Part shown: piece after piece, positions 1-64,000 of the stretch
Layout of the letters: each line of letters opens with the position of its first letter
How positions within the stretch are numbered: position 1 is the first letter of the stretch
Origin: Algibacter amylolyticus
GTDB taxonomy: Bacteria; Bacteroidota; Bacteroidia; Flavobacteriales; Flavobacteriaceae
Assembly (NCBI RefSeq): GCF_014202225.1
Contig: NZ_JACHGE010000004.1
Coordinates: 248,001-312,000, forward strand
Length of the DNA stretch: 64,000 nucleotides
Direction: 5' to 3'
Translations under genes and position numbers: made by a program
The notes under the pieces: model-generated
The model's input: the letters and a program-made list of their open reading frames with translations, nothing else
Told to the model about the DNA's origin: nothing
The model's database searches: none

Positions 1-134
1 CTTTTAGTTTCCTTAACTACATCTGTTTTCTTTTCATATGAAAACCCTTCTTTCTTTTTTTCTTCTTTACCACCACAGGCTACTAATACCACACTAGAAA
101 AGATAGCTACTAATAAATATTTAATTGATTTCAT
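1..134 (-). CDS. N-terminal part of a small lipoprotein (runs off the window)
   Basis: An ATG at 134 on the minus strand opens about 44 codons that continue past the window edge. The start reads MKSIKYLLVAIFSSVVLVAC, a lipoprotein signal peptide with a lipobox (LVAC) and an acylated Cys20, followed by GGKEEKKKEGFSYEKK, a charged linker. The protein is therefore exported and lipid-anchored. The function cannot be told from this fragment; in flavobacteria such a start is used by many binding proteins and cytochromes. It lies downstream of gapN in the same direction but behind a strong hairpin, so it is probably a separate unit. Confidence 0.7.
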   Translation of the reverse strand, partial: MKSIKYLLVAIFSSVVLVACGGKEEKKKEGFSYEKKTDVVKETK

Positions 135-198
135 TTGATATAATTTTGTTTAAATTTAGTTTAACTGTATTACTACAACTTCAAATATAAGCATATAA

Positions 199-253
199 AG
201 GCTTAGTGTAGTACAATTTTTTTCAGTGAAAAATTCTATACTACACTAAGCCT
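199..253 (-). terminator. Hairpin downstream of gapN
   Basis: A perfect 15-bp inverted repeat (AGGCTTAGTGTAGTA at 199-213 and its complement at 239-253) lies 26 bp after the gapN stop. The T-tract that would follow is weak, so it may act as a terminator or as an mRNA 3' stabiliser. Confidence 0.6.
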
Positions 254-278
254 AAAAATAAAAAGAATGCTTTAAAAA

Positions 279-1871
279 TTATAAAATATAATCGGTGCTA
301 ATAAAATTAGATGTCTTCTTATCTAATAATTCATTTAAAATAGCATTATTATAAGGATTGTCTTTTGATGCTACAAAGGTTCTTATAGAAAACGAACGTA
401 AAGCATCATGCACACTTAAAGTACCAAACGCAGAATCTTTTCGTCCTGTAAATGGATAAACATCTGGACCACGTTGGCAAGAGCTATTTAAATTAACACG
501 ACACACAAGGTTTACCAATGTATCAATTAGCGGTGATAAGGTTGTAATATTTTTACCAAACAAGCTTACTTGCTGACCATAATCTGATTCGGCCATATCA
601 TCTAAAGGCTCCTCGATATCCGAGAATGAAACCACAGGTACAACGGGTCCGAATTGCTCCTCTCTAAACACACGCATATCTTTAGTAACCGGATATAAAA
701 CCGCAGGAAATATAAAATTCTCTGATGTTTCACCACCTTTTTTATTAATTACTTTAGCGCCTTTTTCTACAGCATCATCAATTAACTCTTGAATGTAAGC
801 TGGCTTATCGGTTTCTGGAAGAGGCGTTAATTTAACACCAGATTCCCATGGGTTCCCAAACTTTAATTGATCTACTTTAAAAGCAAAACGTCTGTTAAAC
901 TCTTCTACTACAGATTCGTGAACATATAATACTTTTAATGCTGTACAACGTTGCCCGTTAAAAGACAAAGTTCCTGCGATACACTCTTCAACAGCCAAAT
1001 CTAAATCGGCATCAGGTAAAACAATAGCAGGGTTTTTAGCTTCCAATCCTAAAACCATTCTAAGTCTATTTCCTTTAGGATGCTGAGATTGTAGAGCGTT
1101 TGCTGAAGCACTGTTACCTATTAAAGCCAATACATCTATTTTCCCCGATTGCATGATTGGAGTTGCCAATACGCGACCACGACCGTAAACAATATTTACA
1201 ACGCCTTCTGGGAAACTTTTTTGAAATGCTTCAAGCAAAGGAGATATTAATAAAACTCCCAGTTTAGCAGGCTTAAAAATAACAGGATTTCCCATTATAA
1301 GTGCCGGAATTAACAAGGTAAAGGTTTCGTTTAAAGGATAATTGTAAGGTCCTAAACACAATACAACACCTAATGGACCACGACGAATATGAGCGTAAAC
1401 TCCGGAGTTTTTCTCAAATTTAGCTGAATCTCTATCTATTTGCTTATAAGCTTCGATAGTATCATAAATATAATCGACCGTTCTATCAAACTCTTTTTCT
1501 GAATCTGGTAAATTTTTACCAATTTCCCACATTAATAATTTTACAACTTCTTCACGCTTGGTTTTCATTTCTTCAACAAAACTCTCCATACACGCAATTC
1601 TGTCGGCTACTTTCATGGTTGGCCATAAACCTTTACCATTATCGTAAGCTCGGGTTGCAGAATCAAGAACCTCTAAAGCTTCTTTTTCGCCTAACTGCGG
1701 AATAGTTCCTAAAAGGGTTTGCTTGTAATCGCTAGTTGACGAGATGGTTGAGTAAACCTCTGCCGTATCGCCTTCCCAATGTTTTAATTCGCCATCGGAC
1801 AAGTACGTTGACTGATGCAAAAGGGATTCAATTTTATAAGCCTCTGGAATGTCTTTAAAAGGATGCTTCAT
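279..1871 (-). CDS. gapN: NADP-dependent glyceraldehyde-3-phosphate dehydrogenase-like aldehyde dehydrogenase
   Basis: A 530-residue aldehyde dehydrogenase superfamily protein, cytosolic, with no signal peptide. The catalytic thiol is Cys309 in [17 protein letters not shown] (175-181) and FKPA (199-202) are cofactor and substrate loops of the family. The closest recognised relatives are non-phosphorylating GAPDH (GapN), which oxidise glyceraldehyde 3-phosphate to 3-phosphoglycerate and make NADPH. The usual ELGGK motif carrying the general-base glutamate reads GLEAK (275-279) here, so the glutamate sits two residues later; this pattern is familiar to me from Bacteroidota homologues. The protein is somewhat longer than the classic 475-residue GapN. 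It is probably monocistronic, 177 bp after ilvA. Substrate identity is inferred from overall resemblance only. Confidence 0.8.
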
Positions 1872-2048
1872 AACTCTTTTTGTTTTTTAAAGCCTCAAAA
1901 AACATAAGTTTTAAGACTTCACTTTAGTTAATTTGTTTACACCCAAAATAACTAAATTTTACTTACAATGATACCCTGAAATTCAAATAAACAGTAAAAA
2001 TAGAGCGCAAACGATTTCGCAAATTAGAAGATTTTTAAGTGTACAAAA

Positions 2049-3314
2049 TCACACTAAAAACTGAAACAAATCGGGCTTATCATTCAAATAATCGCCATAA
2101 AAATTACGCTGTTTCATTTTGGTAATTAATGGCTCTAAATCGTTAGCCGATTTTAATTGCACACCAACCACTGCAGAACCGTTTTCCCGATTGGTTTTTT
2201 TAGCATATTGAAAAAACGTAATATCATCATCTTCACCTAAAATATCAACCACAAATTCTTTTAAAGCACCAGCACGTTGCGGGAAGCTAATAATAAAATA
2301 ATGTTTTAAATTGGCGTACAATAAAGCGCGTTCTTTAATTTCGGGCGTTCGCGTAATATCGTTATTACTTCCGCTTACCACACAAACAACGTTTTTACCT
2401 TGTATTTCTTTTGCATAGAAATCTAGCGCAGAAATACTTAGGGCTCCGGCAGGTTCCACTACAATAGCATCTTTATTATAAAGTTCTAATATGGTTTCGC
2501 AAACTTTGCCTTCCGGCACGGTAATCATATTGGTTAAATTTTCTTTACAAATAGCAAAGGTTAAATCGCCAACACGTTTTACGGCCGCACCATCAATAAA
2601 TTTTTCAATTTTTTCGATGGTTGTGTTTTTATTATTTTTTATGGAAACCGACATAGAAGGTGCGCCTTCTGGCTCGACTCCAATAATTTTAGTTTGAGGT
2701 GATAAGGTTTTAAACACCGTTGATAAACCTGCAGCTAAACCACCACCACCAACAGCTATAAACACATAATCGATAGGTTGTGTGGCTTGTTCTAAAATTT
2801 CTAAAGCAATAGTAGCTTGCCCTTCAATAACTTTTTTATCATTAAAAGGATGTATAAAGGTTTTTCCTAACTCGTCGCACTCTAACATGGCGGCATGAAA
2901 CGAATCGTCAAACGTATCGCCAATTAACTTAATTTCTATAAAATCTTCGCCAAACATTTTTACCTGCTCCACCTTTTGGTTAGGTGTTGGTGCCGGCATA
3001 TAAATGGTACCTTTAATTTTTAAGAGTTTACACGATAAAGCAACACCTTGAGCATGATTACCTGCACTAGCACAAACTACACCATTTAAAGCTTCTTGCG
3101 CCGTTAGCGAGCTAATTTTATTATAAGCACCCCTAATTTTATAGGAGCGTACTTGTTGTAAATCTTCGCGCTTTAATAAAATATTAGCGTTATACTTTTT
3201 TGAATACCTTAAACTTTCACTTAAAGGTGTAACCGTAGAGACCGTTTTAATAGTTTCGGCAGCAGCTTTTACGCTTTCTATACTAGGAAAATAAGTGGAT
3301 GTGTTGTGACTCAT
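2049..3314 (-). CDS. ilvA: Threonine ammonia-lyase (threonine deaminase)
   Basis: A PLP enzyme that converts threonine to 2-oxobutanoate, the first step of isoleucine synthesis. At 421 residues it is the short form, with a fold-type II catalytic domain (about 10-325) and a single ACT-like regulatory domain (about 335-421); the E. coli form has two. The PLP lysine is Lys59 in SYKIRGAYN; the phosphate-binding glycine loop is GGGGL at 189-193; the substrate loop SAGNHAQG is at 83-90. The biosynthetic role is supported by its place after ilvDBNC. It is separated from ilvC by 158 bp holding a hairpin, so it may be expressed by read-through or from its own promoter. Confidence 0.93.
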   Translation of the reverse strand: MSHNTSTYFPSIESVKAAAETIKTVSTVTPLSESLRYSKKYNANILLKREDLQQVRSYKIRGAYNKISSLTAQEALNGVVCASAGNHAQGVALSCKLLKIKGTIYMPAPTPNQKVEQVKMFGEDFIEIKLIGDTFDDSFHAAMLECDELGKTFIHPFNDKKVIEGQATIALEILEQATQPIDYVFIAVGGGGLAAGLSTVFKTLSPQTKIIGVEPEGAPSMSVSIKNNKNTTIEKIEKFIDGAAVKRVGDLTFAICKENLTNMITVPEGKVCETILELYNKDAIVVEPAGALSISALDFYAKEIQGKNVVCVVSGSNNDITRTPEIKERALLYANLKHYFIISFPQRAGALKEFVVDILGEDDDITFFQYAKKTNRENGSAVVGVQLKSANDLEPLITKMKQRNFYGDYLNDKPDLFQFLV

Positions 3315-3397
3315 TTAAATGGGCTTATCGTGCTTATGCAAGGTAATTAATCCTTTGTTTTTATTAAACCATTTCTCATTTAAATTAAGATTTGGCA

Positions 3398-3435
3398 CAA
3401 AAAAAAACCTGTTGAGATGTAAACATCTAACAGGT
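3398..3435 (-). terminator. Intrinsic terminator between ilvC and ilvA
   Basis: Arms ACCTGTT (3407-3413) and AACAGGT (3429-3435), extended by inner pairs AGATGT/ACATCT. On the minus strand the stem is followed by a run of nine T (3398-3406). It probably ends part of the ilvDBNC transcript and would lower ilvA expression relative to the upstream genes. Confidence 0.75.
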
Positions 3436-3472
3436 TTTTCAAAATATAGTTTAGTTTAGTTGTATTCGGTAC

Positions 3473-4948
3473 TTATACTATTGGCTTCATTGCCGTCATA
3501 GAACCTCTTAAGAAGGCACCAACTTTTTCAACTGGGTGATTTCTTAAAGCAGCATTTACTTCAATAAGTTTAGCGTTATCTACACCTGCACCATTATCTT
3601 TAGCGTAAGGCTTTCCTATAACATCTGTTTTTATGTTTTTCATAAAATCAGTTAATAAAGGCTTACAAGCATGGTCAAATAAATAACATCCGTACTCTGC
3701 AGTATCAGAAATTACGCTATTCATTTCGTATAATTTACGTCTTGCAATAGTGTTTGCAATAAGTGGCGTTTCGTGTAAAGACTCGTAGTATGCAGATGCA
3801 TCGATAATTCCAGAATCTGTCATAGCTTCAAAAGCTAATTCCACACCTGCTCTTACCATAGCAACCATTAACACACCGTTATCGTAGTACTCTTGCTCAG
3901 TAATTTCAACATCACCAGCTGGTGTTTTTTCGAAATTAGTTTCAGCAGTAGCTGCTCTCCATGTTAATAAATCATGATCATCGTTAGCCCAATCTGCCAT
4001 CATTCCAGCAGAAAAACGACCTTCAATAATATCATCCATATGCTTTTGGAATAATGGACGCATAATATCTTTTAATTCTTCCGATAATTCGAAAGCTTTA
4101 ATTTTAGCTGCGTTAGATAAACGATCCATCATGTTAGTTACACCACCATATTTAAGACCTTCTGTTACAGTTTCCCAACCGTATTGAATTAATTTTGATG
4201 CATAACCTGCATCAATACCTTCTTCAACCATTTTATCAAAACAAAGGATAGAACCTGTTTGTAACAATCCACAAAGGATAGTTTGCTCTCCCATTAAATC
4301 AGATTTTACCTCAGCAATAAAAGACGATGCTAATACACCTGCTCTATCACCTCCAGTTGCTACTGCATAAGCCTTAGCTTGTGCCCAACCTTTTCCTTCT
4401 GGGTCATTCTCTTCGTGTACCGCAATTAATGTTGGCACACCAAAACCTCTTTTATACTCTTCTCTTACCTCTGTTCCTGGACATTTAGGCGCTACCATAA
4501 TAACGGTAAGGTCTTCACGTACTTGCGTACCTTCTTCAACAATATTAAAACCGTGAGAATAAGATAATGTTGCTCCTTTTTTCATTAAAGGCATAACAGC
4601 ATTTACAACACTTGTATGTTGCTTATCTGGTGTTAAGTTTAATACTAAATCTGCAGTAGGAATTAATTCTTGGTAAGTACCAACAGTAAATCCGTTTTCA
4701 GAGGCATTAACAAAAGATTGACGTTTTTCTGCAATAGCAGCATCACGTAGTGCATAAGAAATATCTAAACCAGAATCTCTCATGTTTAACCCTTGGTTTA
4801 ATCCTTGAGCACCACACCCAACGATAACTATCTTTTTTCCTTTTAAAGCAGTTACTCCATCTGTAAATTCTGAAGCATCCATAAATCTACACTTCGATAA
4901 TTGATTTAATTTATCTCTTAAAGACAGTGTGTTAAAATAATTTCCCAT
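3473..4948 (-). CDS. ilvC: Ketol-acid reductoisomerase (NADP+), class II
   Basis: Converts 2-acetolactate and 2-aceto-2-hydroxybutyrate to the dihydroxy acids of valine and isoleucine synthesis, using NADPH and Mg2+. The 491-residue length marks the long class II form with a duplicated C-terminal helical domain (class I is about 340). The nucleotide-binding motif is GCGAQG (44-49). Mg-binding acidic residues lie in segments such as [11 protein letters not shown] and in the duplicated [18 protein letters not shown] regions. The start ATG lies 17 bp downstream of ilvN, consistent with translation from one operon mRNA. Confidence 0.96.
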
Positions 4949-4965
4949 TTTATATTTAATTGTAA

Positions 4966-5499
4966 TTATTGGTTATCGAATGCTTTTAGCAATTCGCTTA
5001 CTTTCATTTCATCTTTTGTTACTGCAATACGTCCAGAACGTACAAATTGCATAATCCCAAAACTGTTTAAATCGCGTCGTAACGCTTCAATTTCGTTTCT
5101 TCTACCCGATTTTTCAAGTACAAAAAAGTCTTTGTTTACGGTTACAATTCTAGAATAACTTTCTTTAATAATATTCTGTATTTGCGGCTCGTTAAACAAC
5201 AAATCAGAATTTATTTTAAACATACAAGACTCTGTAAAAATAGTTTCGTCTTCGGTATGATAATATGCTTTTATCGTTTCAACTTGCTTTTCAATTTGCT
5301 TAACAATTTTACATGCCGTGTCTTCGCAAATATTAACCACAATTACAAAACGATTTACACCATCAATCTCAGATTGAGAGGTTGTTAAACTTTCTATATT
5401 TATGTGTCTACGCTGAAAAATAGCTGAAATACGATTCAATAAACCGATATTATTTTCGGTATAAATTGATATTGTGAATGATTGTATATCTTCGCTCAT
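4966..5499 (-). CDS. ilvN: Acetolactate synthase small (regulatory) subunit
   Basis: At 177 residues it has the length of IlvN/IlvH. An N-terminal ACT domain begins with [18 protein letters not shown] (8-25), the typical ligand-binding beta-alpha turn, and is followed by a C-terminal domain that activates the catalytic subunit. It binds valine and gives feedback control of IlvB. It sits 122 bp after ilvB and 17 bp before ilvC, between its partner and the next pathway enzyme. Confidence 0.93.
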
Positions 5500-5621
5500 C
5501 TTTTAAACTTATATTAGAAAAAGGCCTTTTAAACTATTTTTTTATCGCTTTCGCGGAATAAATACTGCTTCAATTAAGGTGTATCCTTTTCTTTGTTCTT
5601 GTATGCTTTATTCTTGTTTTC

Positions 5622-7355
5622 TTAACTTAATCGTACATCTGAAACTGAAGCTCCTGAAGGAATCATCGGGAACACATTATCTTCTTTCTCCACCATAACC
5701 TCTAAGAAATAAGACTCTTTTGATGCCATCATTTCTTTTACAGCTTCTTCCAATTCATCGCGTTTAGTTACTTTTCTAGCTTTAATATAATACCCTTCGG
5801 CAATAGCTACAAAGTTTGGATTTGTCATTTCCGTTGATGCATAACGCTTATCAAAAAACAACTGTTGCCACTGGCGTACCATACCTAAAAACTCATTGTT
5901 TAAAACCACAATTTTAACGGCTGCTTTTTGCTGAAAAATGGTTCCTAGCTCCTGTATATTCATTTGGTAACCACCATCGCCAATAATAGCTACAACCTCA
6001 CGATCTGGTGCTGCCATTTTAGCTCCAATTGCCGCCGGAAGTGCAAACCCCATGGTACCTAAACCACCCGAAGTAATATTACTTTTGGTAACATTAAAAT
6101 CGGCATATCTACAAGCAATCATTTGGTGTTGACCTACATCCGAAACAATGGCTGCATTTCCATTACTTTCAATATTTATTTGCTTTAAAACCTCGCCCAT
6201 GGTTAACCCTTCTTTTGTTGGGTTAATATCGTTATTAATAACCTGGTCGAACTCTATAGCATATAAATCCTTAAACTCTTTTAACCATGCATCATGACTA
6301 TTTTTATTTAAAGCATCAGATAGCATAGCTAAACTTTCTTTTGAATCGCCTAACACAGCAACATCCACTTTTACGTTTTTGTTAATTTCTGCTGGGTCAA
6401 TATCAAAATGAATAATTTTAGCTTGTTTTGCGTAACTATCTAAATTACCTGTAACACGATCGTCAAAACGCATACCTATAGCAATTAAAACATCGCACTC
6501 GTTAGTTAATTTATTTGGCGCATAATTACCATGCATACCAACCATACCAATATTTAAAGGATGTGATGTTGGAAATGCCGACGCACCAAGTATAGTCCAT
6601 GCAGCAGGAATACCAGCTTTTTCAATAACGTTTTTAAGTTCTTCTTCGGCTTGACCTAAAATAACACCTTGCCCCCAAACAATCATTGGTTTTTTAGCAT
6701 TATTAATCAATTCCGCAGCAGCGTTAACAGCCTCTTGACTTGTTTTTGGTACAGGAACATAACTTCTAACCCCTCTACATTTTTCGTATTTAAAATCTAA
6801 CTCAGCAACTTGAGCATCTTTAGTAATATCGACTAATACAGGCCCTGGTCTTCCGCTTTTAGCAATATAAAATGCTTTAGCTATAGCCGCAGGAATATCT
6901 TCTGCTTTAGTAACCTGGCAGTTCCATTTTGTTACTGGCGTAGAAATACCAACTATATCGGTTTCTTGAAAAGCATCACTACCTAATAAATGCGAAAACA
7001 CTTGCCCTGTAATACACACTAATGGTGTAGAATCTATTTGAGCATCTGCAATTCCTGTTATTAAGTTAGTTGCTCCTGGTCCCGAAGTTGCCATAGCAAC
7101 ACCAACTTTACCAGATATACGCGCATAACCTTGAGCAGCATGGGCAGCACCTTGTTCATGACGTGTTAATACGTGATGTATTTTATCTTGGTATCTATAT
7201 AAGGCATCGTATACTGGCATAATAGCTCCTCCTGGATATCCATAAAGAATATCAACACCCTCTGCTATCAAGCTTTTAACTACAGCTTCGCTACCTGTTA
7301 TACGTTCTGCTTTTTCTGCCACTTCTTTTTTATTATTAATTGTTTGTGTTTTCAT
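5622..7355 (-). CDS. ilvB: Acetolactate synthase large (catalytic) subunit
   Basis: A ThDP-dependent enzyme that joins two pyruvates, or pyruvate and 2-oxobutanoate. The ThDP glutamate lies in TRHEQGAAHA, the glycine-rich FAD region in the middle, and the GDG...N diphosphate motif is GDGGYQMN followed by NNEFLGMVRQWQ. A GTG at 7388 would lengthen the protein by 11 residues, but the ATG at 7355 (MKTQTINNK...) is chosen: it has a purine-rich AAGG stretch about 9 bases upstream, and the extension runs through a palindromic repeat that is found elsewhere in non-coding DNA. The product is 577 residues. It forms an operon with ilvD (59 bp gap) and ilvN. Confidence 0.95.
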   Translation of the reverse strand: MKTQTINNKKEVAEKAERITGSEAVVKSLIAEGVDILYGYPGGAIMPVYDALYRYQDKIHHVLTRHEQGAAHAAQGYARISGKVGVAMATSGPGATNLITGIADAQIDSTPLVCITGQVFSHLLGSDAFQETDIVGISTPVTKWNCQVTKAEDIPAAIAKAFYIAKSGRPGPVLVDITKDAQVAELDFKYEKCRGVRSYVPVPKTSQEAVNAAAELINNAKKPMIVWGQGVILGQAEEELKNVIEKAGIPAAWTILGASAFPTSHPLNIGMVGMHGNYAPNKLTNECDVLIAIGMRFDDRVTGNLDSYAKQAKIIHFDIDPAEINKNVKVDVAVLGDSKESLAMLSDALNKNSHDAWLKEFKDLYAIEFDQVINNDINPTKEGLTMGEVLKQINIESNGNAAIVSDVGQHQMIACRYADFNVTKSNITSGGLGTMGFALPAAIGAKMAAPDREVVAIIGDGGYQMNIQELGTIFQQKAAVKIVVLNNEFLGMVRQWQQLFFDKRYASTEMTNPNFVAIAEGYYIKARKVTKRDELEEAVKEMMASKESYFLEVMVEKEDNVFPMIPSGASVSDVRLS

Positions 7356-7370
7356 AGTCTCAACCTTAAA

Positions 7371-7396
7371 TGAGATTTCCGCCTTCACGGAAATGA
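7371..7396. repeat. Short palindromic repeat, copy A
   Basis: Consists of TGAGATTTCC and GCCTTCACGGAAATGA, with arms ATTTCCG (7375-7381) and CGGAAAT (7388-7394). It is related to copies at 16825-16850 and 20382-20409. It lies in the ilvD-ilvB gap, just upstream of the ilvB start. Confidence 0.6.
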
Positions 7397-7414
7397 AAAA
7401 ATACTATTATTTTA

Positions 7415-9097
7415 TTACAAATCCGTTACACAGCCCTTTGAAGCCGATGCTACCGTTTTTGCGTATTTGTATAATATTCCTTTATTGTGTTTTAATGCTG
7501 GTTGTATCCATTGCGCTTTTCTTTCTGCTATTTCTTCATCAGATAGTAAAACGTTAATAGAGTTATCTTCTGCACTAATTCTAATTTTATCTCCTGTTTT
7601 TAATAATCCAATAGTTCCACCATTCTGTGCTTCTGGCGTAATATGCCCCACAACAAAACCATGTGTACCACCAGAAAAACGGCCATCTGTAATTAATGCT
7701 ACAGATTTCCCCAAACCAGCTCCCATAATTAATGAGGTTGGTTTTAACATTTCTGGCATTCCTGGACCTCCTTTTGGACCTACGTATCTAATGACGACAA
7801 CATCACCTCTTTCTACTTCACCATTAGAGATTCCAGTATTTGCAGCTTGCTCACCATCGTAAACCACAGCTTTACCTTCAAATAATAAACCTTCGTTACC
7901 TGATATTTTTGCTACCGCACCTTCAGTCGCTAAGTTTCCATAAAGGATTTGTAAGTTACCTGAAGATTTTAATGCTTTATCCTTTGGAAAGATAACATCT
8001 TGATCGTCTTCAAAAGAAAGTGGTTCAACATCCGCTAAATTTTCAGCTAAAGTTTTTCCTGTTACTGTTAAACACTCACCATGTAAATAACCATTATCTA
8101 ATAAATACTTCATTACTGCTGGCGTTCCACCAACACCATGAACATCTTCCATAAGGTATTTACCAGATGGTTTTAAATCTGCTATTAACGGTGTTCTGTC
8201 GCTTACACGCTGAAAATCTTCTAATGTAAAATCGATATCTGCCGCATGTGCAATAGCTAAAAAGTGTAATACCGCATTTGTAGAACCTCCTAAAGCATTC
8301 ACTAATGCAATTGCATTTTCAATAGATTTTTTAGAGATAATATCTAATGGTTTTAAATCTAATTCTAAAAGGTTTTTAATAGCTCTTGCTGTTCTTTCGC
8401 TTTCAGATAATTTATTAGGATTTTCGGCTGGAATAGACGAGTTATATGGTAATGCAAACCCCATACATTCAATTGCCGAAGCCATTGTGTTTGCTGTATA
8501 CATACCACCACAAGCTCCTGCTCCTGGAATAGCACTCTTTATAATTTCTCTATATTCTTCTTCACCAATTTCGCCAGCTACTTTCTGCCCTAAAGCCTCG
8601 AAAGCCGAAACGATGTTTAATTTTCTTCCTTTATATTTACCAGAGGCAATTGTACCTCCATACATCATAATAGACGGACGGTTTAAACGTAACATAGCCA
8701 TTACAGCTCCTGGCATATTTTTATCGCATCCAACTACAGATACTAAAGCATCATAACTTTGAGCGTTCATTACTGTTTCAATAGAATCTGCAATAATATC
8801 GCGAGATGCTAAAGAGTAATTCATACCCGAAGTTCCCATAGAAATACCATCACTTACACCAATAGTGTTGAATCCTAATCCAACTAAACCTGCAATTTTA
8901 GTTTCAATTTTAACCTCGGCAGCTAAATTATTTAAATGCATGTTACATGGGTTCCCATCATATCCGGTACTCGCAATACCCACTTGAGCCTTATTCATGT
9001 CCTCATCAGTTAAACCTACTGCGTATAACATGGCTTGAGATGCTGGTTGAGATTCGTCCTGTGTTAGTCTTTTACTATGTTTATTAAGTTCTTTCAT
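7415..9097 (-). CDS. ilvD: Dihydroxy-acid dehydratase
   Basis: Dehydrates dihydroxy acids to 2-oxo acids in valine and isoleucine synthesis, using an Fe-S cluster and Mg2+. Typical motifs are [19 protein letters not shown] and [14 protein letters not shown] (the cluster cysteines) and [15 protein letters not shown] near the C-terminus. A TTG at 9112 is possible, but the ATG at 9097 ([11 protein letters not shown]) matches the family start and gives 560 residues. It is the first structural gene of the operon. A 5' leader of more than 240 nt separates it from the attenuator terminator at 9344-9369. Confidence 0.95.
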
Positions 9098-9343
9098 ATT
9101 TATTGCAAACAACTTTAGTCTTTAGCTTATTTTATTTTTGTATTCTTAGTTAATTAAGGTTTTTATTGAAAACTCTTCAATTTCACCAAAACAACTTGTC
9201 GAAATTAATTTATTAGCTTCTTATAGCCGCTAACCTTTGTTTTTCCAGGTTAAATCCACGACTATAAAAATCAATTCAAACACCTTATTATCAGTAACTT
9301 AGATTCATATTTTTATGATGTTCAAAACCAAAAAAAACTTCAT

Positions 9344-9369
9344 AAAAAAACCTTCCGAATTTAGGAAGG
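9344..9369 (-). terminator. Attenuator terminator of the ilv operon
   Basis: Minus-strand hairpin CCTTCC-TAAATTC-GGAAGG (9369-9351) followed directly by seven T (9350-9344). It lies 41 nt after the stop of the leader peptide and upstream of ilvD, with no other gene for it to terminate. The sequence GGAAAGG at 9404-9398, just after the leader stop, can pair with CCTTCC and form the competing antiterminator. Confidence 0.8.
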
Positions 9370-9410
9370 ATATTATATTTAAGTTTGATTTAAAATACCT
9401 TTCCGTTGCC

Positions 9411-9476
9411 TTATGAAATAATCACAAGGACATAAATAGGATCGATATTTAAAAAATGGTTTTTCATCGGCTTCAT
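9411..9476 (-). CDS. ilvL: Branched-chain amino acid leader peptide (attenuation)
   Basis: An ATG at 9476 opens 21 codons (a second in-frame ATG at 9467 would give 18). The peptide starts MKPMKNHFLN and ends IDPIYVLVIIS: seven of its last eleven residues are Ile, Val or Leu, the end products of the operon. It is followed within 41 nt by an intrinsic terminator. Stalling on these codons should leave GGAAAGG (9404-9398) free to pair with the terminator's first arm and allow read-through; normal completion should cover it and allow termination. No standard -7 box at an ideal distance was found, so the transcript start is not fixed. The peptide has no function beyond sensing charged tRNA. Confidence 0.75.
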   Translation of the reverse strand: MKPMKNHFLNIDPIYVLVIIS

Positions 9477-9557
9477 GCAAATATTTGTATTTAAACTTTA
9501 ACAGCCAACTTATTGCCAAAAAAAACAAAAACAGACACGCATATTCTTTTATTTTTT

Positions 9558-9565
9558 TACTTTTG
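9558..9565 (+). promoter_or_regulatory. -7 promoter box of metK
   Basis: TACTTTTG is an exact match to the Bacteroidota -7 consensus TAnnTTTG. It ends 13 bases before the riboswitch begins at 9579, which is the expected distance for transcription to start just ahead of the aptamer. A -33 TTG at the ideal spacing was not found. Confidence 0.5.
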
Positions 9566-9578
9566 CGGAAATAATAAT

Positions 9579-9684
9579 AGAGGAAAGATTTGACTGATTG
9601 CAACCTCTTTACATTACAATTTAAGGTAATGTGAACAAAAATGCTAAAGGCAGTGTAAACTTCCTTCGACGTTCTCGTCAAATC
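9579..9684 (+). promoter_or_regulatory. SAM-II-type riboswitch controlling metK
   Basis: The core of the SAM-II aptamer is visible. P1 is AGAGG (9579-9583) with CCTCT (9604-9608). Loop 1 is GATTTGACTGATTGCA, matching the conserved GATTT...ATTGCA. The 3' segment AAAAATGCTAAAGG (9637-9650) carries the conserved AAATG...GCTAAA, and a second pairing is CTG (9594-9596) with CAG (9651-9653). An extra hairpin, ACATTAC/GTAATGT (9611-9632), is inserted where the short form has a few bases. GATTTGAC (9587-9594) is also perfectly complementary to GTCAAATC (9677-9684), 20 bases before the ATG, and could be the switching partner. SAM-II elements are known from alphaproteobacteria and Bacteroidota methionine genes. 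Confidence 0.78.
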
Positions 9685-9703
9685 TTACCGTAAAATAATA
9701 ATT

Positions 9704-10957
9704 ATGGCATATTTATTCACTTCAGAAAGTGTATCTGAAGGACACCCAGACAAAGTAGCTGATCAAATTAGTGATGCATTAATAGATAATTTTTTAGCTT
9801 TTGATAAAGAATCGAAAGTGGCTTGCGAAACCTTAGTAACAACAGGACAAGTAGTACTTGCTGGCGAAGTAAAATCGACAACCTATTTAGATGTTCAGAA
9901 AATTGCTAGAGACACTATCAATAAAATTGGGTATACTAAAGGCGAGTATATGTTTGATGGAAATTCTTGCGGTGTGCTTTCTGCTATTCACGAACAATCG
10001 GATGATATTAGTCAAGGTGTAGATCGTGGTAGTAAAGAAGAACAAGGCGCTGGCGATCAAGGTATGATGTTTGGTTACGCAACCAACGAAACCGAAAACT
10101 ACATGCCTTTGGCATTAGATTTATCGCACAGAATTTTACTTGAACTTGCCGAATTACGTCGTGAAGTAAAAGACATTACATATTTAAGACCAGATTCTAA
10201 AAGTCAAGTTACTATTGAATATAGTGACGATAACGTTCCACAACGTATCGATGCTATTGTAGTATCTACACAGCATGACGATTTTGATGAAGATGAAGCT
10301 ATGCTTGCTAAAATTAGAAAAGACATTGTTGAGATATTAATACCAAGAGTAGTTGCTAAACTTCCTGAAGCTATCCAAAAGTTATTTAACAACGATATTA
10401 AATACCACATAAACCCAACAGGAAAGTTTGTAATTGGCGGCCCGCATGGCGATACTGGTTTAACAGGACGTAAAATTATTGTAGATACCTACGGCGGTAA
10501 AGGTGCCCACGGTGGTGGTGCATTTTCTGGAAAAGATCCAAGTAAGGTAGATAGAAGTGCTGCGTATGCCACAAGACATATTGCTAAAAACCTAGTTGCT
10601 GCTGGTGTTGCAGATGAAATTTTAGTACAAGTAAGTTATGCTATTGGTGTTGTTGAGCCCATGGGGATTTTTGTAGATACCTACGGAACTTGCCCTTTTA
10701 ATTTAACCGATGGTGAAATTGCCGAAAAAGTATCTAAAATTTTCGATATGAGACCATTTGCTATTGAAGAACGTTTAAAATTACGTTCGCCAATGTACAG
10801 CGAAACTGCTGCTTACGGACACATGGGACGTAAAAACGAAACCGTTACTAAATCTTTTTCTCAGCCTAATGGCGAAAGCATAACACTAGATGTTGAGCTA
10901 TTTACTTGGGAAAAACTAGATTATGTTGATAAAGTAAAGATTGCTTTTGGGTTGTAA
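9704..10957 (+). CDS. metK: S-adenosylmethionine synthetase
   Basis: Makes S-adenosylmethionine from methionine and ATP; cytosolic, Mg2+ and K+ dependent. The 417-residue protein opens with [17 protein letters not shown], carrying the ATP-site histidine and aspartate, and contains the P-loop-like [20 protein letters not shown] and the [18 protein letters not shown] substrate segment. Its length is slightly above the E. coli enzyme (384). It is monocistronic: a SAM-II-type riboswitch precedes it and an intrinsic terminator follows, which is the logical feedback arrangement because the product is the riboswitch ligand. Confidence 0.97.
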
Positions 10958-10975
10958 AGCTTAATAAATATTTTA

Positions 10976-11005
10976 AAGACCACTTTTTTAAGGTGGTCTT
11001 TTTTT
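10976..11005 (+). terminator. Intrinsic terminator of metK
   Basis: Arms AAGACCAC (10976-10983) and GTGGTCTT (10993-11000), followed by a T-run to 11005; it starts 19 bp after the metK stop. Confidence 0.85.
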
Positions 11006-11121
11006 GTTGGTTTGACTTTGTGAGAAAATTTGCTAACTTCGTTTACTGTTGGGTATAAAATATTGAAATGATTTTATATCCGTAAGAAACAGTTAAACTA
11101 ACCTCCCCAAACCCGTGAAAA

Positions 11122-11559
11122 ATGAAGGTATTTAAAATCCTTTTTTTTGTAATTTCGATTATTAGCGCGAATAAAGGCATGTCTCAAAATATAGCATCAC
11201 ATCAATGGGAAAATCGAGTTTTATTAGTACTAACAGATGATGCTGATACTTCTGCGTTTCAGAATCAAATAAAAGAATTACTGGCACACGAAAACGGACT
11301 TACCGATCGTAAACTTATTGTTTATCAAATAAAAAAACATAGTTACACAAAAAGTTTACTAGATGAAGCATGGCAAAATTCATCCAAAACCTATGAAAAA
11401 TATAAATCTAAAAACTCCTCTTTGGAAGTAGTATTAATTGGTTTAGATGGCGGTATAAAACTAAGACAACCCCATTTACTTACTTGCGAAAAGTTATTTG
11501 AGACTATAGATGTTATGCCCATGCGAAAATCTGAATTAAAGCTTCGTTCGCGCAAATAA
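11122..11559 (+). CDS. Exported DUF4174 family protein
   Basis: A 145-residue protein with an N-terminal signal peptide (hydrophobic 5-17, likely cut near Ala/Gln 22-23). The mature part has the DUF4174 pattern: HQWENRVLLVLTDDAD at the start, a middle ELL...RKLIVYQI strand, and a C-terminal VVLIGLDGGIKLRQP followed by LFETIDVMPMRKSEL. This family has a thioredoxin-like fold without an obvious CxxC, and none is present here. Its function is unknown; it probably acts in the periplasm. It stands alone between metK and an Hcp-like gene. Confidence 0.75.
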   Translation: MKVFKILFFVISIISANKGMSQNIASHQWENRVLLVLTDDADTSAFQNQIKELLAHENGLTDRKLIVYQIKKHSYTKSLLDEAWQNSSKTYEKYKSKNSSLEVVLIGLDGGIKLRQPHLLTCEKLFETIDVMPMRKSELKLRSRK

Positions 11560-11711
11560 CACTCCTTATTACACATTAAACGCTAACAACTTCCATAAAC
11601 AATAACAATAAAAACTAGTTTAATACTTCACTTTATTGCCCTAACATTTTATAATAATAATTGATTTGAAATTCTTAAAAAATTACCTAACTTTAAGCAA
11701 ATCAATTTATT

Positions 11712-12254
11712 ATGAAACAAGCACTAGTAGTATTTATCGGTATATTTATGTTTTCGACAACGTTAAACGCTCAAAGCACACATGAAAATCCAATGGCGGC
11801 AAATACTGTAATTGGTTTTGTAAAAATTCCAGATATAGATGGAGAATCACAATCAAAAGCTTATGCCAGAGAAATTGAAATTTACGGATTAGCTTCTTTA
11901 TCTGAACAATTAAAATCTGCACAAACAGGTAGTGGAAGAAGCAGAGCTAGAGCTACTGTATCTCCAATTTCGCTAGTAAAAAAAATTGATGCAGCAACAC
12001 CTTATTTAATGTTAGCAAACTTACAAGGCAAATTCTTTCCAGAGACAACCATTAGCCTAGTTAACCCAGAATCAGAATCGCAGAATCCTTATTTGGTAAT
12101 AACCCTTAAAAATGTTTTAATTAGCAAGCATCAAATAGACGCTAGCTCTAATCGTCAAGAAATTATTGATCTTAAATTCGATAAAATCACAGTAAAATAC
12201 ATTACTAAATCTGGTGTAAATGAAATATCATATAATTTAGCTACAGGAATTTAA
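11712..12254 (+). CDS. Exported Hcp-like (type VI tube fold) protein, orphan
   Basis: The 180-residue protein starts with a clear Sec signal peptide (MKQALVVFIGIFMFSTTLNA, cut near 20-21). The mature part follows the Hcp/TssD family: IGFVKIPDIDGESQ (34-47), then SPISLVKKIDAATPYLM (84-100), YLVITLKNVLISKHQI (127-142) and IIDLKFDKITVKYI (151-164), corresponding to the beta-barrel strands of Hcp. True Hcp has no signal peptide because it polymerises in the cytosol, and no other type VI gene is visible nearby. It may be a stand-alone secreted or periplasmic ring-forming protein. The family call rests on motif resemblance; the role is unknown. Confidence 0.65.
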   Translation: MKQALVVFIGIFMFSTTLNAQSTHENPMAANTVIGFVKIPDIDGESQSKAYAREIEIYGLASLSEQLKSAQTGSGRSRARATVSPISLVKKIDAATPYLMLANLQGKFFPETTISLVNPESESQNPYLVITLKNVLISKHQIDASSNRQEIIDLKFDKITVKYITKSGVNEISYNLATGI

Positions 12255-12313
12255 GCTCATTTTACTACAATAGCAATTACAGCTTAAAATCCTATGCATT
12301 AAGTATATGAGTA

Positions 12314-14821
12314 CTAAAAGTAAAACCCAAAACTCCCTGTAACACCAAACTTTCTAGATTCAGGATAAAGTACTTTATCTTTATAGTTTCCTCTAAAATT
12401 AAAGTCTATTCTAAGCACTTTAAAAATATTACCTACTCCTAGACTGTATTCGTAATACGGCTCGTTTGATGGTGCCACTAACTGAATATTGTTTGGGTTA
12501 CTAGGCACATTACTTAAAGCAACATTTTCGTCTGTTATACTTCCCATAACGCCACGTACACTTACAATTTCTCGCAGATTCAACTTGCGTAGAAACGGTA
12601 TTCTAGAAAATAAGCGTCCATTAAAATTATGCTCGAAATGAAAAGAGGCATAGGTATCGGACACAAACTCGTAAAAATCAAGTTGCGAAAACGTATTGTA
12701 AATTGAAAAATACGATTGATTTCCTGGAATAACACTTAGCAAACCAAGTGGCACTTCGCCAAAGGTTTTACCGGCTTCAAAAGTGGTATTTAACCTTCCA
12801 AAACCACCCATTTGCCAAGGTTGGGTGTATGAGAACTGTACTTTAGTATAATCGAAATCGCTATTAAATAAACTTTTATCGCCTCGCGTTACTTGCGCAA
12901 ATAAACGTGAATAATAATCGTTAGCTACTCTACGCTCCACACCAAAACCAGTCATTTTACGCCCAGGAAAATAGGACACCGATAAGTTGGATTCAAATTG
13001 TGTTATTTCCGAAGCTATACCTGTTGGTGTATTATAATCTAAACTAAAGGTTGGCGATGCCGATTCTAGGGTTCTATAATTGCCGCCTAATCTAAATATA
13101 ACATTACGCCAAGGCTCTGCTTCAACGGCTAAACTGGTTAAATTAATATTGGTAAGCTTATCGTTTGTACTTGTTCCTACTACTGATGATGATGCTAAAC
13201 TTCTACCCAACACATCGGTACTGGTTGTTAAGCTCGCTCCTATTTGCTCGATATCTCGCCTATTCCCTCCAGAAATAATGAGTCGGCTTTTTTTATCGAT
13301 TAACCATTTACCCGAAATACCATATTTAAATTTATCATCGTCAAATCCGTAGGCTAAAAAGCCTTCCAATCGCCATAAATCGTTAGGCCCAAAATAGGTT
13401 CGCCCTCCAGTTCTTAAGCGTACACCTTCAACTTCGTTATATCCAAAGGTTGAAAATACGGGTCCGTAATCTAATGGCAGTGAATTAAATTCGATATATC
13501 CCGAAGCTAAAATACTTCCTAAATTATAAAGGCGTTTAAACTTTTTAACCGTTTTTAAAGTGTCTAACATTTTATAAACACCTTTCTCGTCCTTATTTAG
13601 TGCTTCTAATCGGTTTTCACCCCAAAATTCGTCATCTCTATTATAAATATCCTTATCAAAATTATAAACTTCGGCATCGTAGAATTTTTTATCCTTTTCA
13701 ATATCAAACTTATAATTATTGTATAAGGTAGTACGCTTTCCGTAAACACCACGAGACTTTTCCTTTTTATTAAAAGCAAAATCCGATAGCATATAATCTC
13801 TTGTTACCAAGAACAGAGAATCGGTTAAAACCTCAAACTCTTGCTCGATATAAATTTCTTTAATCCAGTTTATATTGGCACTTTTAGAGGCTTGTAAATT
13901 AATTTCTTTAATAGCATAGGTAGTATCTGCTACCCAAAAATCGCCTTTAAAAGTTAGTTCGTTTTTTCGTCTTGGGTAGTAAATAATATTATAACACCAT
14001 TTATTATCTATAAAAGAACTATCGGCTAGAACATAATTATAGGTATTAACCCCTGTTGTAGATAAAGGACTCACAAAACTCTTATCGAAGAACTTCATGT
14101 AATTATCGTACACGCTAAAATCGGAATACAAATCGTCTATAAAATCGATAATAATTTGGTTATCGCTAAACCCAGAGTTTTTATTTCCTAATAAATCTTC
14201 TTTGGTTTTATTAATAACATTATCGCCATATACTTTTGAAACGGCTTCGTTTATAAAAATTGGTAAATAGGTTTTTCCTGTAACGTTAGAGGTATCGACC
14301 TCATTAAAAACAAATTCCATACCCCTAAACAGTTTACTTTTAATAAGCGCACTATCTATGGTGTTTAAATCGAATTCTACTTTTTCGTATTTATCGTACT
14401 CGTATTGTTTAAATTGCTTTAAACCATTACTTCGTTTATGCGCCCAAATTTTTCTTAGAATATCTATGGCTGGATTATTTTTTTTAGATTGTTTTCCAGA
14501 CACAATAAGCACCGCATTTAGCTCCGCAGTTTCTTCTTTAAGAATAAACTTTAAATTGTAATTCACCTTTTTTTCTAAAGGCACATTTAAAGTTTCGTAT
14601 CCAATGAAGGAAACGATTAAACCATCCCAAGTGTCATCAGACTCCAAATAGAATTTTCCGTTTTCGTTAGTTATGGTACCTTCTGTAGATCCTTTAAACA
14701 CAATATTTGCGAAGGAAACAGGTTCATTAAATTCATCGTACACAAAACCACTAACTTTAGTTTGTGCAAAAACAGAAGATAATCCGAGGTAGAATAGGGC
14801 AATAATTAGTCTTATATTCAT
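12314..14821 (-). CDS. DUF5686 outer-membrane protein with CarboxypepD_reg-like N-terminus
   Basis: About 835 residues. After the signal peptide (MNIRLIIALFYLGLSSVFAQ) comes a CarboxypepD_reg-like beta-sandwich (KVSGFVYDEFNEPVSFANIV, roughly residues 22-100), then a long DUF5686 region with many aromatic, alternating strands ending in FGVTGSFGFYF, a terminal aromatic residue typical of outer-membrane beta-barrels. The function of the family is unknown. ATG 14821 is preferred over 14839 and TTG 14845 because the upstream starts fall inside the terminator hairpin of pdhB, and ATG 14821 gives the cleanest signal peptide. It is followed convergently by the Hcp-like gene. Confidence 0.8.
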   Translation of the reverse strand: MNIRLIIALFYLGLSSVFAQTKVSGFVYDEFNEPVSFANIVFKGSTEGTITNENGKFYLESDDTWDGLIVSFIGYETLNVPLEKKVNYNLKFILKEETAELNAVLIVSGKQSKKNNPAIDILRKIWAHKRSNGLKQFKQYEYDKYEKVEFDLNTIDSALIKSKLFRGMEFVFNEVDTSNVTGKTYLPIFINEAVSKVYGDNVINKTKEDLLGNKNSGFSDNQIIIDFIDDLYSDFSVYDNYMKFFDKSFVSPLSTTGVNTYNYVLADSSFIDNKWCYNIIYYPRRKNELTFKGDFWVADTTYAIKEINLQASKSANINWIKEIYIEQEFEVLTDSLFLVTRDYMLSDFAFNKKEKSRGVYGKRTTLYNNYKFDIEKDKKFYDAEVYNFDKDIYNRDDEFWGENRLEALNKDEKGVYKMLDTLKTVKKFKRLYNLGSILASGYIEFNSLPLDYGPVFSTFGYNEVEGVRLRTGGRTYFGPNDLWRLEGFLAYGFDDDKFKYGISGKWLIDKKSRLIISGGNRRDIEQIGASLTTSTDVLGRSLASSSVVGTSTNDKLTNINLTSLAVEAEPWRNVIFRLGGNYRTLESASPTFSLDYNTPTGIASEITQFESNLSVSYFPGRKMTGFGVERRVANDYYSRLFAQVTRGDKSLFNSDFDYTKVQFSYTQPWQMGGFGRLNTTFEAGKTFGEVPLGLLSVIPGNQSYFSIYNTFSQLDFYEFVSDTYASFHFEHNFNGRLFSRIPFLRKLNLREIVSVRGVMGSITDENVALSNVPSNPNNIQLVAPSNEPYYEYSLGVGNIFKVLRIDFNFRGNYKDKVLYPESRKFGVTGSFGFYF

Positions 14822-14826
14822 AATAC

Positions 14827-14862
14827 AAAAAAACTTCATCAACAATTATGCTAATGAAGTTT
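14827..14862 (-). terminator. Terminator of pdhB, directly ahead of the DUF5686 gene
   Basis: Minus-strand hairpin with arms AAACTTCAT (14862-14854) and ATGAAGTTT (14839-14831), followed by T through 14827. It ends only a few bases before the chosen DUF5686 start at 14821, so that gene must depend on read-through or on a promoter overlapping the hairpin. Confidence 0.7.
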
Positions 14863-14884
14863 ATATAACGTAAAAAATGTTGTT

Positions 14885-15862
14885 TTATTTATATAGCACC
14901 TTTTTAACAGCTTTGATAACTTCGGTATAATCCGGTAACCATTCTGCCATTAAAACAGGAGAATAAGCTGCAGGTGTATCTGCAGTATTAATTCTAACAA
15001 TTGGAGCATCTAAATAATCAAATGCTTCAGACTGCACTAAATATGTTATTTCAGTTGATACATTTCCAAAAGGCCATGCTTCTTCTAAAATTACTAATCT
15101 GTTTGTTTTTTTAACCGATTCTACAATAGCCTTTCTATCTAAAGGACGAACGGTACGTAAATCGATAATCTCACAAGAGATACCTTCTTTCTCTAATTCA
15201 TCGGCAGCTTTGTAAGCTTCTTTTATAATTTTACCAAAAGATACGATTGTTACATCTGTACCTTTACGTTTTATATCGGCAACACCAAGTGGCACAATAT
15301 ATTCTCCTTCTGGCACTTCACCTTTATCACCATACATTTGCTCACTTTCCATAAAAATAACCGGATCGTCATCTCTAATAGCGGCTTTTAATAGTCCTTT
15401 TGCATCGTATGGATTAGATGGCACTACTACTTTTAAACCTGGTGTGTTTGCAAACCAATTTTCGAAAGCTTGCGAGTGTGTTGCTCCTAATTGTCCTGCA
15501 GACGCTGTTGGCCCACGAAATACAATAGGACATTTAAACTGCCCACCAGACATTTGTCTAATTTTTGCAGCATTATTTATAATTTGATCAATTCCAACTA
15601 AAGAGAAGTTAAAGGTCATGTACTCTACAATAGGTCTGTTTCCAGTCATTGTAGACCCGATAGCGATACCAGCAAAACCAAGTTCTGCAATAGGCGTATC
15701 GATAACACGTTTTGCTCCAAATTCATCAAGCATACCTTTTGATGCTTTATAAGCTCCGTTATACTCAGCTACTTCTTCACCCATTAAATACACGCTTTCG
15801 TCTCTGCGCATCTCTTCGCTCATTGCTTCGCAAATGGCTTCTCTAAATTGAATTGTCTTCAT
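14885..15862 (-). CDS. pdhB: Pyruvate dehydrogenase E1 component, beta subunit
   Basis: The 325-residue beta subunit of the alpha2beta2 E1 component, which decarboxylates pyruvate with ThDP. Family features are MGEEVAEYNGAYKASKGM near residue 27, VEYMTFNFS in the middle, HSQAFENWFANTPGLKVVVPS, and the C-terminal transketolase domain with EEAWPFGNVSTEI. The alpha subunit and E2 are not nearby, which is common for this gene in flavobacteria. The 2-oxoisovalerate dehydrogenase beta subunit is a close relative, but the sequence looks more like PdhB. Confidence 0.88.
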   Translation of the reverse strand: MKTIQFREAICEAMSEEMRRDESVYLMGEEVAEYNGAYKASKGMLDEFGAKRVIDTPIAELGFAGIAIGSTMTGNRPIVEYMTFNFSLVGIDQIINNAAKIRQMSGGQFKCPIVFRGPTASAGQLGATHSQAFENWFANTPGLKVVVPSNPYDAKGLLKAAIRDDDPVIFMESEQMYGDKGEVPEGEYIVPLGVADIKRKGTDVTIVSFGKIIKEAYKAADELEKEGISCEIIDLRTVRPLDRKAIVESVKKTNRLVILEEAWPFGNVSTEITYLVQSEAFDYLDAPIVRINTADTPAAYSPVLMAEWLPDYTEVIKAVKKVLYK

Positions 15863-15885
15863 TGAATATATTTTGATTCGAATAG

Positions 15886-15893
15886 CAAAAATA
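15886..15893 (-). promoter_or_regulatory. -7 promoter box of pdhB
   Basis: Minus-strand TATTTTTG matches TAnnTTTG exactly and lies 23 bp before the pdhB ATG. No TTG at 18-20 bp spacing was found, so confidence is modest. Confidence 0.4.
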
Positions 15894-16018
15894 ACAATAA
15901 ATGAGATACCCTCTCATAAGTTTTTTTTAAAATTTATTATGCACGCATAGTAAATATTCGAAATTTTATAATTAACTTCGTAAACTAAAAAAAATAAGAC
16001 ATCTAAATACATAAAAAA

Positions 16019-16765
16019 ATGAAAATATTAGTGTGTATAAGTCACGTACCAGATACAACATCAAAAATTAATTTTAGCGATAACGATACTAAATTTGATA
16101 CAAATGGTGTTCAATTTGTTATCAACCCAAATGACGAGTTTGGTTTAACACGTGCTATGTGGTTTAAAGAAAAACAAGGAGCTTCAGTTACTGTTGTTAA
16201 TGTTGGTGGAGCGGAAACTGAACCAACTTTAAGAAAAGCATTAGCTATTGGAGCAGATGAAGCTATTCGTGTAAACACAGTTGCTACCGATGGATTTTCT
16301 GTAGCAAAACAATTAGCCAATGTGGCAAATACAGGTGGATACGATGTAGTTATTGCTGGTCGTGAATCGATTGATTATAATGGCGGAATGGTTCCTGGAA
16401 TGGTTGCAGGTTTACTTAATGCTAATTTTGTAAATAACTGTATTGGGTTAGAAATTGATGGTACTTCGGCAAAAGCTGTAAGAGAAATTGATGGTGGTAA
16501 AGAAACCGTTTCAACATCGCTGCCATTAGTTATTGGCGGACAAAAAGGATTGGTTGAAGAAAGTGATTTACGTATACCAAATATGAGAGGTATTATGATG
16601 GCACGTAAAAAACCATTAAATGTAGTAGATCCTGTAGATGCAAATCAAGAAACAACATCGGTTTCGTTTGAAAAACCAACTCCAAAAGGTGCGGTTACTT
16701 TAGTATCGCCAGATAATTTAGACGAATTAGTAAGCTTACTTCATAACGAAGCTAAGGTGATTTAA
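16019..16765 (+). CDS. etfB: Electron transfer flavoprotein beta subunit
   Basis: The 248-residue beta chain of ETF, which passes electrons from acyl-CoA dehydrogenases to the quinone pool through FAD in the alpha chain; it binds AMP. It starts MKILVCISHVPDTTSKI and contains AIGADEAIRV, AGRESIDYNGGMVPGMVA and DLRIPNMRGIMMARKKPL, the last being the recognition-loop region of the family. It pairs with etfA, 103 bp downstream, and the gap carries two palindromic repeats. Confidence 0.95.
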   Translation: MKILVCISHVPDTTSKINFSDNDTKFDTNGVQFVINPNDEFGLTRAMWFKEKQGASVTVVNVGGAETEPTLRKALAIGADEAIRVNTVATDGFSVAKQLANVANTGGYDVVIAGRESIDYNGGMVPGMVAGLLNANFVNNCIGLEIDGTSAKAVREIDGGKETVSTSLPLVIGGQKGLVEESDLRIPNMRGIMMARKKPLNVVDPVDANQETTSVSFEKPTPKGAVTLVSPDNLDELVSLLHNEAKVI

Positions 16766-16778
16766 TTATAAATTAAAT

Positions 16779-16850
16779 CATCCTGAATTTATTTCAGGAT
16801 CTTTGGATGTTAACGTAAAATAATAAGATTTCCGTCTTTACGGGAATGAC
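16779..16850. repeat. Composite palindromic repeat between etfB and etfA (includes copy B)
   Basis: First a hairpin with arms ATCCTGAA (16780-16787) and TTCAGGAT (16793-16800). Then AAGATTTCCGTCTTTACG followed by GGAATGAC (16825-16850), a variant of the palindromes at 7371 and 20382. Extragenic palindromes of this type are common as dispersed copies in many genomes. Confidence 0.6.
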
Positions 16851-16868
16851 AAAAAAAACAAAATTATT

Positions 16869-17828
16869 ATGTCAGTTTTAGTATATACAGAATCAGAACA
16901 AGGCGCCTTTAAAAAAACAGCTTTCGAGGTAGCTTCTTATGCAAAAGCAGTTGCTAATCAATTAGGAACTACGGTTACGGCTGTAGCCATTAACGCAAAC
17001 GACACTAGCGCTTTAGGAACTTACGGCGTAGATAAAGTATTAAATATAAGCAACTCACAACTAGATAAATTTAACGCAAATGCATACGCAGCAGCTCTTA
17101 AACAAGCCGCCGAAAGCGAAGGTGCACAAGTTGTAGTTGTAAGTTCTAGTGCAGATAGTAAATACCTAGCACCACTATTGGCTGTAGGTTTAAATGCAGG
17201 TTATGCAACAAATGTGGTTGCAGCACCATCAAGCACGAGTCCGTTTACTGTAAAACGTACCGCATTTACTAACAAAGCTTTCGAAAACACTCAAATTAAC
17301 ACCGATGTAAAAATTGTTGGTGTATCTAATAATGCCTTTGGATTAATTGAAAATAGTGGTAGCGCTTCCGCGGAAGAGTTTTCACCTTCAATTCCAGAAT
17401 TAGGGGTTACAGTAGAATCTGTTGATAAAGCTACCGATAAAGTATCTATTGCCGATGCTGAAATAGTAGTGTCTGCCGGTCGTGGATTAAAAGGTCCAGA
17501 AAACTGGGGTATGATTGAAGAACTTGCCGATGTTTTAGGTGCAGCAACAGCCTGTTCTAAACCGGTTTCAGATTTAGGATGGCGTCCACATAGCGAACAC
17601 GTTGGGCAAACAGGTAAACCCGTAGCATCAAACTTATATATAGCTATTGGTATTTCTGGAGCGATTCAGCATTTAGCTGGTATTAACGCATCCAAAGTAA
17701 AAGTAGTTATCAATACAGATCCAGAAGCACCTTTCTTTAAAGCTGCAGATTATGGAGTGGTTGGTGATGCTTTTCAAGTCGTGCCAGAATTAATAGAAAA
17801 ATTAAAAGCCTTTAAAGCACAGCAATAA
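16869..17828 (+). CDS. etfA: Electron transfer flavoprotein alpha subunit
   Basis: The 319-residue FAD-binding chain of ETF. The C-terminal FAD domain is clear: VVSAGRGLKGPENWG, then ACSKPVSDLGWRPHSEHVGQ, then LYIAIGISGAIQHLAGIN and VVINTDPEAPFFKAADYGVVGD, the ETF-alpha signature. It forms the heterodimer with EtfB and serves fatty acid and amino acid oxidation. It is cotranscribed with etfB in all likelihood; no terminator lies in the 103-bp gap. Confidence 0.95.
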   Translation: MSVLVYTESEQGAFKKTAFEVASYAKAVANQLGTTVTAVAINANDTSALGTYGVDKVLNISNSQLDKFNANAYAAALKQAAESEGAQVVVVSSSADSKYLAPLLAVGLNAGYATNVVAAPSSTSPFTVKRTAFTNKAFENTQINTDVKIVGVSNNAFGLIENSGSASAEEFSPSIPELGVTVESVDKATDKVSIADAEIVVSAGRGLKGPENWGMIEELADVLGAATACSKPVSDLGWRPHSEHVGQTGKPVASNLYIAIGISGAIQHLAGINASKVKVVINTDPEAPFFKAADYGVVGDAFQVVPELIEKLKAFKAQQ

Positions 17829-17837
17829 TATTTTATA

Positions 17838-17875
17838 ATACCAATTATAGCTTATTTTTAAATTATAATTGGTAT
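17838..17875. repeat. Inverted repeat after etfA
   Basis: Arms ATACCAATTATA (17838-17849) and TATAATTGGTAT (17864-17875) with a 14-nt loop, 10 bp after the etfA stop. No T-run follows; it may be a weak terminator or mRNA end structure. Confidence 0.5.
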
Positions 17876-17883
17876 AATACTAT

Positions 17884-17956
17884 AGAACTGCTTAAATTAG
17901 CATTTTGACTTAAAATTGCCTTGTGCAGTTGGTAAAGTTCTAATTTAAGCAGTTCT
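17884..17956. repeat. 16-bp perfect inverted repeat upstream of the bifunctional nuclease gene
   Basis: AGAACTGCTTAAATTA (17884-17899) and its exact complement (17941-17956) enclose a 41-nt loop; the second arm ends 18 bp before the next ATG. It could be a long hairpin in the 5' leader or, with the trailing TTTGCGTTTTT, a terminator. Confidence 0.55.
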
Positions 17957-17974
17957 TTGCGTTTTTAATACATT

Positions 17975-18598
17975 ATGAGTTTAGTAAGATTAAATATAAA
18001 AGGCATTTCCTATAGCCAAACACAAAATGGCGCATATGCTTTAATTTTAAATGAAGTGGATGGCGACCGTAAACTACCTATTGTTATAGGAGCTTTTGAA
18101 GCGCAGTCTATTGCTATTGCATTAGAAAAGGAAATTAGTCCTCCTCGCCCATTAACACACGATTTGTTTAAAAACTTTGCCGACAGATTTGATATTGTTG
18201 TTAAACAAGTTATTATCCATAAGTTGGTAGATGGCGTATTTTACTCAAGTTTAATTTGCGAACGCGATAAAATTGAAGAAATTATTGATGCACGAACTAG
18301 TGATGCTATTGCATTAGCACTTCGTTTTCAAGCACCAATATTTACTTATAAAAATATTCTAGACAAAGCTGGTATTTACCTTAAAGTGAATCCTAAAGAA
18401 GAAGAAGAAAACGAATCTCAAGATAGTATTTTAATGGATGAGTTAGTAGCTTCTGAATTAGAACCTAAAGAAGAACCTCGCGAGCGTTTTCATGGTAAAA
18501 CTTTAGAAGAACTTCAAACCATGCTTGAAGAAGCCGTTATTAATGAAGATTATGAGAAAGCGGCTCATATTCGTGATGAAATCTCAAAACGAGAATAA
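17975..18598 (+). CDS. Bifunctional nuclease family protein (DUF151) with C-terminal UvrB/UvrC motif
   Basis: 207 residues, cytosolic. The N-terminal DUF151 domain (1-135) shows LPIVIGAFEAQSIAIALE, RPLTHDLFKNF and ARTSDAIALALRFQAPIF, all typical of the bifunctional nuclease family, whose members are reported to have RNase/DNase activity. An acidic linker (EEEENESQD) leads to a C-terminal segment, TLEELQTMLEEAVINEDYEKAAHIRDEISKRE in sense, with the YEKAAHIRDEI core of a UvrB/UvrC interaction motif (about 172-206). This two-part build is normal in Bacteroidota. It lies 15 bp ahead of the nucleoside transporter gene, so the two are probably cotranscribed. Confidence 0.85.
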   Translation: MSLVRLNIKGISYSQTQNGAYALILNEVDGDRKLPIVIGAFEAQSIAIALEKEISPPRPLTHDLFKNFADRFDIVVKQVIIHKLVDGVFYSSLICERDKIEEIIDARTSDAIALALRFQAPIFTYKNILDKAGIYLKVNPKEEEENESQDSILMDELVASELEPKEEPRERFHGKTLEELQTMLEEAVINEDYEKAAHIRDEISKRE

Positions 18599-18613
18599 CC
18601 TTTAATTTTTAGT

Positions 18614-20143
18614 ATGAAAAAGCTGTTTTTGCTCCTTGCTATAATCTTTTTATGTTTCACCCCATCAGTTATAGCGCAAGATATAGACAAAACAGATGCT
18701 ACCGAACTTATTAAAAACGTTTCGGAAACCGAAACAATTTTAATAGATTCTGCTACCATTAATTTGGCTGAAACCAAAATAAAAACTCCTACAGAAGCAG
18801 ATATTCCTACAAATACAGCTAATACCATTACACCTAGCCAAGGATTCTCTTTAAATAGTTTATGGCGAGGCGTATTAGGTATGATAACTTTAATTTTTGT
18901 CGCCTTTCTTTTTAGTAGTAACCGAAAAGCCATTAATTGGAAAATTGTTGGTATTGGGTTAGCGTTTCAATTACTTATAGCAATAGGTGTATTAAAGGTT
19001 GAATTTATTAAAACTATTTTCGAATTTATTGGTGGTTTATTTGTTAGCGTACTAGATTTTACAAGAGCAGGTAGTAAATTTCTATTTGAAGGCTTAGTAG
19101 TAGATATGGATACTTTTGGCTTTATTTTCGCCTTTCAAGTATTACCTACTATCATCTTCTTTTCGGCATTAACATCAGTACTTTTCTACTTAGGAATTAT
19201 TCAAAAAGTAGTAAAAGTAATGGCTTGGTTACTTTCCAAAGCTTTAAAAATATCTGGAGCAGAAAGTTTAAGTGTTGCCGGAAACATATTTTTAGGACAA
19301 ACCGAAGCACCACTGCTTATTAAGGCTTATTTGGAAAAAATGAATAAGTCTGAAATGCTGTTAGTGATGATTGGTGGTATGGCCACAGTAGCTGGCGCAG
19401 TATTGGCGGCCTATATTGGTTTTCTTGGTGGAGACGATCCAGAATTAAGATTATTTTATGCAAAGCATTTATTGGCAGCATCTGTAATGGCTGCTCCAGG
19501 AGCTATTGTAATTTCAAAAATATTATACCCGCAAACCGAAGATGTAAACACAGACGTATCGGTATCACAAGAAAAAATAGGCTCTAACTTTTTAGATGCT
19601 ATTGCTAATGGTACTACCGAAGGTTTAAAACTAGCAGTAAATGTTGGTGCTATGCTATTAGTATTTGTGGCCTTTATTGCCATGTTTAATGGTATTTTGG
19701 GGTGGATTGGAGATATTACTTCTGTTAATGGTTGGATTGCCGCAAACACGACTTACAAAAACTTATCGCTAGAACTTATTTTGGGCTACCTATTTGCTCC
19801 ACTTATGTGGCTTATTGGGGTTGCTAAAGAAGATATGGCGCTAATGGGACAACTATTAGGTATTAAATTGGCTGCTAGCGAATTTATTGGCTATATTCAA
19901 TTAAGAGACTTAAAAGAAGCATCGAACCTGGTGCATCTTAATTATGAGAAATCTATAATTATGGCTACTTACATGTTATGTGGCTTTGCTAATTTTGCCT
20001 CAATTGGTATTCAAATTGGTGGTATTGGCTCTTTGGCCCCGGGCCAACGTAAAACCCTTTCTAAATTTGGAATGAAAGCCTTAATTGGTGGTACTATTGC
20101 GTCGTTAATTTCGGCTACTATTGCTGGAATGATTATTGGGTAG
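18614..20143 (+). CDS. NupC-family concentrative nucleoside transporter with exported N-terminal extension
   Basis: 509 residues. The core (from about residue 80) is a CNT nucleoside permease: GLFVSVLDFTRAGSKFLFEG, then GAESLSVAGNIFLGQTEAPLLI (the gate and recognition region), and FANFASIGIQIGGIGSLAPGQ near the end, with multiple membrane helices. It should import nucleosides with a cation across the inner membrane. Before the core there is a signal-peptide-like start (MKKLFLLLAIIFLCFTPSVIA) and about 55 polar Thr/Glu-rich residues that would be periplasmic. NupC of E. coli lacks this extension. The gene follows the nuclease gene closely. Confidence 0.9.
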   Translation: MKKLFLLLAIIFLCFTPSVIAQDIDKTDATELIKNVSETETILIDSATINLAETKIKTPTEADIPTNTANTITPSQGFSLNSLWRGVLGMITLIFVAFLFSSNRKAINWKIVGIGLAFQLLIAIGVLKVEFIKTIFEFIGGLFVSVLDFTRAGSKFLFEGLVVDMDTFGFIFAFQVLPTIIFFSALTSVLFYLGIIQKVVKVMAWLLSKALKISGAESLSVAGNIFLGQTEAPLLIKAYLEKMNKSEMLLVMIGGMATVAGAVLAAYIGFLGGDDPELRLFYAKHLLAASVMAAPGAIVISKILYPQTEDVNTDVSVSQEKIGSNFLDAIANGTTEGLKLAVNVGAMLLVFVAFIAMFNGILGWIGDITSVNGWIAANTTYKNLSLELILGYLFAPLMWLIGVAKEDMALMGQLLGIKLAASEFIGYIQLRDLKEASNLVHLNYEKSIIMATYMLCGFANFASIGIQIGGIGSLAPGQRKTLSKFGMKALIGGTIASLISATIAGMIIG

Positions 20144-20381
20144 TAAATTTCTGGAAAGGTCGGAATCTCATAGTCTGAAAGCTTAAAATGCCTTTCCATA
20201 AACCTTCTGCATAGTACATATTTCTACTAGTTAATAACTTTTGATATTATTCAGAATTACTTTAAACGGATTCAACTCTTATTTTCTATTTTTAATCACT
20301 GATAATTTATATCATTTTGTCCCCTTTCGAATCAACTGTTCAAGTCATTCGATTTGGACAATAAAATCAAGTTTAATTTAA

Positions 20382-20409
20382 TGAGATTCCTGTATACACA
20401 GGCATGACG
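20382..20409. repeat. Short palindromic repeat, copy C
   Basis: TGAGATTCCTGTATACACAG followed by GCATGACG; arms ATTCCTGT and ACAGGCAT with one mismatch. Related to the repeats at 7371 and 16825. The ATG at 20404 lies inside it, which argues against that start for thyA. Confidence 0.55.
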
Positions 20410-20412
20410 CTT

Positions 20413-21237
20413 ATGAAACAATATCACGACTTAGTAAAACACGTTTTAGAAAACGGTAATGAAAAAGGAGATCGCACAGGTACAGGAACTAAAAGTGTTT
20501 TTGGACACCAAATGCGATTCGATTTAAGTGAGGGTTTCCCTATGGTAACAACCAAGAAACTGCATTTAAAATCTATTGTTTACGAATTACTTTGGTTTTT
20601 AAAAGGTGATACAAACACCAAATACCTTACCGAAAACGGTGTGCGTATTTGGAATGAATGGGCCGATGAAAATGGCGATTTAGGACCTGTTTATGGTTAC
20701 CAATGGCGTAATTGGAATGGTGATGAAATTGACCAAATTAAGGAGGTTATACAGGCCTTAAAAAACAACCCGAATAGTAGACGCATGTTGGTTTCTGCTT
20801 GGAATCCATCGGTTTTACCAGATACCTCTAAAAGCTTTAGCGAAAATGTAGCTAATGGTAAAGCAGCGCTTCCGCCTTGTCATGCCTTTTTTCAGTTTTA
20901 TGTAGCTAACGGAAAACTGTCTTGCCAATTATACCAACGTAGTGCCGATATATTTTTAGGGGTACCTTTCAACATTGCTAGTTATGCTTTATTTACCATG
21001 ATGATGGCACAAGTTTGCGGTTATGAAGCTGGCGAATTTATACACACCTTTGGTGATGCACATATTTACAGCAACCATTTTGAGCAGGTAGAATTACAAC
21101 TTTCTAGAGATATTCGTCCGTTGCCAAAAATGATATTAAATCCTGATATTAAGGATATTTTCGACTTTGATTTTGAAGATTTCACTTTGGTTGATTACAA
21201 TCCGCATCCGCATATTAAAGGCGCTGTAGCTATTTAA
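20413..21237 (+). CDS. thyA: Thymidylate synthase
   Basis: Methylates dUMP to dTMP with methylene-tetrahydrofolate. The start at 20413 gives [15 protein letters not shown], aligning with the family start and 274 residues; the ATG at 20404 lies in a repeat. Conserved segments are [19 protein letters not shown], the active-site cysteine in [31 protein letters not shown] (dUMP binding) and [10 protein letters not shown]. The DHFR gene follows within 1 kb, completing the folate cycle step that recycles dihydrofolate, although the CBM48 gene is inserted between them on the opposite strand. Confidence 0.97.
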
Positions 21238-21282
21238 TAATCTCGAAATTTAGCATTAAAAAACGTGCAATAACTGGCAAGT

Positions 21283-21371
21283 GCGTTAGGGATTGAAATG
21301 AAAAGCCCACAGCCCGACGTAGGAGGTGCGAGGACTTGTAGTGAAAAGCCCGACCCTTTTCGGGTAACGCC
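21283..21371 (+). repeat. 89-bp interspersed element with GCGTTA/TAACGC ends, copy 1
   Basis: Begins GCGTTAGGGATTGAAATG and ends ACCCTTTTCGGGTAACGCC. A second copy in reverse orientation lies at 24631-24722 and shares both ends but has a different middle. The terminal inverted repeat and small size suggest a MITE- or REP-like element. It has no coding capacity. Confidence 0.7.
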
Positions 21372-21400
21372 AATAGAAATATTTTAAATTAGCTAAAACA

Positions 21401-21430
21401 AAAAAAAGCACCTTAAACAAGGTGCTTTTT
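21401..21430. terminator. Bidirectional terminator between thyA and the CBM48 gene
   Basis: Arms AAAGCACCTT (21405-21414) and AAGGTGCTTT (21419-21428), with A-run before and T-run after, so it can serve both converging genes. Confidence 0.8.
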
Positions 21431-21448
21431 AGTTATATGTAAGCGTGA

Positions 21449-21745
21449 TTATAGGTTTATAACCCCGTTTTCTGCTCCAGCAAAATCGTTCCATGCATAA
21501 GCATCGGCTGCGTCGTCGTTTACGTAAACACCATCAACAACATATTTAAACTCGTAAGAGCTACCAGATTCAATATCAACAGTTCCTTTAAAAGATCCGT
21601 TTTTTAATTTTTTTAGCGGTGCTTTTTTAGCATTCCATTCGTTAAATGACCCAACTACAGATACCTTTTTTGCATCTTCCGCTGGTACAGTAAAAGTTAC
21701 TTTACAAACTGGTTTACTTTTTAAAAATTGTTTTTTAATAGCCAT
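21449..21745 (-). CDS. Small CBM48 / AMPK glycogen-binding domain protein
   Basis: A 98-residue, single-domain cytosolic protein. The sequence VTFTVPAEDAKKVSVVGSFNEWN with FKGTVDIESGSSYEFKYVVDGVY is the isoamylase early-set (CBM48/AMPK beta) pattern, including the VVGSFNEWN and YEFKYVVDG strands that hold the carbohydrate-binding aromatics. It has no catalytic domain. Such stand-alone proteins are frequent in Bacteroidota and may bind alpha-glucan or regulate a partner; the true role is unknown. A -7-like box, TAAATTTG, lies at 21796-21789, about 44 bp before the ATG. Confidence 0.8.
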   Translation of the reverse strand: MAIKKQFLKSKPVCKVTFTVPAEDAKKVSVVGSFNEWNAKKAPLKKLKNGSFKGTVDIESGSSYEFKYVVDGVYVNDDAADAYAWNDFAGAENGVINL

Positions 21746-21788
21746 AATTCTATGTTTTAATATTTTAATTTAATATTTAATAGCGCTA

Positions 21789-21796
21789 CAAATTTA
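21789..21796 (-). promoter_or_regulatory. -7 promoter box of the CBM48 gene
   Basis: Minus-strand TAAATTTG matches TAnnTTTG exactly, 43 bp before the ATG at 21745. No proper -33 TTG is seen. The rest of the 21746-22048 gap between the divergent genes shows nothing else convincing. Confidence 0.4.
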
Positions 21797-22048
21797 CTAA
21801 CAAATTAAAATACGTAACTATTTAAGACTCTTTACTTTCAAAAAATTATCGATTTGGCAAAATGTATTCTTTAAAACAGTGGAGTACATAATAAATTCCC
21901 AATTAATTTGTAGTATTATCAAGCTTAAAAAATTGTTTTATACTGATTATCAGACTGTTTTAAGACTAAAACGTTTTAGTAAATGTATTTTATTATTCTA
22001 TTTAGTTTTACCAAAAAGGGTTAACTTTACAGACTTTATTTTACAAAT

Positions 22049-22966
22049 ATGTTCGGAAAAAAGAAACCTATACCACAAATTGACAAAGACCAATTGGAGC
22101 TTATTGAAAACGCTCAAAAACGAATTAAACAGAAAAAAGGTTTATATGCGCATTTTGTTATATTTTTAATTGGTGCCATTTTTTTAATTGTTGCAAATAC
22201 CTTTTTAGGTATTGGTAAGGATTTTAAGATTTTGGAAATCGACTGGTTTGTTTTTGCCATATTAATATGGCTATTCCTTTTTGTTTACCACTTATTTAAT
22301 GTTTTTGTTACCAATAAATTTATGGGTAAAGATTGGGAAAAAGCGCAATTACAAAAATTAGTTGCTAAACAACAAAACCGCATTGAAAAACTAAAAGCAG
22401 GTTTAGTTAAAGAAGAAACCGTTTTAGCTAAAAGCGAAGTATTTAAAGAGGAAACTACTAAACGTATTAATAAAGGAAGTGAATTAACCATTATTGTGGC
22501 TGCCGCCGAAAACAACGCTATTGGCTTAGGCAACAAATTAATTTGGCATTTAAGTGACGATTTAAAACGTTTTAAGGCGCTTACCAACGGCCATCATATT
22601 ATTATGGGACGTAAAACCTTTGAAAGTTTCCCGAAACCCTTACCAAATAGAACGCATGTTGTAATAACGCGCCAGAAAGATTATAATGTTCCTGATGGTG
22701 TTATTGTGGTACATAGTTTAGAAGATGCTATTGATGCCTCGAAAAAAGACAGCAACCCTTATATTATTGGTGGCGGACAAATATACAAGCAAGCCATGGC
22801 TATTGCCGATAAAATAGAACTTACTCGTGTACATGAAAGTTTTGATGCAGACACCTATTTTCCGGAAATTGACACTAATGTTTGGAAAGAAACGGCTAAT
22901 ACGTTTCATACTAAAGATGATACGCATGCCCATGAATTTTCGTTTTTAACGTATGCGAGAAAATAA
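22049..22966 (+). CDS. Fusion of 2TM membrane domain and dihydrofolate reductase
   Basis: 305 residues. Residues 1-100 form a 2TM domain: two hydrophobic helices (about 33-52 and 66-84) and the typical ending FVTNKFMGKDWEKAQLQK. A charged, probably coiled linker (101-143) leads to a complete DHFR domain (145-304): TIIVAAAENNAIGLGNKLIW, LSDDLKRFKALTNGHHIIMG, GRKTFESFPKPLPNR, NPYIIGGGQIYKQAM and the C-terminal DADTYFPEID. DHFR reduces dihydrofolate to tetrahydrofolate with NADPH, and thyA lies just upstream. No ATG lies in the linker, so a free DHFR cannot easily be made from this reading frame. The fusion would tether DHFR to the inner membrane. Many flavobacteria carry the two as separate neighbouring genes. 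Confidence 0.88.
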   Translation: MFGKKKPIPQIDKDQLELIENAQKRIKQKKGLYAHFVIFLIGAIFLIVANTFLGIGKDFKILEIDWFVFAILIWLFLFVYHLFNVFVTNKFMGKDWEKAQLQKLVAKQQNRIEKLKAGLVKEETVLAKSEVFKEETTKRINKGSELTIIVAAAENNAIGLGNKLIWHLSDDLKRFKALTNGHHIIMGRKTFESFPKPLPNRTHVVITRQKDYNVPDGVIVVHSLEDAIDASKKDSNPYIIGGGQIYKQAMAIADKIELTRVHESFDADTYFPEIDTNVWKETANTFHTKDDTHAHEFSFLTYARK

Positions 22967-23061
22967 TTTGTTTTATACCTCTTTAGGTAACATTATTTAA
23001 ATGTTAGGCAAACCAATAAAAAATTGAATACACCTGTTACAAATTTCAGTAATTTTGCCAC

Positions 23062-24618
23062 ATGGTAAAAGAAATACAACTTCGTATTACATTAAAGGAA
23101 GAAGAACAGCCTAATATTCTCGTATTAAAATCTGCGATTAAGTTAGAGATTGATAGGCAAGATATTACTGGCGTTAAAATACTACGCAAGTCTATTGATG
23201 CTCGCAAACCTAAAATAATACTTAATTATAAAGTTGCTGTTTATATTCGCGAAGCTTTACCAAAAACCTCGGCGTATCAATTTGAATATAAAGACGTATC
23301 AAAAGCAAAACCCATTCATATTATTGGTTTTGGCCCTGCAGGAATGTATGCTGCTTTACGCTGTATCGAACTTGGTTATAAACCCATAGTTTTAGAACGT
23401 GGCAAAAATGTGCAGGACCGCAGACGCGATTTAAAAGCCATTAACCAAGATCATTTTGTAAACGAAGATTCCAACTACTGTTTTGGCGAAGGTGGAGCAG
23501 GCACTTATAGCGACGGAAAATTATACACACGCAGTTTAAAACGTGGCGATGTACGTCGTATTTTCGAAAACTTAGTATTTCATGGTGCTACCGATCAAAT
23601 ATTGGTGGATGCACATCCACATATTGGCACCAATAAACTACCAAAAGTGGTTCAAAACATTCGCGAAACCATAATAAATTACGGAGGCGAAATTCATTTT
23701 GAAACTCGAGTTACCGATTTTGTTATAAAAGACAATAAAATAAAAGCCATTGAACTTCAAAATGGTAATACATTAGATGTTGAAAAAGTGATACTAGCCA
23801 CAGGGCATTCTGCTAGAGACATCTTTTATTTACTGCATAAAAAGGACATTGCTCTAGAAGCAAAATCCTTTGCCATGGGTGTTCGTGTAGAGCATCCGCA
23901 ACATATTATCGATTCCATTCAATACCATTGCTCTGGCGACCGTCACGAGTTACTACCAGCCGCATCTTACGGTTTAGTGGAGCAAGTTAAAGATCGTGGT
24001 GTGTACTCCTTTTGCATGTGTCCTGGTGGATTTATTGTACCTGCAGCAACCGCTAATGGCGAAGTTGTGGTAAATGGTATGTCGCCATCAAAACGAAATA
24101 ACTTATATGCCAACTCTGGTATAGTAGTAGAAATTAATGTAGATACCGATTTGCCAAAATACGAGCAATTTGGCGCATTAAAAAGCTTAGAATATCAAAA
24201 AAACTTAGAGCGTTTAGCCTTTACTGCGGGCGGACGAAGTCAAGTAGCACCGGCACAACGATTAACCGATTTTGTAGAAGGCAAACTATCTACAACCTTA
24301 AACGACACCTCGTACCAGCCTGGGCTAAAATCTGCACCATTACATTCCTTATTACCTAAATTTATAGGCAGCAGACTCCGTAAAGGCTTTGAGGCTTTTG
24401 GTAAAAAAATGAACGGCTATTACACCGAAGAGGCCAATATTGTGGGCGTAGAATCTCGCACCTCATCCCCGGTTTCCATTCCTAGAAACGAAAATTTAGA
24501 GCATACTCAAATTACCAACCTTTATCCATGTGGCGAGGGCGGTGGCTATGCAGGTGGTATAGTTTCGGCAGCTATGGATGGTGAACGCTGTGCCGAAGCA
24601 GCAACAGGCAATCTATAA
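23062..24618 (+). CDS. FAD-dependent oxidoreductase, COG2509 family
   Basis: 518 residues, cytosolic. The N-terminal 80 residues form a small alpha/beta domain with RKPKIILNYKVAVYI. A Rossmann FAD-binding motif follows in IIGFGPAGMYAALRCIELG (about 92-110), with ERGKNVQDRRRD (ribose and FAD). The middle has CFGEGGAGTYSDGKL, and the C-terminal NLYPCGEGGGYAGGIVSAA is the second FAD contact. Members of this family are annotated as uncharacterised FAD-dependent dehydrogenases; substrate and pathway are unknown. A TAATTTTG box ends only 4 bases before the ATG, so the mRNA could be leaderless. The gene stands alone, followed by a repeat element. Confidence 0.85.
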   Translation: MVKEIQLRITLKEEEQPNILVLKSAIKLEIDRQDITGVKILRKSIDARKPKIILNYKVAVYIREALPKTSAYQFEYKDVSKAKPIHIIGFGPAGMYAALRCIELGYKPIVLERGKNVQDRRRDLKAINQDHFVNEDSNYCFGEGGAGTYSDGKLYTRSLKRGDVRRIFENLVFHGATDQILVDAHPHIGTNKLPKVVQNIRETIINYGGEIHFETRVTDFVIKDNKIKAIELQNGNTLDVEKVILATGHSARDIFYLLHKKDIALEAKSFAMGVRVEHPQHIIDSIQYHCSGDRHELLPAASYGLVEQVKDRGVYSFCMCPGGFIVPAATANGEVVVNGMSPSKRNNLYANSGIVVEINVDTDLPKYEQFGALKSLEYQKNLERLAFTAGGRSQVAPAQRLTDFVEGKLSTTLNDTSYQPGLKSAPLHSLLPKFIGSRLRKGFEAFGKKMNGYYTEEANIVGVESRTSSPVSIPRNENLEHTQITNLYPCGEGGGYAGGIVSAAMDGERCAEAATGNL

Positions 24619-24630
24619 ATTAATAATTTG

Positions 24631-24722
24631 GGCGTTACCCGAAAAGGGTCGTGCTTTCCACTATATCTTTTTTTTGCCATTTATGGCAGCAAAAAAAAGG
24701 ATGACGTTTCAATCACTAACGC
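24631..24722 (-). repeat. 92-bp interspersed element with GCGTTA/TAACGC ends, copy 2
   Basis: On the minus strand it starts GCGTTAGTGATTGAAACG and ends ACCCTTTTCGGGTAACGCC, as copy 1 at 21283-21371 does on plus. Its centre is different: poly-T and poly-A tracts with TGCCAT/ATGGCA that can form a hairpin. Confidence 0.7.
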
Positions 24723-24821
24723 AACCTAGAAGTTATATTTTTTAATATATTTCAAAAAATACAAATTTTCATATTACATGCGTTCTTATTGCAGGGAATC
24801 CTGCCAAAATTATTAAAAGCA

Positions 24822-24850
24822 TTGATAATTGTTAATAATTGTTATTTTTG
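24822..24850 (+). promoter_or_regulatory. Promoter of fabD-lspA
   Basis: TTG at 24822-24824, an 18-bp spacer, and TATTTTTG at 24843-24850, matching the Bacteroidota TTTG-N18/19-TAnnTTTG pattern. The fabD ATG is 22 bp further down. Confidence 0.55.
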
Positions 24851-24871
24851 CACACTTAAAACAAACCAATT

Positions 24872-25765
24872 ATGAACGCATACGTATTTCCAGGTCAAGG
24901 TGCACAATTCTCAGGCATGGGTTTAGACCTTTATGAGAACTCACCTTTAGCACAACAACTTTTTGAACAAGCCAACGATATTCTTGGGTTTCATATCACA
25001 GATATTATGTTCGAAGGGTCTGCCGAAGACTTAAAAGAAACTAAAGTAACGCAACCTGCTATATTTTTACATTCTGTAATTTTAGCAAAAACATTAGGTG
25101 AAAGTTTTAAACCCGATATGGTTGCAGGACATTCTCTTGGAGAATTTTCAGCGCTAGTAGCAAATGGTGCATTAACCTTTGAAGATGGCTTAAAATTAGT
25201 CTCTCAACGTGCTATAGCTATGCAAAAAGCTTGCGAGTTACAACCAAGTACTATGGCTGCTGTTTTAGGACTTGAAGATGATATTGTTGAAAAAATATGT
25301 GCAACAACTGAAGGTATTGTAGTTGCCGCAAATTACAACTGCCCTGGACAATTAGTAATCTCTGGAGAAGTTGAAGCTATTAATAAAGCTTGCGAAGCCT
25401 TAAAAGAAGAAGGTGCACGTCGTGCATTAGTATTACCTGTAGGTGGTGCTTTCCATTCACCATTAATGGAACCAGCGCGCGAAGAACTTGCTGCAGCTAT
25501 AAAAAACACAACATTTAGTAAACCTAACTGCCCAATTTACCAAAACGTAACAGCAAACGCTGTAATTGATGAAGAGGCTATTAAAGCCAACCTTATTTCG
25601 CAATTAACGGCGCCTGTACGTTGGACGCAATCTGTACAACAAATGATTGCCGATGGTGCAACATTGTTTACCGAAGTTGGTCCTGGTAAAGTTTTACAAG
25701 GTTTAGTAAAAAAGATTAACAGAGCCTCTGAAACGGCTTCTGCAACTTTCGAAACAAACAGTTAA
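24872..25765 (+). CDS. fabD: Malonyl-CoA:ACP transacylase
   Basis: 297 residues; moves malonyl from CoA to acyl carrier protein for fatty acid synthesis. The nucleophile is Ser88 in GHSLGEFSA, the partner histidine lies in VGGAFHSPLM, and QGAQFSGMG near the start forms the oxyanion glutamine loop. The stop codon is directly followed by the ATG of lspA (no gap), so the two are translationally coupled. No other fab gene is nearby. Confidence 0.95.
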   Translation: MNAYVFPGQGAQFSGMGLDLYENSPLAQQLFEQANDILGFHITDIMFEGSAEDLKETKVTQPAIFLHSVILAKTLGESFKPDMVAGHSLGEFSALVANGALTFEDGLKLVSQRAIAMQKACELQPSTMAAVLGLEDDIVEKICATTEGIVVAANYNCPGQLVISGEVEAINKACEALKEEGARRALVLPVGGAFHSPLMEPAREELAAAIKNTTFSKPNCPIYQNVTANAVIDEEAIKANLISQLTAPVRWTQSVQQMIADGATLFTEVGPGKVLQGLVKKINRASETASATFETNS

Positions 25766-26278
25766 ATGAAGCTTACCAAACGCTCTATCTATATTATTTT
25801 AGTTATTGTTTTAACTATTGCTGCCGATCAAATATCGAAAGTTATGGTAAAGCAAAACGTAACTTTAAGAACCGAAGTAAACCCAGGAGAACGCATTCCT
25901 ATTATTGGCGATGCCTTTATTTTAATGCATGTAGAAAACACAGGGGCATTTCTTGGTATGGGTAGCGAACTTAATGACACGCTAAGAGTACTATTATTAC
26001 TAATATTACCAATAGTTGTTTTAGGTTTTGTCCTTCGTCATATATTCTTAGATAAATCCTTAGATAATTGGTCGCTTTTTGCTTTTGCAAGTATTATTGG
26101 CGGTGGTATTGCTAATGTTTACGATAGAATTGTTTATGGAAGAGTTACCGATTTCTTATATATAGATCTTGGTGGCGTTTTTAGGACTGGCATTTTTAAT
26201 CTAGCCGATTTATCGGTTACCACCGGAATGATAATTCTGGTTATTATGACTTTTAAAAAGAAGAAAACCACAGCATAA
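25766..26278 (+). CDS. lspA: Lipoprotein signal peptidase (signal peptidase II)
   Basis: 170-residue inner-membrane aspartic protease with four hydrophobic helices, which cuts signal peptides of the many lipoproteins in this organism. The catalytic aspartates lie in GGGIANVYDRIVYGRVTDF and IFNLADLSVTTG, and the first helix carries AADQISKVMV. It begins immediately after the fabD stop and is followed by a bidirectional terminator. Confidence 0.95.
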   Translation: MKLTKRSIYIILVIVLTIAADQISKVMVKQNVTLRTEVNPGERIPIIGDAFILMHVENTGAFLGMGSELNDTLRVLLLLILPIVVLGFVLRHIFLDKSLDNWSLFAFASIIGGGIANVYDRIVYGRVTDFLYIDLGGVFRTGIFNLADLSVTTGMIILVIMTFKKKKTTA

Positions 26279-26310
26279 AAAGGGTTGCTATTTTAATAGC
26301 AACCCTTTTT
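26277..26310. terminator. Bidirectional terminator between lspA and galE
   Basis: Arms AAAAGGGTTGCTATT (26278-26292) and AATAGCAACCCTTTT (26295-26309), with flanking A and T tracts, in the convergent gap. Confidence 0.85.
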
Positions 26311-26333
26311 ATTTATACTGTATCTGTAAAAAA

Positions 26334-27359
26334 TTAATTCTCTCCTCTTACTTTTTGTTCCCATTTCCATGCAGAACGCATAGCATCATCAAGAGACAAT
26401 TTAGTTTTCCAACCTAATTCCTTATTCGCTTTTTCTGTATCAGCATAGGCAGAAATAATATCGCCTTCTCTTCTACCTACTATTTTATAGTTTAACTGTT
26501 TACCCGAAACTTTTTCAAAAGATTTTACAACTTCTAAAACCGTGCTTCCTTTTCCTGTTCCTAAGTTAAAGGTTTCGTAGTTTGATTTGTTTTTATTTTG
26601 AAGTAACCTTCCTAAGGCAATAACGTGCGCTTTAGCTAAATCGACTACATGAATATAATCACGAATACATGTACCATCTGGCGTAGGATAATCATCACCA
26701 AAAACAGATAATTCTTGACGTATACCTATACCTGTTTGTGTAATAAATGGCACTAAATTTTGTGGCACTCCAATAGGCAGTTCTCCTATTTCAACCGACT
26801 CATGTGCTCCAACCGGATTAAAATAACGTAAGGCAATCGCTTTTAAATTTGGTGTTACTTTACAAGTATCACTAATTATTTCTTCACCTATTTGTTTAGT
26901 GTTTCCGTATGGCGACTCAGCTAACTTAACTGGTGCATTTTCTGTTATTGGCAACTCATCTGCTTGTCCGTAAACCGTACAAGACGAACTAAATATAAAA
27001 CCTGCCGATGGTAACTTTTTTAATTCCTTTAGAATATAAACTAAAGTTGATATATTGTTTTCGTAGTACAACAAAGGTTCTTTTACACTCTCTCCTACAG
27101 CTTTACTTGCTGCAAAATGGATAACCCCTTTTATATCGTTATGCTTAGCAAAAAACTGTTCTACTTTGTCTTTCTCTTTTAAGTCTAACTTTTCAAAAAT
27201 TGGCGTTTTTCCGGTAATTGCTGTAATGCCATCTAATACTTTTTCCGATGAGTTTGATAAATCGTCAATAATAACAACTTCATAGCCTTCATTTTGCAAT
27301 TCTACTACGGTGTGAGAGCCAATAAATCCTAATCCGCCGGTAACTAATATTTTATCCAT
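26334..27359 (-). CDS. galE: UDP-glucose 4-epimerase
   Basis: 341-residue extended short-chain dehydrogenase that interconverts UDP-glucose and UDP-galactose using bound NAD+. The NAD motif is GGLGFIGSHT (8-17), the serine segment FSSSCTVYG, and the catalytic YGNTK (YxxxK). The late segment NLGTGKGSTVLEVV is typical of GalE. It overlaps the end of the upstream aminotransferase gene by 8 bp, so both are expressed together, probably for surface polysaccharide or LPS sugars. Confidence 0.92.
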   Translation of the reverse strand: MDKILVTGGLGFIGSHTVVELQNEGYEVVIIDDLSNSSEKVLDGITAITGKTPIFEKLDLKEKDKVEQFFAKHNDIKGVIHFAASKAVGESVKEPLLYYENNISTLVYILKELKKLPSAGFIFSSSCTVYGQADELPITENAPVKLAESPYGNTKQIGEEIISDTCKVTPNLKAIALRYFNPVGAHESVEIGELPIGVPQNLVPFITQTGIGIRQELSVFGDDYPTPDGTCIRDYIHVVDLAKAHVIALGRLLQNKNKSNYETFNLGTGKGSTVLEVVKSFEKVSGKQLNYKIVGRREGDIISAYADTEKANKELGWKTKLSLDDAMRSAWKWEQKVRGEN

Positions 27360-28506
27360 TTATAAATTTTATTATGGTTGTTGTTATAAGTTCAATTTGT
27401 TCGTCATCTAACTCTGTATGCATTGGTAAAGAAATAACATCTTTTACCAATTGATTTGTCACCTCAAAATGAGATTCCACATACCTTTCATCCAAATAAG
27501 CTTTCTGTTTATGTAACGGAATTGGGTAGTACACGCCACAAGGAATATTATTTTCATTTAAATGCTTTACTAAAGCATCCCTATCTACACCTTTCACTCT
27601 TAAAGTATATTGATGAAAAACATGGCAATCGCATGTATCGCAAATACCATCACATTCATTTACCGTTTTAGGGGTAATAACACTATCCATACCCTTAAAG
27701 GCGGCATTATATTTTCTTGCAGCGGTTTGTCTTGCTTTATTATAAGTATCTAAATGTGGTAATTTAGCATTTAACACAGCCGCTTGTATACTATCTAAAC
27801 GCGAGTTTACACCAACTACATCATGATGGTAGCGTTCGTACATACCATGGTTTACAATACCTCTTATGGTATGTGCTAAATCATCATCATTTGTAAAAAT
27901 GGCTCCACCATCTCCATAGCAACCTAAATTTTTAGAAGGAAAAAAAGATGTAGCTCCAACATTTCCAATGGTTCCGGCCTTAACCTTTTTGCCATTACTA
28001 TATTTATAATCTGCTCCAATAGCTTGGGCATTATCCTCGATTACAAACAGGTTATGTTCTTTAGCAAGTTCCATGATTGCCTCCATATTTGCACACTGCC
28101 CAAATAAATGTACAGGCACAATAGCTTTTGTTTTTGGCGTAATTGCTTTTTTGATTGCTTCTATATTAATGTTAAAATTATCTTCATTAACATCAACCAA
28201 AACCGGCGTTAATTTTAATAATGCAATGACCTCTACGGTTGCTGCAAAAGTAAAATCGGCAGTAATAACCTCATCGCCTTGCTCTAAACCTAGACCCATC
28301 ATTGCAATTTGCAAAGCATCTGTACCATTGGCACACGGAATAACGTGTTTTACGCCTAAATAATCCTCTAAAGATTTTTGAAACTTATGAACCTCAGGTC
28401 CATTTACAAATGCTGTGTTTTCAATAACTTCTTGAATAGACGAGTTAACAGCATCTTTTATGCCTGCATATTGACCTTTAAGATCAACCATTTGAATTTT
28501 CTTCAT
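27352..28506 (-). CDS. DegT/DnrJ/EryC1/StrS family sugar aminotransferase
   Basis: 384-residue PLP enzyme that transfers an amino group to a keto-sugar nucleotide. The PLP lysine is Lys192 in SFFPSKNLGCYGDGGAI; PCANGTDALQIAM (57-69) and IEDNAQAIGADY hold the cofactor. The C-terminal HVFHQYTLRV motif is typical of the family. Just before it there is an unusual cysteine cluster, CDGICDTCDCHVFH, with Cys285, 289, 292 and 294. With galE downstream and the Kdo transferase gene divergent upstream, a role in cell-envelope sugar synthesis is likely. The exact sugar is unknown. Confidence 0.88.
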   Translation of the reverse strand: MKKIQMVDLKGQYAGIKDAVNSSIQEVIENTAFVNGPEVHKFQKSLEDYLGVKHVIPCANGTDALQIAMMGLGLEQGDEVITADFTFAATVEVIALLKLTPVLVDVNEDNFNINIEAIKKAITPKTKAIVPVHLFGQCANMEAIMELAKEHNLFVIEDNAQAIGADYKYSNGKKVKAGTIGNVGATSFFPSKNLGCYGDGGAIFTNDDDLAHTIRGIVNHGMYERYHHDVVGVNSRLDSIQAAVLNAKLPHLDTYNKARQTAARKYNAAFKGMDSVITPKTVNECDGICDTCDCHVFHQYTLRVKGVDRDALVKHLNENNIPCGVYYPIPLHKQKAYLDERYVESHFEVTNQLVKDVISLPMHTELDDEQIELITTTIIKFING

Positions 28507-28665
28507 GTATAAAAAATTATAGCCTATCCATTATAAAACAAGAATACAGACTAATTTTTACGCCTCCCTAATTAGGGTTTGCTCAACACAAAATTACAAA
28601 ATTGATAGACGTTAACCAATGTATTTATTTTAAAGAAATGTATTTTAGCATTAAAAGAAATAATA

Positions 28666-29901
28666 TTGAGCTTAATATATAACATTGGAATTCATCTTAC
28701 AGGTGTTGTACTAAAATTAGGAGCGCAGTTTAATGCAAAGCTTAAAAAAGGTATTATTGGTAGAGAAAACACGTTTCAAATTTTAAAAAACAACATACAA
28801 AAAGGTGATAAAACACTTTGGTTTCATTGTGCTTCATTAGGAGAATATGAGCAGGGACTTCCTGTATTTTTAGAACTCCGGAAACATTATAAAAACCATA
28901 AATTAATCTTGAGTTTTTTCTCGCCATCGGGTTATGAAATTCGAAAAAACTCACCTATAGCTAATGTGGTTATTTATTTGCCATTGGATACTAAAACCAA
29001 TGCTAAACGCTTTTTAGATCTAATAAATCCAGAACTTACCATTTTTGTAAAATATGATATTTGGCCCAATTTTTTACATGAATTAAAAGCAAGACATTTG
29101 CGTGCCATCCTTATTTCTGCAGCCTTTAGAAAAGAACAATCTTATTTTAAATTTTACGGCAAACAGTTAAAACAAGCTCTTTTTGCTTTTGAACATATAT
29201 TTACCCAAAACGAGGCTTCGAAAGCACTATTAGAATCTATAAATTACACCTCTGTTACTGTTAGCGGAGACACGCGTTATGATAGAGTTTACAGTCAATT
29301 AAGCTTAGATAACTCTTTAAATTTTATTGATACTTTTAAAAACAACAAACTTTGTATTGTTGCCGGTAGCACTTGGCCAGAAGGTGAAGCTCTTTTTGTT
29401 GAGTTTATAAACACTCAGGTTTCAAAAGATATAAAACTTATAATTGCCCCACACGATATTAAACCCGAGCGCATTAAAAAATTACAAGAAAAAATCAACT
29501 CTAAAACGGTTCTGTTTTCCGAAAAAGACAACCATAATTTAGCAGAATTCCAAGTCTTTATTATAGATACTATAGGTATTCTTTCTAAAATTTATAGTTA
29601 CGCAGATATAGCTTATGTTGGCGGTGCCGTGGGTAATACTGGACTCCATAATACCTTAGAACCTGCCGTTTTTGGAGTTCCAATAGTAATAGGTAATAAT
29701 CACGTAAAGTTTCTAGAAGCAAAAGCATTAATTAATAATGGCGGCATGTTTGAAATTGATAATCAATTAAAATTTAATGAAACCCTTAATAAATTAATTG
29801 CGGATAGTGACTTTAGAGCAGAAGCAGGGTCTTATAATAAAGCTTTTATAGAAAAGAATAAAGGGGCAGTCATCCAAATACTAGATTATTTACGTATATA
29901 G
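28666..29901 (+). CDS. waaA: 3-deoxy-D-manno-octulosonic acid (Kdo) transferase
   Basis: 411-residue inner-membrane glycosyltransferase that adds Kdo to lipid A precursors. Its N-terminal half contains LWFHCASLGEYEQGLPVFLEL and IFVKYDIWPNFLHELKAR; the C-terminal half has GSTWPEGEALFVEF and AYVGGAVGNTGLHNTLEPAVFGVP, all WaaA hallmarks. The start is a TTG at 28666 (reading SLIYNIGIHL): no in-frame ATG or GTG is found between the upstream region and this hydrophobic anchor. Also called kdtA. Confidence 0.9.
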   Translation: MSLIYNIGIHLTGVVLKLGAQFNAKLKKGIIGRENTFQILKNNIQKGDKTLWFHCASLGEYEQGLPVFLELRKHYKNHKLILSFFSPSGYEIRKNSPIANVVIYLPLDTKTNAKRFLDLINPELTIFVKYDIWPNFLHELKARHLRAILISAAFRKEQSYFKFYGKQLKQALFAFEHIFTQNEASKALLESINYTSVTVSGDTRYDRVYSQLSLDNSLNFIDTFKNNKLCIVAGSTWPEGEALFVEFINTQVSKDIKLIIAPHDIKPERIKKLQEKINSKTVLFSEKDNHNLAEFQVFIIDTIGILSKIYSYADIAYVGGAVGNTGLHNTLEPAVFGVPIVIGNNHVKFLEAKALINNGGMFEIDNQLKFNETLNKLIADSDFRAEAGSYNKAFIEKNKGAVIQILDYLRI

Positions 29902-29978
29902 GTTGTTCTAAAAGATTACTTTTATAGAAGTAAAATTTGAAAACTAATTAATAACAGAAAACACTAAAACAAAAACCG

Positions 29979-30383
29979 ATGAAAAAAGTATTATTAAGTT
30001 CAATTCTATTGTTAGCATTAAGTTTCACATCATGTAGAGACACAAAAAAAGGTGAATCTATTGGAGATGCCATTGAAAATGCTGCTGATGCTGCAGGCAA
30101 TGCTGTAGAAGATGCTGCTGATGCAACTGGAAATGCTGTTGACTCTGCTGTAGATGCTGCAGGTGACGCTGCTAATAAAGCAGGTGAAGCTGTTGAGAAT
30201 GCTGCTAATGCAACTGGTGAAGCTGTAAATTCTGCTGTTGATGCTGCAGGAAATGCAATTGACAACGCTGGAGAAAAAGCTGGAGAAGTTGTAAATGATG
30301 CAAAAGCAAAAACTAGTGATGCTGCTAATAAAGCTGCTGATGCAGTAAAAAAAGAAGCTGATAAATTAAAAGCTGCTCACTAA
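29979..30383 (+). CDS. Small Ala-rich repeat lipoprotein
   Basis: 134 residues. The signal peptide MKKVLLSSILLLALSFTSC ends in a lipobox, with Cys19 acylated. The rest is a chain of degenerate 11-residue units such as AADAAGNAVED, AADATGNAVDS, AVDAAGDAANK and AVDAAGNAIDN, which predict an amphipathic helix like those of LEA and apolipoprotein-type stress proteins. The reverse strand is also open here because of the Ala/Asp codon bias, but it is not a gene. Function unknown; it may be an envelope stress or membrane-associated protein. It is followed by a clean terminator. Confidence 0.75.
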   Translation: MKKVLLSSILLLALSFTSCRDTKKGESIGDAIENAADAAGNAVEDAADATGNAVDSAVDAAGDAANKAGEAVENAANATGEAVNSAVDAAGNAIDNAGEKAGEVVNDAKAKTSDAANKAADAVKKEADKLKAAH

Positions 30384-30410
30384 TTAGTTAGTAGTTTTTT
30401 AATAACTCAT

Positions 30411-30438
30411 AAAAACCACCTATATGGTGGTTTTTTTT
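30411..30438 (+). terminator. Terminator after the repeat lipoprotein gene
   Basis: Arms AAAAACCACC (30411-30420) and GGTGGTTTTT (30426-30435), followed by T through 30438. Confidence 0.85.
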
Positions 30439-30610
30439 ATACCCTATATTGAACAAAAGCATTTAAAATAAGTAGTTTTAATACACTTAAAAGCTCAAAA
30501 ACTAATTACTCATCTAGTTATTATTTAAACGCATTAAAATGAGGTAAAAATACTTTTTAGGTTTTGTCTTGTTGCTCTACAGATATAAATACATTAATAG
30601 TTTAAAATAA

Positions 30611-30644
30611 TAAAGCGCTATTGTATTTCTACAATAGCGCTTTA
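30611..30644 (-). terminator. Terminator of the alginate uptake operon
   Basis: A perfect 15-bp stem with a 4-nt loop (TAAAGCGCTATTGTA at 30611-30625 and its complement at 30630-30644), 54 bp after the SDR stop. The remaining bases between 30439 and 30698 hold nothing else recognised. Confidence 0.75.
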
Positions 30645-30698
30645 TTTATACTCGGTTGTAAAATATGATTTCTCATACTTTACCTGAACTAATTAAAA

Positions 30699-31463
30699 TT
30701 AGATTCCTAAACCTTGTCCACCACCAACTTGGATAGTTTCAGCAGTTAAGAATGAAGCATCGTCACTTACTAAGAAAGAAACAACTGAAGCAACATTTTC
30801 TGGCTGACCTAATCTCCCTAATAAGATATTGTTTTTCCAAGAAGCGAATACTTCTGGCTTAGTAGATTTAATTTGCTTGTGGAAATCAGTATCAATAGTA
30901 CCAGGAGATACTGCATTTACTCTAATTCCGTATTCAGCTAAATCTTTAGCTAATGCTCTAGTAATAGCATGAACTCCAGCTTTAGAAGTTCCGTAAATAC
31001 CAGCACCAGGTCCACCAGCATTCCAACCAGCGATAGAAGTATAATTGATTATAGATGCATTTTCACCTTTTTTAAGGTAAGGGATTGCAGCTCTAGATGC
31101 AAAAAATGTAGAATCTAAATTTAAAGCCATTACGAATCTGTAAAATTCAGTAGTCATTTCTTCAAATCTAGAACGACCTCCTAAACCACCTGCGTTGTTA
31201 ATAAGCGCATCAATTTTTCCGTACTTTTCACCAATCTTTGTAATGTTTTCTGTAACCTCATCTTCTTTAGTTACATCAAAACCATAATACTCTGAAGTTA
31301 TACCTTCCGCAGTAAGTTCTTTAACTCTTTGCGCTCCGGCTTCATCATCAATACCATTTAATACTACAGTATATCCATCTTGACCTAATCTTTTTGCTAC
31401 TTGAAAACCAATACCACCTGTAGCACCTGTTATAACTGCTACTTTTCCATTTGAATTACTCAT
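30699..31463 (-). CDS. SDR oxidoreductase, probable DEH reductase
   Basis: 254-residue classical short-chain dehydrogenase. The cofactor motif is TGATGGIG (12-19), NNAG is at 89-92, the catalytic Ser is 143 and the YxxxK pair is Tyr157 and Lys161. As the last gene of the alginate operon, and by analogy with known flavobacterial alginate operons, it most likely reduces 4-deoxy-L-erythro-5-hexoseulose uronate (DEH) to 2-keto-3-deoxygluconate. The substrate is inferred from context; sequence alone shows only an NAD(P)-dependent SDR. It follows the MFS gene by 43 bp. Confidence 0.85.
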   Translation of the reverse strand: MSNSNGKVAVITGATGGIGFQVAKRLGQDGYTVVLNGIDDEAGAQRVKELTAEGITSEYYGFDVTKEDEVTENITKIGEKYGKIDALINNAGGLGGRSRFEEMTTEFYRFVMALNLDSTFFASRAAIPYLKKGENASIINYTSIAGWNAGGPGAGIYGTSKAGVHAITRALAKDLAEYGIRVNAVSPGTIDTDFHKQIKSTKPEVFASWKNNILLGRLGQPENVASVVSFLVSDDASFLTAETIQVGGGQGLGI

Positions 31464-31506
31464 ACTCTTTAAATTTTTGTTAATTATTCTATTGTTTTTA
31501 TAAATT

Positions 31507-32805
31507 TTATTTCTCTTTTAATGGTTCAATTTTTGGACATAAAATCCAAACACTGGCCATAGTAATAATTGCTAATGCCGCACCAATAATAAATGCTGGA
31601 GTATAATTACCTCCTGAAGTTAACCATGGTACCAATGCTGTTAAACCAAATGCACCTAATTTAGCTGCCATACCAGCAAAACCTGAAAGAGTACCTACTG
31701 TTTTTCCTCCAAATAAATCACTTGGTAATGTTTGCACATTTCCAATTGCTGTTTGGAAACCAAATAAAATAACAGCCATTAATAATACCGCAGTTACAGG
31801 ACCACCTGGATTAGCCATTGCCAATAAAGCAGGTAACATAATTACACAGCCAAGTGTAATAACAAACTTTCTTGTTTTGTTTACAGTCCAACCTACTTTA
31901 ATACGGTTTTGCGCTAATAAGCCTCCAAACCAAGCGCCTAACATAGCGCCTACATAAGGCACCCAAGCATAGAAACCAATTGATTTTACATCCATTCCAT
32001 AAACTTCGTTTAGGTAAAGCGGAATCCAAAAAATGAATAACCACCAAATAGGATCTAATGCTGCTGATGCGATTATAACCCCCCAACTTTCTTTATGAGA
32101 AAGCATTGTAGTTGTATCAGGATTGTAACCATCATCGAACTCGCCATCGTTATCTTCATCTTGATTTTGTTGTCCTGTTAAAATATACTCACGCTCTTCA
32201 TCAGATATCCAAGGGTGCTTTTTAGGTGGCGATTTTACTAAAATCCACCAAGGAATAAGCCATAACAATCCCGTTATACCTACTAGAATAAAAATCCAAT
32301 TCCAACTAAAGTATACAGATAGCAATCCAATAGTTGGGAATGCTATGATACCACCAATTGCTGCACCAGAATTAAACAAACCTTGAGCAAAAGCACGCTC
32401 TTTGGTAGGAAACCACTCGGCATTGGCTTTTGCGGCACCAGGCCAGTTACCAGCTTCTGAAATCCCTAACAGCGAACGAAATAAGCTTAAGGTAAAAATA
32501 CCTTTTGCAAATGCATGTAAAGCCGTTGCTATAGACCAAAACCCTATGGATAACGTAAATCCAATTCTAGTTCCTAACTTATCGAATATTTTACCAAAAA
32601 TAGCTTGACCAAAGGCATAAGAAAATATGAAAATAGTCGAAATTATAGCGTAAATACTTTTTCGTTCATCGGGCGTCTTATCAGGATACAAATCCTTAGC
32701 AATATCTGGCCAAAGTACAGGCAATGCTTGCCTATCGATGTAATTTATAACAGTAGCTAAAGCAATTAAGCCTATTACCCACCATCTTAAACCTTTTAAT
32801 TTCAT
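31507..32805 (-). CDS. MFS transporter of the hexuronate (ACS) type
   Basis: 432 residues with about 12 membrane helices. The start WVIGLIALATVINYIDRQALPVLWPDI and the SLLGISEAGNWPGAAKANAEWFP segment resemble ExuT/GudP-like sugar-acid symporters. An acidic cytoplasmic loop (QDEDNDGEFDDGYNPD) lies between helices 6 and 7. In the alginate operon it should carry unsaturated uronate, DEH or mono-uronates across the inner membrane. It sits between the GntR regulator and the DEH reductase gene. Confidence 0.88.
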   Translation of the reverse strand: MKLKGLRWWVIGLIALATVINYIDRQALPVLWPDIAKDLYPDKTPDERKSIYAIISTIFIFSYAFGQAIFGKIFDKLGTRIGFTLSIGFWSIATALHAFAKGIFTLSLFRSLLGISEAGNWPGAAKANAEWFPTKERAFAQGLFNSGAAIGGIIAFPTIGLLSVYFSWNWIFILVGITGLLWLIPWWILVKSPPKKHPWISDEEREYILTGQQNQDEDNDGEFDDGYNPDTTTMLSHKESWGVIIASAALDPIWWLFIFWIPLYLNEVYGMDVKSIGFYAWVPYVGAMLGAWFGGLLAQNRIKVGWTVNKTRKFVITLGCVIMLPALLAMANPGGPVTAVLLMAVILFGFQTAIGNVQTLPSDLFGGKTVGTLSGFAGMAAKLGAFGLTALVPWLTSGGNYTPAFIIGAALAIITMASVWILCPKIEPLKEK

Positions 32806-32862
32806 ATTTCTGTTATTTAACGAGGTGTTAACCTCTGGTTGTTAATAATTTAGTTAGGGTTC

Positions 32863-33567
32863 TTATTTAACATTATAGCAATATTGATATAATACGCTAA
32901 AATGATCTTTCATTTTTTGTTTTGCCATTACAGTATCCTGCTTTTTGATGGCTTCATAAATTTCATTATGCTCTTGTATACCAACCAATGACATTCTTTT
33001 ATCGCAGACATGATATTTTTCGAAATCCATGATAATCTGAGGTGTAATAGTTAACATAAACGTATTCATTGAACTATTACCACTAGCTTTAGCTATGGCC
33101 AAATGAAATAGCAAATCTTCTTGCACAGCATCTTCACCCGATCGTACTTTATCTTCATAAGCATCTAATGCATCTTTAATGCGCTCTAAATCTTCTTCTG
33201 TACGTCTTAATGCCGCTAATCTAACGGTTTTTAATTCCAATAAAATTCTTGTTTCAACTAATGCCTTAAAATCCGGCGTCTTTAAACCTAAAATATCATC
33301 AATCATTCCGTTCATGGCTACAACTCCAATGTTAGCTACAAAGGTTCCACTTTGAGGAATTGACTTTAATAAACCATAAAATTCCAACTTTTGAATAGCG
33401 TCACGAACGTTACTTCTGCTTACTTCAAACTTATCAGATAACATTCTTTCGGAAGGTAATTTATCACCAGGCTCGAGGTTTTTAAAATTTATTAAATCTC
33501 TTATTTTACCAATAATGGTGTTTTGCACCATTTGATTTTCACTAACCGTTAATGACTCTAATTTCAT
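32863..33567 (-). CDS. GntR family (FadR/FCD) transcription regulator
   Basis: 234 residues. An N-terminal winged helix (about 15-80) shows PGDKLPSERMLSDKFEVSR and SNVRDAIQKLEFYGLLKSIP, the GntR signature. The C-terminal FCD ligand domain (about 95-225) keeps metal-site residues in LLFHLAIAKASGN, GIQEHNEIYEAI and KDHFSVLYQ. FCD-type members bind sugar acids and related ligands, so an alginate breakdown product (DEH or KDG) is the likely inducer. GntR regulators bind short palindromes, and three TGGTTAACCA-centred palindromes lie over promoters in this locus. It lies between PL7 and the MFS gene, and may also have its own promoter. Confidence 0.9.
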   Translation of the reverse strand: MKLESLTVSENQMVQNTIIGKIRDLINFKNLEPGDKLPSERMLSDKFEVSRSNVRDAIQKLEFYGLLKSIPQSGTFVANIGVVAMNGMIDDILGLKTPDFKALVETRILLELKTVRLAALRRTEEDLERIKDALDAYEDKVRSGEDAVQEDLLFHLAIAKASGNSSMNTFMLTITPQIIMDFEKYHVCDKRMSLVGIQEHNEIYEAIKKQDTVMAKQKMKDHFSVLYQYCYNVK

Positions 33568-33620
33568 ATTTCTTATTTAATAGTTGGTAATAGATCTTTT
33601 TTAAACAAAATTTAAAAAAG

Positions 33621-33628
33621 CAAACATA
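33621..33628 (-). promoter_or_regulatory. Possible promoter ahead of the GntR gene
   Basis: Minus-strand TATGTTTG matches TAnnTTTG exactly, 54 bp before the regulator ATG. The -33 region at 19-bp spacing reads TTTA instead of TTTG. It would let regulator, MFS and SDR be made without the SusC operon. Confidence 0.35.
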
Positions 33629-33652
33629 CGTCTTATTTAAAGTTTACTAAAA

Positions 33653-34585
33653 TCAATGACTTACTTCTAGTTCGTAATATTTTATTTTAGAATAGGCACC
33701 TTCGTCTCTTGACTGAAAATAATTACCTGCTTTAAAATAATTTTCAAAAACGCCCCACCTTTTCATGTGGATATCATCGTAAACTTTATATTCATTACCA
33801 TTAAGTATCACTACCATTTTACCTTTTGAAACTTGCACTTCTAAAGTAAACTTTCTAAATCCTACCTCTTGTTCAAAATTAAAACCTTCGTCGTCGCCCC
33901 AAGCATCTTCGTGAAGTAACTCTTCATCTGTAGCACTTAAATTTTTAAGCACTTTAGTTTTAACACGTACTTTCCCATTATCCCAATATATTTTTAAAAT
34001 TGGTGGCGCATTATTATCTTTTTGCCCAATTAAATCTCTTTGTTCATTAGTTAAACGCCCATGGATTTGCATGATAATGGTTCTGTGATATTTACCATCT
34101 GAAGCTCTGGTGGTTTCTGCCATTTCCAATTTCCCTTTCATGTTTGCGCCTTGCTCAAAAGTCCAGTTTGTATTATTATCTCCTGGCACCATTTGCTCTC
34201 TCAATTCCGATCGTGTGTACTTTGTATTTGCTGTTGTCGCTTCGCTTGGAAACGAATAAAACACTATAGCTCCACTAGTAGAATCGTTATACATGTATGG
34301 CAACAATCTTTCATCGGTTGCATAATTCAAGATTTCTGGTGGCTCTATATTCATAGCTCTACCTTTGGCATTTAATTCTGGTGTTGTTACACTCCAGTGA
34401 CTTAAATCGATCTTAGGAAGTTTCACCTTTTTCTTTTTCTGCTTCTTTTTCTTTTTGGCTTTTTTCTCAACTTTAACATCCGAGTCGGAAACGCTACCTT
34501 TTTGTGATTGGCAAGCAGCGTTTACAGATAGAAATGTTATCAATAAAATGCTTAATATTTCTTTACGGAAGTTTTTCATTTTCAT
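33653..34585 (-). CDS. PL7 alginate lyase, lipoprotein
   Basis: 310 residues. A lipobox ends in Cys25 (VNAAC). It is followed by an unusual lysine-rich linker (41-54, mostly K), then a PL7 beta-jelly-roll (about 58-308). The three PL7 signatures are complete: RSELRE (125-130), QIH (173-175) and YFKAGNYFQ (283-291), with catalytic Gln173, His175, Arg125 and Tyr289. QIH rather than QVH is generally linked to guluronate-containing blocks. It probably acts as an endolyase anchored on the outer membrane. It lies 16 bp after the PKD/CBM-like gene in the SusCD operon. Confidence 0.93.
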   Translation of the reverse strand: MKMKNFRKEILSILLITFLSVNAACQSQKGSVSDSDVKVEKKAKKKKKQKKKKVKLPKIDLSHWSVTTPELNAKGRAMNIEPPEILNYATDERLLPYMYNDSTSGAIVFYSFPSEATTANTKYTRSELREQMVPGDNNTNWTFEQGANMKGKLEMAETTRASDGKYHRTIIMQIHGRLTNEQRDLIGQKDNNAPPILKIYWDNGKVRVKTKVLKNLSATDEELLHEDAWGDDEGFNFEQEVGFRKFTLEVQVSKGKMVVILNGNEYKVYDDIHMKRWGVFENYFKAGNYFQSRDEGAYSKIKYYELEVSH

Positions 34586-34600
34586 TTATAAATTACAAAA

Positions 34601-36658
34601 TTAAAATCCAGGAGTTTCAATTGAAATATCATCAATCCAAACCTCGTTATCTCCACTAGCATTTGCTCCTGGTTTACCATAAAATAATGCTGTTGTTGAT
34701 GTTGCTACAAAAGTAAATGAATACTCTTCAAATGAATCTGAATTGTTTACGCCACCTGTAACTACGAGCTTACTAAGATTACTTGATTCTAAAGTCGTTT
34801 CATCTGGAATTTCATTATCCATAATATAAACAGATAATTCTCCAGCGCCTTCAGCTCTTACCCAAAGTTTTACAGTGTATTCAACTCCAACTTCAACTGC
34901 AAATGGTTGGTATGCTCTTCTTTGAATTTCATGAAGCTTTAATGCTCTAGGAGCAGAGTGCGCTGTAGAGCTTCCTCCTGGTGCTTCATTGCTAGTACTA
35001 ATATTGTCTTCTATCCATGTATTTAAAGTGGAGTTTTTCCAACCTGCAAATGGCGAAGGAACATCACTTCCTGAAGCATCTTTTACAGTTGAATTAGGTG
35101 TCATATCAAATGCATCTGCATTATCGTTTAAATCTGTACCTGTTATTTCATCAATTGAGCCATTTAAAATCTTTGCTTCAACCGTTGCAGTAACTCCAGT
35201 TGGGTTACCGGATTCATCAAATCCAGGAGTCACAATTGAAATATCATCAATCCAAACCTCATTATCTCCACTTGCGTTGTCTCCCGGTTTACCATAAAAC
35301 AATGCTGTTGTTGATGTTGCTACAAAAGTAAATGAATACTCTTCAAATGAATCAGAATTATTTACGCCACCTGTAACCACTAGTTTGCTAAGGTTGCCTG
35401 ATTCTAAAGTTGTTTCATCTGGAATTTCATTATCCATAATGTAAACAGATAATTCTCCAGCCCCTTCAGCTCTTACCCAAAGTTTTACAGTGTATTCAAC
35501 TCCCACTTCAACTGCAAATGGTTGGTATGCTCTTCTTTGAATTTCATGAAGCTTTAATGCTCTAGGAGCAGAGTGCGCTGTAGAGCTTCCTCCTGGTGCT
35601 TCATTGCTAGTACTAATATTGTCTTCTATCCATGTGTTTAAAGTGGAGTTTTTCCAACCTGCAAACGGTGAAGGAACATTACTTCCTGAAGCATCTTTCA
35701 CAGTTGAATTAGGTGTCATATCAAATGCATCTGCATTATCGTTTAAATCTGTACCTGTTATTTCATCAATTGAGCCATTTAAAATCTTTGCAGCAAACGT
35801 TGCTTCAATTCCTCCAATTGGCACACTTTGAGTAATCGTTTTAGATACACCAGCGTCATTTGTTGTTGTTAATGTTACTTCATAAGTACCTTCCCCAGCA
35901 TACATATGCATTGGATTAACCTCGGTAGATGTGTTCCCATCTCCAAAATCCCAACTATGTGAAACTGCTAATATTGATGCATCTGTAAATTGTACATTAA
36001 AACCAGAAACAGCAAATGTAAAATCAGGAATTGTTGATAATACTAAACCTTCTATGTTTTTTGAAATAGAAACCTGAACACCTAAAAAAGTAGTTGCTGT
36101 AAGTGTTGCTTTAAATGTTTCAGCTGTTTTATAAGTATGTACAGGATTAAATTTTGGATCTTCTTCTGAATCCTCGGCATCCCATTCTAAAGTTTCTCCA
36201 TCACCAAAATCCCAAACTAAAGATTTTGCTCCAGAAGTTAAATTTTCAAAAGTTACTTCTGAATCTATTTTACTAATATTAAAATCAACAAAAATAGGTG
36301 CAACATCCGATGAATCTTCAGCTACTAAACCATCAGAACTTTTAGTGGTTAATGTCACTGTATATTCTCCTCCCGTTTGGTACGTGTAATTAGGATTTGC
36401 TTCTGTTGATGTGTTACCATCTCCAAAATCCCATAAATAAGAAGCTGCATCTGTTGAATAACTTCTAAACACAAACGACATGGTATCATCTGCGCTCGTA
36501 CTTGTTGTAAACAATGTATTTGGTTGAATATTGTTTACATTTCCTGTTGGCGGAACAAACTCATCGTAACCACTATCATAACATGATACAAGGGCCAAAA
36601 ACATAACGCAGAATGTAAAAACACTTCTATTCGTTATTTTAAATATTTTATAATTCAT
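34601..36658 (-). CDS. Surface lipoprotein with three PKD domains and a tandem-duplicated CBM-like module
   Basis: 685 residues. Lipobox LALVSC puts the acylated Cys at 26. Three PKD domains follow (about 45-118, 122-205 and 207-281), each with a WDFGDG core. Residues 286-685 are two almost identical modules of about 195 residues (from KILNGSIDEITGTDLNDNAD to GDNEVWIDDISI), with only about five differences. Their jelly-roll-like strand pattern ending in VWIDDISI resembles CBM4/CBM22-type carbohydrate-binding domains. In the SusCD operon it is best read as a surface glycan-binding protein for alginate. No catalytic residues are recognised. Confidence 0.85.
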   Translation of the reverse strand: MNYKIFKITNRSVFTFCVMFLALVSCYDSGYDEFVPPTGNVNNIQPNTLFTTSTSADDTMSFVFRSYSTDAASYLWDFGDGNTSTEANPNYTYQTGGEYTVTLTTKSSDGLVAEDSSDVAPIFVDFNISKIDSEVTFENLTSGAKSLVWDFGDGETLEWDAEDSEEDPKFNPVHTYKTAETFKATLTATTFLGVQVSISKNIEGLVLSTIPDFTFAVSGFNVQFTDASILAVSHSWDFGDGNTSTEVNPMHMYAGEGTYEVTLTTTNDAGVSKTITQSVPIGGIEATFAAKILNGSIDEITGTDLNDNADAFDMTPNSTVKDASGSNVPSPFAGWKNSTLNTWIEDNISTSNEAPGGSSTAHSAPRALKLHEIQRRAYQPFAVEVGVEYTVKLWVRAEGAGELSVYIMDNEIPDETTLESGNLSKLVVTGGVNNSDSFEEYSFTFVATSTTALFYGKPGDNASGDNEVWIDDISIVTPGFDESGNPTGVTATVEAKILNGSIDEITGTDLNDNADAFDMTPNSTVKDASGSDVPSPFAGWKNSTLNTWIEDNISTSNEAPGGSSTAHSAPRALKLHEIQRRAYQPFAVEVGVEYTVKLWVRAEGAGELSVYIMDNEIPDETTLESSNLSKLVVTGGVNNSDSFEEYSFTFVATSTTALFYGKPGANASGDNEVWIDDISIETPGF
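34606..35220 (-). repeat. Tandem duplication, C-terminal unit
   Basis: A 615-bp (205-codon) unit repeated directly at 35221-35800; the two are nearly identical at the DNA level, so the duplication is recent or kept alike by gene conversion. Confidence 0.9.
35221..35800 (-). repeat. Tandem duplication, N-terminal unit
   Basis: The partner of 34606-35220 with the same offset of 615 bp; the match fades beyond about 35800, where the third PKD domain begins. Confidence 0.9.
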
Positions 36659-36679
36659 AATATTATTTTTTTAGAAGGT

Positions 36680-37867
36680 TTATTGTTTAACTGTAATATC
36701 GAATGCATCTACTCTACTCTCAACACCCGAATTAGTAATTAAAATGATTACCGCTTCGTTTTCACCAGCCTCGAATGTAATAGCATGTTTTTTGAAAACA
36801 TTATCAACTCTTCCTACATTGGTATCTGTTCTTGAAGCAATAATATTTGCTTCTAATTTAGCGTCTTCTAATGAGTCGGCATTTGTACTTACAATAGAAA
36901 CAGTAACATCACCAAAAGAAGTCTCTTCAAACGCAGTAAAATAAGTTAGCACATAGGTTGCTCCAGGAGTGACTTCAATTTCTTGATAACCTGTTCTTGT
37001 ACCATCTGAAGGGAATTTTGCAGCTTGTACGCCTTCTGGCAAGTCGCTTCCTTCACCTCTTCCATTGCTATCTGTATTAATTTGAAAAACAGAACCCCAC
37101 CTAGAACTACTTGGGGATCTCCAAGAATCTCTACCATCTCCAGTTCCATCAAACAAACTATTATCTTCAAAACCAGGTTCTCCAATTTCTGGAATTGGAA
37201 TTGTTGGAATGGCTTGATTTACTGTAACTAATTTTTCGGTATAATCCGATTTACCTAAGTTATCGGTTACTGTTAAACCAACTGTATACTCACCAGGACC
37301 AGGAAAAGAAAAAATTAATTCTCGGTCTTGCAGTGTTGCTGCAGGTAAGTTAGCAATCTGACTTTCCAAGTCTGCAACGTTTTGTATAGTCTCATCTGAC
37401 AAAGCATCCTGAGCATTAGCTAATTGCGCTTCGAAATCGACAATTTGAGCTTCTAAAACATCTTTTTTAGCTTGATTAGTTTCGCAAGGCAACTTAAATT
37501 TTCGTTTAGCTATTTCTTTTTCTAAGGCTACTATTGCTGCTAATTCTGCCTCAATAGATTTTTCTAGAATAGGTAAATCTTTATTAATAAGCGCTACATT
37601 TTCAGAAGGTGATACCGACCACTGGTAACTTGTACCATTTACAGCTAAATTGGAACCGCCTTGAAAATTAAAATCATACTTAGCCCATAATTCAACATCA
37701 TTACAATCAAACTCTGATGATGTTACATCGGTTAAGTTATAAAAAGGTGTAGGACCAGTAATATCTTCCAAATCACCTACGTTAGCTAAATCATCGCTAA
37801 CACATGCTGTTAGAGAAACAAATGTTCCTAACACAATATATTTTAATTTAATTAAATATTTTTTCAT
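36680..37867 (-). CDS. PKD-domain lipoprotein with coiled-coil insertion and C-terminal CBM-like domain
   Basis: 395 residues; lipobox SLTAC gives Cys22. A PKD-like domain starts near residue 52 (CNDVELWAKYDFNF, YQWSVSPSENVAL) and ends near 217 (SFPGPGEYTVGLTVTDNLGKS). It is split by about 80 residues of heptad-like sequence (95-178) such as LEKSIEAELAAIVALEKEIA and LEAQIVDFEAQLANAQDAL, which should form a helical hairpin. The C-terminal half (about 230-395) looks like a jelly-roll glycan-binding module. Placed right after susD, it is the expected position of a SusE/F-like surface glycan-binding lipoprotein, here for alginate. Confidence 0.8.
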   Translation of the reverse strand: MKKYLIKLKYIVLGTFVSLTACVSDDLANVGDLEDITGPTPFYNLTDVTSSEFDCNDVELWAKYDFNFQGGSNLAVNGTSYQWSVSPSENVALINKDLPILEKSIEAELAAIVALEKEIAKRKFKLPCETNQAKKDVLEAQIVDFEAQLANAQDALSDETIQNVADLESQIANLPAATLQDRELIFSFPGPGEYTVGLTVTDNLGKSDYTEKLVTVNQAIPTIPIPEIGEPGFEDNSLFDGTGDGRDSWRSPSSSRWGSVFQINTDSNGRGEGSDLPEGVQAAKFPSDGTRTGYQEIEVTPGATYVLTYFTAFEETSFGDVTVSIVSTNADSLEDAKLEANIIASRTDTNVGRVDNVFKKHAITFEAGENEAVIILITNSGVESRVDAFDITVKQ

Positions 37868-37879
37868 AATTATGCGATT

Positions 37880-39481
37880 TTAGTATCCGTTATTTTGGTT
37901 ATAAAAACCAGGTAAATTGTCAATTTCTCTTTGAGGAAAAGGAAGGTATTTCTTTTCATTTGTGTAAAACAAGCTGTTTTGAGTTGAAAAACCTGTTAAA
38001 ACTCTATCGGCTTCACCAAATCTTATTAAGTCGTATAAACGTTGATTTTCATAAACAAACTCAACACGACGCTCTGCTAATAATTCTTCCTTTGTTAAAT
38101 TAGCCACCTCTTCAAGTCCAGCTCTTGCTCGCACTTTATTAAAAGCATCAACAGCTCTTGTATCTGTAGTACTATCATCACCTCCTAAAATAGCTTCTGC
38201 ATATAACAACAATACATCTGCATATCTTAAAACAACCCAATCATTATCACCAATTTCACCGTTAGTTGGGAATTTAGTATTAAAAACATCGATAGTATTA
38301 TCTGAAAGAAACGCACCATATTCGATTGGATTTAGTGACGCATAAAATCTAACAGGTTGTTCTTCTGGATTCATAACTTGTAAAAAGTCAATAGAAGCAA
38401 TATTTACACCATTTGAAGGTCCTTGTAAAGTCATTGCAAAACTGTGTGCCTCAGAATCGGTTTCAACTTGATCTCCTAATTCACTATCACTAGTTACATA
38501 ATTATCACTACTAACTAAATCGTAAGCAATTGAAAAAATAACTTCATCATTAATTTCTAACGCTGAACTATTAGACCAAGATCCATCTAGCACACCATCT
38601 GCATAACCTGCCGAAATAGCGTTACCTAAAACATGTCCATAATCCATTACCAAATTAGCGTTATACTCATCATCCGTTAAAAGATCTATTGTTGGATTTA
38701 AAGGATCTGCATTAAACTCAAATTGTTCAGCATTATTTCTTTCTGTAAAAATTAAATCGTAGTTATATGCGCCGTTGTTTTCTACTACCGAAGCTAATAA
38801 AAGCTCTGCCTCGTCATAATTAGGGTTTGGTTGGCTTAAATATGCTTTTGCCGCTAAACAAATAGCAGCTCCTTTTGTAGGGCGGTATCTATTTTGTACA
38901 CCACCATCTAAATAGGCTATCGATGTTTTAAAATCGTTAATGATTTTTTCATAAACATCGGCTTCTGGCAATTGAGGATAATTTAAAGCTTCATCTTTAG
39001 TGATATCCAAAACTTTATCTACATAAGGCACATTTTGGTACGCTCTTACCAAATTAAAATGACATAAAGCTCTCATAAAATACGCTTCTCCAACAGCATA
39101 TTGTTGGTTTTCTGGAGCTAAAAAACGATTATCGATAACAGTATTAGCATGCTTAATAGTAGACATATTATTAGAATAATATGTTGCTACATCACCATTA
39201 TTAGGGTCGACGTTATAAGCGTTAATTGCTGGAAAGTTGCCGTTTTCTGAATTTGCTCTTACATTATCAGATCTTAATTCAATTAACAAAAACTCGTTTG
39301 CAGGAACTTTTTGATAAGCATCTAAAACACCGTTTGCTAATAATTGAAATCCATTATCCGTTTGCAGTAACTCTTCAATTGAAAGTGCAGTAGGGTTACT
39401 AAGATCAAGTTCTTTTTCGCAACTTGTAACTAAAGCTACTAAAGAAAAACACGCTATTATTTTTATATATATATTTTTCAT
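37880..39481 (-). CDS. susD: SusD/RagB family nutrient-binding lipoprotein
   Basis: 533 residues; lipobox VTSC puts the lipidated Cys at 21. The TPR-rich SusD fold is shown by the N-terminal LSNPTALSIEELLQTDNG, the middle AYFMRALCHFNLVRAYQNVPYV and the C-terminal ARAGLEEVANLTKEELLAERRVEFVYENQRLYDLIRFG with YLPFPQREI. It forms the lid on the SusC barrel and binds alginate oligosaccharides at the cell surface. It follows susC by 6 bp. Confidence 0.95.
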   Translation of the reverse strand: MKNIYIKIIACFSLVALVTSCEKELDLSNPTALSIEELLQTDNGFQLLANGVLDAYQKVPANEFLLIELRSDNVRANSENGNFPAINAYNVDPNNGDVATYYSNNMSTIKHANTVIDNRFLAPENQQYAVGEAYFMRALCHFNLVRAYQNVPYVDKVLDITKDEALNYPQLPEADVYEKIINDFKTSIAYLDGGVQNRYRPTKGAAICLAAKAYLSQPNPNYDEAELLLASVVENNGAYNYDLIFTERNNAEQFEFNADPLNPTIDLLTDDEYNANLVMDYGHVLGNAISAGYADGVLDGSWSNSSALEINDEVIFSIAYDLVSSDNYVTSDSELGDQVETDSEAHSFAMTLQGPSNGVNIASIDFLQVMNPEEQPVRFYASLNPIEYGAFLSDNTIDVFNTKFPTNGEIGDNDWVVLRYADVLLLYAEAILGGDDSTTDTRAVDAFNKVRARAGLEEVANLTKEELLAERRVEFVYENQRLYDLIRFGEADRVLTGFSTQNSLFYTNEKKYLPFPQREIDNLPGFYNQNNGY

Positions 39482-39487
39482 AATTAA

Positions 39488-42400
39488 TTAAAATTGAAAG
39501 TTAATCCCTGCTGAAATTGTTCTAACCACTGGACCATCTCCTCTTTGGTAACCAGATGTAAGCGGGGTATTTGCGTTATCTGATGTTTGACCGGAAGCAT
39601 CTGGATTAAATCCTTCATAGCCTTTAGCTGTGAAGAACAATAAATTCTCTCCTGTTATATAAAATCTTAATCTATCGATACCATTTTTAGAAGTAAATGA
39701 ATCTGGTAAAGAATAACCAAGTGTTACATTTCTTAATGTTACAAAAGATGCATCTTGTATATGATCGTCTGTAAATCTTCTGTGCACTGTTAAATCTCTA
39801 TCTGGAAAACTTGCAAGCTCATTTACTGCAGACTCACTAGCGTAATACAATTGATCTAAATCGGCAACTCTTACTTCTGCACCATGAGATCCTTGCCATT
39901 GGAAAGAGAAATCGAAATCATTATACTTAAAATCTGAATTAAATCCCCATGTAAAGTCAGGATAAGGACTTCCTAATTCCGTTCTATCTTCATCATCAAT
40001 AATACCATCGTTATTTAAATCTTTTACATAAACATCTGCAAAATCATTATTAAACCTATTAAAAGGATTATCTACCCACTCTAATGGAATTTCCTTTTCG
40101 TAAACCCAACCATAAAACGACGTTATTGGCTGTCCTACTCTAGCTATAAATTGTGTAGCTCTAGTATCTTGTGCGATTTCAGAAATAATTTGTTCACTTT
40201 TACCTAAACTTTCAACCGTATTTCTGTTTAAAGAAAATTGTCCTGAAGCTACCCAGCTAAAGTTTTCGTTTGTTATAATTCTTGAATTTAATTCTATTTC
40301 AACACCTTCATTTTTTACTTCACCTATATTTTGAAGCCAATTATCTGCACCATAAGTACCTGGTATTGGAGCAAAAAGAATTAAGTCCTCACTTGTTCTT
40401 GTATAATAATCTAATGTAAGATTTAGAAGTCCTCTACCAAAAGTAACATCTATACCTGGGTTAAATTCTATTAATTTTTCCCAACCTAAATCTTGATTAG
40501 CTAAAGTAAGTCCTTTAACACCTGTTTGTCCGTTATAACCAACAGTACCAAAAGTTTCTTCAAATCTGTAAAGTGATTCAAAAATATTATTAGAAATTTC
40601 ATTAGAACCAGAAACACCGTAACTCGCTCTTAATTTTAAAAATGTTACAAAATCGCTAGATGATAAGAAATCTTCGTTTGACATTACCCAACCTGCCGAA
40701 GCTGCTGGGAAAAATCCAAATCTAGTATTAGGACCAAATCTAGTACTACCATCTGTACGAGCAGATACTTGTAGTAAGTACTTTTCGTTGTAGTTATAAT
40801 CTATTCTTCCAAAATAAGACACTAACTTATCAGTTCCATTATCAGTTGATGTTGTACCACCGTCTGCAAGTGCTATATTGTTGTTAAAGTCGTTAGTATA
40901 ACCTACAGCCTCTGAATCTTGAGCATAAAAATCTCTTTGCGTATATTCAAATCCTAATAAAGAATTAAAATTATGCTTCCCAAAATTTTTCTTGTATTTA
41001 AGAAGTGATTCAAATGCGAATTGATTTAACTCGTCGCGTCCTTCGGCTCTGTAAGATTCTTGATCTCTGTTTTCTTGACCATATAGATAATCAAATTCAT
41101 TTGACTTATTATGTCTAAAAACACTAGAAACTGTTTGTCTGAAATTAAGACCTTTACTTAACTCAAAATCAACATAAGACGATGCGTTTAAACTTAATTT
41201 TTTCTTTGTTCTAGATCGTTCTAGAAAATGCACCATAGGATGTACATTTTTAGTAGTTGACAAGGTTAAACCGCCAGAAGTTAAATCGCTAGCTATTGGT
41301 AATCCTGTATTTGGATCTCTAAGTATATCTCTAGGATTATTAGGATCTACTGTAAAAACGTGATCAAAAGCTCTTGAAAAACCGTAGCTACCTACGCCAA
41401 GGTTTTCAAATAACTTTCCTGCATCAGTTGAAACACCTACATCGGTAGAAAAATTAGTAACATACTCTAAATGATCTTCATTTAAGTATAATGGTAAGTG
41501 CCCATATTGTCTTAAGGGATCTGTAAAACGAGCTGGTAACTTATTTTGATCGTTATAGTTAACGTTTAAACTTGCCCCAAACTTAATTTTCTTGTTTTTA
41601 GATTTACTATCAACTTTAATTCTAGCATTATACTTTTTGAAATTATCTGTTAATGCAATTCCTTCATCTTCCAGATATCCTAAAGACGCCGTATAATTTG
41701 TTAATTCAGTTCCTCCTCTTACAGCTAAAGAGTGGCTAGTAATAATACCTCCATTAAAAACCTCGTCTTGCCAGTTTTTTTCACCATCGCCTAAAGAAGC
41801 AATAAAATCCATAGCCTCTAGCTCTGCGTAAGCTGAATTATAATCACCAATTACTCTATCGTAGTTTGGACTATCTTGCGAAATACCATCAATAACTCCT
41901 TGCAAGCCATTTAACCTAGCTCTTTCATCGGCTATTGATGTATTAAAGTTATCGTTTTTATTTGCGTATTTATATCCCATGAAAGTATTATAGGAGAATC
42001 TTGTTTTACCTAAAACACCCTTTTTAAGTGTTACTAAAATAACACCATTTGCACCACGAGAACCGTAAATTGCAACAGAAGAAGCATCTTTTAAAACACT
42101 TATAGATTCAATATCATTATTATCAATAGAACCTAAAATATCGGCATCGGTACCTAAAACAATCCCATCAACTACTATTAAAGGAGACGATGAACCTGTA
42201 ATAGATCCTGGCCCTCTTAATGTAATCTTAGGATCACCACCAGCTTCCGATGATGCTACTTGAATTCGTAAACCAGCTACTTTTCCTTGCAGTGCATCTT
42301 CTACACGAGCTACAGAATTATTTTCAAGATCTTTACCAGAAACTTTTGTTAAAGCACTTGTTAAGGTTTTTTGCTTTTGATCGCCATATCCAATAACCAC

Positions 42401-42715
42401 AACTTCATTTAATTGAGCTATATCCTCTTCTAAAGCTATATTAATTGTTTTTTGATCTGTAACAATTACTGTTTTAGACACAAAACCAATGTAAGAGAAT
42501 TGTAATACATCTCCATTACTGGCATTAATTTGATAATTCCCATCAAAATCTGTCGAGGCACCTGTTGAGGTATTTAGTATAATAACATTAACACCTGGAA
42601 TAGGGATGTTATCTGTAGCAGAGACAACAGTACCTTTTATAGGGGTACTTTGTGCAAAAATGGTAATATTGACCATCAACATTACCATAAAAAAAAGCTT
42701 AGTTTTCAAATTCAT
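39488..42715 (-). CDS. susC: SusC/RagA family TonB-dependent outer-membrane transporter
   Basis: 1075 residues. Signal peptide (1-21), CarboxypepD_reg-like domain (about 25-100), then the TonB box region EVVVIGYG (104-111). The plug contains RVEDALQGKVAGLRIQ and SIAIYGSRGANGVILVTLKKG-like segments (SVAIYGSRGANGVI), and a 22-stranded barrel follows to the terminal ISAGINFQF. It imports alginate oligosaccharides across the outer membrane with energy from TonB. It is the first gene of the main operon; a palindromic operator over a consensus promoter lies about 140-200 bp upstream. Confidence 0.96.
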   Translation of the reverse strand: MNLKTKLFFMVMLMVNITIFAQSTPIKGTVVSATDNIPIPGVNVIILNTSTGASTDFDGNYQINASNGDVLQFSYIGFVSKTVIVTDQKTINIALEEDIAQLNEVVVIGYGDQKQKTLTSALTKVSGKDLENNSVARVEDALQGKVAGLRIQVASSEAGGDPKITLRGPGSITGSSSPLIVVDGIVLGTDADILGSIDNNDIESISVLKDASSVAIYGSRGANGVILVTLKKGVLGKTRFSYNTFMGYKYANKNDNFNTSIADERARLNGLQGVIDGISQDSPNYDRVIGDYNSAYAELEAMDFIASLGDGEKNWQDEVFNGGIITSHSLAVRGGTELTNYTASLGYLEDEGIALTDNFKKYNARIKVDSKSKNKKIKFGASLNVNYNDQNKLPARFTDPLRQYGHLPLYLNEDHLEYVTNFSTDVGVSTDAGKLFENLGVGSYGFSRAFDHVFTVDPNNPRDILRDPNTGLPIASDLTSGGLTLSTTKNVHPMVHFLERSRTKKKLSLNASSYVDFELSKGLNFRQTVSSVFRHNKSNEFDYLYGQENRDQESYRAEGRDELNQFAFESLLKYKKNFGKHNFNSLLGFEYTQRDFYAQDSEAVGYTNDFNNNIALADGGTTSTDNGTDKLVSYFGRIDYNYNEKYLLQVSARTDGSTRFGPNTRFGFFPAASAGWVMSNEDFLSSSDFVTFLKLRASYGVSGSNEISNNIFESLYRFEETFGTVGYNGQTGVKGLTLANQDLGWEKLIEFNPGIDVTFGRGLLNLTLDYYTRTSEDLILFAPIPGTYGADNWLQNIGEVKNEGVEIELNSRIITNENFSWVASGQFSLNRNTVESLGKSEQIISEIAQDTRATQFIARVGQPITSFYGWVYEKEIPLEWVDNPFNRFNNDFADVYVKDLNNDGIIDDEDRTELGSPYPDFTWGFNSDFKYNDFDFSFQWQGSHGAEVRVADLDQLYYASESAVNELASFPDRDLTVHRRFTDDHIQDASFVTLRNVTLGYSLPDSFTSKNGIDRLRFYITGENLLFFTAKGYEGFNPDASGQTSDNANTPLTSGYQRGDGPVVRTISAGINFQF

Positions 42716-42853
42716 AATTAGATAATTTGATTTTAATTTAGTTTGTTACTAGTTAATCAGCAAAAACAATTTTAAAAGTGTAGTTTAATATTATACTTTT
42801 AAAAAGTGGTTTACATTGAGTTATTGAGTTCCCAATGTAATTAATTTAGTTTA

Positions 42854-42919
42854 TTGGGAAACCAAATTGGTTAACCAATTTGGTTTCCCAAATATATGTT
42901 AATTTTTAGTATTAGCAAA
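42854..42919 (-). promoter_or_regulatory. Promoter and 38-bp palindromic operator of the susC operon (site 1)
   Basis: 42854-42891 is a perfect 38-bp palindrome centred on TTGGTTAACCAA, with outer arms TTGGGAAACC and GGTTTCCCAA. On the minus strand TATATTTG (42896-42889) overlaps its edge, and TTTG stands 19 bp upstream (42919-42916), giving TTTG-N19-TATATTTG. The same palindrome and -7 box recur at 46145-46205 and 51061-51097. A GntR/FadR regulator bound here would cover the transcription start. The rest of the gap 42716-43107 shows nothing further. Confidence 0.75.
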
Positions 42920-43107
42920 AAATAAAAATACCTTTAACACTTTTACACCAAAGAACCCTTTATTAAAGCGGTATTGACAAAAAAACTTATCCTTTACATC
43001 GCTAAAAAAAGTTACTTTTTGATACTTATATTTGAACTCACACATTTTATTTTGGCATTAAAACCTACTTTAAAAACATAGATTCTTCAGCTCTGACGAC
43101 TTTATTA

Positions 43108-43482
43108 TTATGATTTATCACCAAAATAAGACACCTCTCCACCAGTTAAAAAATCTTCTCTTACAGGGCTAAATGTATCTATTAACTCGCCTTCTTCTAA
43201 ACATAGTGCACTATGCAATAAATTAGGCTCAATATAAATGCCATCTCCTGCTTCTACAATTTTCTTTACGCCATCAATTTCAAATTCAAATTTACCCGAT
43301 GCACAAAAGGTAGCTTGTGTGTGAAAATGTTGATGTGGAGAACCAAATGCTCCTTTTGTAAATTTCACTCTTACCATCATGATTTGATTATCGTATCCTA
43401 AAAACTTTCTGGATACTCCGCCTCCTAATTCTTCCCATTCCATGTCTTTTGTGATGACATACTTTTCACTAGATCTTTTCAT
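43108..43482 (-). CDS. kdgF: KdgF-like cupin (unsaturated uronate ring opening)
   Basis: 124-residue single cupin domain, cytosolic or periplasmic with no clear signal. The metal-binding cluster is HQHFHTQ (His50, 52, 54 and Gln56), with a further His90 in EPNLLHSALC. KdgF converts the 4,5-unsaturated monouronates released by lyases into the linear keto form DEH. Its place 28 bp after the exo-acting PL17 gene fits this step exactly. The family name rests on motif and context; other small cupins look alike. Confidence 0.85.
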   Translation of the reverse strand: MKRSSEKYVITKDMEWEELGGGVSRKFLGYDNQIMMVRVKFTKGAFGSPHQHFHTQATFCASGKFEFEIDGVKKIVEAGDGIYIEPNLLHSALCLEEGELIDTFSPVREDFLTGGEVSYFGDKS

Positions 43483-43510
43483 ATTGATTAATTTAAGTTG
43501 ATTTGTTTAT

Positions 43511-45766
43511 TTATTTGAAATAATAAGAACCAGACCACTCATAGCTCTCATTATTGATAGTTAATTTATGTTTGATGCCCTTGTCTTGTTTAGTATTAGC
43601 GGTAATAAATAATTTGGAAACACCGTTTACGTTGGTAATAACAATTGCCGTATAATCTGCGTTATCTAAAACTACTTTTAAATGGGCTATATTACTATTT
43701 GAGTTTACTGCCGATTCTGTTACTGGGCTATAACCACCATGCGCTTCAATGGTTGAAACAAACGTTGTATTCTTTACGTTTTTACGTCTTAAAAGTAAAG
43801 CAGCTTCTCGCCTTAAGTTAAACTCCGGATCGTTTGCACCTATTCGTGTAAATAATAAATTATCGGCATTACTAGTAACCGTAGTTAGGGTATAAAACTT
43901 ACCTTTATTTAACCAGGACAGTTTACTGTTATCGCTTTGCGCTTTAGCACTGCCTTCTAAAAATAAATGTTGATATCCGTTTTTATTACCAAGTGGTTTT
44001 AAAGTTTCTGGAGTTTTGTATTTAAAATTAGTTTGCAATACTTGACCTAAAAAATAATATGGAAAATCGTATTGATTTGCTTTATTGGAAGTCACCCTCA
44101 TGATATCTAACACGTAAGGCTTCTCAAAATCTTCATCCTTAATAACAGCCATTGTACGAAGCATTTCTGTTCCTGGATACGCATGAGTATCAATGGCACT
44201 TGCTACTTGTACACTTTCATTTTCTGATGAAAAATAATGTAACTCTGGATGGTATTTACTGCCTGTTTCAAATTTAGCATTAAAATGAGAGGTTTCATTT
44301 TGAGTAACGGTATTATGAGCTATAGTTTGTTTTGCCCAAGTTTTATTTTCTTTTAAATAATTTCCGCCGCCTTTCTGCTCAATATTTACAAAACGTGCTA
44401 ATCCATAGTCTTGGATAACCTCATCGCCTCTTTCGTATAAGGAATACGATAATTTATCGTAATGCCCATGACTAGAACCTTGAGCCGCATATTTAAAAAC
44501 AACCTCTATACCTTGGTTACGCAAAATACCAACACCACCTTGTGTGCCGTTAGGACCATCGGTTAAATTAATAGACTTCTTCTCAAACGGTTTTTCTAAA
44601 CCCTCTTTTATACCTAAAGCTACCGCTAAACCAGAATCATCTAACAAGACTTTATTTTGTTGTTTGGCTATACTTAATAGCCCTGGATCTTGACCACCAA
44701 AATGATACGAAATATCTACAGCCGTAACTAAAGCACTATTGTAATACGACATGCCTTTCTGGCCATCGTTAAGCGGAAAGAAATCCCCATCGGCATCAGA
44801 CAAGTTTAATAATGCATTTATAGATTTTAAAAGCACGCCATCTTTATATTCGAAAATTTTAACATCTGGCCTTACGTTATGCAAACCTTCAGCAAAAATT
44901 AAAAAAGGATACATAGCATACCTTTGGTAATATGGCCCTTCGTTGTAATAACCATCTGGCGAAAAAGGCTCTTCAATATTTGCTAAAAAGCCAGCTTTTC
45001 CATCTTTGTTAATATATCCACCATCGTCATCTTTAGCGGTTTTATCCATTTCTAGATCCTTGATACCGTATAATGCACGCTGAATTAGCTCTTCATCATC
45101 CATAACCAACCCAATCATTCCAACGGCTGCATTTCCCCACGTACTATGGTTGTGCACTCTATTATAAAACTGAGGATTCTCTATAGAAATATAATCTGCA
45201 AAGGGCTTAAACAAGTTAGTTTCTAGTTTATTTCTTTCTTCTTCAGTTAAGTAATTATAAACGCAATCGTATGCTTGACTAACATAAACCAACCAATTAG
45301 AATCGTTTAAACATTGCCAGAATAACTTACCTCTAGCGTACGATCTTGTTTTAGGATGCACAGGCAACGTTTTGTACATGCCTTCATATTGCATTAGCAT
45401 GTCTTTTACATACTTTGCATATTTTTCGTTGTCTAGAATTTGATACAAAACACCAGCTTTTTGCATCACTACCATGTTACGTTTATGGCGATCGTGTGTA
45501 TATCCTCCCGAATAATCTTTTGGAGTTGGTGTATCGATACCTAAGGCAATTTCCGCATCAATTTCTTCTTGAACCTCTTTTAGCGTATTATCAAAAATTG
45601 GAATATTACCTAATTGTGCTCTAATCTCTTTAACACCTTTTTTGGTAAGAATTAATTTTGGGTGACCATCTTGTTCACTTTCCTCCGCTACGTTTTCCGT
45701 TTTATTATTACAAGAAAATAACGTGATAAGCAATACACTTAATAATAAGGTTCTATTTAATTTCAT
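43511..45766 (-). CDS. PL17 oligoalginate lyase, lipoprotein
   Basis: 751 residues; lipobox LFSC puts the lipidated Cys at 19. The N-terminal (alpha/alpha) toroid (about 35-370) contains NRVHNHSTWGNAAVG, with Asn206 and His207 as active-site candidates, and SPDGYYNEGPYYQRYAMYPF with a catalytic Tyr in the 273-283 cluster. A heparinase II/III-like beta-sheet domain (about 400-740) includes GSSHGHYDKLSYSLY with the conserved His. PL17 enzymes cut exolytically and release unsaturated monosaccharides. It is cotranscribed with kdgF and preceded by operator site 2 (46145-46205). Lipid anchoring suggests periplasmic or outer-membrane location. Confidence 0.93.
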   Translation of the reverse strand: MKLNRTLLLSVLLITLFSCNNKTENVAEESEQDGHPKLILTKKGVKEIRAQLGNIPIFDNTLKEVQEEIDAEIALGIDTPTPKDYSGGYTHDRHKRNMVVMQKAGVLYQILDNEKYAKYVKDMLMQYEGMYKTLPVHPKTRSYARGKLFWQCLNDSNWLVYVSQAYDCVYNYLTEEERNKLETNLFKPFADYISIENPQFYNRVHNHSTWGNAAVGMIGLVMDDEELIQRALYGIKDLEMDKTAKDDDGGYINKDGKAGFLANIEEPFSPDGYYNEGPYYQRYAMYPFLIFAEGLHNVRPDVKIFEYKDGVLLKSINALLNLSDADGDFFPLNDGQKGMSYYNSALVTAVDISYHFGGQDPGLLSIAKQQNKVLLDDSGLAVALGIKEGLEKPFEKKSINLTDGPNGTQGGVGILRNQGIEVVFKYAAQGSSHGHYDKLSYSLYERGDEVIQDYGLARFVNIEQKGGGNYLKENKTWAKQTIAHNTVTQNETSHFNAKFETGSKYHPELHYFSSENESVQVASAIDTHAYPGTEMLRTMAVIKDEDFEKPYVLDIMRVTSNKANQYDFPYYFLGQVLQTNFKYKTPETLKPLGNKNGYQHLFLEGSAKAQSDNSKLSWLNKGKFYTLTTVTSNADNLLFTRIGANDPEFNLRREAALLLRRKNVKNTTFVSTIEAHGGYSPVTESAVNSNSNIAHLKVVLDNADYTAIVITNVNGVSKLFITANTKQDKGIKHKLTINNESYEWSGSYYFK

Positions 45767-46144
45767 AGTTTCGTTTAAAATTTAGCTCCCAAATACAAAA
45801 GCGTTTTTTTTTACAAATTAAATAATGAATTATTAGCAGCATCAAACAAACTATTCAATCCCGCTTTACATGAATAGTTCTTTTTGTAGTTTAACGCCAC
45901 TAATGATTCCATTTTCGAAGCAGTCCTTAAAACAAAGGATTTGCTTTATTTCTTTTTAATATAGACAGGAAACAAAATGCTATGTTTACCAGCGACTAAC
46001 TCAAACATTTCACAAAGAATGCCTTTTGAAATCCCTGTCTCTATTAATTGATTTATAATATATTTTCTAAATCATCATTTTTAACTTACACCTTTAGTTT
46101 TGCGCCCCTAGAAATGGGTTAAAAAACACCTAATGAGTTAAATG
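45767..46144. other. Leader and spacer upstream of the PL17 gene
   Basis: About 380 bp between the PL17 start and operator site 2. No open reading frame, RNA gene or repeat was recognised; it is probably the 5' untranslated region of the PL17-kdgF transcript. Confidence 0.4.
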
Positions 46145-46205
46145 AGACCAATCTGGTTAACCAAATTGGTTTACCAAATATATAGGTATTTCCTATTTTT
46201 ACAAA
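46145..46205 (-). promoter_or_regulatory. Promoter and palindromic operator of PL17-kdgF (site 2)
   Basis: 46145-46172 is a 28-bp palindrome with two mismatches, centred on TGGTTAACCA. TATATTTG (46182-46175, minus) lies at the same distance from the centre (17 bp) as in site 1, and TTTG is 19 bp upstream (46205-46202). The promoter fits TTTG-N19-TATATTTG exactly. Confidence 0.75.
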
Positions 46206-46246
46206 AAAAATAACTATAAAATGTGAATTTTAACATAATTAAACTA

Positions 46247-46273
46247 AAAAACGCCCATAAAAATGGGCGTTTA
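46247..46273 (-). terminator. Terminator after the PL6 gene
   Basis: Minus-strand arms AAACGCCCAT and ATGGGCGTTT with a 4-nt loop, followed by T-rich sequence, 58 bp past the PL6 stop. Confidence 0.8.
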
Positions 46274-46330
46274 AAGTCTTTTTAATTTAAAAAATATTCT
46301 GGATTTTAAAAACTGAGAACTCCTTTTAAA

Positions 46331-48673
46331 CTAGTACATCAATTTCATTTCTAAATTTTCTTGAACCTTAATTTGTCCAGAGTTACTTATTGTATTATTT
46401 GACTGCGCGTTGTTTTTTGCACCCCATAAAACAGAAACAAAAGCCACCGGATTATTTTTAAAAGTATTACCTGTAATATTTACATTTACTATTCCATGAT
46501 GGTTTAATAGAATTCGGTTATCTTCTTTAACACCACAATTTGTAAATGTAGAATTTGAAACTATAAGATTACCTCCAATTGTAGACTCATCATAACCACC
46601 TCGGTAATAATCAACTACATTAGCCTTTACATTATTGAATTTACAAGAATCGATAGTTAAATACTCGGTATTATAATCTCCTTTTGCATTTATTTCTCCT
46701 GATAACTCAATACCATTTAAACAGTCTGAAATATTAGTATTATTAAAAGTAATACGTTCTGAAAAAGATTCTTTAAAAACTTTAAGCACGTAATTAAAAT
46801 TACTTATTTCGGTATTTGAAACTGTTAATCCAAAATGATTAGACATATTTTCTTTTAAACTCGCAAAGGCATAATTAGTATTATTTCCTTTTAAGTCTAA
46901 ATTATTAACGGTTAACTTACCTTTTGGGTTTAGCGAAAATAATGGCGAATTAGCTGTTCCATTGAATACCACTTGCGCTTTCTCCCCTTTTTTAGATTGA
47001 ATTGTAATTGCTTTATTAATAACTAAAGACTTTTCTACGTTATAAACACCTGGACTTAATACTATAATATCACCTTTATTAGCGGCGTCTATTTTGGCCT
47101 GTATCTCACTAGCATTAGTAACAACATGAGAAACAGGATCACTAGGTTCTACTTCATTTGAAAACCAGTCTGTACCGTATTTAGATTTATCAAGTATATT
47201 TGGGTTAGCAACATCCACTCCAATAATTGCACCAATACTATTATTGTTTTCTCTAGATTTACCGAATAAATCTGTTTTTATATTTCCGAAATCAAATCCT
47301 ACATATGGTTCGATATCGTTTGGTACGCCGGTTGGAATTTTAATGTTTTCAGAAATAATTTTTAAGCTCAATGACACCTCTTTTATGCCTCCATCAAAAC
47401 CATTAAATTTAACGCCTTTATTATCTACAATATTATTTTTAAAAGTAACACCATCAGCCTTATCGTTTTCAATAACAATAGCCTCTAGACCCGTTTCATT
47501 ATAAATAACATTATTAGCTACAGTGGTTCTAACTGCTCTTGCAGAACGAATTTCAGACTTGGGCAACACATCGGCTTGAGCAATATTTGTACCCACACCA
47601 AACTGCCAAGGCGTGCTACAATTAACGTAAGTATTGTAAGCAACAACAACATCGGTAACTTGGTTATATCTATTTTGTGGCGATTTTGGTATACCGTTCA
47701 TTACAGCCAACGGGCTTCTAAAACTTGTACCTTTTAAGTTGAAAAAATAATTATTAGTTACCCAATGTCCCGTATTTATTATTCGGATACCACCATAATT
47801 TTCATTTACACCATCACCAATAAAATAGTTACCATCAATCGTGCAATAATTACCATGTCTAGTTACTAAAGACCCTTCACTTTTATAAAACACATTGTTT
47901 CTAAACTCATTAAAGTTAGTCTTGCTTGATATTACTTCAACTTCGCCATTACACTCTTCAAATAAGTTATTTGCGACCATAGTATAACTTGGAGCCATAG
48001 ATGTAAAACTATTTCCTAATTGAATAGTTTCACCACTTGGACCTCCTTTTACAGGTCTTGGTCCAAAATGATTATTTACAATTTGATGATAGTTATTAAT
48101 GCTTTCAATACCCTCTAAATTAACTCGAATGGTTGGCCCTCTATTGGTTTTTCCGGCTATATAGCAGTTACTTAACTCGTTGTGTCTTCCCCAGAAATTA
48201 ACCCATAAATCGCTGTCATCACGTTTTAGCTTATTAAAATCCTCAATAACGCAATTTGTTATTTTACAGTTATTTGCAATCTCATCATCATTTATTTTAA
48301 ACTCGACTACTGCTCTTGATGGCGAATAACCATTTTTAAAATGCAAGCCTTCAACCTCTAGATGCTGGCCGCCGAATTTTAAATACGATTTCCCTTCAAT
48401 AGAAACTTTACCTGCTGTTTCGGCACTTAACACAATAGGATTATCCTTTGTTCCGTGGCCTCTAAATTTAATTTCTACATCTTTCCATACACCATTTGCA
48501 AGCACAATATTATCTCCTGGCTTAGCATCTTTAATAGCATTGTTTAAAGCTTCAATATTATCTACCTTAATACCACTTTTAACAGCAGATTCTTTACACC
48601 CAAAAGCAAGGAATAAAACACTTAGGTAGATTAAAATATTATTTTTCAATTTAAAATTAGCGGTGTAATTCAT
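46331..48673 (-). CDS. PL6 alginate lyase (chondroitinase B-like), lipoprotein
   Basis: 780 residues; lipobox AFGC puts the lipidated Cys at 26. Residues about 35-470 form the parallel beta-helix of PL6, with KFRGHGTKDNPIVLSAET near the start, the FRNNVFYKSEGSLVTRHGNY segment (the conserved Arg of the active site) and GNYFIGDGVNENYGGIRI. A second beta-helix follows (about 515-770, starting ASEIQAKIDAANKGDIIVLS), making this a two-helix PL6 like those of other flavobacteria. It is an endo- or exolyase for mixed or guluronate blocks. It follows the isomerase gene by 51 bp in the third transcription unit of the locus. Confidence 0.9.
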   Translation of the reverse strand: MNYTANFKLKNNILIYLSVLFLAFGCKESAVKSGIKVDNIEALNNAIKDAKPGDNIVLANGVWKDVEIKFRGHGTKDNPIVLSAETAGKVSIEGKSYLKFGGQHLEVEGLHFKNGYSPSRAVVEFKINDDEIANNCKITNCVIEDFNKLKRDDSDLWVNFWGRHNELSNCYIAGKTNRGPTIRVNLEGIESINNYHQIVNNHFGPRPVKGGPSGETIQLGNSFTSMAPSYTMVANNLFEECNGEVEVISSKTNFNEFRNNVFYKSEGSLVTRHGNYCTIDGNYFIGDGVNENYGGIRIINTGHWVTNNYFFNLKGTSFRSPLAVMNGIPKSPQNRYNQVTDVVVAYNTYVNCSTPWQFGVGTNIAQADVLPKSEIRSARAVRTTVANNVIYNETGLEAIVIENDKADGVTFKNNIVDNKGVKFNGFDGGIKEVSLSLKIISENIKIPTGVPNDIEPYVGFDFGNIKTDLFGKSRENNNSIGAIIGVDVANPNILDKSKYGTDWFSNEVEPSDPVSHVVTNASEIQAKIDAANKGDIIVLSPGVYNVEKSLVINKAITIQSKKGEKAQVVFNGTANSPLFSLNPKGKLTVNNLDLKGNNTNYAFASLKENMSNHFGLTVSNTEISNFNYVLKVFKESFSERITFNNTNISDCLNGIELSGEINAKGDYNTEYLTIDSCKFNNVKANVVDYYRGGYDESTIGGNLIVSNSTFTNCGVKEDNRILLNHHGIVNVNITGNTFKNNPVAFVSVLWGAKNNAQSNNTISNSGQIKVQENLEMKLMY

Positions 48674-48724
48674 TAGTATTATTTCTTTTTATTTTATTTA
48701 TTAATATCACCCAAACAACTATAT

Positions 48725-49681
48725 TTAGGCTTGATTCCACATTTTTTGAACTGTGCTTAAGTCTTTTTTCATAGCATCGAAAACAACCTTTTTATCAACA
48801 CTAATTTTATCCTGTCCCTTTTCTGCTCCTCCTAAATCATATTCTAAATGTAAAGAAACTGGAGGTTTTAATTTATACTTTTTTAATATTTTAAAGTAGG
48901 TATCGAAATCGACCATGCCTTCACCTATTGGCACATTAACGATTTTCCATTGCCCTTTAACCAAACCCCATTTAAAATCTTTTAAAACAATTACTTTTAT
49001 ATAATCTTGTAAAAGGTTTAGTCCGTTTACCCAAGAATTCCCACCTTCTACAACGGCATGTCTAATATCGTACTGTGTACCAAAAAACGTTGTATTGGCT
49101 AATTCTAAAATCGCTTTTACCTCCCAAAAAGAAGCACCAACTTTTACACCTGCATGGTTTTGGTAACAACCAACAATATTATGCTGTGCATTTAGCTCGC
49201 TCAAAGCTTTTACTTGTTTTTTATAAAAGTTAATAGAGGCTTCTAAGGTTTCACCTTCCAAATACTTAAACCAATTTGTACGATAAAAATTGATACCACA
49301 TTTTGCAGCTGTTTTTATAACATCTACGTCTAGTGGGTTATTAACATTCTCAACACTGGTGGTTATCATATTACATTGCGAACCTCCCACTTTTATATCT
49401 GCTATAGCCTTTGGCAAATCTACTTTTACATGTTCTGGCAACACATGCCCCTTTGGTCTTACGGTTAAATCTACTCCAGAAAAACCCATTGATGCGGACA
49501 TTTCACCCGTAGTTTTATAATCTAAAAACTGAAGATGTTTTGAAAAAATATTAACAGACAAATCGTTATTACCAGAATCGTTAACCCATTGTAAAGCACT
49601 ATTAGAAAACCCTAACATAGGAATTGCTCCTATGGCTAAGGCTGATTTTTTTACAAAGTCTCGTCTGTTTTTAGATACCAT
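48725..49681 (-). CDS. Exported sugar phosphate isomerase/epimerase-like TIM barrel protein
   Basis: 318 residues. The N-terminus NRRDFVKKSALAIGAIPMLGF contains a twin-arginine motif, so it is probably exported folded by Tat. The rest is a xylose-isomerase-like TIM barrel (AP endonuclease 2 family): MGFSGVDLTVRPKGHV, VGCYQNHAGVKVG, GTQYDIRHAVVEGG, and SLHLEYDLGG, which supply metal-binding Glu, His and Asp. The substrate is unknown; the place between the T9SS gene and PL6 suggests work on alginate-derived sugars in the periplasm, but that is inference. Confidence 0.75.
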   Translation of the reverse strand: MVSKNRRDFVKKSALAIGAIPMLGFSNSALQWVNDSGNNDLSVNIFSKHLQFLDYKTTGEMSASMGFSGVDLTVRPKGHVLPEHVKVDLPKAIADIKVGGSQCNMITTSVENVNNPLDVDVIKTAAKCGINFYRTNWFKYLEGETLEASINFYKKQVKALSELNAQHNIVGCYQNHAGVKVGASFWEVKAILELANTTFFGTQYDIRHAVVEGGNSWVNGLNLLQDYIKVIVLKDFKWGLVKGQWKIVNVPIGEGMVDFDTYFKILKKYKLKPPVSLHLEYDLGGAEKGQDKISVDKKVVFDAMKKDLSTVQKMWNQA

Positions 49682-49700
49682 AGTTTTATTTTAATAAACT

Positions 49701-49734
49701 AAAAAAAGCCTTTTATTTTAAAAAAAGGCTTTTT
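49701..49734 (-). terminator. Hairpin between the T9SS protein and isomerase genes
   Basis: AGCCTTTT (49707-49714) and AAAAGGCT (49723-49730) with A- and T-rich flanks. It would reduce, or end, transcription from the T9SS gene before the isomerase and PL6 genes. Confidence 0.65.
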
Positions 49735-49753
49735 AATCAAACTATTTTGTTGG

Positions 49754-51001
49754 TTACTCTACTATTATTTTTGTTGTTAAGCTTCCATCATTAGCATTTA
49801 CCTTTAAAAGGTATATACCACGACCTAAATTTGAAATATCTAATCGGCTATTAATTAGGTTACTTTTTGAAATAACTTTTTGTCCAACAAGACTAAACAT
49901 TTCTACTGATTCAACTTTTACATCGTTAGCATCTATTTGAATGTAATCTTGCGCTGGGTTAGGATAGATGTTTAATTTACTTGCTAAAATATTTTGAGAG
50001 ACACTTAATGTAGCATCAGAAATATTTAATTCATTTGAATAATTAAAAGCCTTATCAACCGCATATATTTTATAATATGTACCAGCTGAATATGTATCTG
50101 TGAATGAAGGCGTTTCTCCAATATAAACAACAGTACCTGTAATACTTCCTGTTCCATTTGTTGTGGCACTACCTACTTGATAGATACCATTTTGATTAGG
50201 ATCATTGTCTGCAGATGGCATTTCAGAATATTTAAAAACTACATATCCTCCTCCATCTACTCCACCTACTGGCGCCGACCAAGCAATGTTGCCTGACGCA
50301 TCGTAAGAACCCCCTGTAGGATCACTAGGCGCCATATCATCATAACCTCCAGCATATACAACAAAATCATCTACTCTTACGGCAGAATGAAATCCAGTAG
50401 CATCTGAAGCCGTTGATATTCTGGCTACAGCCCAATTAGAAGCATTAAACGCTGCTCCAAGTGTTTTTGTACCATAAGTTTTTGTCCACGTATTACTTGC
50501 CCAAGGCGTAACATCAGTCTTGTTTGTTGTACTTCCAGATGATGTATTATTTAAATAAACCCCTGGATCTAAATCAGTTCCTGGATCGAATTCACTTTTA
50601 TAAAAAAACTGAATGGTATACTCTGTTTCTGGCGTAAATGCAGGAGAAGTAGGAGAAGGAGATTGTAATCTTACGTTAGTTTTACCTTCTGCCACAGCCC
50701 ATTCTGCCGAAAAGGTACCAGTTCTTGCTAATGCCGCATCGTCATCCATAGTTCTTACAGATGAGTTACCTGTTGATGATACAGTCCAAGTCTCTTGAGC
50801 AGTACCCGCCTGTGAACTACCAGCAGAACTCATTGTTGCATCCGCTGTTTGCGCTTCCATACCTCCATCTACCTCAGGAAATTCACCAATAATTTGCATA
50901 CTAGGGTTTTGGCTCCATCCATAAGTTAGACATAAACAGCATAGTAAAAGACTATAAAGTGTTTTACTTGTTAGTCCTTCTAAAAGTAGTTTTGTTTTCA
51001 T
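49754..51001 (-). CDS. T9SS-secreted protein with CBM-like domain and Por sorting tail
   Basis: 415 residues from ATG 51001 (MKTKLLLEGLTSKTLYSLLL, signal peptide ending near GWSQ). A longer frame to 51064 exists, but it starts without a good signal and runs into the operator. Residues about 40-235 look like a beta-sandwich ending in SAVRVDDFVVYAGG, as in carbohydrate-binding modules. About 245-335 is FN3-like (GYVVFKYSEMPS, TYYKIYAVDKAFNYSNE). The C-terminus LNIYPNPAQDYIQIDA to KIIVE is a type IX sorting domain. Control by the shared operator suggests a surface or secreted alginate-binding protein; no enzyme motif is visible. Confidence 0.78.
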   Translation of the reverse strand: MKTKLLLEGLTSKTLYSLLLCCLCLTYGWSQNPSMQIIGEFPEVDGGMEAQTADATMSSAGSSQAGTAQETWTVSSTGNSSVRTMDDDAALARTGTFSAEWAVAEGKTNVRLQSPSPTSPAFTPETEYTIQFFYKSEFDPGTDLDPGVYLNNTSSGSTTNKTDVTPWASNTWTKTYGTKTLGAAFNASNWAVARISTASDATGFHSAVRVDDFVVYAGGYDDMAPSDPTGGSYDASGNIAWSAPVGGVDGGGYVVFKYSEMPSADNDPNQNGIYQVGSATTNGTGSITGTVVYIGETPSFTDTYSAGTYYKIYAVDKAFNYSNELNISDATLSVSQNILASKLNIYPNPAQDYIQIDANDVKVESVEMFSLVGQKVISKSNLINSRLDISNLGRGIYLLKVNANDGSLTTKIIVE

Positions 51002-51060
51002 AATGTAATATTTAGTTATTGTTTTAGTTTTCTGTGGTAGAAATCTCATTTTTTGGTTTT

Positions 51061-51097
51061 CCAAAGTGGTTAACCAATTTTGAGTTTTCCAAATATA
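51061..51097 (-). promoter_or_regulatory. Promoter and palindromic operator, site 3
   Basis: The TGGTTAACCA centre is kept, with imperfect arms, and TATATTTG stands at 51097-51090 on the minus strand. The centre-to-box distance is 19 bp rather than 17, and the nearest -33 TTG is at 22 bp, so this is the weakest of the three copies. It lies ahead of the T9SS protein, isomerase and PL6 genes. Confidence 0.6.
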
Positions 51098-51500
51098 TTA
51101 TAAAATTTACGAATTCACCCAAATTTTAACATAAAAATTGACTACAAGAAATATTAACCTCAGCTTTTATCACAATTGTTTAAAGCTCTCTTTTAATAAC
51201 ACCAACTGCTCAATCTCATGATGTTATGAATAAAAAATTTTATTAAACTATTTAAAAAACAAAGTGAAAATGGTGTTTTATATGAATTTAGAAATGTATT
51301 TAATTAACTGAAAATTTTATAGCATAATTAGAGCTAAAGACCATAAGACATCTGTTTTTTTTGTTAACTTGAAAAATTTTATACCGCATATGCATCATTT
51401 GTTTTAGTATTTGCGATGAAAAGATTATTACCAAAGCTATCTTTTAATTAATATAGCACTAAATTCATTGTCAAATAAACAACTGTTGTTAAAACCATAA
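51098..51500. other. Spacer between divergent T9SS genes
   Basis: About 400 bp of AT-rich sequence. Only short unconvincing frames occur, for example an 11-codon one from 51416. No promoter for the plus-strand gene could be fixed. Confidence 0.4.
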
Positions 51501-53372
51501 ATTATTAATACTCTCAATAAAATACTCCTTGCTTTATTAACATGTTTCTCACTTCAAGCCAATGCCCAATTAGGTTTTTGCGGAGGGAATTCTGGCGAAC
51601 CCATTTTTACTGAGGATTTTGGATCGGGAACCACTAACACAACGCTACCACCAGGAACTACGTCCTATACCTTTGCAAGCACACAACCTAACGATGGTTT
51701 CTATACAGTTTCTAACAGAACAAATTGGTTTGGATGGCACGATATACCAGATCACACACCCGGAGATACCGACGGCCGTAGTTTAATAATTAACGCAGAT
51801 TTTACCACAGGCGAATTTTATAGAAGGGCTATAAGTGGTCTCTGCGAGAATACATCTTACGAATTTTCTTCTTGGATAATTAACCTTCTACCTAACAATC
51901 ATCCTTCTTGTGGCGCTGGAATTCCTATAAATGTTAAATTCGAAATTTGGGACAATACCGACACTAATTTACTAGCCTCGGGAGATACTGGAAATATAAA
52001 TAGTACCTCTAGTCCTAATTGGCAACAGTACGCTTTAGTATTTAAAACATTGCCTAAACAAACATCTGTAATTTTAAAAATGCTAAATAATGGTGTTGGA
52101 GGTTGCGGTAACGATTTAGCATTAGATGATATTGTATTTAAATCCTGCGGAGATAATATTACGGTTACCGATACTCAGAACAAATCCGAAGTTTATCATT
52201 GTGCTGGAAGCCCTTCATCTTCAAAAACGTTAACTGCAAATCCAGATTTCACCATTTTTTCAAGCCATTTTTACCAATGGCAAGAAAGTACAGACAATAT
52301 AACATGGACGGATATGATTGGAGAAAACAATCCAACTTTTACAACACCACCGTTAAATACCACTATTTTTTACAGAGTAAAAGTTGCAGAAGATGCTATT
52401 AACATATCGAATTCCTTTTGCAATGCGTTGTCTGATACTTTTGAGTTTAAGGTTGTCGAAATTCCTAGTGCTCCAACAAGCCATGGAGATCTTTCGTTAT
52501 GCGAAGGTTCTACAACACCTATTTCTGCTTCAACACCTTCTGGAACGACAGTAAACTGGTATGATGCCGCCACTGGAGGCAATTTACTATTACCAAATAG
52601 TTCAAGCTATTCACCTCAAACATCTGGAACGTATTATGCCGAAGCAGAAACCATAAATGGTGGTTGTGTTTCAGCATCTAGAACGCCTATTGTTATTAAT
52701 TTCCTTGAAACCCCTTTAGTGGAAGACGAATTCTTGTCCTTTTGCGAAAACACCACCATTACATTGCAGGCAAACTCCAACATACCAACGTCTACCTATT
52801 TATGGAGTAATGGCGACACCACAGAAGAAATAACTGTTTCTAGCCCTGGAATTTACACCGTTGCTGTATCCAATTTTAATTGTACAGTAACAAAAACTAT
52901 TAATGTCACTCAAATTGAGAATCCTGTTATACATTCAATTACATCAGATGGTAGAGATATTGTTGTTACAACCAGCAATGAAGGTGATTTTTTATACTCA
53001 CTTAACGGCAATATATACCAACCCAATAATACATTTATAAATATTGAAGGTGGCCAATATACCATTTATGTTAAACAACGTTTTTGCGATACCATAATAA
53101 CCAAACCACACTTACATTTTTATATTCCTAAATTTTTTACGCCAAATAACGATGGTGTAAATGATGAATTTGATTTAAAGGGAATCGAGTTTTATTCTTC
53201 ATCGCATGTTTCAATTTTTAACCGCTATGGAAAACTTGTAAAAAGTGCAAGTAACACCAAATTTTCTTGGAATGGTAGCGCTAATAATATAAATATGCCT
53301 TCAGATGATTATTGGTACATTATTATTATTGACAATCAAAAATTCTCAGGACACTTCACTTTAAAAAGATAA
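51501..53372 (+). CDS. Large T9SS-secreted protein with gliding-motility C-terminal domain; no standard start codon
   Basis: The frame is open from the stop at 51498-51500 to 53372 (about 623 residues) and begins with a convincing signal peptide, NTLNKILLALLTCFSLQANA, cut before QLGFCGGNSG. There is no ATG, GTG or TTG in frame until 52050, which is deep in the first domain. Initiation must use ATT (51501 or 51504), ATA, or depend on a lost base. The N-terminal domain (to about residue 220) is a lectin-like sandwich common in gliding proteins (LALDDIVFKSCG). Ig-like repeats follow (GTYYAEAETINGGC), then the type B sorting domain FFTPNNDGVNDEFDLKGIE. Role unknown; probably a surface adhesin. 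Confidence 0.7.
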   Translation: MINTLNKILLALLTCFSLQANAQLGFCGGNSGEPIFTEDFGSGTTNTTLPPGTTSYTFASTQPNDGFYTVSNRTNWFGWHDIPDHTPGDTDGRSLIINADFTTGEFYRRAISGLCENTSYEFSSWIINLLPNNHPSCGAGIPINVKFEIWDNTDTNLLASGDTGNINSTSSPNWQQYALVFKTLPKQTSVILKMLNNGVGGCGNDLALDDIVFKSCGDNITVTDTQNKSEVYHCAGSPSSSKTLTANPDFTIFSSHFYQWQESTDNITWTDMIGENNPTFTTPPLNTTIFYRVKVAEDAINISNSFCNALSDTFEFKVVEIPSAPTSHGDLSLCEGSTTPISASTPSGTTVNWYDAATGGNLLLPNSSSYSPQTSGTYYAEAETINGGCVSASRTPIVINFLETPLVEDEFLSFCENTTITLQANSNIPTSTYLWSNGDTTEEITVSSPGIYTVAVSNFNCTVTKTINVTQIENPVIHSITSDGRDIVVTTSNEGDFLYSLNGNIYQPNNTFINIEGGQYTIYVKQRFCDTIITKPHLHFYIPKFFTPNNDGVNDEFDLKGIEFYSSSHVSIFNRYGKLVKSASNTKFSWNGSANNINMPSDDYWYIIIIDNQKFSGHFTLKR

Positions 53373-53558
53373 TTAAGCCAACTTAATAATAAATTAAATT
53401 AAGCACTGCTCAAATAGCCCTATCATACTGCAAAATGCAACAATTGTTTTAAGATTAGTTGATTTTGTTTTACTCTTCTAGACGGCTTAAAACTACTTTT
53501 ATTCAAAATAATTTTATAACCAACTTGACTTAAAAACGAGTTGAAAAATTAATTAATT

Positions 53559-54695
53559 ATGACCAATACATTATATAAACTAATTTTTACATTAATGGCA
53601 TTTGCCTTGTTTTTTAACTGTAATAATGCACCAAAAAAAACAGATTCAAAGCCGCCAATTTCTCTTAAAGAATCGTTTAAAAACGATTTTTATATAGGTA
53701 CTGCGCTTAGTCGTTCTCAAATCAATCAAAGCAACTCCAAAACAACAGCACTTCTTGAAAAAGAATTTAATGCCATAACACCAGAAAACGATATGAAGTG
53801 GGAACAAATTCACCCACAAAAAGACACGTTCTTTTTTGATGTAGCCGATAAATATGTTGCCTTAGGAGAAAAACACAATATGCATATTATAGGCCACACC
53901 CTAGTTTGGCACAGCCAATTAGCTCCTTGGATGCAAGAGGTAAAAGACAGTCTTACCATGGCACAATACATTGAAACGCATATAAATACAATTGTAAAAA
54001 GATATAAAGGTAAAATACATACTTGGGATGTAGTAAACGAAGCTTTAAATGAAGATGGTAGTTTTAGAACATCTAATTTTTACGAGGTTATGGGCGAGGA
54101 TTTTATAGCTCTTGCTTTTAAATTGGCCGCTAAAGCCGATCCTGACGCTAAGTTAGTTTACAATGATTACAACCTTTGGAAACCAGAAAAAAGAGCTGGT
54201 GTAGTAAAACTTGTTAAAAACTTGCAAGCACAAGGTATTAAAATTGATGGTGTTGGTATGCAAGCCCATTGGAGTTTAGAAGGTCCAACTCTAGAGGATA
54301 TAGAAAACAGTATTTTGGCATATGCAGCATTAGGAGTTAAGGTAAGTTTTACCGAGCTAGATGTTACGGTATTGCCAAACCCATGGGATTTAGATGGTGC
54401 TGCAGTCGAGCAAAGTTATGCTCAATTTGAAGGCGACCCTAAAATGAATCCTTACCCTGTTGCACTTACAGATGCGGCACAAATGCAATTAGCTAAGCGT
54501 TATGAGGATATTTTTAAACTATTCTTAAAACACAAAGATAAAATTGAAAGAGTCACTTTTTGGGGTGTTAATGATGGACAAACCTGGTTAAATAATTGGC
54601 CTATAAACGGAAGAACGAATCACCCCTTATTATTTGATAGAAATTTTGAACCTAAAAAAGCTTACCACACTGTATTAGCTTTAAAAAACAAATAA
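53559..54695 (+). CDS. GH10 endo-beta-1,4-xylanase, lipoprotein
   Basis: 378 residues; lipobox FFNC gives Cys21. A GH10 barrel (about 35-376) keeps FNAITPENDMKWE, GHTLVWHSQ, the acid/base Glu161 in WDVVNEALNEDG and the nucleophile Glu266 in SFTELDVTV, plus VTFWGVNDGQTWLN. It cleaves xylan backbones and GH10 enzymes tolerate glucuronic acid side groups well. Lipid anchoring places it in the periplasm or on the surface. It heads a plus-strand operon with the symporter (2-bp gap) and GH43. Confidence 0.95.
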   Translation: MTNTLYKLIFTLMAFALFFNCNNAPKKTDSKPPISLKESFKNDFYIGTALSRSQINQSNSKTTALLEKEFNAITPENDMKWEQIHPQKDTFFFDVADKYVALGEKHNMHIIGHTLVWHSQLAPWMQEVKDSLTMAQYIETHINTIVKRYKGKIHTWDVVNEALNEDGSFRTSNFYEVMGEDFIALAFKLAAKADPDAKLVYNDYNLWKPEKRAGVVKLVKNLQAQGIKIDGVGMQAHWSLEGPTLEDIENSILAYAALGVKVSFTELDVTVLPNPWDLDGAAVEQSYAQFEGDPKMNPYPVALTDAAQMQLAKRYEDIFKLFLKHKDKIERVTFWGVNDGQTWLNNWPINGRTNHPLLFDRNFEPKKAYHTVLALKNK

Positions 54696-54697
54696 AT

Positions 54698-56134
54698 ATG
54701 AGTGCTAATACACAAATACTATCAGTAAAAGAAAAGGTTGGATATGCTTTAGGCGATCTCGCTGCCAATTTAGTATTTCAAACCTTGGTTACCTACTTAG
54801 CTTTTTTCTATACTGATATTTACGGTCTTGAGGCTAACCACGCATCGGCAATTATATTAACTGTAGGGCTGGTTGCTGCATTTGGATTTAATCCAATTAT
54901 TGGCGCCATTGCAGATAGAACAAACTCCAAATGGGGAAAATTTAGACCATGGATTTTATGGACAGCCGTTCCGCTCGGTGTTGTTGCTTTATTAGCCTTT
55001 AGCACCCCAGATTTTAGTTACAAAGGAAAAGTTATTTACGCCGTTGTTACTTACACCTTATTACTTTTACTTTATGCGGCAAACAACTTGCCATACTCGG
55101 CTTTAAGTGGTGTAATAACTGGCGATATGGGAGAGCGAAACAGCATATCTGCTTATCGCTTTGTAGCCGTAATGTTTGCACAATTTTTTGTACAAGTATT
55201 TATGCTACCCATTATCGAATCTGCTGGAGGAGGCGATAAAGCCGTTGGAATTGAAATAGTCATGACTTGGCTTGCCATTATAGGTACCATCATGTTGCTA
55301 ATCACCTTTGTTAGCACACGAGAACGTATTGTCCCTAAGCCAGAACAAAAATCGAGTATTAAAGAGGATTTATCAGACTTATTTAAGAATAAACCTTGGG
55401 TAATAACCTTAACAGTTACCACCTTAGTTTTTATCACACTAGCTATGAAAGGCGGTTCTTATGTTTACTATTTTAAAAACTATGTAGACGCCGATAGACT
55501 AACGCGTTTTATAAGTCCGCTATTAGATTTCCTATCTAGCATTGGCATAAATTTCTTTGGAGAAGATCCCGTATCTGCAGGATTTGGATTATTTAACGCT
55601 GGTGGTATTATTTTCATGATGTTTGGTATTGGTTTATCTAAAAAATTAGCCGATAAATACGGAAAAAGAGATGTTTTTATGACCTTTTTATTTATTTCAA
55701 CCTTGTTTATTATCTTCTTTTATTTCTTCTCATCAACATCTGTAGAACTCATGTTTGCATCGCAAATTTTACATGGATTTTTCTATGGTATCACCATCCC
55801 ATTACTTTGGGCTATGATTGCCGATGTAGCAGATTACTCCGAGTGGAAAACTAACCATAGAGCAACAGCCATTATTTTCTCTGCAATGATGGTAGGTTTA
55901 AAAGGAGGCTTAAGTATTGGGTCTGCACTTTTAGCTTCTATTTTAGCTAGTTATGGCTATGATGCCAACCTTACAGAACAAACAGCAGTTACTATTACAG
56001 GAACTAAATTACTTGTAAGTATATATCCAGCAATTCCATTTTTAATAGCCGTAGGCTTGCTTTTTTTCTATGAAATTAATAAAAAAATGGAAGTGCAAAT
56101 TGAAGCTGAATTAAAAGAACGAAGACAGAATTAA
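54698..56134 (+). CDS. GPH-family sugar:cation symporter (MFS)
   Basis: 478 residues, about 12 membrane helices. SVKEKVGYALGDLAANLVFQ at the start and AIADRTNSKWGKFRPWILW (loop 2-3) are typical of the glycoside-pentoside-hexuronide (XynB/MelB-like) family. The C-terminal half carries IADVADYSEWKTNHRATAIIFS. It likely imports xylo-oligosaccharides or xylosides into the cytoplasm for the GH43 enzyme next door. It begins 2 bp after the xylanase stop. Confidence 0.92.
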   Translation: MSANTQILSVKEKVGYALGDLAANLVFQTLVTYLAFFYTDIYGLEANHASAIILTVGLVAAFGFNPIIGAIADRTNSKWGKFRPWILWTAVPLGVVALLAFSTPDFSYKGKVIYAVVTYTLLLLLYAANNLPYSALSGVITGDMGERNSISAYRFVAVMFAQFFVQVFMLPIIESAGGGDKAVGIEIVMTWLAIIGTIMLLITFVSTRERIVPKPEQKSSIKEDLSDLFKNKPWVITLTVTTLVFITLAMKGGSYVYYFKNYVDADRLTRFISPLLDFLSSIGINFFGEDPVSAGFGLFNAGGIIFMMFGIGLSKKLADKYGKRDVFMTFLFISTLFIIFFYFFSSTSVELMFASQILHGFFYGITIPLLWAMIADVADYSEWKTNHRATAIIFSAMMVGLKGGLSIGSALLASILASYGYDANLTEQTAVTITGTKLLVSIYPAIPFLIAVGLLFFYEINKKMEVQIEAELKERRQN

Positions 56135-56154
56135 AACTAACAAAATATAACATT

Positions 56155-57192
56155 ATGCCTGAAGAAAGTATCGAAAATATAAATTTTAATGACCTAAATA
56201 AGCGCGCTATTTCTCAACCCTTAGTAACTAACATTTACACAGCAGACCCGTCGGCACACGTGTTTAATGGAAAAATATACATTTACCCTTCTCATGATGT
56301 CGATGCAGGAGAAGCTTTTGATGATTTAGGAAGCCATTTCGCTATGGAAGACTATCATGTAATCTCTATGGATTCTATTGAAAGTGAAGCCGTCGATCAC
56401 GGTGTGGCTTTACATGTTAATGATGTGCCTTGGGCTAAAGAACAAATGTGGGCACCCGATGCCAATGAAAAAGACGGCACGTATTATTTATTTTTTCCTG
56501 CAAAAGCACACGATGGTATTTTTAGAATAGGAGTAGCTACAAGCAACTCTCCAACAGGACCTTTTAAAGCACAACCAGAAGCTATTAAAGGTAGTTTTTC
56601 TATCGATCCTGCTGTTTTTAAAAATGAAGACGGTAGCTATTACATGTATTTTGGTGGTCTTTGGGGTGGACAATTACAACGCTGGAGAACTGGTGAGTTT
56701 AATGCAGAACAAACTGAAAGTCCAACAGCATTTCTTCCTAAAGATAATGAACCAGCTTTACTACCTTATGTTGCTAAAATGACAGACGATTTGTTAGAAT
56801 TTGCTGAAAAACCAAAACCTATTGAAATCTTAGATGACAATGGAAATTTATTATTAGCTGGAGATAACGAACGACGTTTTTTCGAGGCCGCTTGGTTACA
56901 TAAATACAACGGTAAATATTATTTTTCATATTCTACTGGCGATACGCATTTTATTTGCTACGCTATTGGCGATAGCCCTTATGGACCATTTACTTATGGC
57001 GGACGCATATTGAATCCAGTAGTAGGTTGGACTTCACACCACTCTATTTGCGAAGTAGATAATAAATGGTACTTGTTTTATCACGATTCGAGTTTATCTA
57101 AAGGTGTTACACACCTACGTTCAGTTAAGGTGGCAGAAATAAAATATAGAGCAGATGGCACAATAATAACCTTAAATCCTTACAAGGATTAA
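56155..57192 (+). CDS. GH43 glycosidase, cytosolic (beta-xylosidase/arabinofuranosidase type)
   Basis: 345 residues without a signal peptide. A five-bladed beta-propeller with the three GH43 acids: Asp31 in TADPSAHVFNG, the middle Asp in GSFSIDPAVFKNEDG, and the Glu in RRFFEAAWLHKYNGKYY. It should release xylose or arabinose from imported xylo-oligosaccharides. It is the last gene of the GH10-symporter-GH43 operon. The stop is only 5 bp from the stop of the converging DUF1593 gene, leaving no room for a separate terminator. Confidence 0.93.
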   Translation: MPEESIENINFNDLNKRAISQPLVTNIYTADPSAHVFNGKIYIYPSHDVDAGEAFDDLGSHFAMEDYHVISMDSIESEAVDHGVALHVNDVPWAKEQMWAPDANEKDGTYYLFFPAKAHDGIFRIGVATSNSPTGPFKAQPEAIKGSFSIDPAVFKNEDGSYYMYFGGLWGGQLQRWRTGEFNAEQTESPTAFLPKDNEPALLPYVAKMTDDLLEFAEKPKPIEILDDNGNLLLAGDNERRFFEAAWLHKYNGKYYFSYSTGDTHFICYAIGDSPYGPFTYGGRILNPVVGWTSHHSICEVDNKWYLFYHDSSLSKGVTHLRSVKVAEIKYRADGTIITLNPYKD

Positions 57193-57197
57193 AAGAC

Positions 57198-58631
57198 CTA
57201 TTCGTTGGGGGAAACAGTTACAATGATACGTTTATATCGAGTTAGCGCAGGACTACCTTTATCGGTTACTTTTAGTATAACATGTAATGTTTCCTTTTTA
57301 TCAACTTTTGGCGCAGTCGTGTGGGCATGATAGACATTTTCTGGAATAAACCCGACCTCTTTTTTATAAGAACTTGCTTCTGGGTAATGAAACCATAAAA
57401 AACTTAAATTATCACCATCAGGATCATGAGATTGTCGCGCATCTAAAGAAATACTTTCACCCGATTTTACATGTAATTCTGATGGATGACTCAACACTGG
57501 AATAGGTGGATGATTTGCTTCTTCGTATGATTGTGTACACCAATCCATACGTGCAGCAAAATCATTCTGAAAATCATTTCTCCAGCGCCAGAGCGTAGCC
57601 TTATTATCATTAAACGACAAGCTGTCTTTTTTAAACACTCTACCAAATTCCTTAAAAACATAAGGCTTGTAATTATCAGTAGCATCCGTCCAAATAGGTC
57701 GTGTTTCTGGTGCTAATTCTAGAACAGACCCACCTTTTTTAGTTTTGCCAAAATCCGGCTTATACAATTCGTAGCGTCCGCCCCAAGCACCCCATTCTGG
57801 GTGTTCTGATACATTTAGACCATTTGGTATTAATGATAAAAACGCAGGTGTATCGCCTTCTACTCCCCAAGCCGTATCTGGATAAACAGCACCTAAAGGC
57901 CCATGGTTTTGTTGAATATGTTCTGTTATCCAAGTATTACTTATAGTGGTATTATCATTCCCTTTAATTACACTATTAATAGCTATCCATGTTGCCGACC
58001 CATAATCGTCACCTGGACTTACGATATAAAATAAATCTGGAAAATTATTTCTAATCCAAATCCCAGAATCATCTTGATCTGAGATGGTATATACTCGTAA
58101 TTTTTTAATTAAACGACTGGCTTCCTTTTTAGATTTTGTAGCCTCAATTTTAAATAAGGCCTGTGCTAAAGTATTAACACCACCCCAAACGGAAATCCAT
58201 AATGGCCTGTCATCATCTTCTTCAAGTATTTTTATAATCCAATCGGAACCTTCGGAATCATTACCTTTTCCAACACCCTTCATACCATATACAGGTAACC
58301 CATCTTTTATAAGACTTTTTAGATGTGAAGCTTCAGGATAACCAGACTCATGTTTTAATAAGTTTGGTTGCACCTTGCCATAAGCATCTATAATTTTTTC
58401 TATGGATTGCGGGTTTATTTGGGACTGCATCCAACAAGAAGTTGTAGCCACCATGCCCTTAATATCTATTTGGTTAGAATATAAAAATAAGCGCACAAAA
58501 GATTGTGTATCGTCCGGATCTGCTTCAATATCCGATAAAATAACAACTCTGTTTTTATCGACCGTTTGTGCAAAACCAATGGTGCTAAATACCATTAAAC
58601 CAATTACGATTAAAGATTGAAGTGTTTTCAT
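57198..58631 (-). CDS. Exported DUF1593 (nucleoside hydrolase-like) protein
   Basis: 477 residues with a signal peptide (MKTLQSLIVIGLMVFSTIGFA). The N-terminal domain begins NRVVILSDIEADPDDTQSFVR, an Asp-rich loop like the calcium site of nucleoside hydrolases. The C-terminal part has a cellulose-binding-like Ig domain (SGESISLDARQSHDPDGDNLSFLW). Family members occur often in plant polysaccharide clusters, with unproven activity. Here it ends a minus-strand operon of glucuronoxylan genes (SASA enzyme, GH67, SMP-30). Exported to the periplasm or surface. Confidence 0.82.
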   Translation of the reverse strand: MKTLQSLIVIGLMVFSTIGFAQTVDKNRVVILSDIEADPDDTQSFVRLFLYSNQIDIKGMVATTSCWMQSQINPQSIEKIIDAYGKVQPNLLKHESGYPEASHLKSLIKDGLPVYGMKGVGKGNDSEGSDWIIKILEEDDDRPLWISVWGGVNTLAQALFKIEATKSKKEASRLIKKLRVYTISDQDDSGIWIRNNFPDLFYIVSPGDDYGSATWIAINSVIKGNDNTTISNTWITEHIQQNHGPLGAVYPDTAWGVEGDTPAFLSLIPNGLNVSEHPEWGAWGGRYELYKPDFGKTKKGGSVLELAPETRPIWTDATDNYKPYVFKEFGRVFKKDSLSFNDNKATLWRWRNDFQNDFAARMDWCTQSYEEANHPPIPVLSHPSELHVKSGESISLDARQSHDPDGDNLSFLWFHYPEASSYKKEVGFIPENVYHAHTTAPKVDKKETLHVILKVTDKGSPALTRYKRIIVTVSPNE

Positions 58632-58640
58632 AACGATATA

Positions 58641-60569
58641 TTATTTTTTAAATTGAAACGGACTTACAGGCAAATCATCATTTGAAAATAAATTTGCTTT
58701 AGCAGGATTATCTGCCCATGCGTAGCGTACTACTTTTGGATTTTTTATTTCTGAATGCCATACAACAACAGCATCGCCTTTAATTAAAGCTGAAGCTTTT
58801 ACAAAATGAATACCATCATTTGATATTTCGAAATAATGCAATGTGGTACCACCTTTAACCTTTAAACCAGAGTCGGCATATTTAAATTCTATTTCAACTT
58901 TATCCTTTTTAAACTTTGCTTTTTCAGGAACAGGACACAATGAAACTTTTGATTCGCCATAACTCAGTCTAAAAGCCTCTTGAGACAATCGCTTACCAAC
59001 ATCTTTTTTGTTTAAAGGATGAATATCGTTCCATTCTCCAATGTCTGTTATAACTGCCATTCCTGTGTTGGGAACCGAGAGTGTACTAAGTTGTGCTTGC
59101 CTTAACAAAGCCCAATTACTCTCCGTTGGCGCATCGGTTTCTTTTAAAAAATTCGCTAACTGCACATAAATAAATGGAAAGTCTCCAATTTGCCATTTAT
59201 CTCGCCAATTCACAATAAGAGCTGGAAATGTGGACGCGTATGTATTAGGGTCATAAGTGTTCGATTCTCCTTGATACCATATAGCACCTCTAATTTTATA
59301 ATTTAATAATGGTGCTATCATTTTGTTATAAAGTCCGCCCGCCTTCCAACGAATAAAAGTTTGACTTTTTAACGGTTCCATTGTAGTTCCTAGTTTGTAT
59401 TTCCAAGTCCCTTTAAGATCGATTGTATCCTTTTTTACAGCTAAGAAATATGGCTTATCTAGAAAAAAACCGCCTCTACCCTGCTCATTTATAACTTTTA
59501 TAGCTATGGTGTTTTTACCTGGTTTTAAAATGCCCACAGGTAGTTTATACTTTCTGGGAGGGTATTGATAGCCCGTTGTACCAACAAAAGTTCCATTTAC
59601 GTAAACATGGTCTTGATCTACAATTCTTCCTAACCACAAACTCGCTTCGCTTTCGGTCATTTCTTTAGAAACATTTACTGTTTTTCTAAACCATACCACA
59701 CCGTTAACCTTACCTAATTCTTCATCTGCCCAATAGCCCGGTATTTCCATATGCTCCCAACGTTCATCATTAGTACTTTCTAAATACCACTCAGAACCTA
59801 TCTTTCCGCCTTTATCCTTTTCTTGAAGTTCATTATACCAGTTTTGTTGTCTGTTTTTATCACTTTTAGCAATTTTAGCAACATAGGCGCTATCTTTAAA
59901 TTGTTGCAGCTCCGCATTAGCCCCAGTAAATTTTTTAAGAGCATCCTCACTCATCCAAGATTCAACAGGCGAGCCACCTAAGGCCGCGTTTATTAATCCA
60001 ATAGGTACTTTATACTTAGCATACAATTCTTTTGCAAAGAAATAAGCGACGCCAGAAAACTCCGCTATATTTTGCGTGTTCGCCTCTTTCCATGTTCCAG
60101 AATCTAAATCGCTATGCTCGGTGTTAAAATCGTATTGATCGGGCACTAAAAATTGTCTAATATTGGGATTATTAGCTTCGGCAAGTTCTTTTGGATACTT
60201 ATCCTTTAAACGCTGCATAGGAAGTTCCATATTAGACTGCCCAGAGCATAACCATACATCGCCAAACATTATATTATTAAGGGTAATTTTATTGGTTCCT
60301 GTAAATACCATTTGATATGGTCCACCAAATTTTTGAGCCGGTAAAAGTAGTTGCCAATTGCCTTTAGCATCAGTTATAGGGTTATATTCCTTGTTATCAA
60401 AACTTAAAACAACAGTTTCATGAGGTGCTGCCCAACCCCAAATTTTAAGTTCGGTATCTCGTTGTAAAATAGCGCCATCACTAATAAGTTTTGGTAGTTT
60501 AATTTGCCCAAAACAGGTTGAAATGCCTAAGACAAAAATTAAAATAAGAACAGTTTTATTATAGCTCAT
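58641..60569 (-). CDS. Sialate O-acetylesterase-like carbohydrate esterase (SASA family)
   Basis: 642 residues with a signal peptide (cut near residue 20). It has the SGNH esterase motif around Ser112 in FGDVWLCSGQSNMELP and a C-terminal aspartate-histidine pair in ITDIGEWNDIHPLNKKDVG. A jelly-roll insert (about 250-390, VVWFRKTVNVSKEM, WLGRIVDQDHVYVNGTFVG) resembles a beta-galactosidase-like binding domain. In a xylan cluster with GH67 it probably removes acetyl groups from glucuronoxylan, as related enzymes do, rather than from sialic acid. It lies 9 bp before DUF1593 and 28 bp after GH67. Confidence 0.85.
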   Translation of the reverse strand: MSYNKTVLILIFVLGISTCFGQIKLPKLISDGAILQRDTELKIWGWAAPHETVVLSFDNKEYNPITDAKGNWQLLLPAQKFGGPYQMVFTGTNKITLNNIMFGDVWLCSGQSNMELPMQRLKDKYPKELAEANNPNIRQFLVPDQYDFNTEHSDLDSGTWKEANTQNIAEFSGVAYFFAKELYAKYKVPIGLINAALGGSPVESWMSEDALKKFTGANAELQQFKDSAYVAKIAKSDKNRQQNWYNELQEKDKGGKIGSEWYLESTNDERWEHMEIPGYWADEELGKVNGVVWFRKTVNVSKEMTESEASLWLGRIVDQDHVYVNGTFVGTTGYQYPPRKYKLPVGILKPGKNTIAIKVINEQGRGGFFLDKPYFLAVKKDTIDLKGTWKYKLGTTMEPLKSQTFIRWKAGGLYNKMIAPLLNYKIRGAIWYQGESNTYDPNTYASTFPALIVNWRDKWQIGDFPFIYVQLANFLKETDAPTESNWALLRQAQLSTLSVPNTGMAVITDIGEWNDIHPLNKKDVGKRLSQEAFRLSYGESKVSLCPVPEKAKFKKDKVEIEFKYADSGLKVKGGTTLHYFEISNDGIHFVKASALIKGDAVVVWHSEIKNPKVVRYAWADNPAKANLFSNDDLPVSPFQFKK

Positions 60570-60597
60570 GGTTCTACTTTTTTAATGCTTTTATAAA

Positions 60598-62772
60598 CTA
60601 ATCCCAATGCGGACGAATACCGGGCGCAAACGGAAACTTTAAAGATTTATAATACTCTAAAGATTTTTCTGGTTTCACTATATCCTTTGGAAATGGTTGC
60701 TTTGAAAAGGTTTGAAAATAGAGTAATGATGCATCTTTCCACCATTTAGCTTCTTTTAATTGAATGTTTAATAACATATCAACTTCTTTATATTCAGCCT
60801 CAGAAACATAAGGCTTTACAGCATTCCAAGTTGCTATCATTTGCGAAACTTGATTCACGCCTTCTTGATATTTTAATGCCAATCCATTCCATAAAGACTC
60901 TCCGTTTTTCAGCTTATAATCCCATGGCACATGATGAAACCATAACAGATAGTCTTCCGGACAGGTTTCAACAGTATTAAAAACATGAGCGACCTCGTTA
61001 GCATATTGTTCTACAGCATTACTTCCTGTTGAAGATCTATTAAATCCAATACCGTTTTCATCTGCCTTATGATAATAGGTTGGGTTCCATTCTGGGCGAC
61101 TTAAATTACTCACCCAAGGTCCTGGACCATAATGGTGGTTTGTATCGAATAGATGATGTAAGCCTAAAGGATTCATATAATTAACAACCGCTTCTCTAGA
61201 GTTTAGCATCATGTTTTTAACAGGTTCAATAAATTTTGAATTGTTACAATAGGTTGCTCTTAACCACTCGTCTGCAATGGTTTCTGAACTTAAATGCGGA
61301 TTCCAAGCTAACCTACCAAACCCATACCAATTGGCTTGTGCAAACGGATGCCCTGTCCAATTAATATCGTTTCCAATATTAGAAACACCCGCTATTCCGG
61401 TTAGTTTTGGTTTTGTTATAGAACCATCTATAACCTTCGCTACTGTGGTGCCTTTGCCTTGTGCATAGGTATCTGCTTTTAAAACTTCCTCAAAAAGTTT
61501 AGGAAGAAATACTAAATGTGTGCTAAAGCCTAAATATTCTTGTGTAATTTGAAATTCCATCATCAAATTAGTATTAGGCATAGCGCCAAACATAGGATGA
61601 AAAGGTTCTCTTGGTTGAAAATCTATGGGTCCATTTTTAGATTGTACCAAAACATTATCCATAAACTTACCATCAAAAGGTACAAACTCGCTATACGCTT
61701 GTTTTGCTCTATCGGTAACATCATGTTCCGAATACACAAAAGACCTCCAAATTACAACACCATTATGCGGCTGTAAAGCTTTGGCCAGCATATTTGCACC
61801 GTCTACATGCGTTCTGTTGTAATTTTGTGGACCAGGTTGACCTTCGGAATTTGCTTTAACTAAAAACCCACCAAAATCTGGAATGGCTTTATAGATGTTG
61901 CTTGCCATTGTGTTCCACCAATTTTGTACCTCGCTGTTAAGCGGATCTGCGGTATCTAAACCACCAATTTCTATAGGCGCAGAAAAACGTGCTGTTAGAT
62001 ATACTTTAATACCATATGGCCTAAAAACATTGGCTAATGCTGCTACTTTTTCTAAATACATGGGCGTAAGAATTAAAGCCGATGCATTTACATTATTTAA
62101 AACCGTACCATTTATACCAATTGAGGCATTGGCTCGCGCATAATCTATATATCGCTGGTCTATAAAATCTGGAAGTTTTTGCCAATTCCATAGAGAAAAG
62201 CCCGCGTAACCTCGCTCTACAGTCCTGTCTAAATTATCCCAATGGTTTAGCATTCTTAAATCTAATTTAGGCGAATCAATAATATGAATAGTGCTTAAAT
62301 CGGTTTCCATTTGAAGTAATCTTAAAAATCTAAAAACACCGTATAAAATTCCAACATCTTGGTTGGCTGAAATAACAATTATCTGTTTGCCCTTAAACTG
62401 TATAGATTTTATAATAAAGCCTTCGTCGCCTATTGACTTATAATTGGTTTCCAGTGTATTCTGAATGTCTTGATGCAAGTTATTCTTTGTCGCAATAATT
62501 AAGGTATTCGATTTACTAATGGCATCTGAAAACAGAACATCTACTCCCAACATGCCTTTTAATCCCCTTTTTAATTCTTCTCTTGAAACGTTTAAAACAT
62601 CGGATTCATTCTGAAAGTAAACCGAAGTAGATACCTTTTGGTATTCTTTTATAATAGAGCTGTTCGGTTTCTGAGAATAATTAAGCCAAAGATTATATCC
62701 ATTAGGCACTTGAGCTGAAATAGTACCAACCGATAATAAAAAAATAAATATTCCTAATTTTATATGTTTCAT
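60598..62772 (-). CDS. aguA: GH67 alpha-glucuronidase
   Basis: 724 residues with a signal peptide (MKHIKLGIFIFLLSVGTISA). The fold is an N-terminal domain (about 40-140), a TIM barrel (about 150-480) with FGGFLVKANSEGQPGPQNYN (conserved Glu) and EFQITQEYLGFSTHLVFLP, and a helical C-terminal domain with HHYGPGPWVSNLSRPEWNP and WFHHVPWDY. GH67 enzymes remove 4-O-methylglucuronic acid from the non-reducing end of xylo-oligosaccharides cut by GH10 enzymes; the GH10 gene is nearby. Export suggests a periplasmic role. Confidence 0.95.
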   Translation of the reverse strand: MKHIKLGIFIFLLSVGTISAQVPNGYNLWLNYSQKPNSSIIKEYQKVSTSVYFQNESDVLNVSREELKRGLKGMLGVDVLFSDAISKSNTLIIATKNNLHQDIQNTLETNYKSIGDEGFIIKSIQFKGKQIIVISANQDVGILYGVFRFLRLLQMETDLSTIHIIDSPKLDLRMLNHWDNLDRTVERGYAGFSLWNWQKLPDFIDQRYIDYARANASIGINGTVLNNVNASALILTPMYLEKVAALANVFRPYGIKVYLTARFSAPIEIGGLDTADPLNSEVQNWWNTMASNIYKAIPDFGGFLVKANSEGQPGPQNYNRTHVDGANMLAKALQPHNGVVIWRSFVYSEHDVTDRAKQAYSEFVPFDGKFMDNVLVQSKNGPIDFQPREPFHPMFGAMPNTNLMMEFQITQEYLGFSTHLVFLPKLFEEVLKADTYAQGKGTTVAKVIDGSITKPKLTGIAGVSNIGNDINWTGHPFAQANWYGFGRLAWNPHLSSETIADEWLRATYCNNSKFIEPVKNMMLNSREAVVNYMNPLGLHHLFDTNHHYGPGPWVSNLSRPEWNPTYYHKADENGIGFNRSSTGSNAVEQYANEVAHVFNTVETCPEDYLLWFHHVPWDYKLKNGESLWNGLALKYQEGVNQVSQMIATWNAVKPYVSEAEYKEVDMLLNIQLKEAKWWKDASLLYFQTFSKQPFPKDIVKPEKSLEYYKSLKFPFAPGIRPHWD

Positions 62773-62792
62773 TTTAATACGTTTTAATAACG

Positions 62793-63734
62793 CTAATACC
62801 TTGTGCCTCTAACATTCATCTTTAGGGTGTAAATAGAATTCAATGCGGTTATAAAAAGTATATTTTGCTCTTTGCCTCCAAAAGTAACATTGGCCGTCCA
62901 GTTCTGGGGCACCTCTATTTTTTCAATTTGTTTGCCTTCGGGACTAAAAACTGTTACGCCATTACCGGTAAGATAAACATTGCCCAAATGATCGATAGTC
63001 ATACCATCTGAACCCAAGTTTGCAAACAATTTTTTATCTATTAAATCTCCAGAATTGGTTATGGTATAGGCATAGGTTTTATTCCCCGCTTGATCTGCAA
63101 CGTACAAAGTTTTACCATTGGGTGTACCTATAATACCGTTGGGTTGCAAGTAGCCTTCGTGCACTACAACTTTTACTTTACTGGCATTTGGTGCCAAGTA
63201 ATACACCCGTTTTTCTTCTTGAGGTGGCGATTTATGTGCCCACCAAGTTCTTTTATAATAAGGGTCGGTAAAATAAACACCTCCTTTAGCATCTACCCAA
63301 ATGTCATTGGGTCCATTAAACTTAATAGTATTGAAATCTCCGGCTAGAACCGTTACTTTTTTATTAGAATCTATACGCCATAGTTCGTTTTTCTCATCGG
63401 CTGCAGCCAGCAAATTACCATCATTATCAAAATACAAACCGTTTGCACGACCTGCAGGTTTCATATATTCTGAAACTGAGTTATCTAAGGCATTCCATTT
63501 TAATATACTATTATTTGGCTGGTCGGTAAAATATACATTTCCCGATTTATCGGCTGCAGGACCTTCTGTAAACTCGAAAGCATTGGAAACCAACATAAGT
63601 TTCGCACCTTCGGCTACTAGATTTTGCTTTTTCCCGTCGCTACTTTTACAAGAAAGATTAAGTATAGCAAGCCACAGCACACCAATAACACTAATACGAT
63701 ATTTTATTATGTGTATTTTTAGTTTAGCCATCAT
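62793..63734 (-). CDS. SMP-30/gluconolactonase-like lipoprotein
   Basis: 313 residues; the start has two adjacent ATG codons. Lipobox LNLSC gives a lipid-anchored protein. Six-bladed SMP-30/gluconolactonase beta-propeller signatures: EFTEGPAADKSGNVYFTDQPN (conserved Glu), NGPNDIWVDAKGGVYFTDPYY (Asn and Asp metal ligands) and DGMTIDHLGNVYLTGNG (Asp). It may hydrolyse sugar lactones, for example from glucuronic acid. It begins the minus-strand unit that continues with GH67, 20 bp away. The exact substrate is not shown. Confidence 0.88.
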   Translation of the reverse strand: MMAKLKIHIIKYRISVIGVLWLAILNLSCKSSDGKKQNLVAEGAKLMLVSNAFEFTEGPAADKSGNVYFTDQPNNSILKWNALDNSVSEYMKPAGRANGLYFDNDGNLLAAADEKNELWRIDSNKKVTVLAGDFNTIKFNGPNDIWVDAKGGVYFTDPYYKRTWWAHKSPPQEEKRVYYLAPNASKVKVVVHEGYLQPNGIIGTPNGKTLYVADQAGNKTYAYTITNSGDLIDKKLFANLGSDGMTIDHLGNVYLTGNGVTVFSPEGKQIEKIEVPQNWTANVTFGGKEQNILFITALNSIYTLKMNVRGTRY

Positions 63735-63828
63735 TTTTATAAACTTTTAAGGTTTTAATCATTAATAATTATTTATCACAATTGATAAAAATACCAACTA
63801 TTAACAGTAACCTTAATCTATTTTAAAA

Positions 63829-64000
63829 TTAATTATCCTGTCTATTGGCCACCCAATATATGCCACCAAAAATGTGGTTTAAAAAATTTTTATCCTTAAA
63901 CGATTCTGGTTTATGCCCCAAAGCTGTATAAAACGATTTTCCGCCTTCATAATATTGATACCAGGAAATAGGATGTTTATCTCCCATGCCTTTTAGAGGG
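63829..64000 (-). CDS. C-terminal end of a ThuA domain protein (cut by window end)
   Basis: 57 codons running off the edge and ending at 63829. The segment HPISWYQYYEGGKSFYTALG and the ending LNHIFGGIYWVANRQDN are the hallmark of ThuA (trehalose utilisation, type 1 glutamine amidotransferase-like) domains. The family function is unclear, though members often occur with sugar-degradation genes. It precedes the SMP-30 gene in the same direction, with a 94-bp gap. Confidence 0.85.
   Translation of the reverse strand, partial: PLKGMGDKHPISWYQYYEGGKSFYTALGHKPESFKDKNFLNHIFGGIYWVANRQDN

What the first reader, a model, noticed from the sequence alone, without database searches (positions are those of the whole stretch)
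9344..9476. Branched-chain amino acid attenuator with a 21-codon leader peptide ahead of ilvDBNC
The minus strand contains a tiny ORF whose tail IDPIYVLVIIS is rich in exactly the amino acids made by the downstream operon. Its stop is followed by GGAAAGG (9404-9398), then CCTTCC-loop-GGAAGG and seven T. GGAAAGG can pair with CCTTCC (one bulged A), giving the mutually exclusive structures of classic attenuation, with the switch arm starting 6 bases after the leader stop. Attenuation itself is well known in proteobacteria; I do not know of this leader being annotated in this group.
Basis: partly seen in the sequence, partly recalled or inferred. Interest (0 to 1): 0.8.

Follow-up and report, generated by a model that had tools for sequence, protein, structure and literature searches.

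The report
Amino-acid-sensing switch before branched-chain operon
A tiny 18-codon gene rich in isoleucine, valine and leucine codons, followed by mutually exclusive RNA hairpins, most likely lets this flavobacterium stop transcribing its branched-chain amino acid genes when those amino acids are plentiful; the mechanism is the textbook one, but the same kind of switch is re-used across the family, including a version reading asparagine.

Summary
The leader most likely starts at the second ATG (9467; 18 codons, MKNHFLNIDPIYVLVIIS), because the promoter box TTGG-N19-AATATTTG puts the predicted transcription start at about 9473; the leader RNA would be almost leaderless. Relatives show the same frame (consensus MKKQILNIISIIVIVIISQ), a protector stem, an internal hairpin, an antiterminator and a terminator; pairs hold in 84% of cells against 47-56% for slid controls. 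A covariance model finds it upstream of ilvD (or of the gene before it) in many Flavobacteriaceae; several loci carry two in tandem. Leader-peptide attenuation upstream of amino acid operons has already been reported for a Flavobacterium, so this is a new member of a known kind. New context: (i) a rigidly spaced, more conserved element and a second promoter (predicted start about 9195) lie between terminator and ilvD, so the attenuator is not the only control; (ii) the same model led to an asparagine-coded attenuator (MTNNNNNNNFNNPNL) upstream of gatA and a GatB-AspRS fusion in the same genome. No experiment was possible.

The parts
9505..9508 (-). P1 -33 element TTGG, 19 nt before the -7 box
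   Evidence: sequence; the same spacing TTGG-N19-AAnATTTG is seen in relatives read; consensus -7 box TAnnTTTG at -12 to -5 from PMC9723704
9478..9485 (-). P1 -7 element AATATTTG; predicted transcription start about 9473
   Evidence: sequence, box position relative to start from PMC9723704; inference, no start-site data
   Evidence: start and frame aligned with 32 relatives
9439..9450 (-). region 1 (protector 5' side), inside the leader: AAATATC and TCC pairing with 9399-9393 and 9404-9402
   Evidence: folds; pair counts
9409..9429 (-). internal hairpin CCTTGTGA-TTATT-TCATAAGG spanning the last Val/Ile codons and the stop
   Evidence: fold; helix 3, 87.9% of cells paired, compensatory changes
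9393..9404 (-). region 2 (switch arm) GGAAAGGTATTT
9364..9374 (-). region 3 AATATCCTTCC (antiterminator 3' side; CCTTCC is also the terminator 5' arm)
9344..9369 (-). intrinsic terminator CCTTCC-TAAATTC-GGAAGG followed by T7
   Evidence: (-7.4 kcal/mol)
9314..9325 (-). conserved box 1 TTGAACATCATA of the downstream element
9251..9258 (-). conserved box 2 TGGATTTA, 67 nt after box 1
   Evidence: spacing 67 (45 of 48) or 68 (3 of 48)
9200..9207 (-). P2 -7 element TAATTTCG, 118 nt after box 1; predicted start about 9195
   Evidence: 118 or 119 in 44 of 48 boxes counted; TATCTTTG / TATATTTG at the same place in more distant relatives
7415..9097 (-). ilvD, dihydroxy-acid dehydratase, first structural gene (conserved ATG at 9097; one search lists an upstream TTG at 9112)
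   Evidence: TIGR00110, 724 bits
5622..7388 (-). ilvB, acetolactate synthase large subunit (GTG 7388; ATG 7352 possible)
   Evidence: TIGR00118, 713 bits
4966..5499 (-). ilvN, acetolactate synthase small subunit
   Evidence: TIGR00119, 95 bits
3473..4948 (-). ilvC, ketol-acid reductoisomerase
   Evidence: NF003557, 925 bits
2049..3314 (-). ilvA, threonine ammonia-lyase, fifth gene in the same direction
   Evidence: NF006390, 622 bits

Best explanation
Classical ribosome-mediated transcription attenuation that reads charged Ile-, Val- and Leu-tRNA. RNA polymerase starts at P1 (about 9473) and a ribosome loads on an almost leaderless 18-codon frame. If the leader is not translated, region 1 pairs with region 2 and the terminator 3:4 forms. 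If branched-chain aminoacyl-tRNAs are scarce, the ribosome stalls on the Ile/Val/Leu codons near the end of the leader, covers region 1, leaves region 2 free, and 2:3 (GGAA-A-GGTATT with AATATCCTTCC) keeps the terminator from forming, so ilvDBNCA is transcribed. If they are plentiful, the ribosome reaches the stop at 9413, covers much of region 2, and transcription ends near 9344. A second promoter, P2, with a rigidly spaced upstream element gives leader-independent expression. Shown: the sequence parts, their conservation and the alternative pairings. Inferred: promoter use, translation of the leader, ribosome positions and the regulatory response.
For: Leader and terminator upstream of ilvD in 57 of 118 upstream regions examined by script (two of these 57, L047 and L106, look spurious). 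In 33 aligned leaders about half of all codons are Ile, Val or Leu; the 19 leaders of 20 codons keep Ile/Val/Leu at positions 9 and 11-17 with few exceptions, while synonymous changes exceed random expectation (30% against 24%). Protector, internal hairpin and terminator together: 83.8% of cells paired against 46.6-55.7% with partners slid; 31 cells changed on both sides against 15.7 +/- 3.3 in shuffles, 0 of 500 as high. Antiterminator: 82.5% paired (44-74% slid); across loci whose terminators have different cores, 15 of 17 minority-class regions 2 pair better with their own region 3 than with those of other classes (mean -8.4 against -5.0 kcal/mol). For the window itself: duplex -7.8 against -3.7 kcal/mol shuffled, p 0.035; covariance score 104.7 bits (the window is one of the 33 sequences in the model). 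In 149 family genomes the 43 best model hits (E up to 1.2e-7) all lie within 1.3 kb upstream of ilvD on its strand.
Against: No transcript, start-site or termination data. In this genus the attenuator erodes: one of ten genomes has lost it (L085), one has a weak terminator (L083), one a shifted leader end (L084); further relatives lost it while keeping the downstream element. The window's terminator is on the weak side (-7.4 kcal/mol) and its leader carries Asp, Pro and Tyr where relatives have Ile, Ser and Ile. Covariation counts on related sequences, part of which are also coding, are not independent events. The antiterminator helix alone is no better than column shuffles on the family alignment. 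In full-length minimum-energy folds the terminator wins over the antiterminator whatever part of the leader is blocked; the switch depends on the order of folding during transcription. P2 would weaken control by the attenuator.
Confidence: 0.9

Rival explanations
1. The attenuator is a vestige in this lineage: the leader and terminator are decaying and the operon is run from P2 by a transcription factor that binds the rigid TTGAACATCATA / TGRNTTTA element.
For: P2 and its boxes are kept in relatives that lost the attenuator (L010, L099, L106, L114, L115, L116, and L085 with a changed box 2); the window leader differs from the family consensus and its terminator is weak.
Against: The window still scores 104.7 bits, in the upper part of the family range; its internal hairpin and protector carry changes that keep pairing; promoter box, frame, stop, switch arm and T run are all intact.
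Confidence: 0.12
2. The hairpin is an unregulated terminator, for example ending stray transcription from upstream, and the ORF is incidental.
For: The hairpin with T7 would work as an intrinsic terminator on its own.
Against: metK is transcribed away from it; the ORF and the antiterminator are conserved together with it; terminators with other cores come with matching switch arms.
Confidence: 0.03
3. A different sensor (T-box, riboswitch or protein-binding attenuator) controls the terminator and the ORF is not read.
For: None found.
Against: No Rfam family at gathering score in the leader and only chance-level hits in the permissive search; the conserved part outside the leader frame is no larger than the switch itself.
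Confidence: 0.02

Closest known systems
ilvGMEDA / ilvBN / leu leader-peptide attenuators of enterobacteria (textbook; own knowledge)
   Same: Leader peptide rich in Ile, Val and Leu codons, 1:2 protector, 2:3 antiterminator, 3:4 terminator, same pathway
   Different: No sequence relation found: no Rfam leader family reaches its gathering score; the leader here is predicted to start about 6 nt after the transcription start, too close for a Shine-Dalgarno site; the switch arm begins at or just after the leader stop
Leader-peptide attenuators noted upstream of amino acid operons in Flavobacterium psychrophilum (PMC9723704)
   Same: Same family of bacteria, same proposed mechanism, found from structured transcribed 5' regions
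   Different: The main text gives neither operons nor sequences ('ilv' does not occur in it); the supplement could not be read here
Attenuators predicted in 'Bacteroidetes/Chlorobi' by comparative genomics (Vitreschak et al. 2004, recalled from memory; paper not held)
   Same: Branched-chain and other amino acid operons, leader peptides
   Different: Not checked which genomes or operons were covered
Corynebacterium glutamicum ilvBNC attenuator (PMC11857589, abstract listed)
   Same: Three-hairpin attenuator of a branched-chain operon
   Different: Other phylum; not compared in detail

Membership tests
Ribosome-mediated (leader peptide) transcription attenuator | Short ORF rich in codons for the pathway's amino acid | tested here: met
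Ribosome-mediated (leader peptide) transcription attenuator | Intrinsic terminator between the ORF and the structural genes | tested here: met
Ribosome-mediated (leader peptide) transcription attenuator | Antiterminator that excludes the terminator, with its 5' arm within the footprint of a ribosome at the stop | tested here: met
   support is strongest from loci with different cores
Ribosome-mediated (leader peptide) transcription attenuator | Protector (1:2) structure formed with the leader coding region | tested here: met
Ribosome-mediated (leader peptide) transcription attenuator | Structural genes make the sensed amino acids | tested here: met
   ilvD-B-N-C-A
Ribosome-mediated (leader peptide) transcription attenuator | Transcription starts upstream of the ORF | tested here: inconclusive
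   Promoter-like TTGG-N19-AATATTTG conserved; no start-site data; a second promoter is predicted downstream
Ribosome-mediated (leader peptide) transcription attenuator | The leader is translated and read-through rises when the charged tRNA is scarce | not testable with these tools
   Needs a reporter assay, ribosome profiling or term-seq
Rfam leader families (proteobacterial leader peptides) | Covariance score above the gathering threshold | tested here: not met
   (Phe_leader 18.2 bits against 55)
T-box | Match to the T-box covariance model | tested here: not met
   No T-box hit in the Rfam scans

The most novel reading that the evidence does not exclude
The ilvD switch is one of a set of similarly built, near-leaderless attenuators in Flavobacteriaceae and their relatives, recoded for different amino acids: Ile/Val (before ilvD, ilvE or ilvA), Thr (thrA) and, in the window's own genome and about 19 related genomes, asparagine. 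The Asn leader (MTNNNNNNNFNNPNL) controls gatA plus a fused GatB-AspRS, which in a genome without AsnA or AsnB would be the only route to asparagine. An Asn-reading attenuator of a fused tRNA-dependent asparagine pathway would be a new regulatory circuit.
Probability: 0.7. Interest if true: 0.65.

Novelty: new member of a known kind. Interest (0 to 1): 0.42.

Why it matters
It gives a precise, testable attenuator in a phylum whose ribosomes do not rely on Shine-Dalgarno pairing, and so bears on whether transcription and translation are coupled there: leader attenuation works only if the first ribosome follows RNA polymerase closely. The nearly leaderless leader suggests how that is achieved. 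The covariance model can annotate these switches across Flavobacteriaceae, and it led to an asparagine-coded switch on a tRNA-dependent asparagine pathway, for which I found no description.

Tried and rejected
RNAalifold on the family alignment finds only the terminator, probably because the alternative structures compete; the other helices were tested by naming them. I first took the downstream element (TTGAACATCATA...) for an RNA structure; RNAalifold gives none, and its spacing is rigid (67 and 118-119 nt), so a DNA element before a promoter is the better reading. The search for that element in 40 related genomes found it at most once per genome, and in nine of the ten genomes with a match at the ilvD upstream region itself, in the tenth about 1 kb upstream of ilvD, so no wider regulon could be defined. 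A weak hit of the Asn model in G106 (L196) has no leader and was discarded. Family-wide model hits weaker than about E 1e-5 were interpreted only where the sequence was read. Searches for papers on leader-peptide attenuation in Bacteroidetes and flavobacteria gave one report on a Flavobacterium; two aimed at asparagine leaders gave none. Vitreschak 2004 is not held.

Full report
What is there. On the minus strand, between the divergent metK and ilvD, lie a promoter-like TTGG-N19-AATATTTG (9508-9478), a short ORF (9476 or 9467 to 9411), GGAAAGG (9404-9398) and CCTTCC-TAAATTC-GGAAGG followed by seven T (9369-9344). The downstream genes are ilvD, ilvB, ilvN, ilvC and ilvA. The finding's coordinates are right. 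One change: with the -7 box at -12 to -5, as measured in a Flavobacterium (PMC9723704), transcription would start at about 9473, which is downstream of the first ATG; the second ATG, 9467, aligns with the leader start of 32 relatives. The leader is then MKNHFLNIDPIYVLVIIS, with a 5' untranslated stretch of about 6 nt. In relatives the ATG also lies about 8-13 nt after the box (read).

Chance. None of 4000 random sequences of the same composition contained an equally Ile/Leu/Val-rich leader with a terminator at the right distance, and only one other place in the window passes the same filter.

Conservation. A script found an Ile/Leu/Val-rich leader followed by a terminator in 57 of 118 upstream regions (window included), two of which look spurious. 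The typical leader is MKKQILNIISIIVIVIISQG or -QR. Named genomes with it include Algibacter, Flaviramulus, Lutibacter, Meridianimaribacter, Winogradskyella, Gaetbulibacter, Dokdonia, Aquimarina, Flavobacterium and Saprospiraceae. Leaders keep their frame; Ile, Val and Leu replace one another; synonymous changes are above random expectation.

Structure. Free folding of the leader RNA gives a protector stem between leader codons and the bases after the stop, capped by a small hairpin over the last Val/Ile codons, plus the terminator. On 33 aligned relatives this structure is kept in 83.8% of cells; sliding the partners drops it to 46.6-55.7%; 31 cells have changes on both sides against 15.7 in shuffles. 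The antiterminator GGAA(n)GG with CCTTCC is kept in 82.5%. Its best support comes from loci whose terminators have other cores (CTGTATC, CTCCC, CCATTC, CCGTTC and others): 15 of 17 switch arms match their own terminator better than those of other classes. For the window, with the leader up to 9411 blocked and the RNA ending at 9361, the antiterminator is the predicted structure; once the 3' arm is made the terminator is always the lower-energy fold, so the switch must act during transcription.

How it works. Classical attenuation: stalling at the Ile/Val/Leu codons frees region 2 for region 3; a ribosome at the stop covers much of region 2; no translation leaves 1:2 and 3:4. These last steps are inference from the anatomy.

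Distribution. A covariance model built from the 33 leaders gave the window 104.7 bits. In 149 Flavobacteriaceae genomes, 94 had a hit at E 0.01; the 43 best hits are all within 1.3 kb upstream of ilvD, same strand (comparison). Where the distance is about 1.2 kb another gene comes first; in L122 (and in L160, L165 and L167) it reads as a branched-chain aminotransferase, ilvE (by eye). Across 198 genomes of the phylum the model finds 12, so this exact form is mostly of this family. Several loci carry two complete attenuators in tandem: L008, L012, L020, L022, L029, L035, L043 and perhaps L040; in L008, L012 and L035 the second unit has a different core (CTGTATC).

Turnover and a second promoter. 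Some relatives lost the attenuator (L010, L085, L099, L106, L114-L116) or are losing it (L002, L083, L084). What stays is a block downstream of the terminator: TTGAACATCATA, then TGRNTTTA 67 nt later (45 of 48; 68 in 3), then a -7 promoter box at 118-119 nt (44 of 48 counted boxes). In the window these are 9325-9314, 9258-9251 and 9207-9200, with a start at about 9195. Rigid spacing with little conservation between the boxes suggests protein-DNA contacts rather than RNA. The element occurs at most once per genome in 40 related genomes. So the operon probably has two promoters, one attenuated and one not. Flavobacterium loci have the attenuator about 40 nt from ilvD, and no such element was found there.

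Beyond the window. The same model hit a second place in the window's genome, G000:C5:252088-252202. There the leader is MTNNNNNNNFNNPNL, the stop is followed by GGAAGGTTATTGTT, and the terminator is AAGCCTTCC...GGAAGGCTTTTTTT. Folding gives the same alternatives; here the Asn codons themselves form region 1. Downstream are gatA (best family TIGR00132, 429 bits, below its cut-off of 481) and a 1118-residue fusion of GatB (397 bits, over cut-off) and aspartyl-tRNA synthetase (715 bits, over cut-off). The genome also has separate synthetases that read as AspRS, AsnRS and LysRS (by eye), no AsnA and no AsnB over cut-off. A model of this leader finds 21 of 149 family genomes, of which one is a false hit. 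If functional, it makes the amidotransferase respond to scarcity of Asn-tRNA. Thr leaders before thrA (L150, L169) and an Ile leader before ilvA (L149) were also met (genes by eye). I found no paper describing an Asn leader.

Verdict. Leader-peptide attenuation has been reported for a Flavobacterium (PMC9723704), which lowers novelty. The tandem copies, the second promoter and the Asn version raise interest beyond the single locus.

Noticed in passing
G000:C5:252088-252202 (L156:2089-2203 +), and L132-L148, L195: Asparagine-coded leader MTNNNNNNNFNNPNL with the same attenuator anatomy, directly upstream of gatA and, in the window's genome, a gatB-aspS fusion; about 20 of 149 Flavobacteriaceae genomes have the leader.
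   Followed up: partly
L156:3918-7274 +: A 1118-residue fusion of GatB and aspartyl-tRNA synthetase following gatA; the genome has no AsnA, no AsnB over cut-off, and a separate AsnRS-like gene.
   Followed up: partly
window 9200-9325, minus strand: Rigidly spaced conserved boxes and a -7 promoter box between the attenuator and ilvD, kept even where the attenuator is lost; regulator unknown.
   Followed up: partly
L008, L012, L020, L022, L029, L035, L043 (L040 doubtful): Two complete leader-terminator units in tandem before ilvD or ilvE, the second in some with a different switch core.
   Followed up: partly
L149, L150, L169, L168: Related switches with an Ile leader before ilvA, Thr or Thr/Ile leaders before thrA, and a Cys/Met leader (MKNQKTNITCMCMMKTALSGEG) before a gene that looks like cysH (gene identities by eye).
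   Followed up: no
window 9574-9657, plus strand: SAM-II riboswitch before metK, divergent from the ilv operon; known family.
   Followed up: no
window 24643-24731, minus strand: Flavo-1 RNA, an Rfam motif of unknown function.
   Followed up: no
L106 (G152), upstream of ilvD: A tRNA-like gene with its own terminator sits where relatives have the attenuator; the downstream box element is kept (tRNA by eye).
   Followed up: no
L020, L038, L050: ilvD contigs labelled Ignavibacteriae, Planktophila and Thalassovita are 66-69% identical to the window's protein; probably mis-binned Bacteroidota contigs (inference).
   Followed up: no
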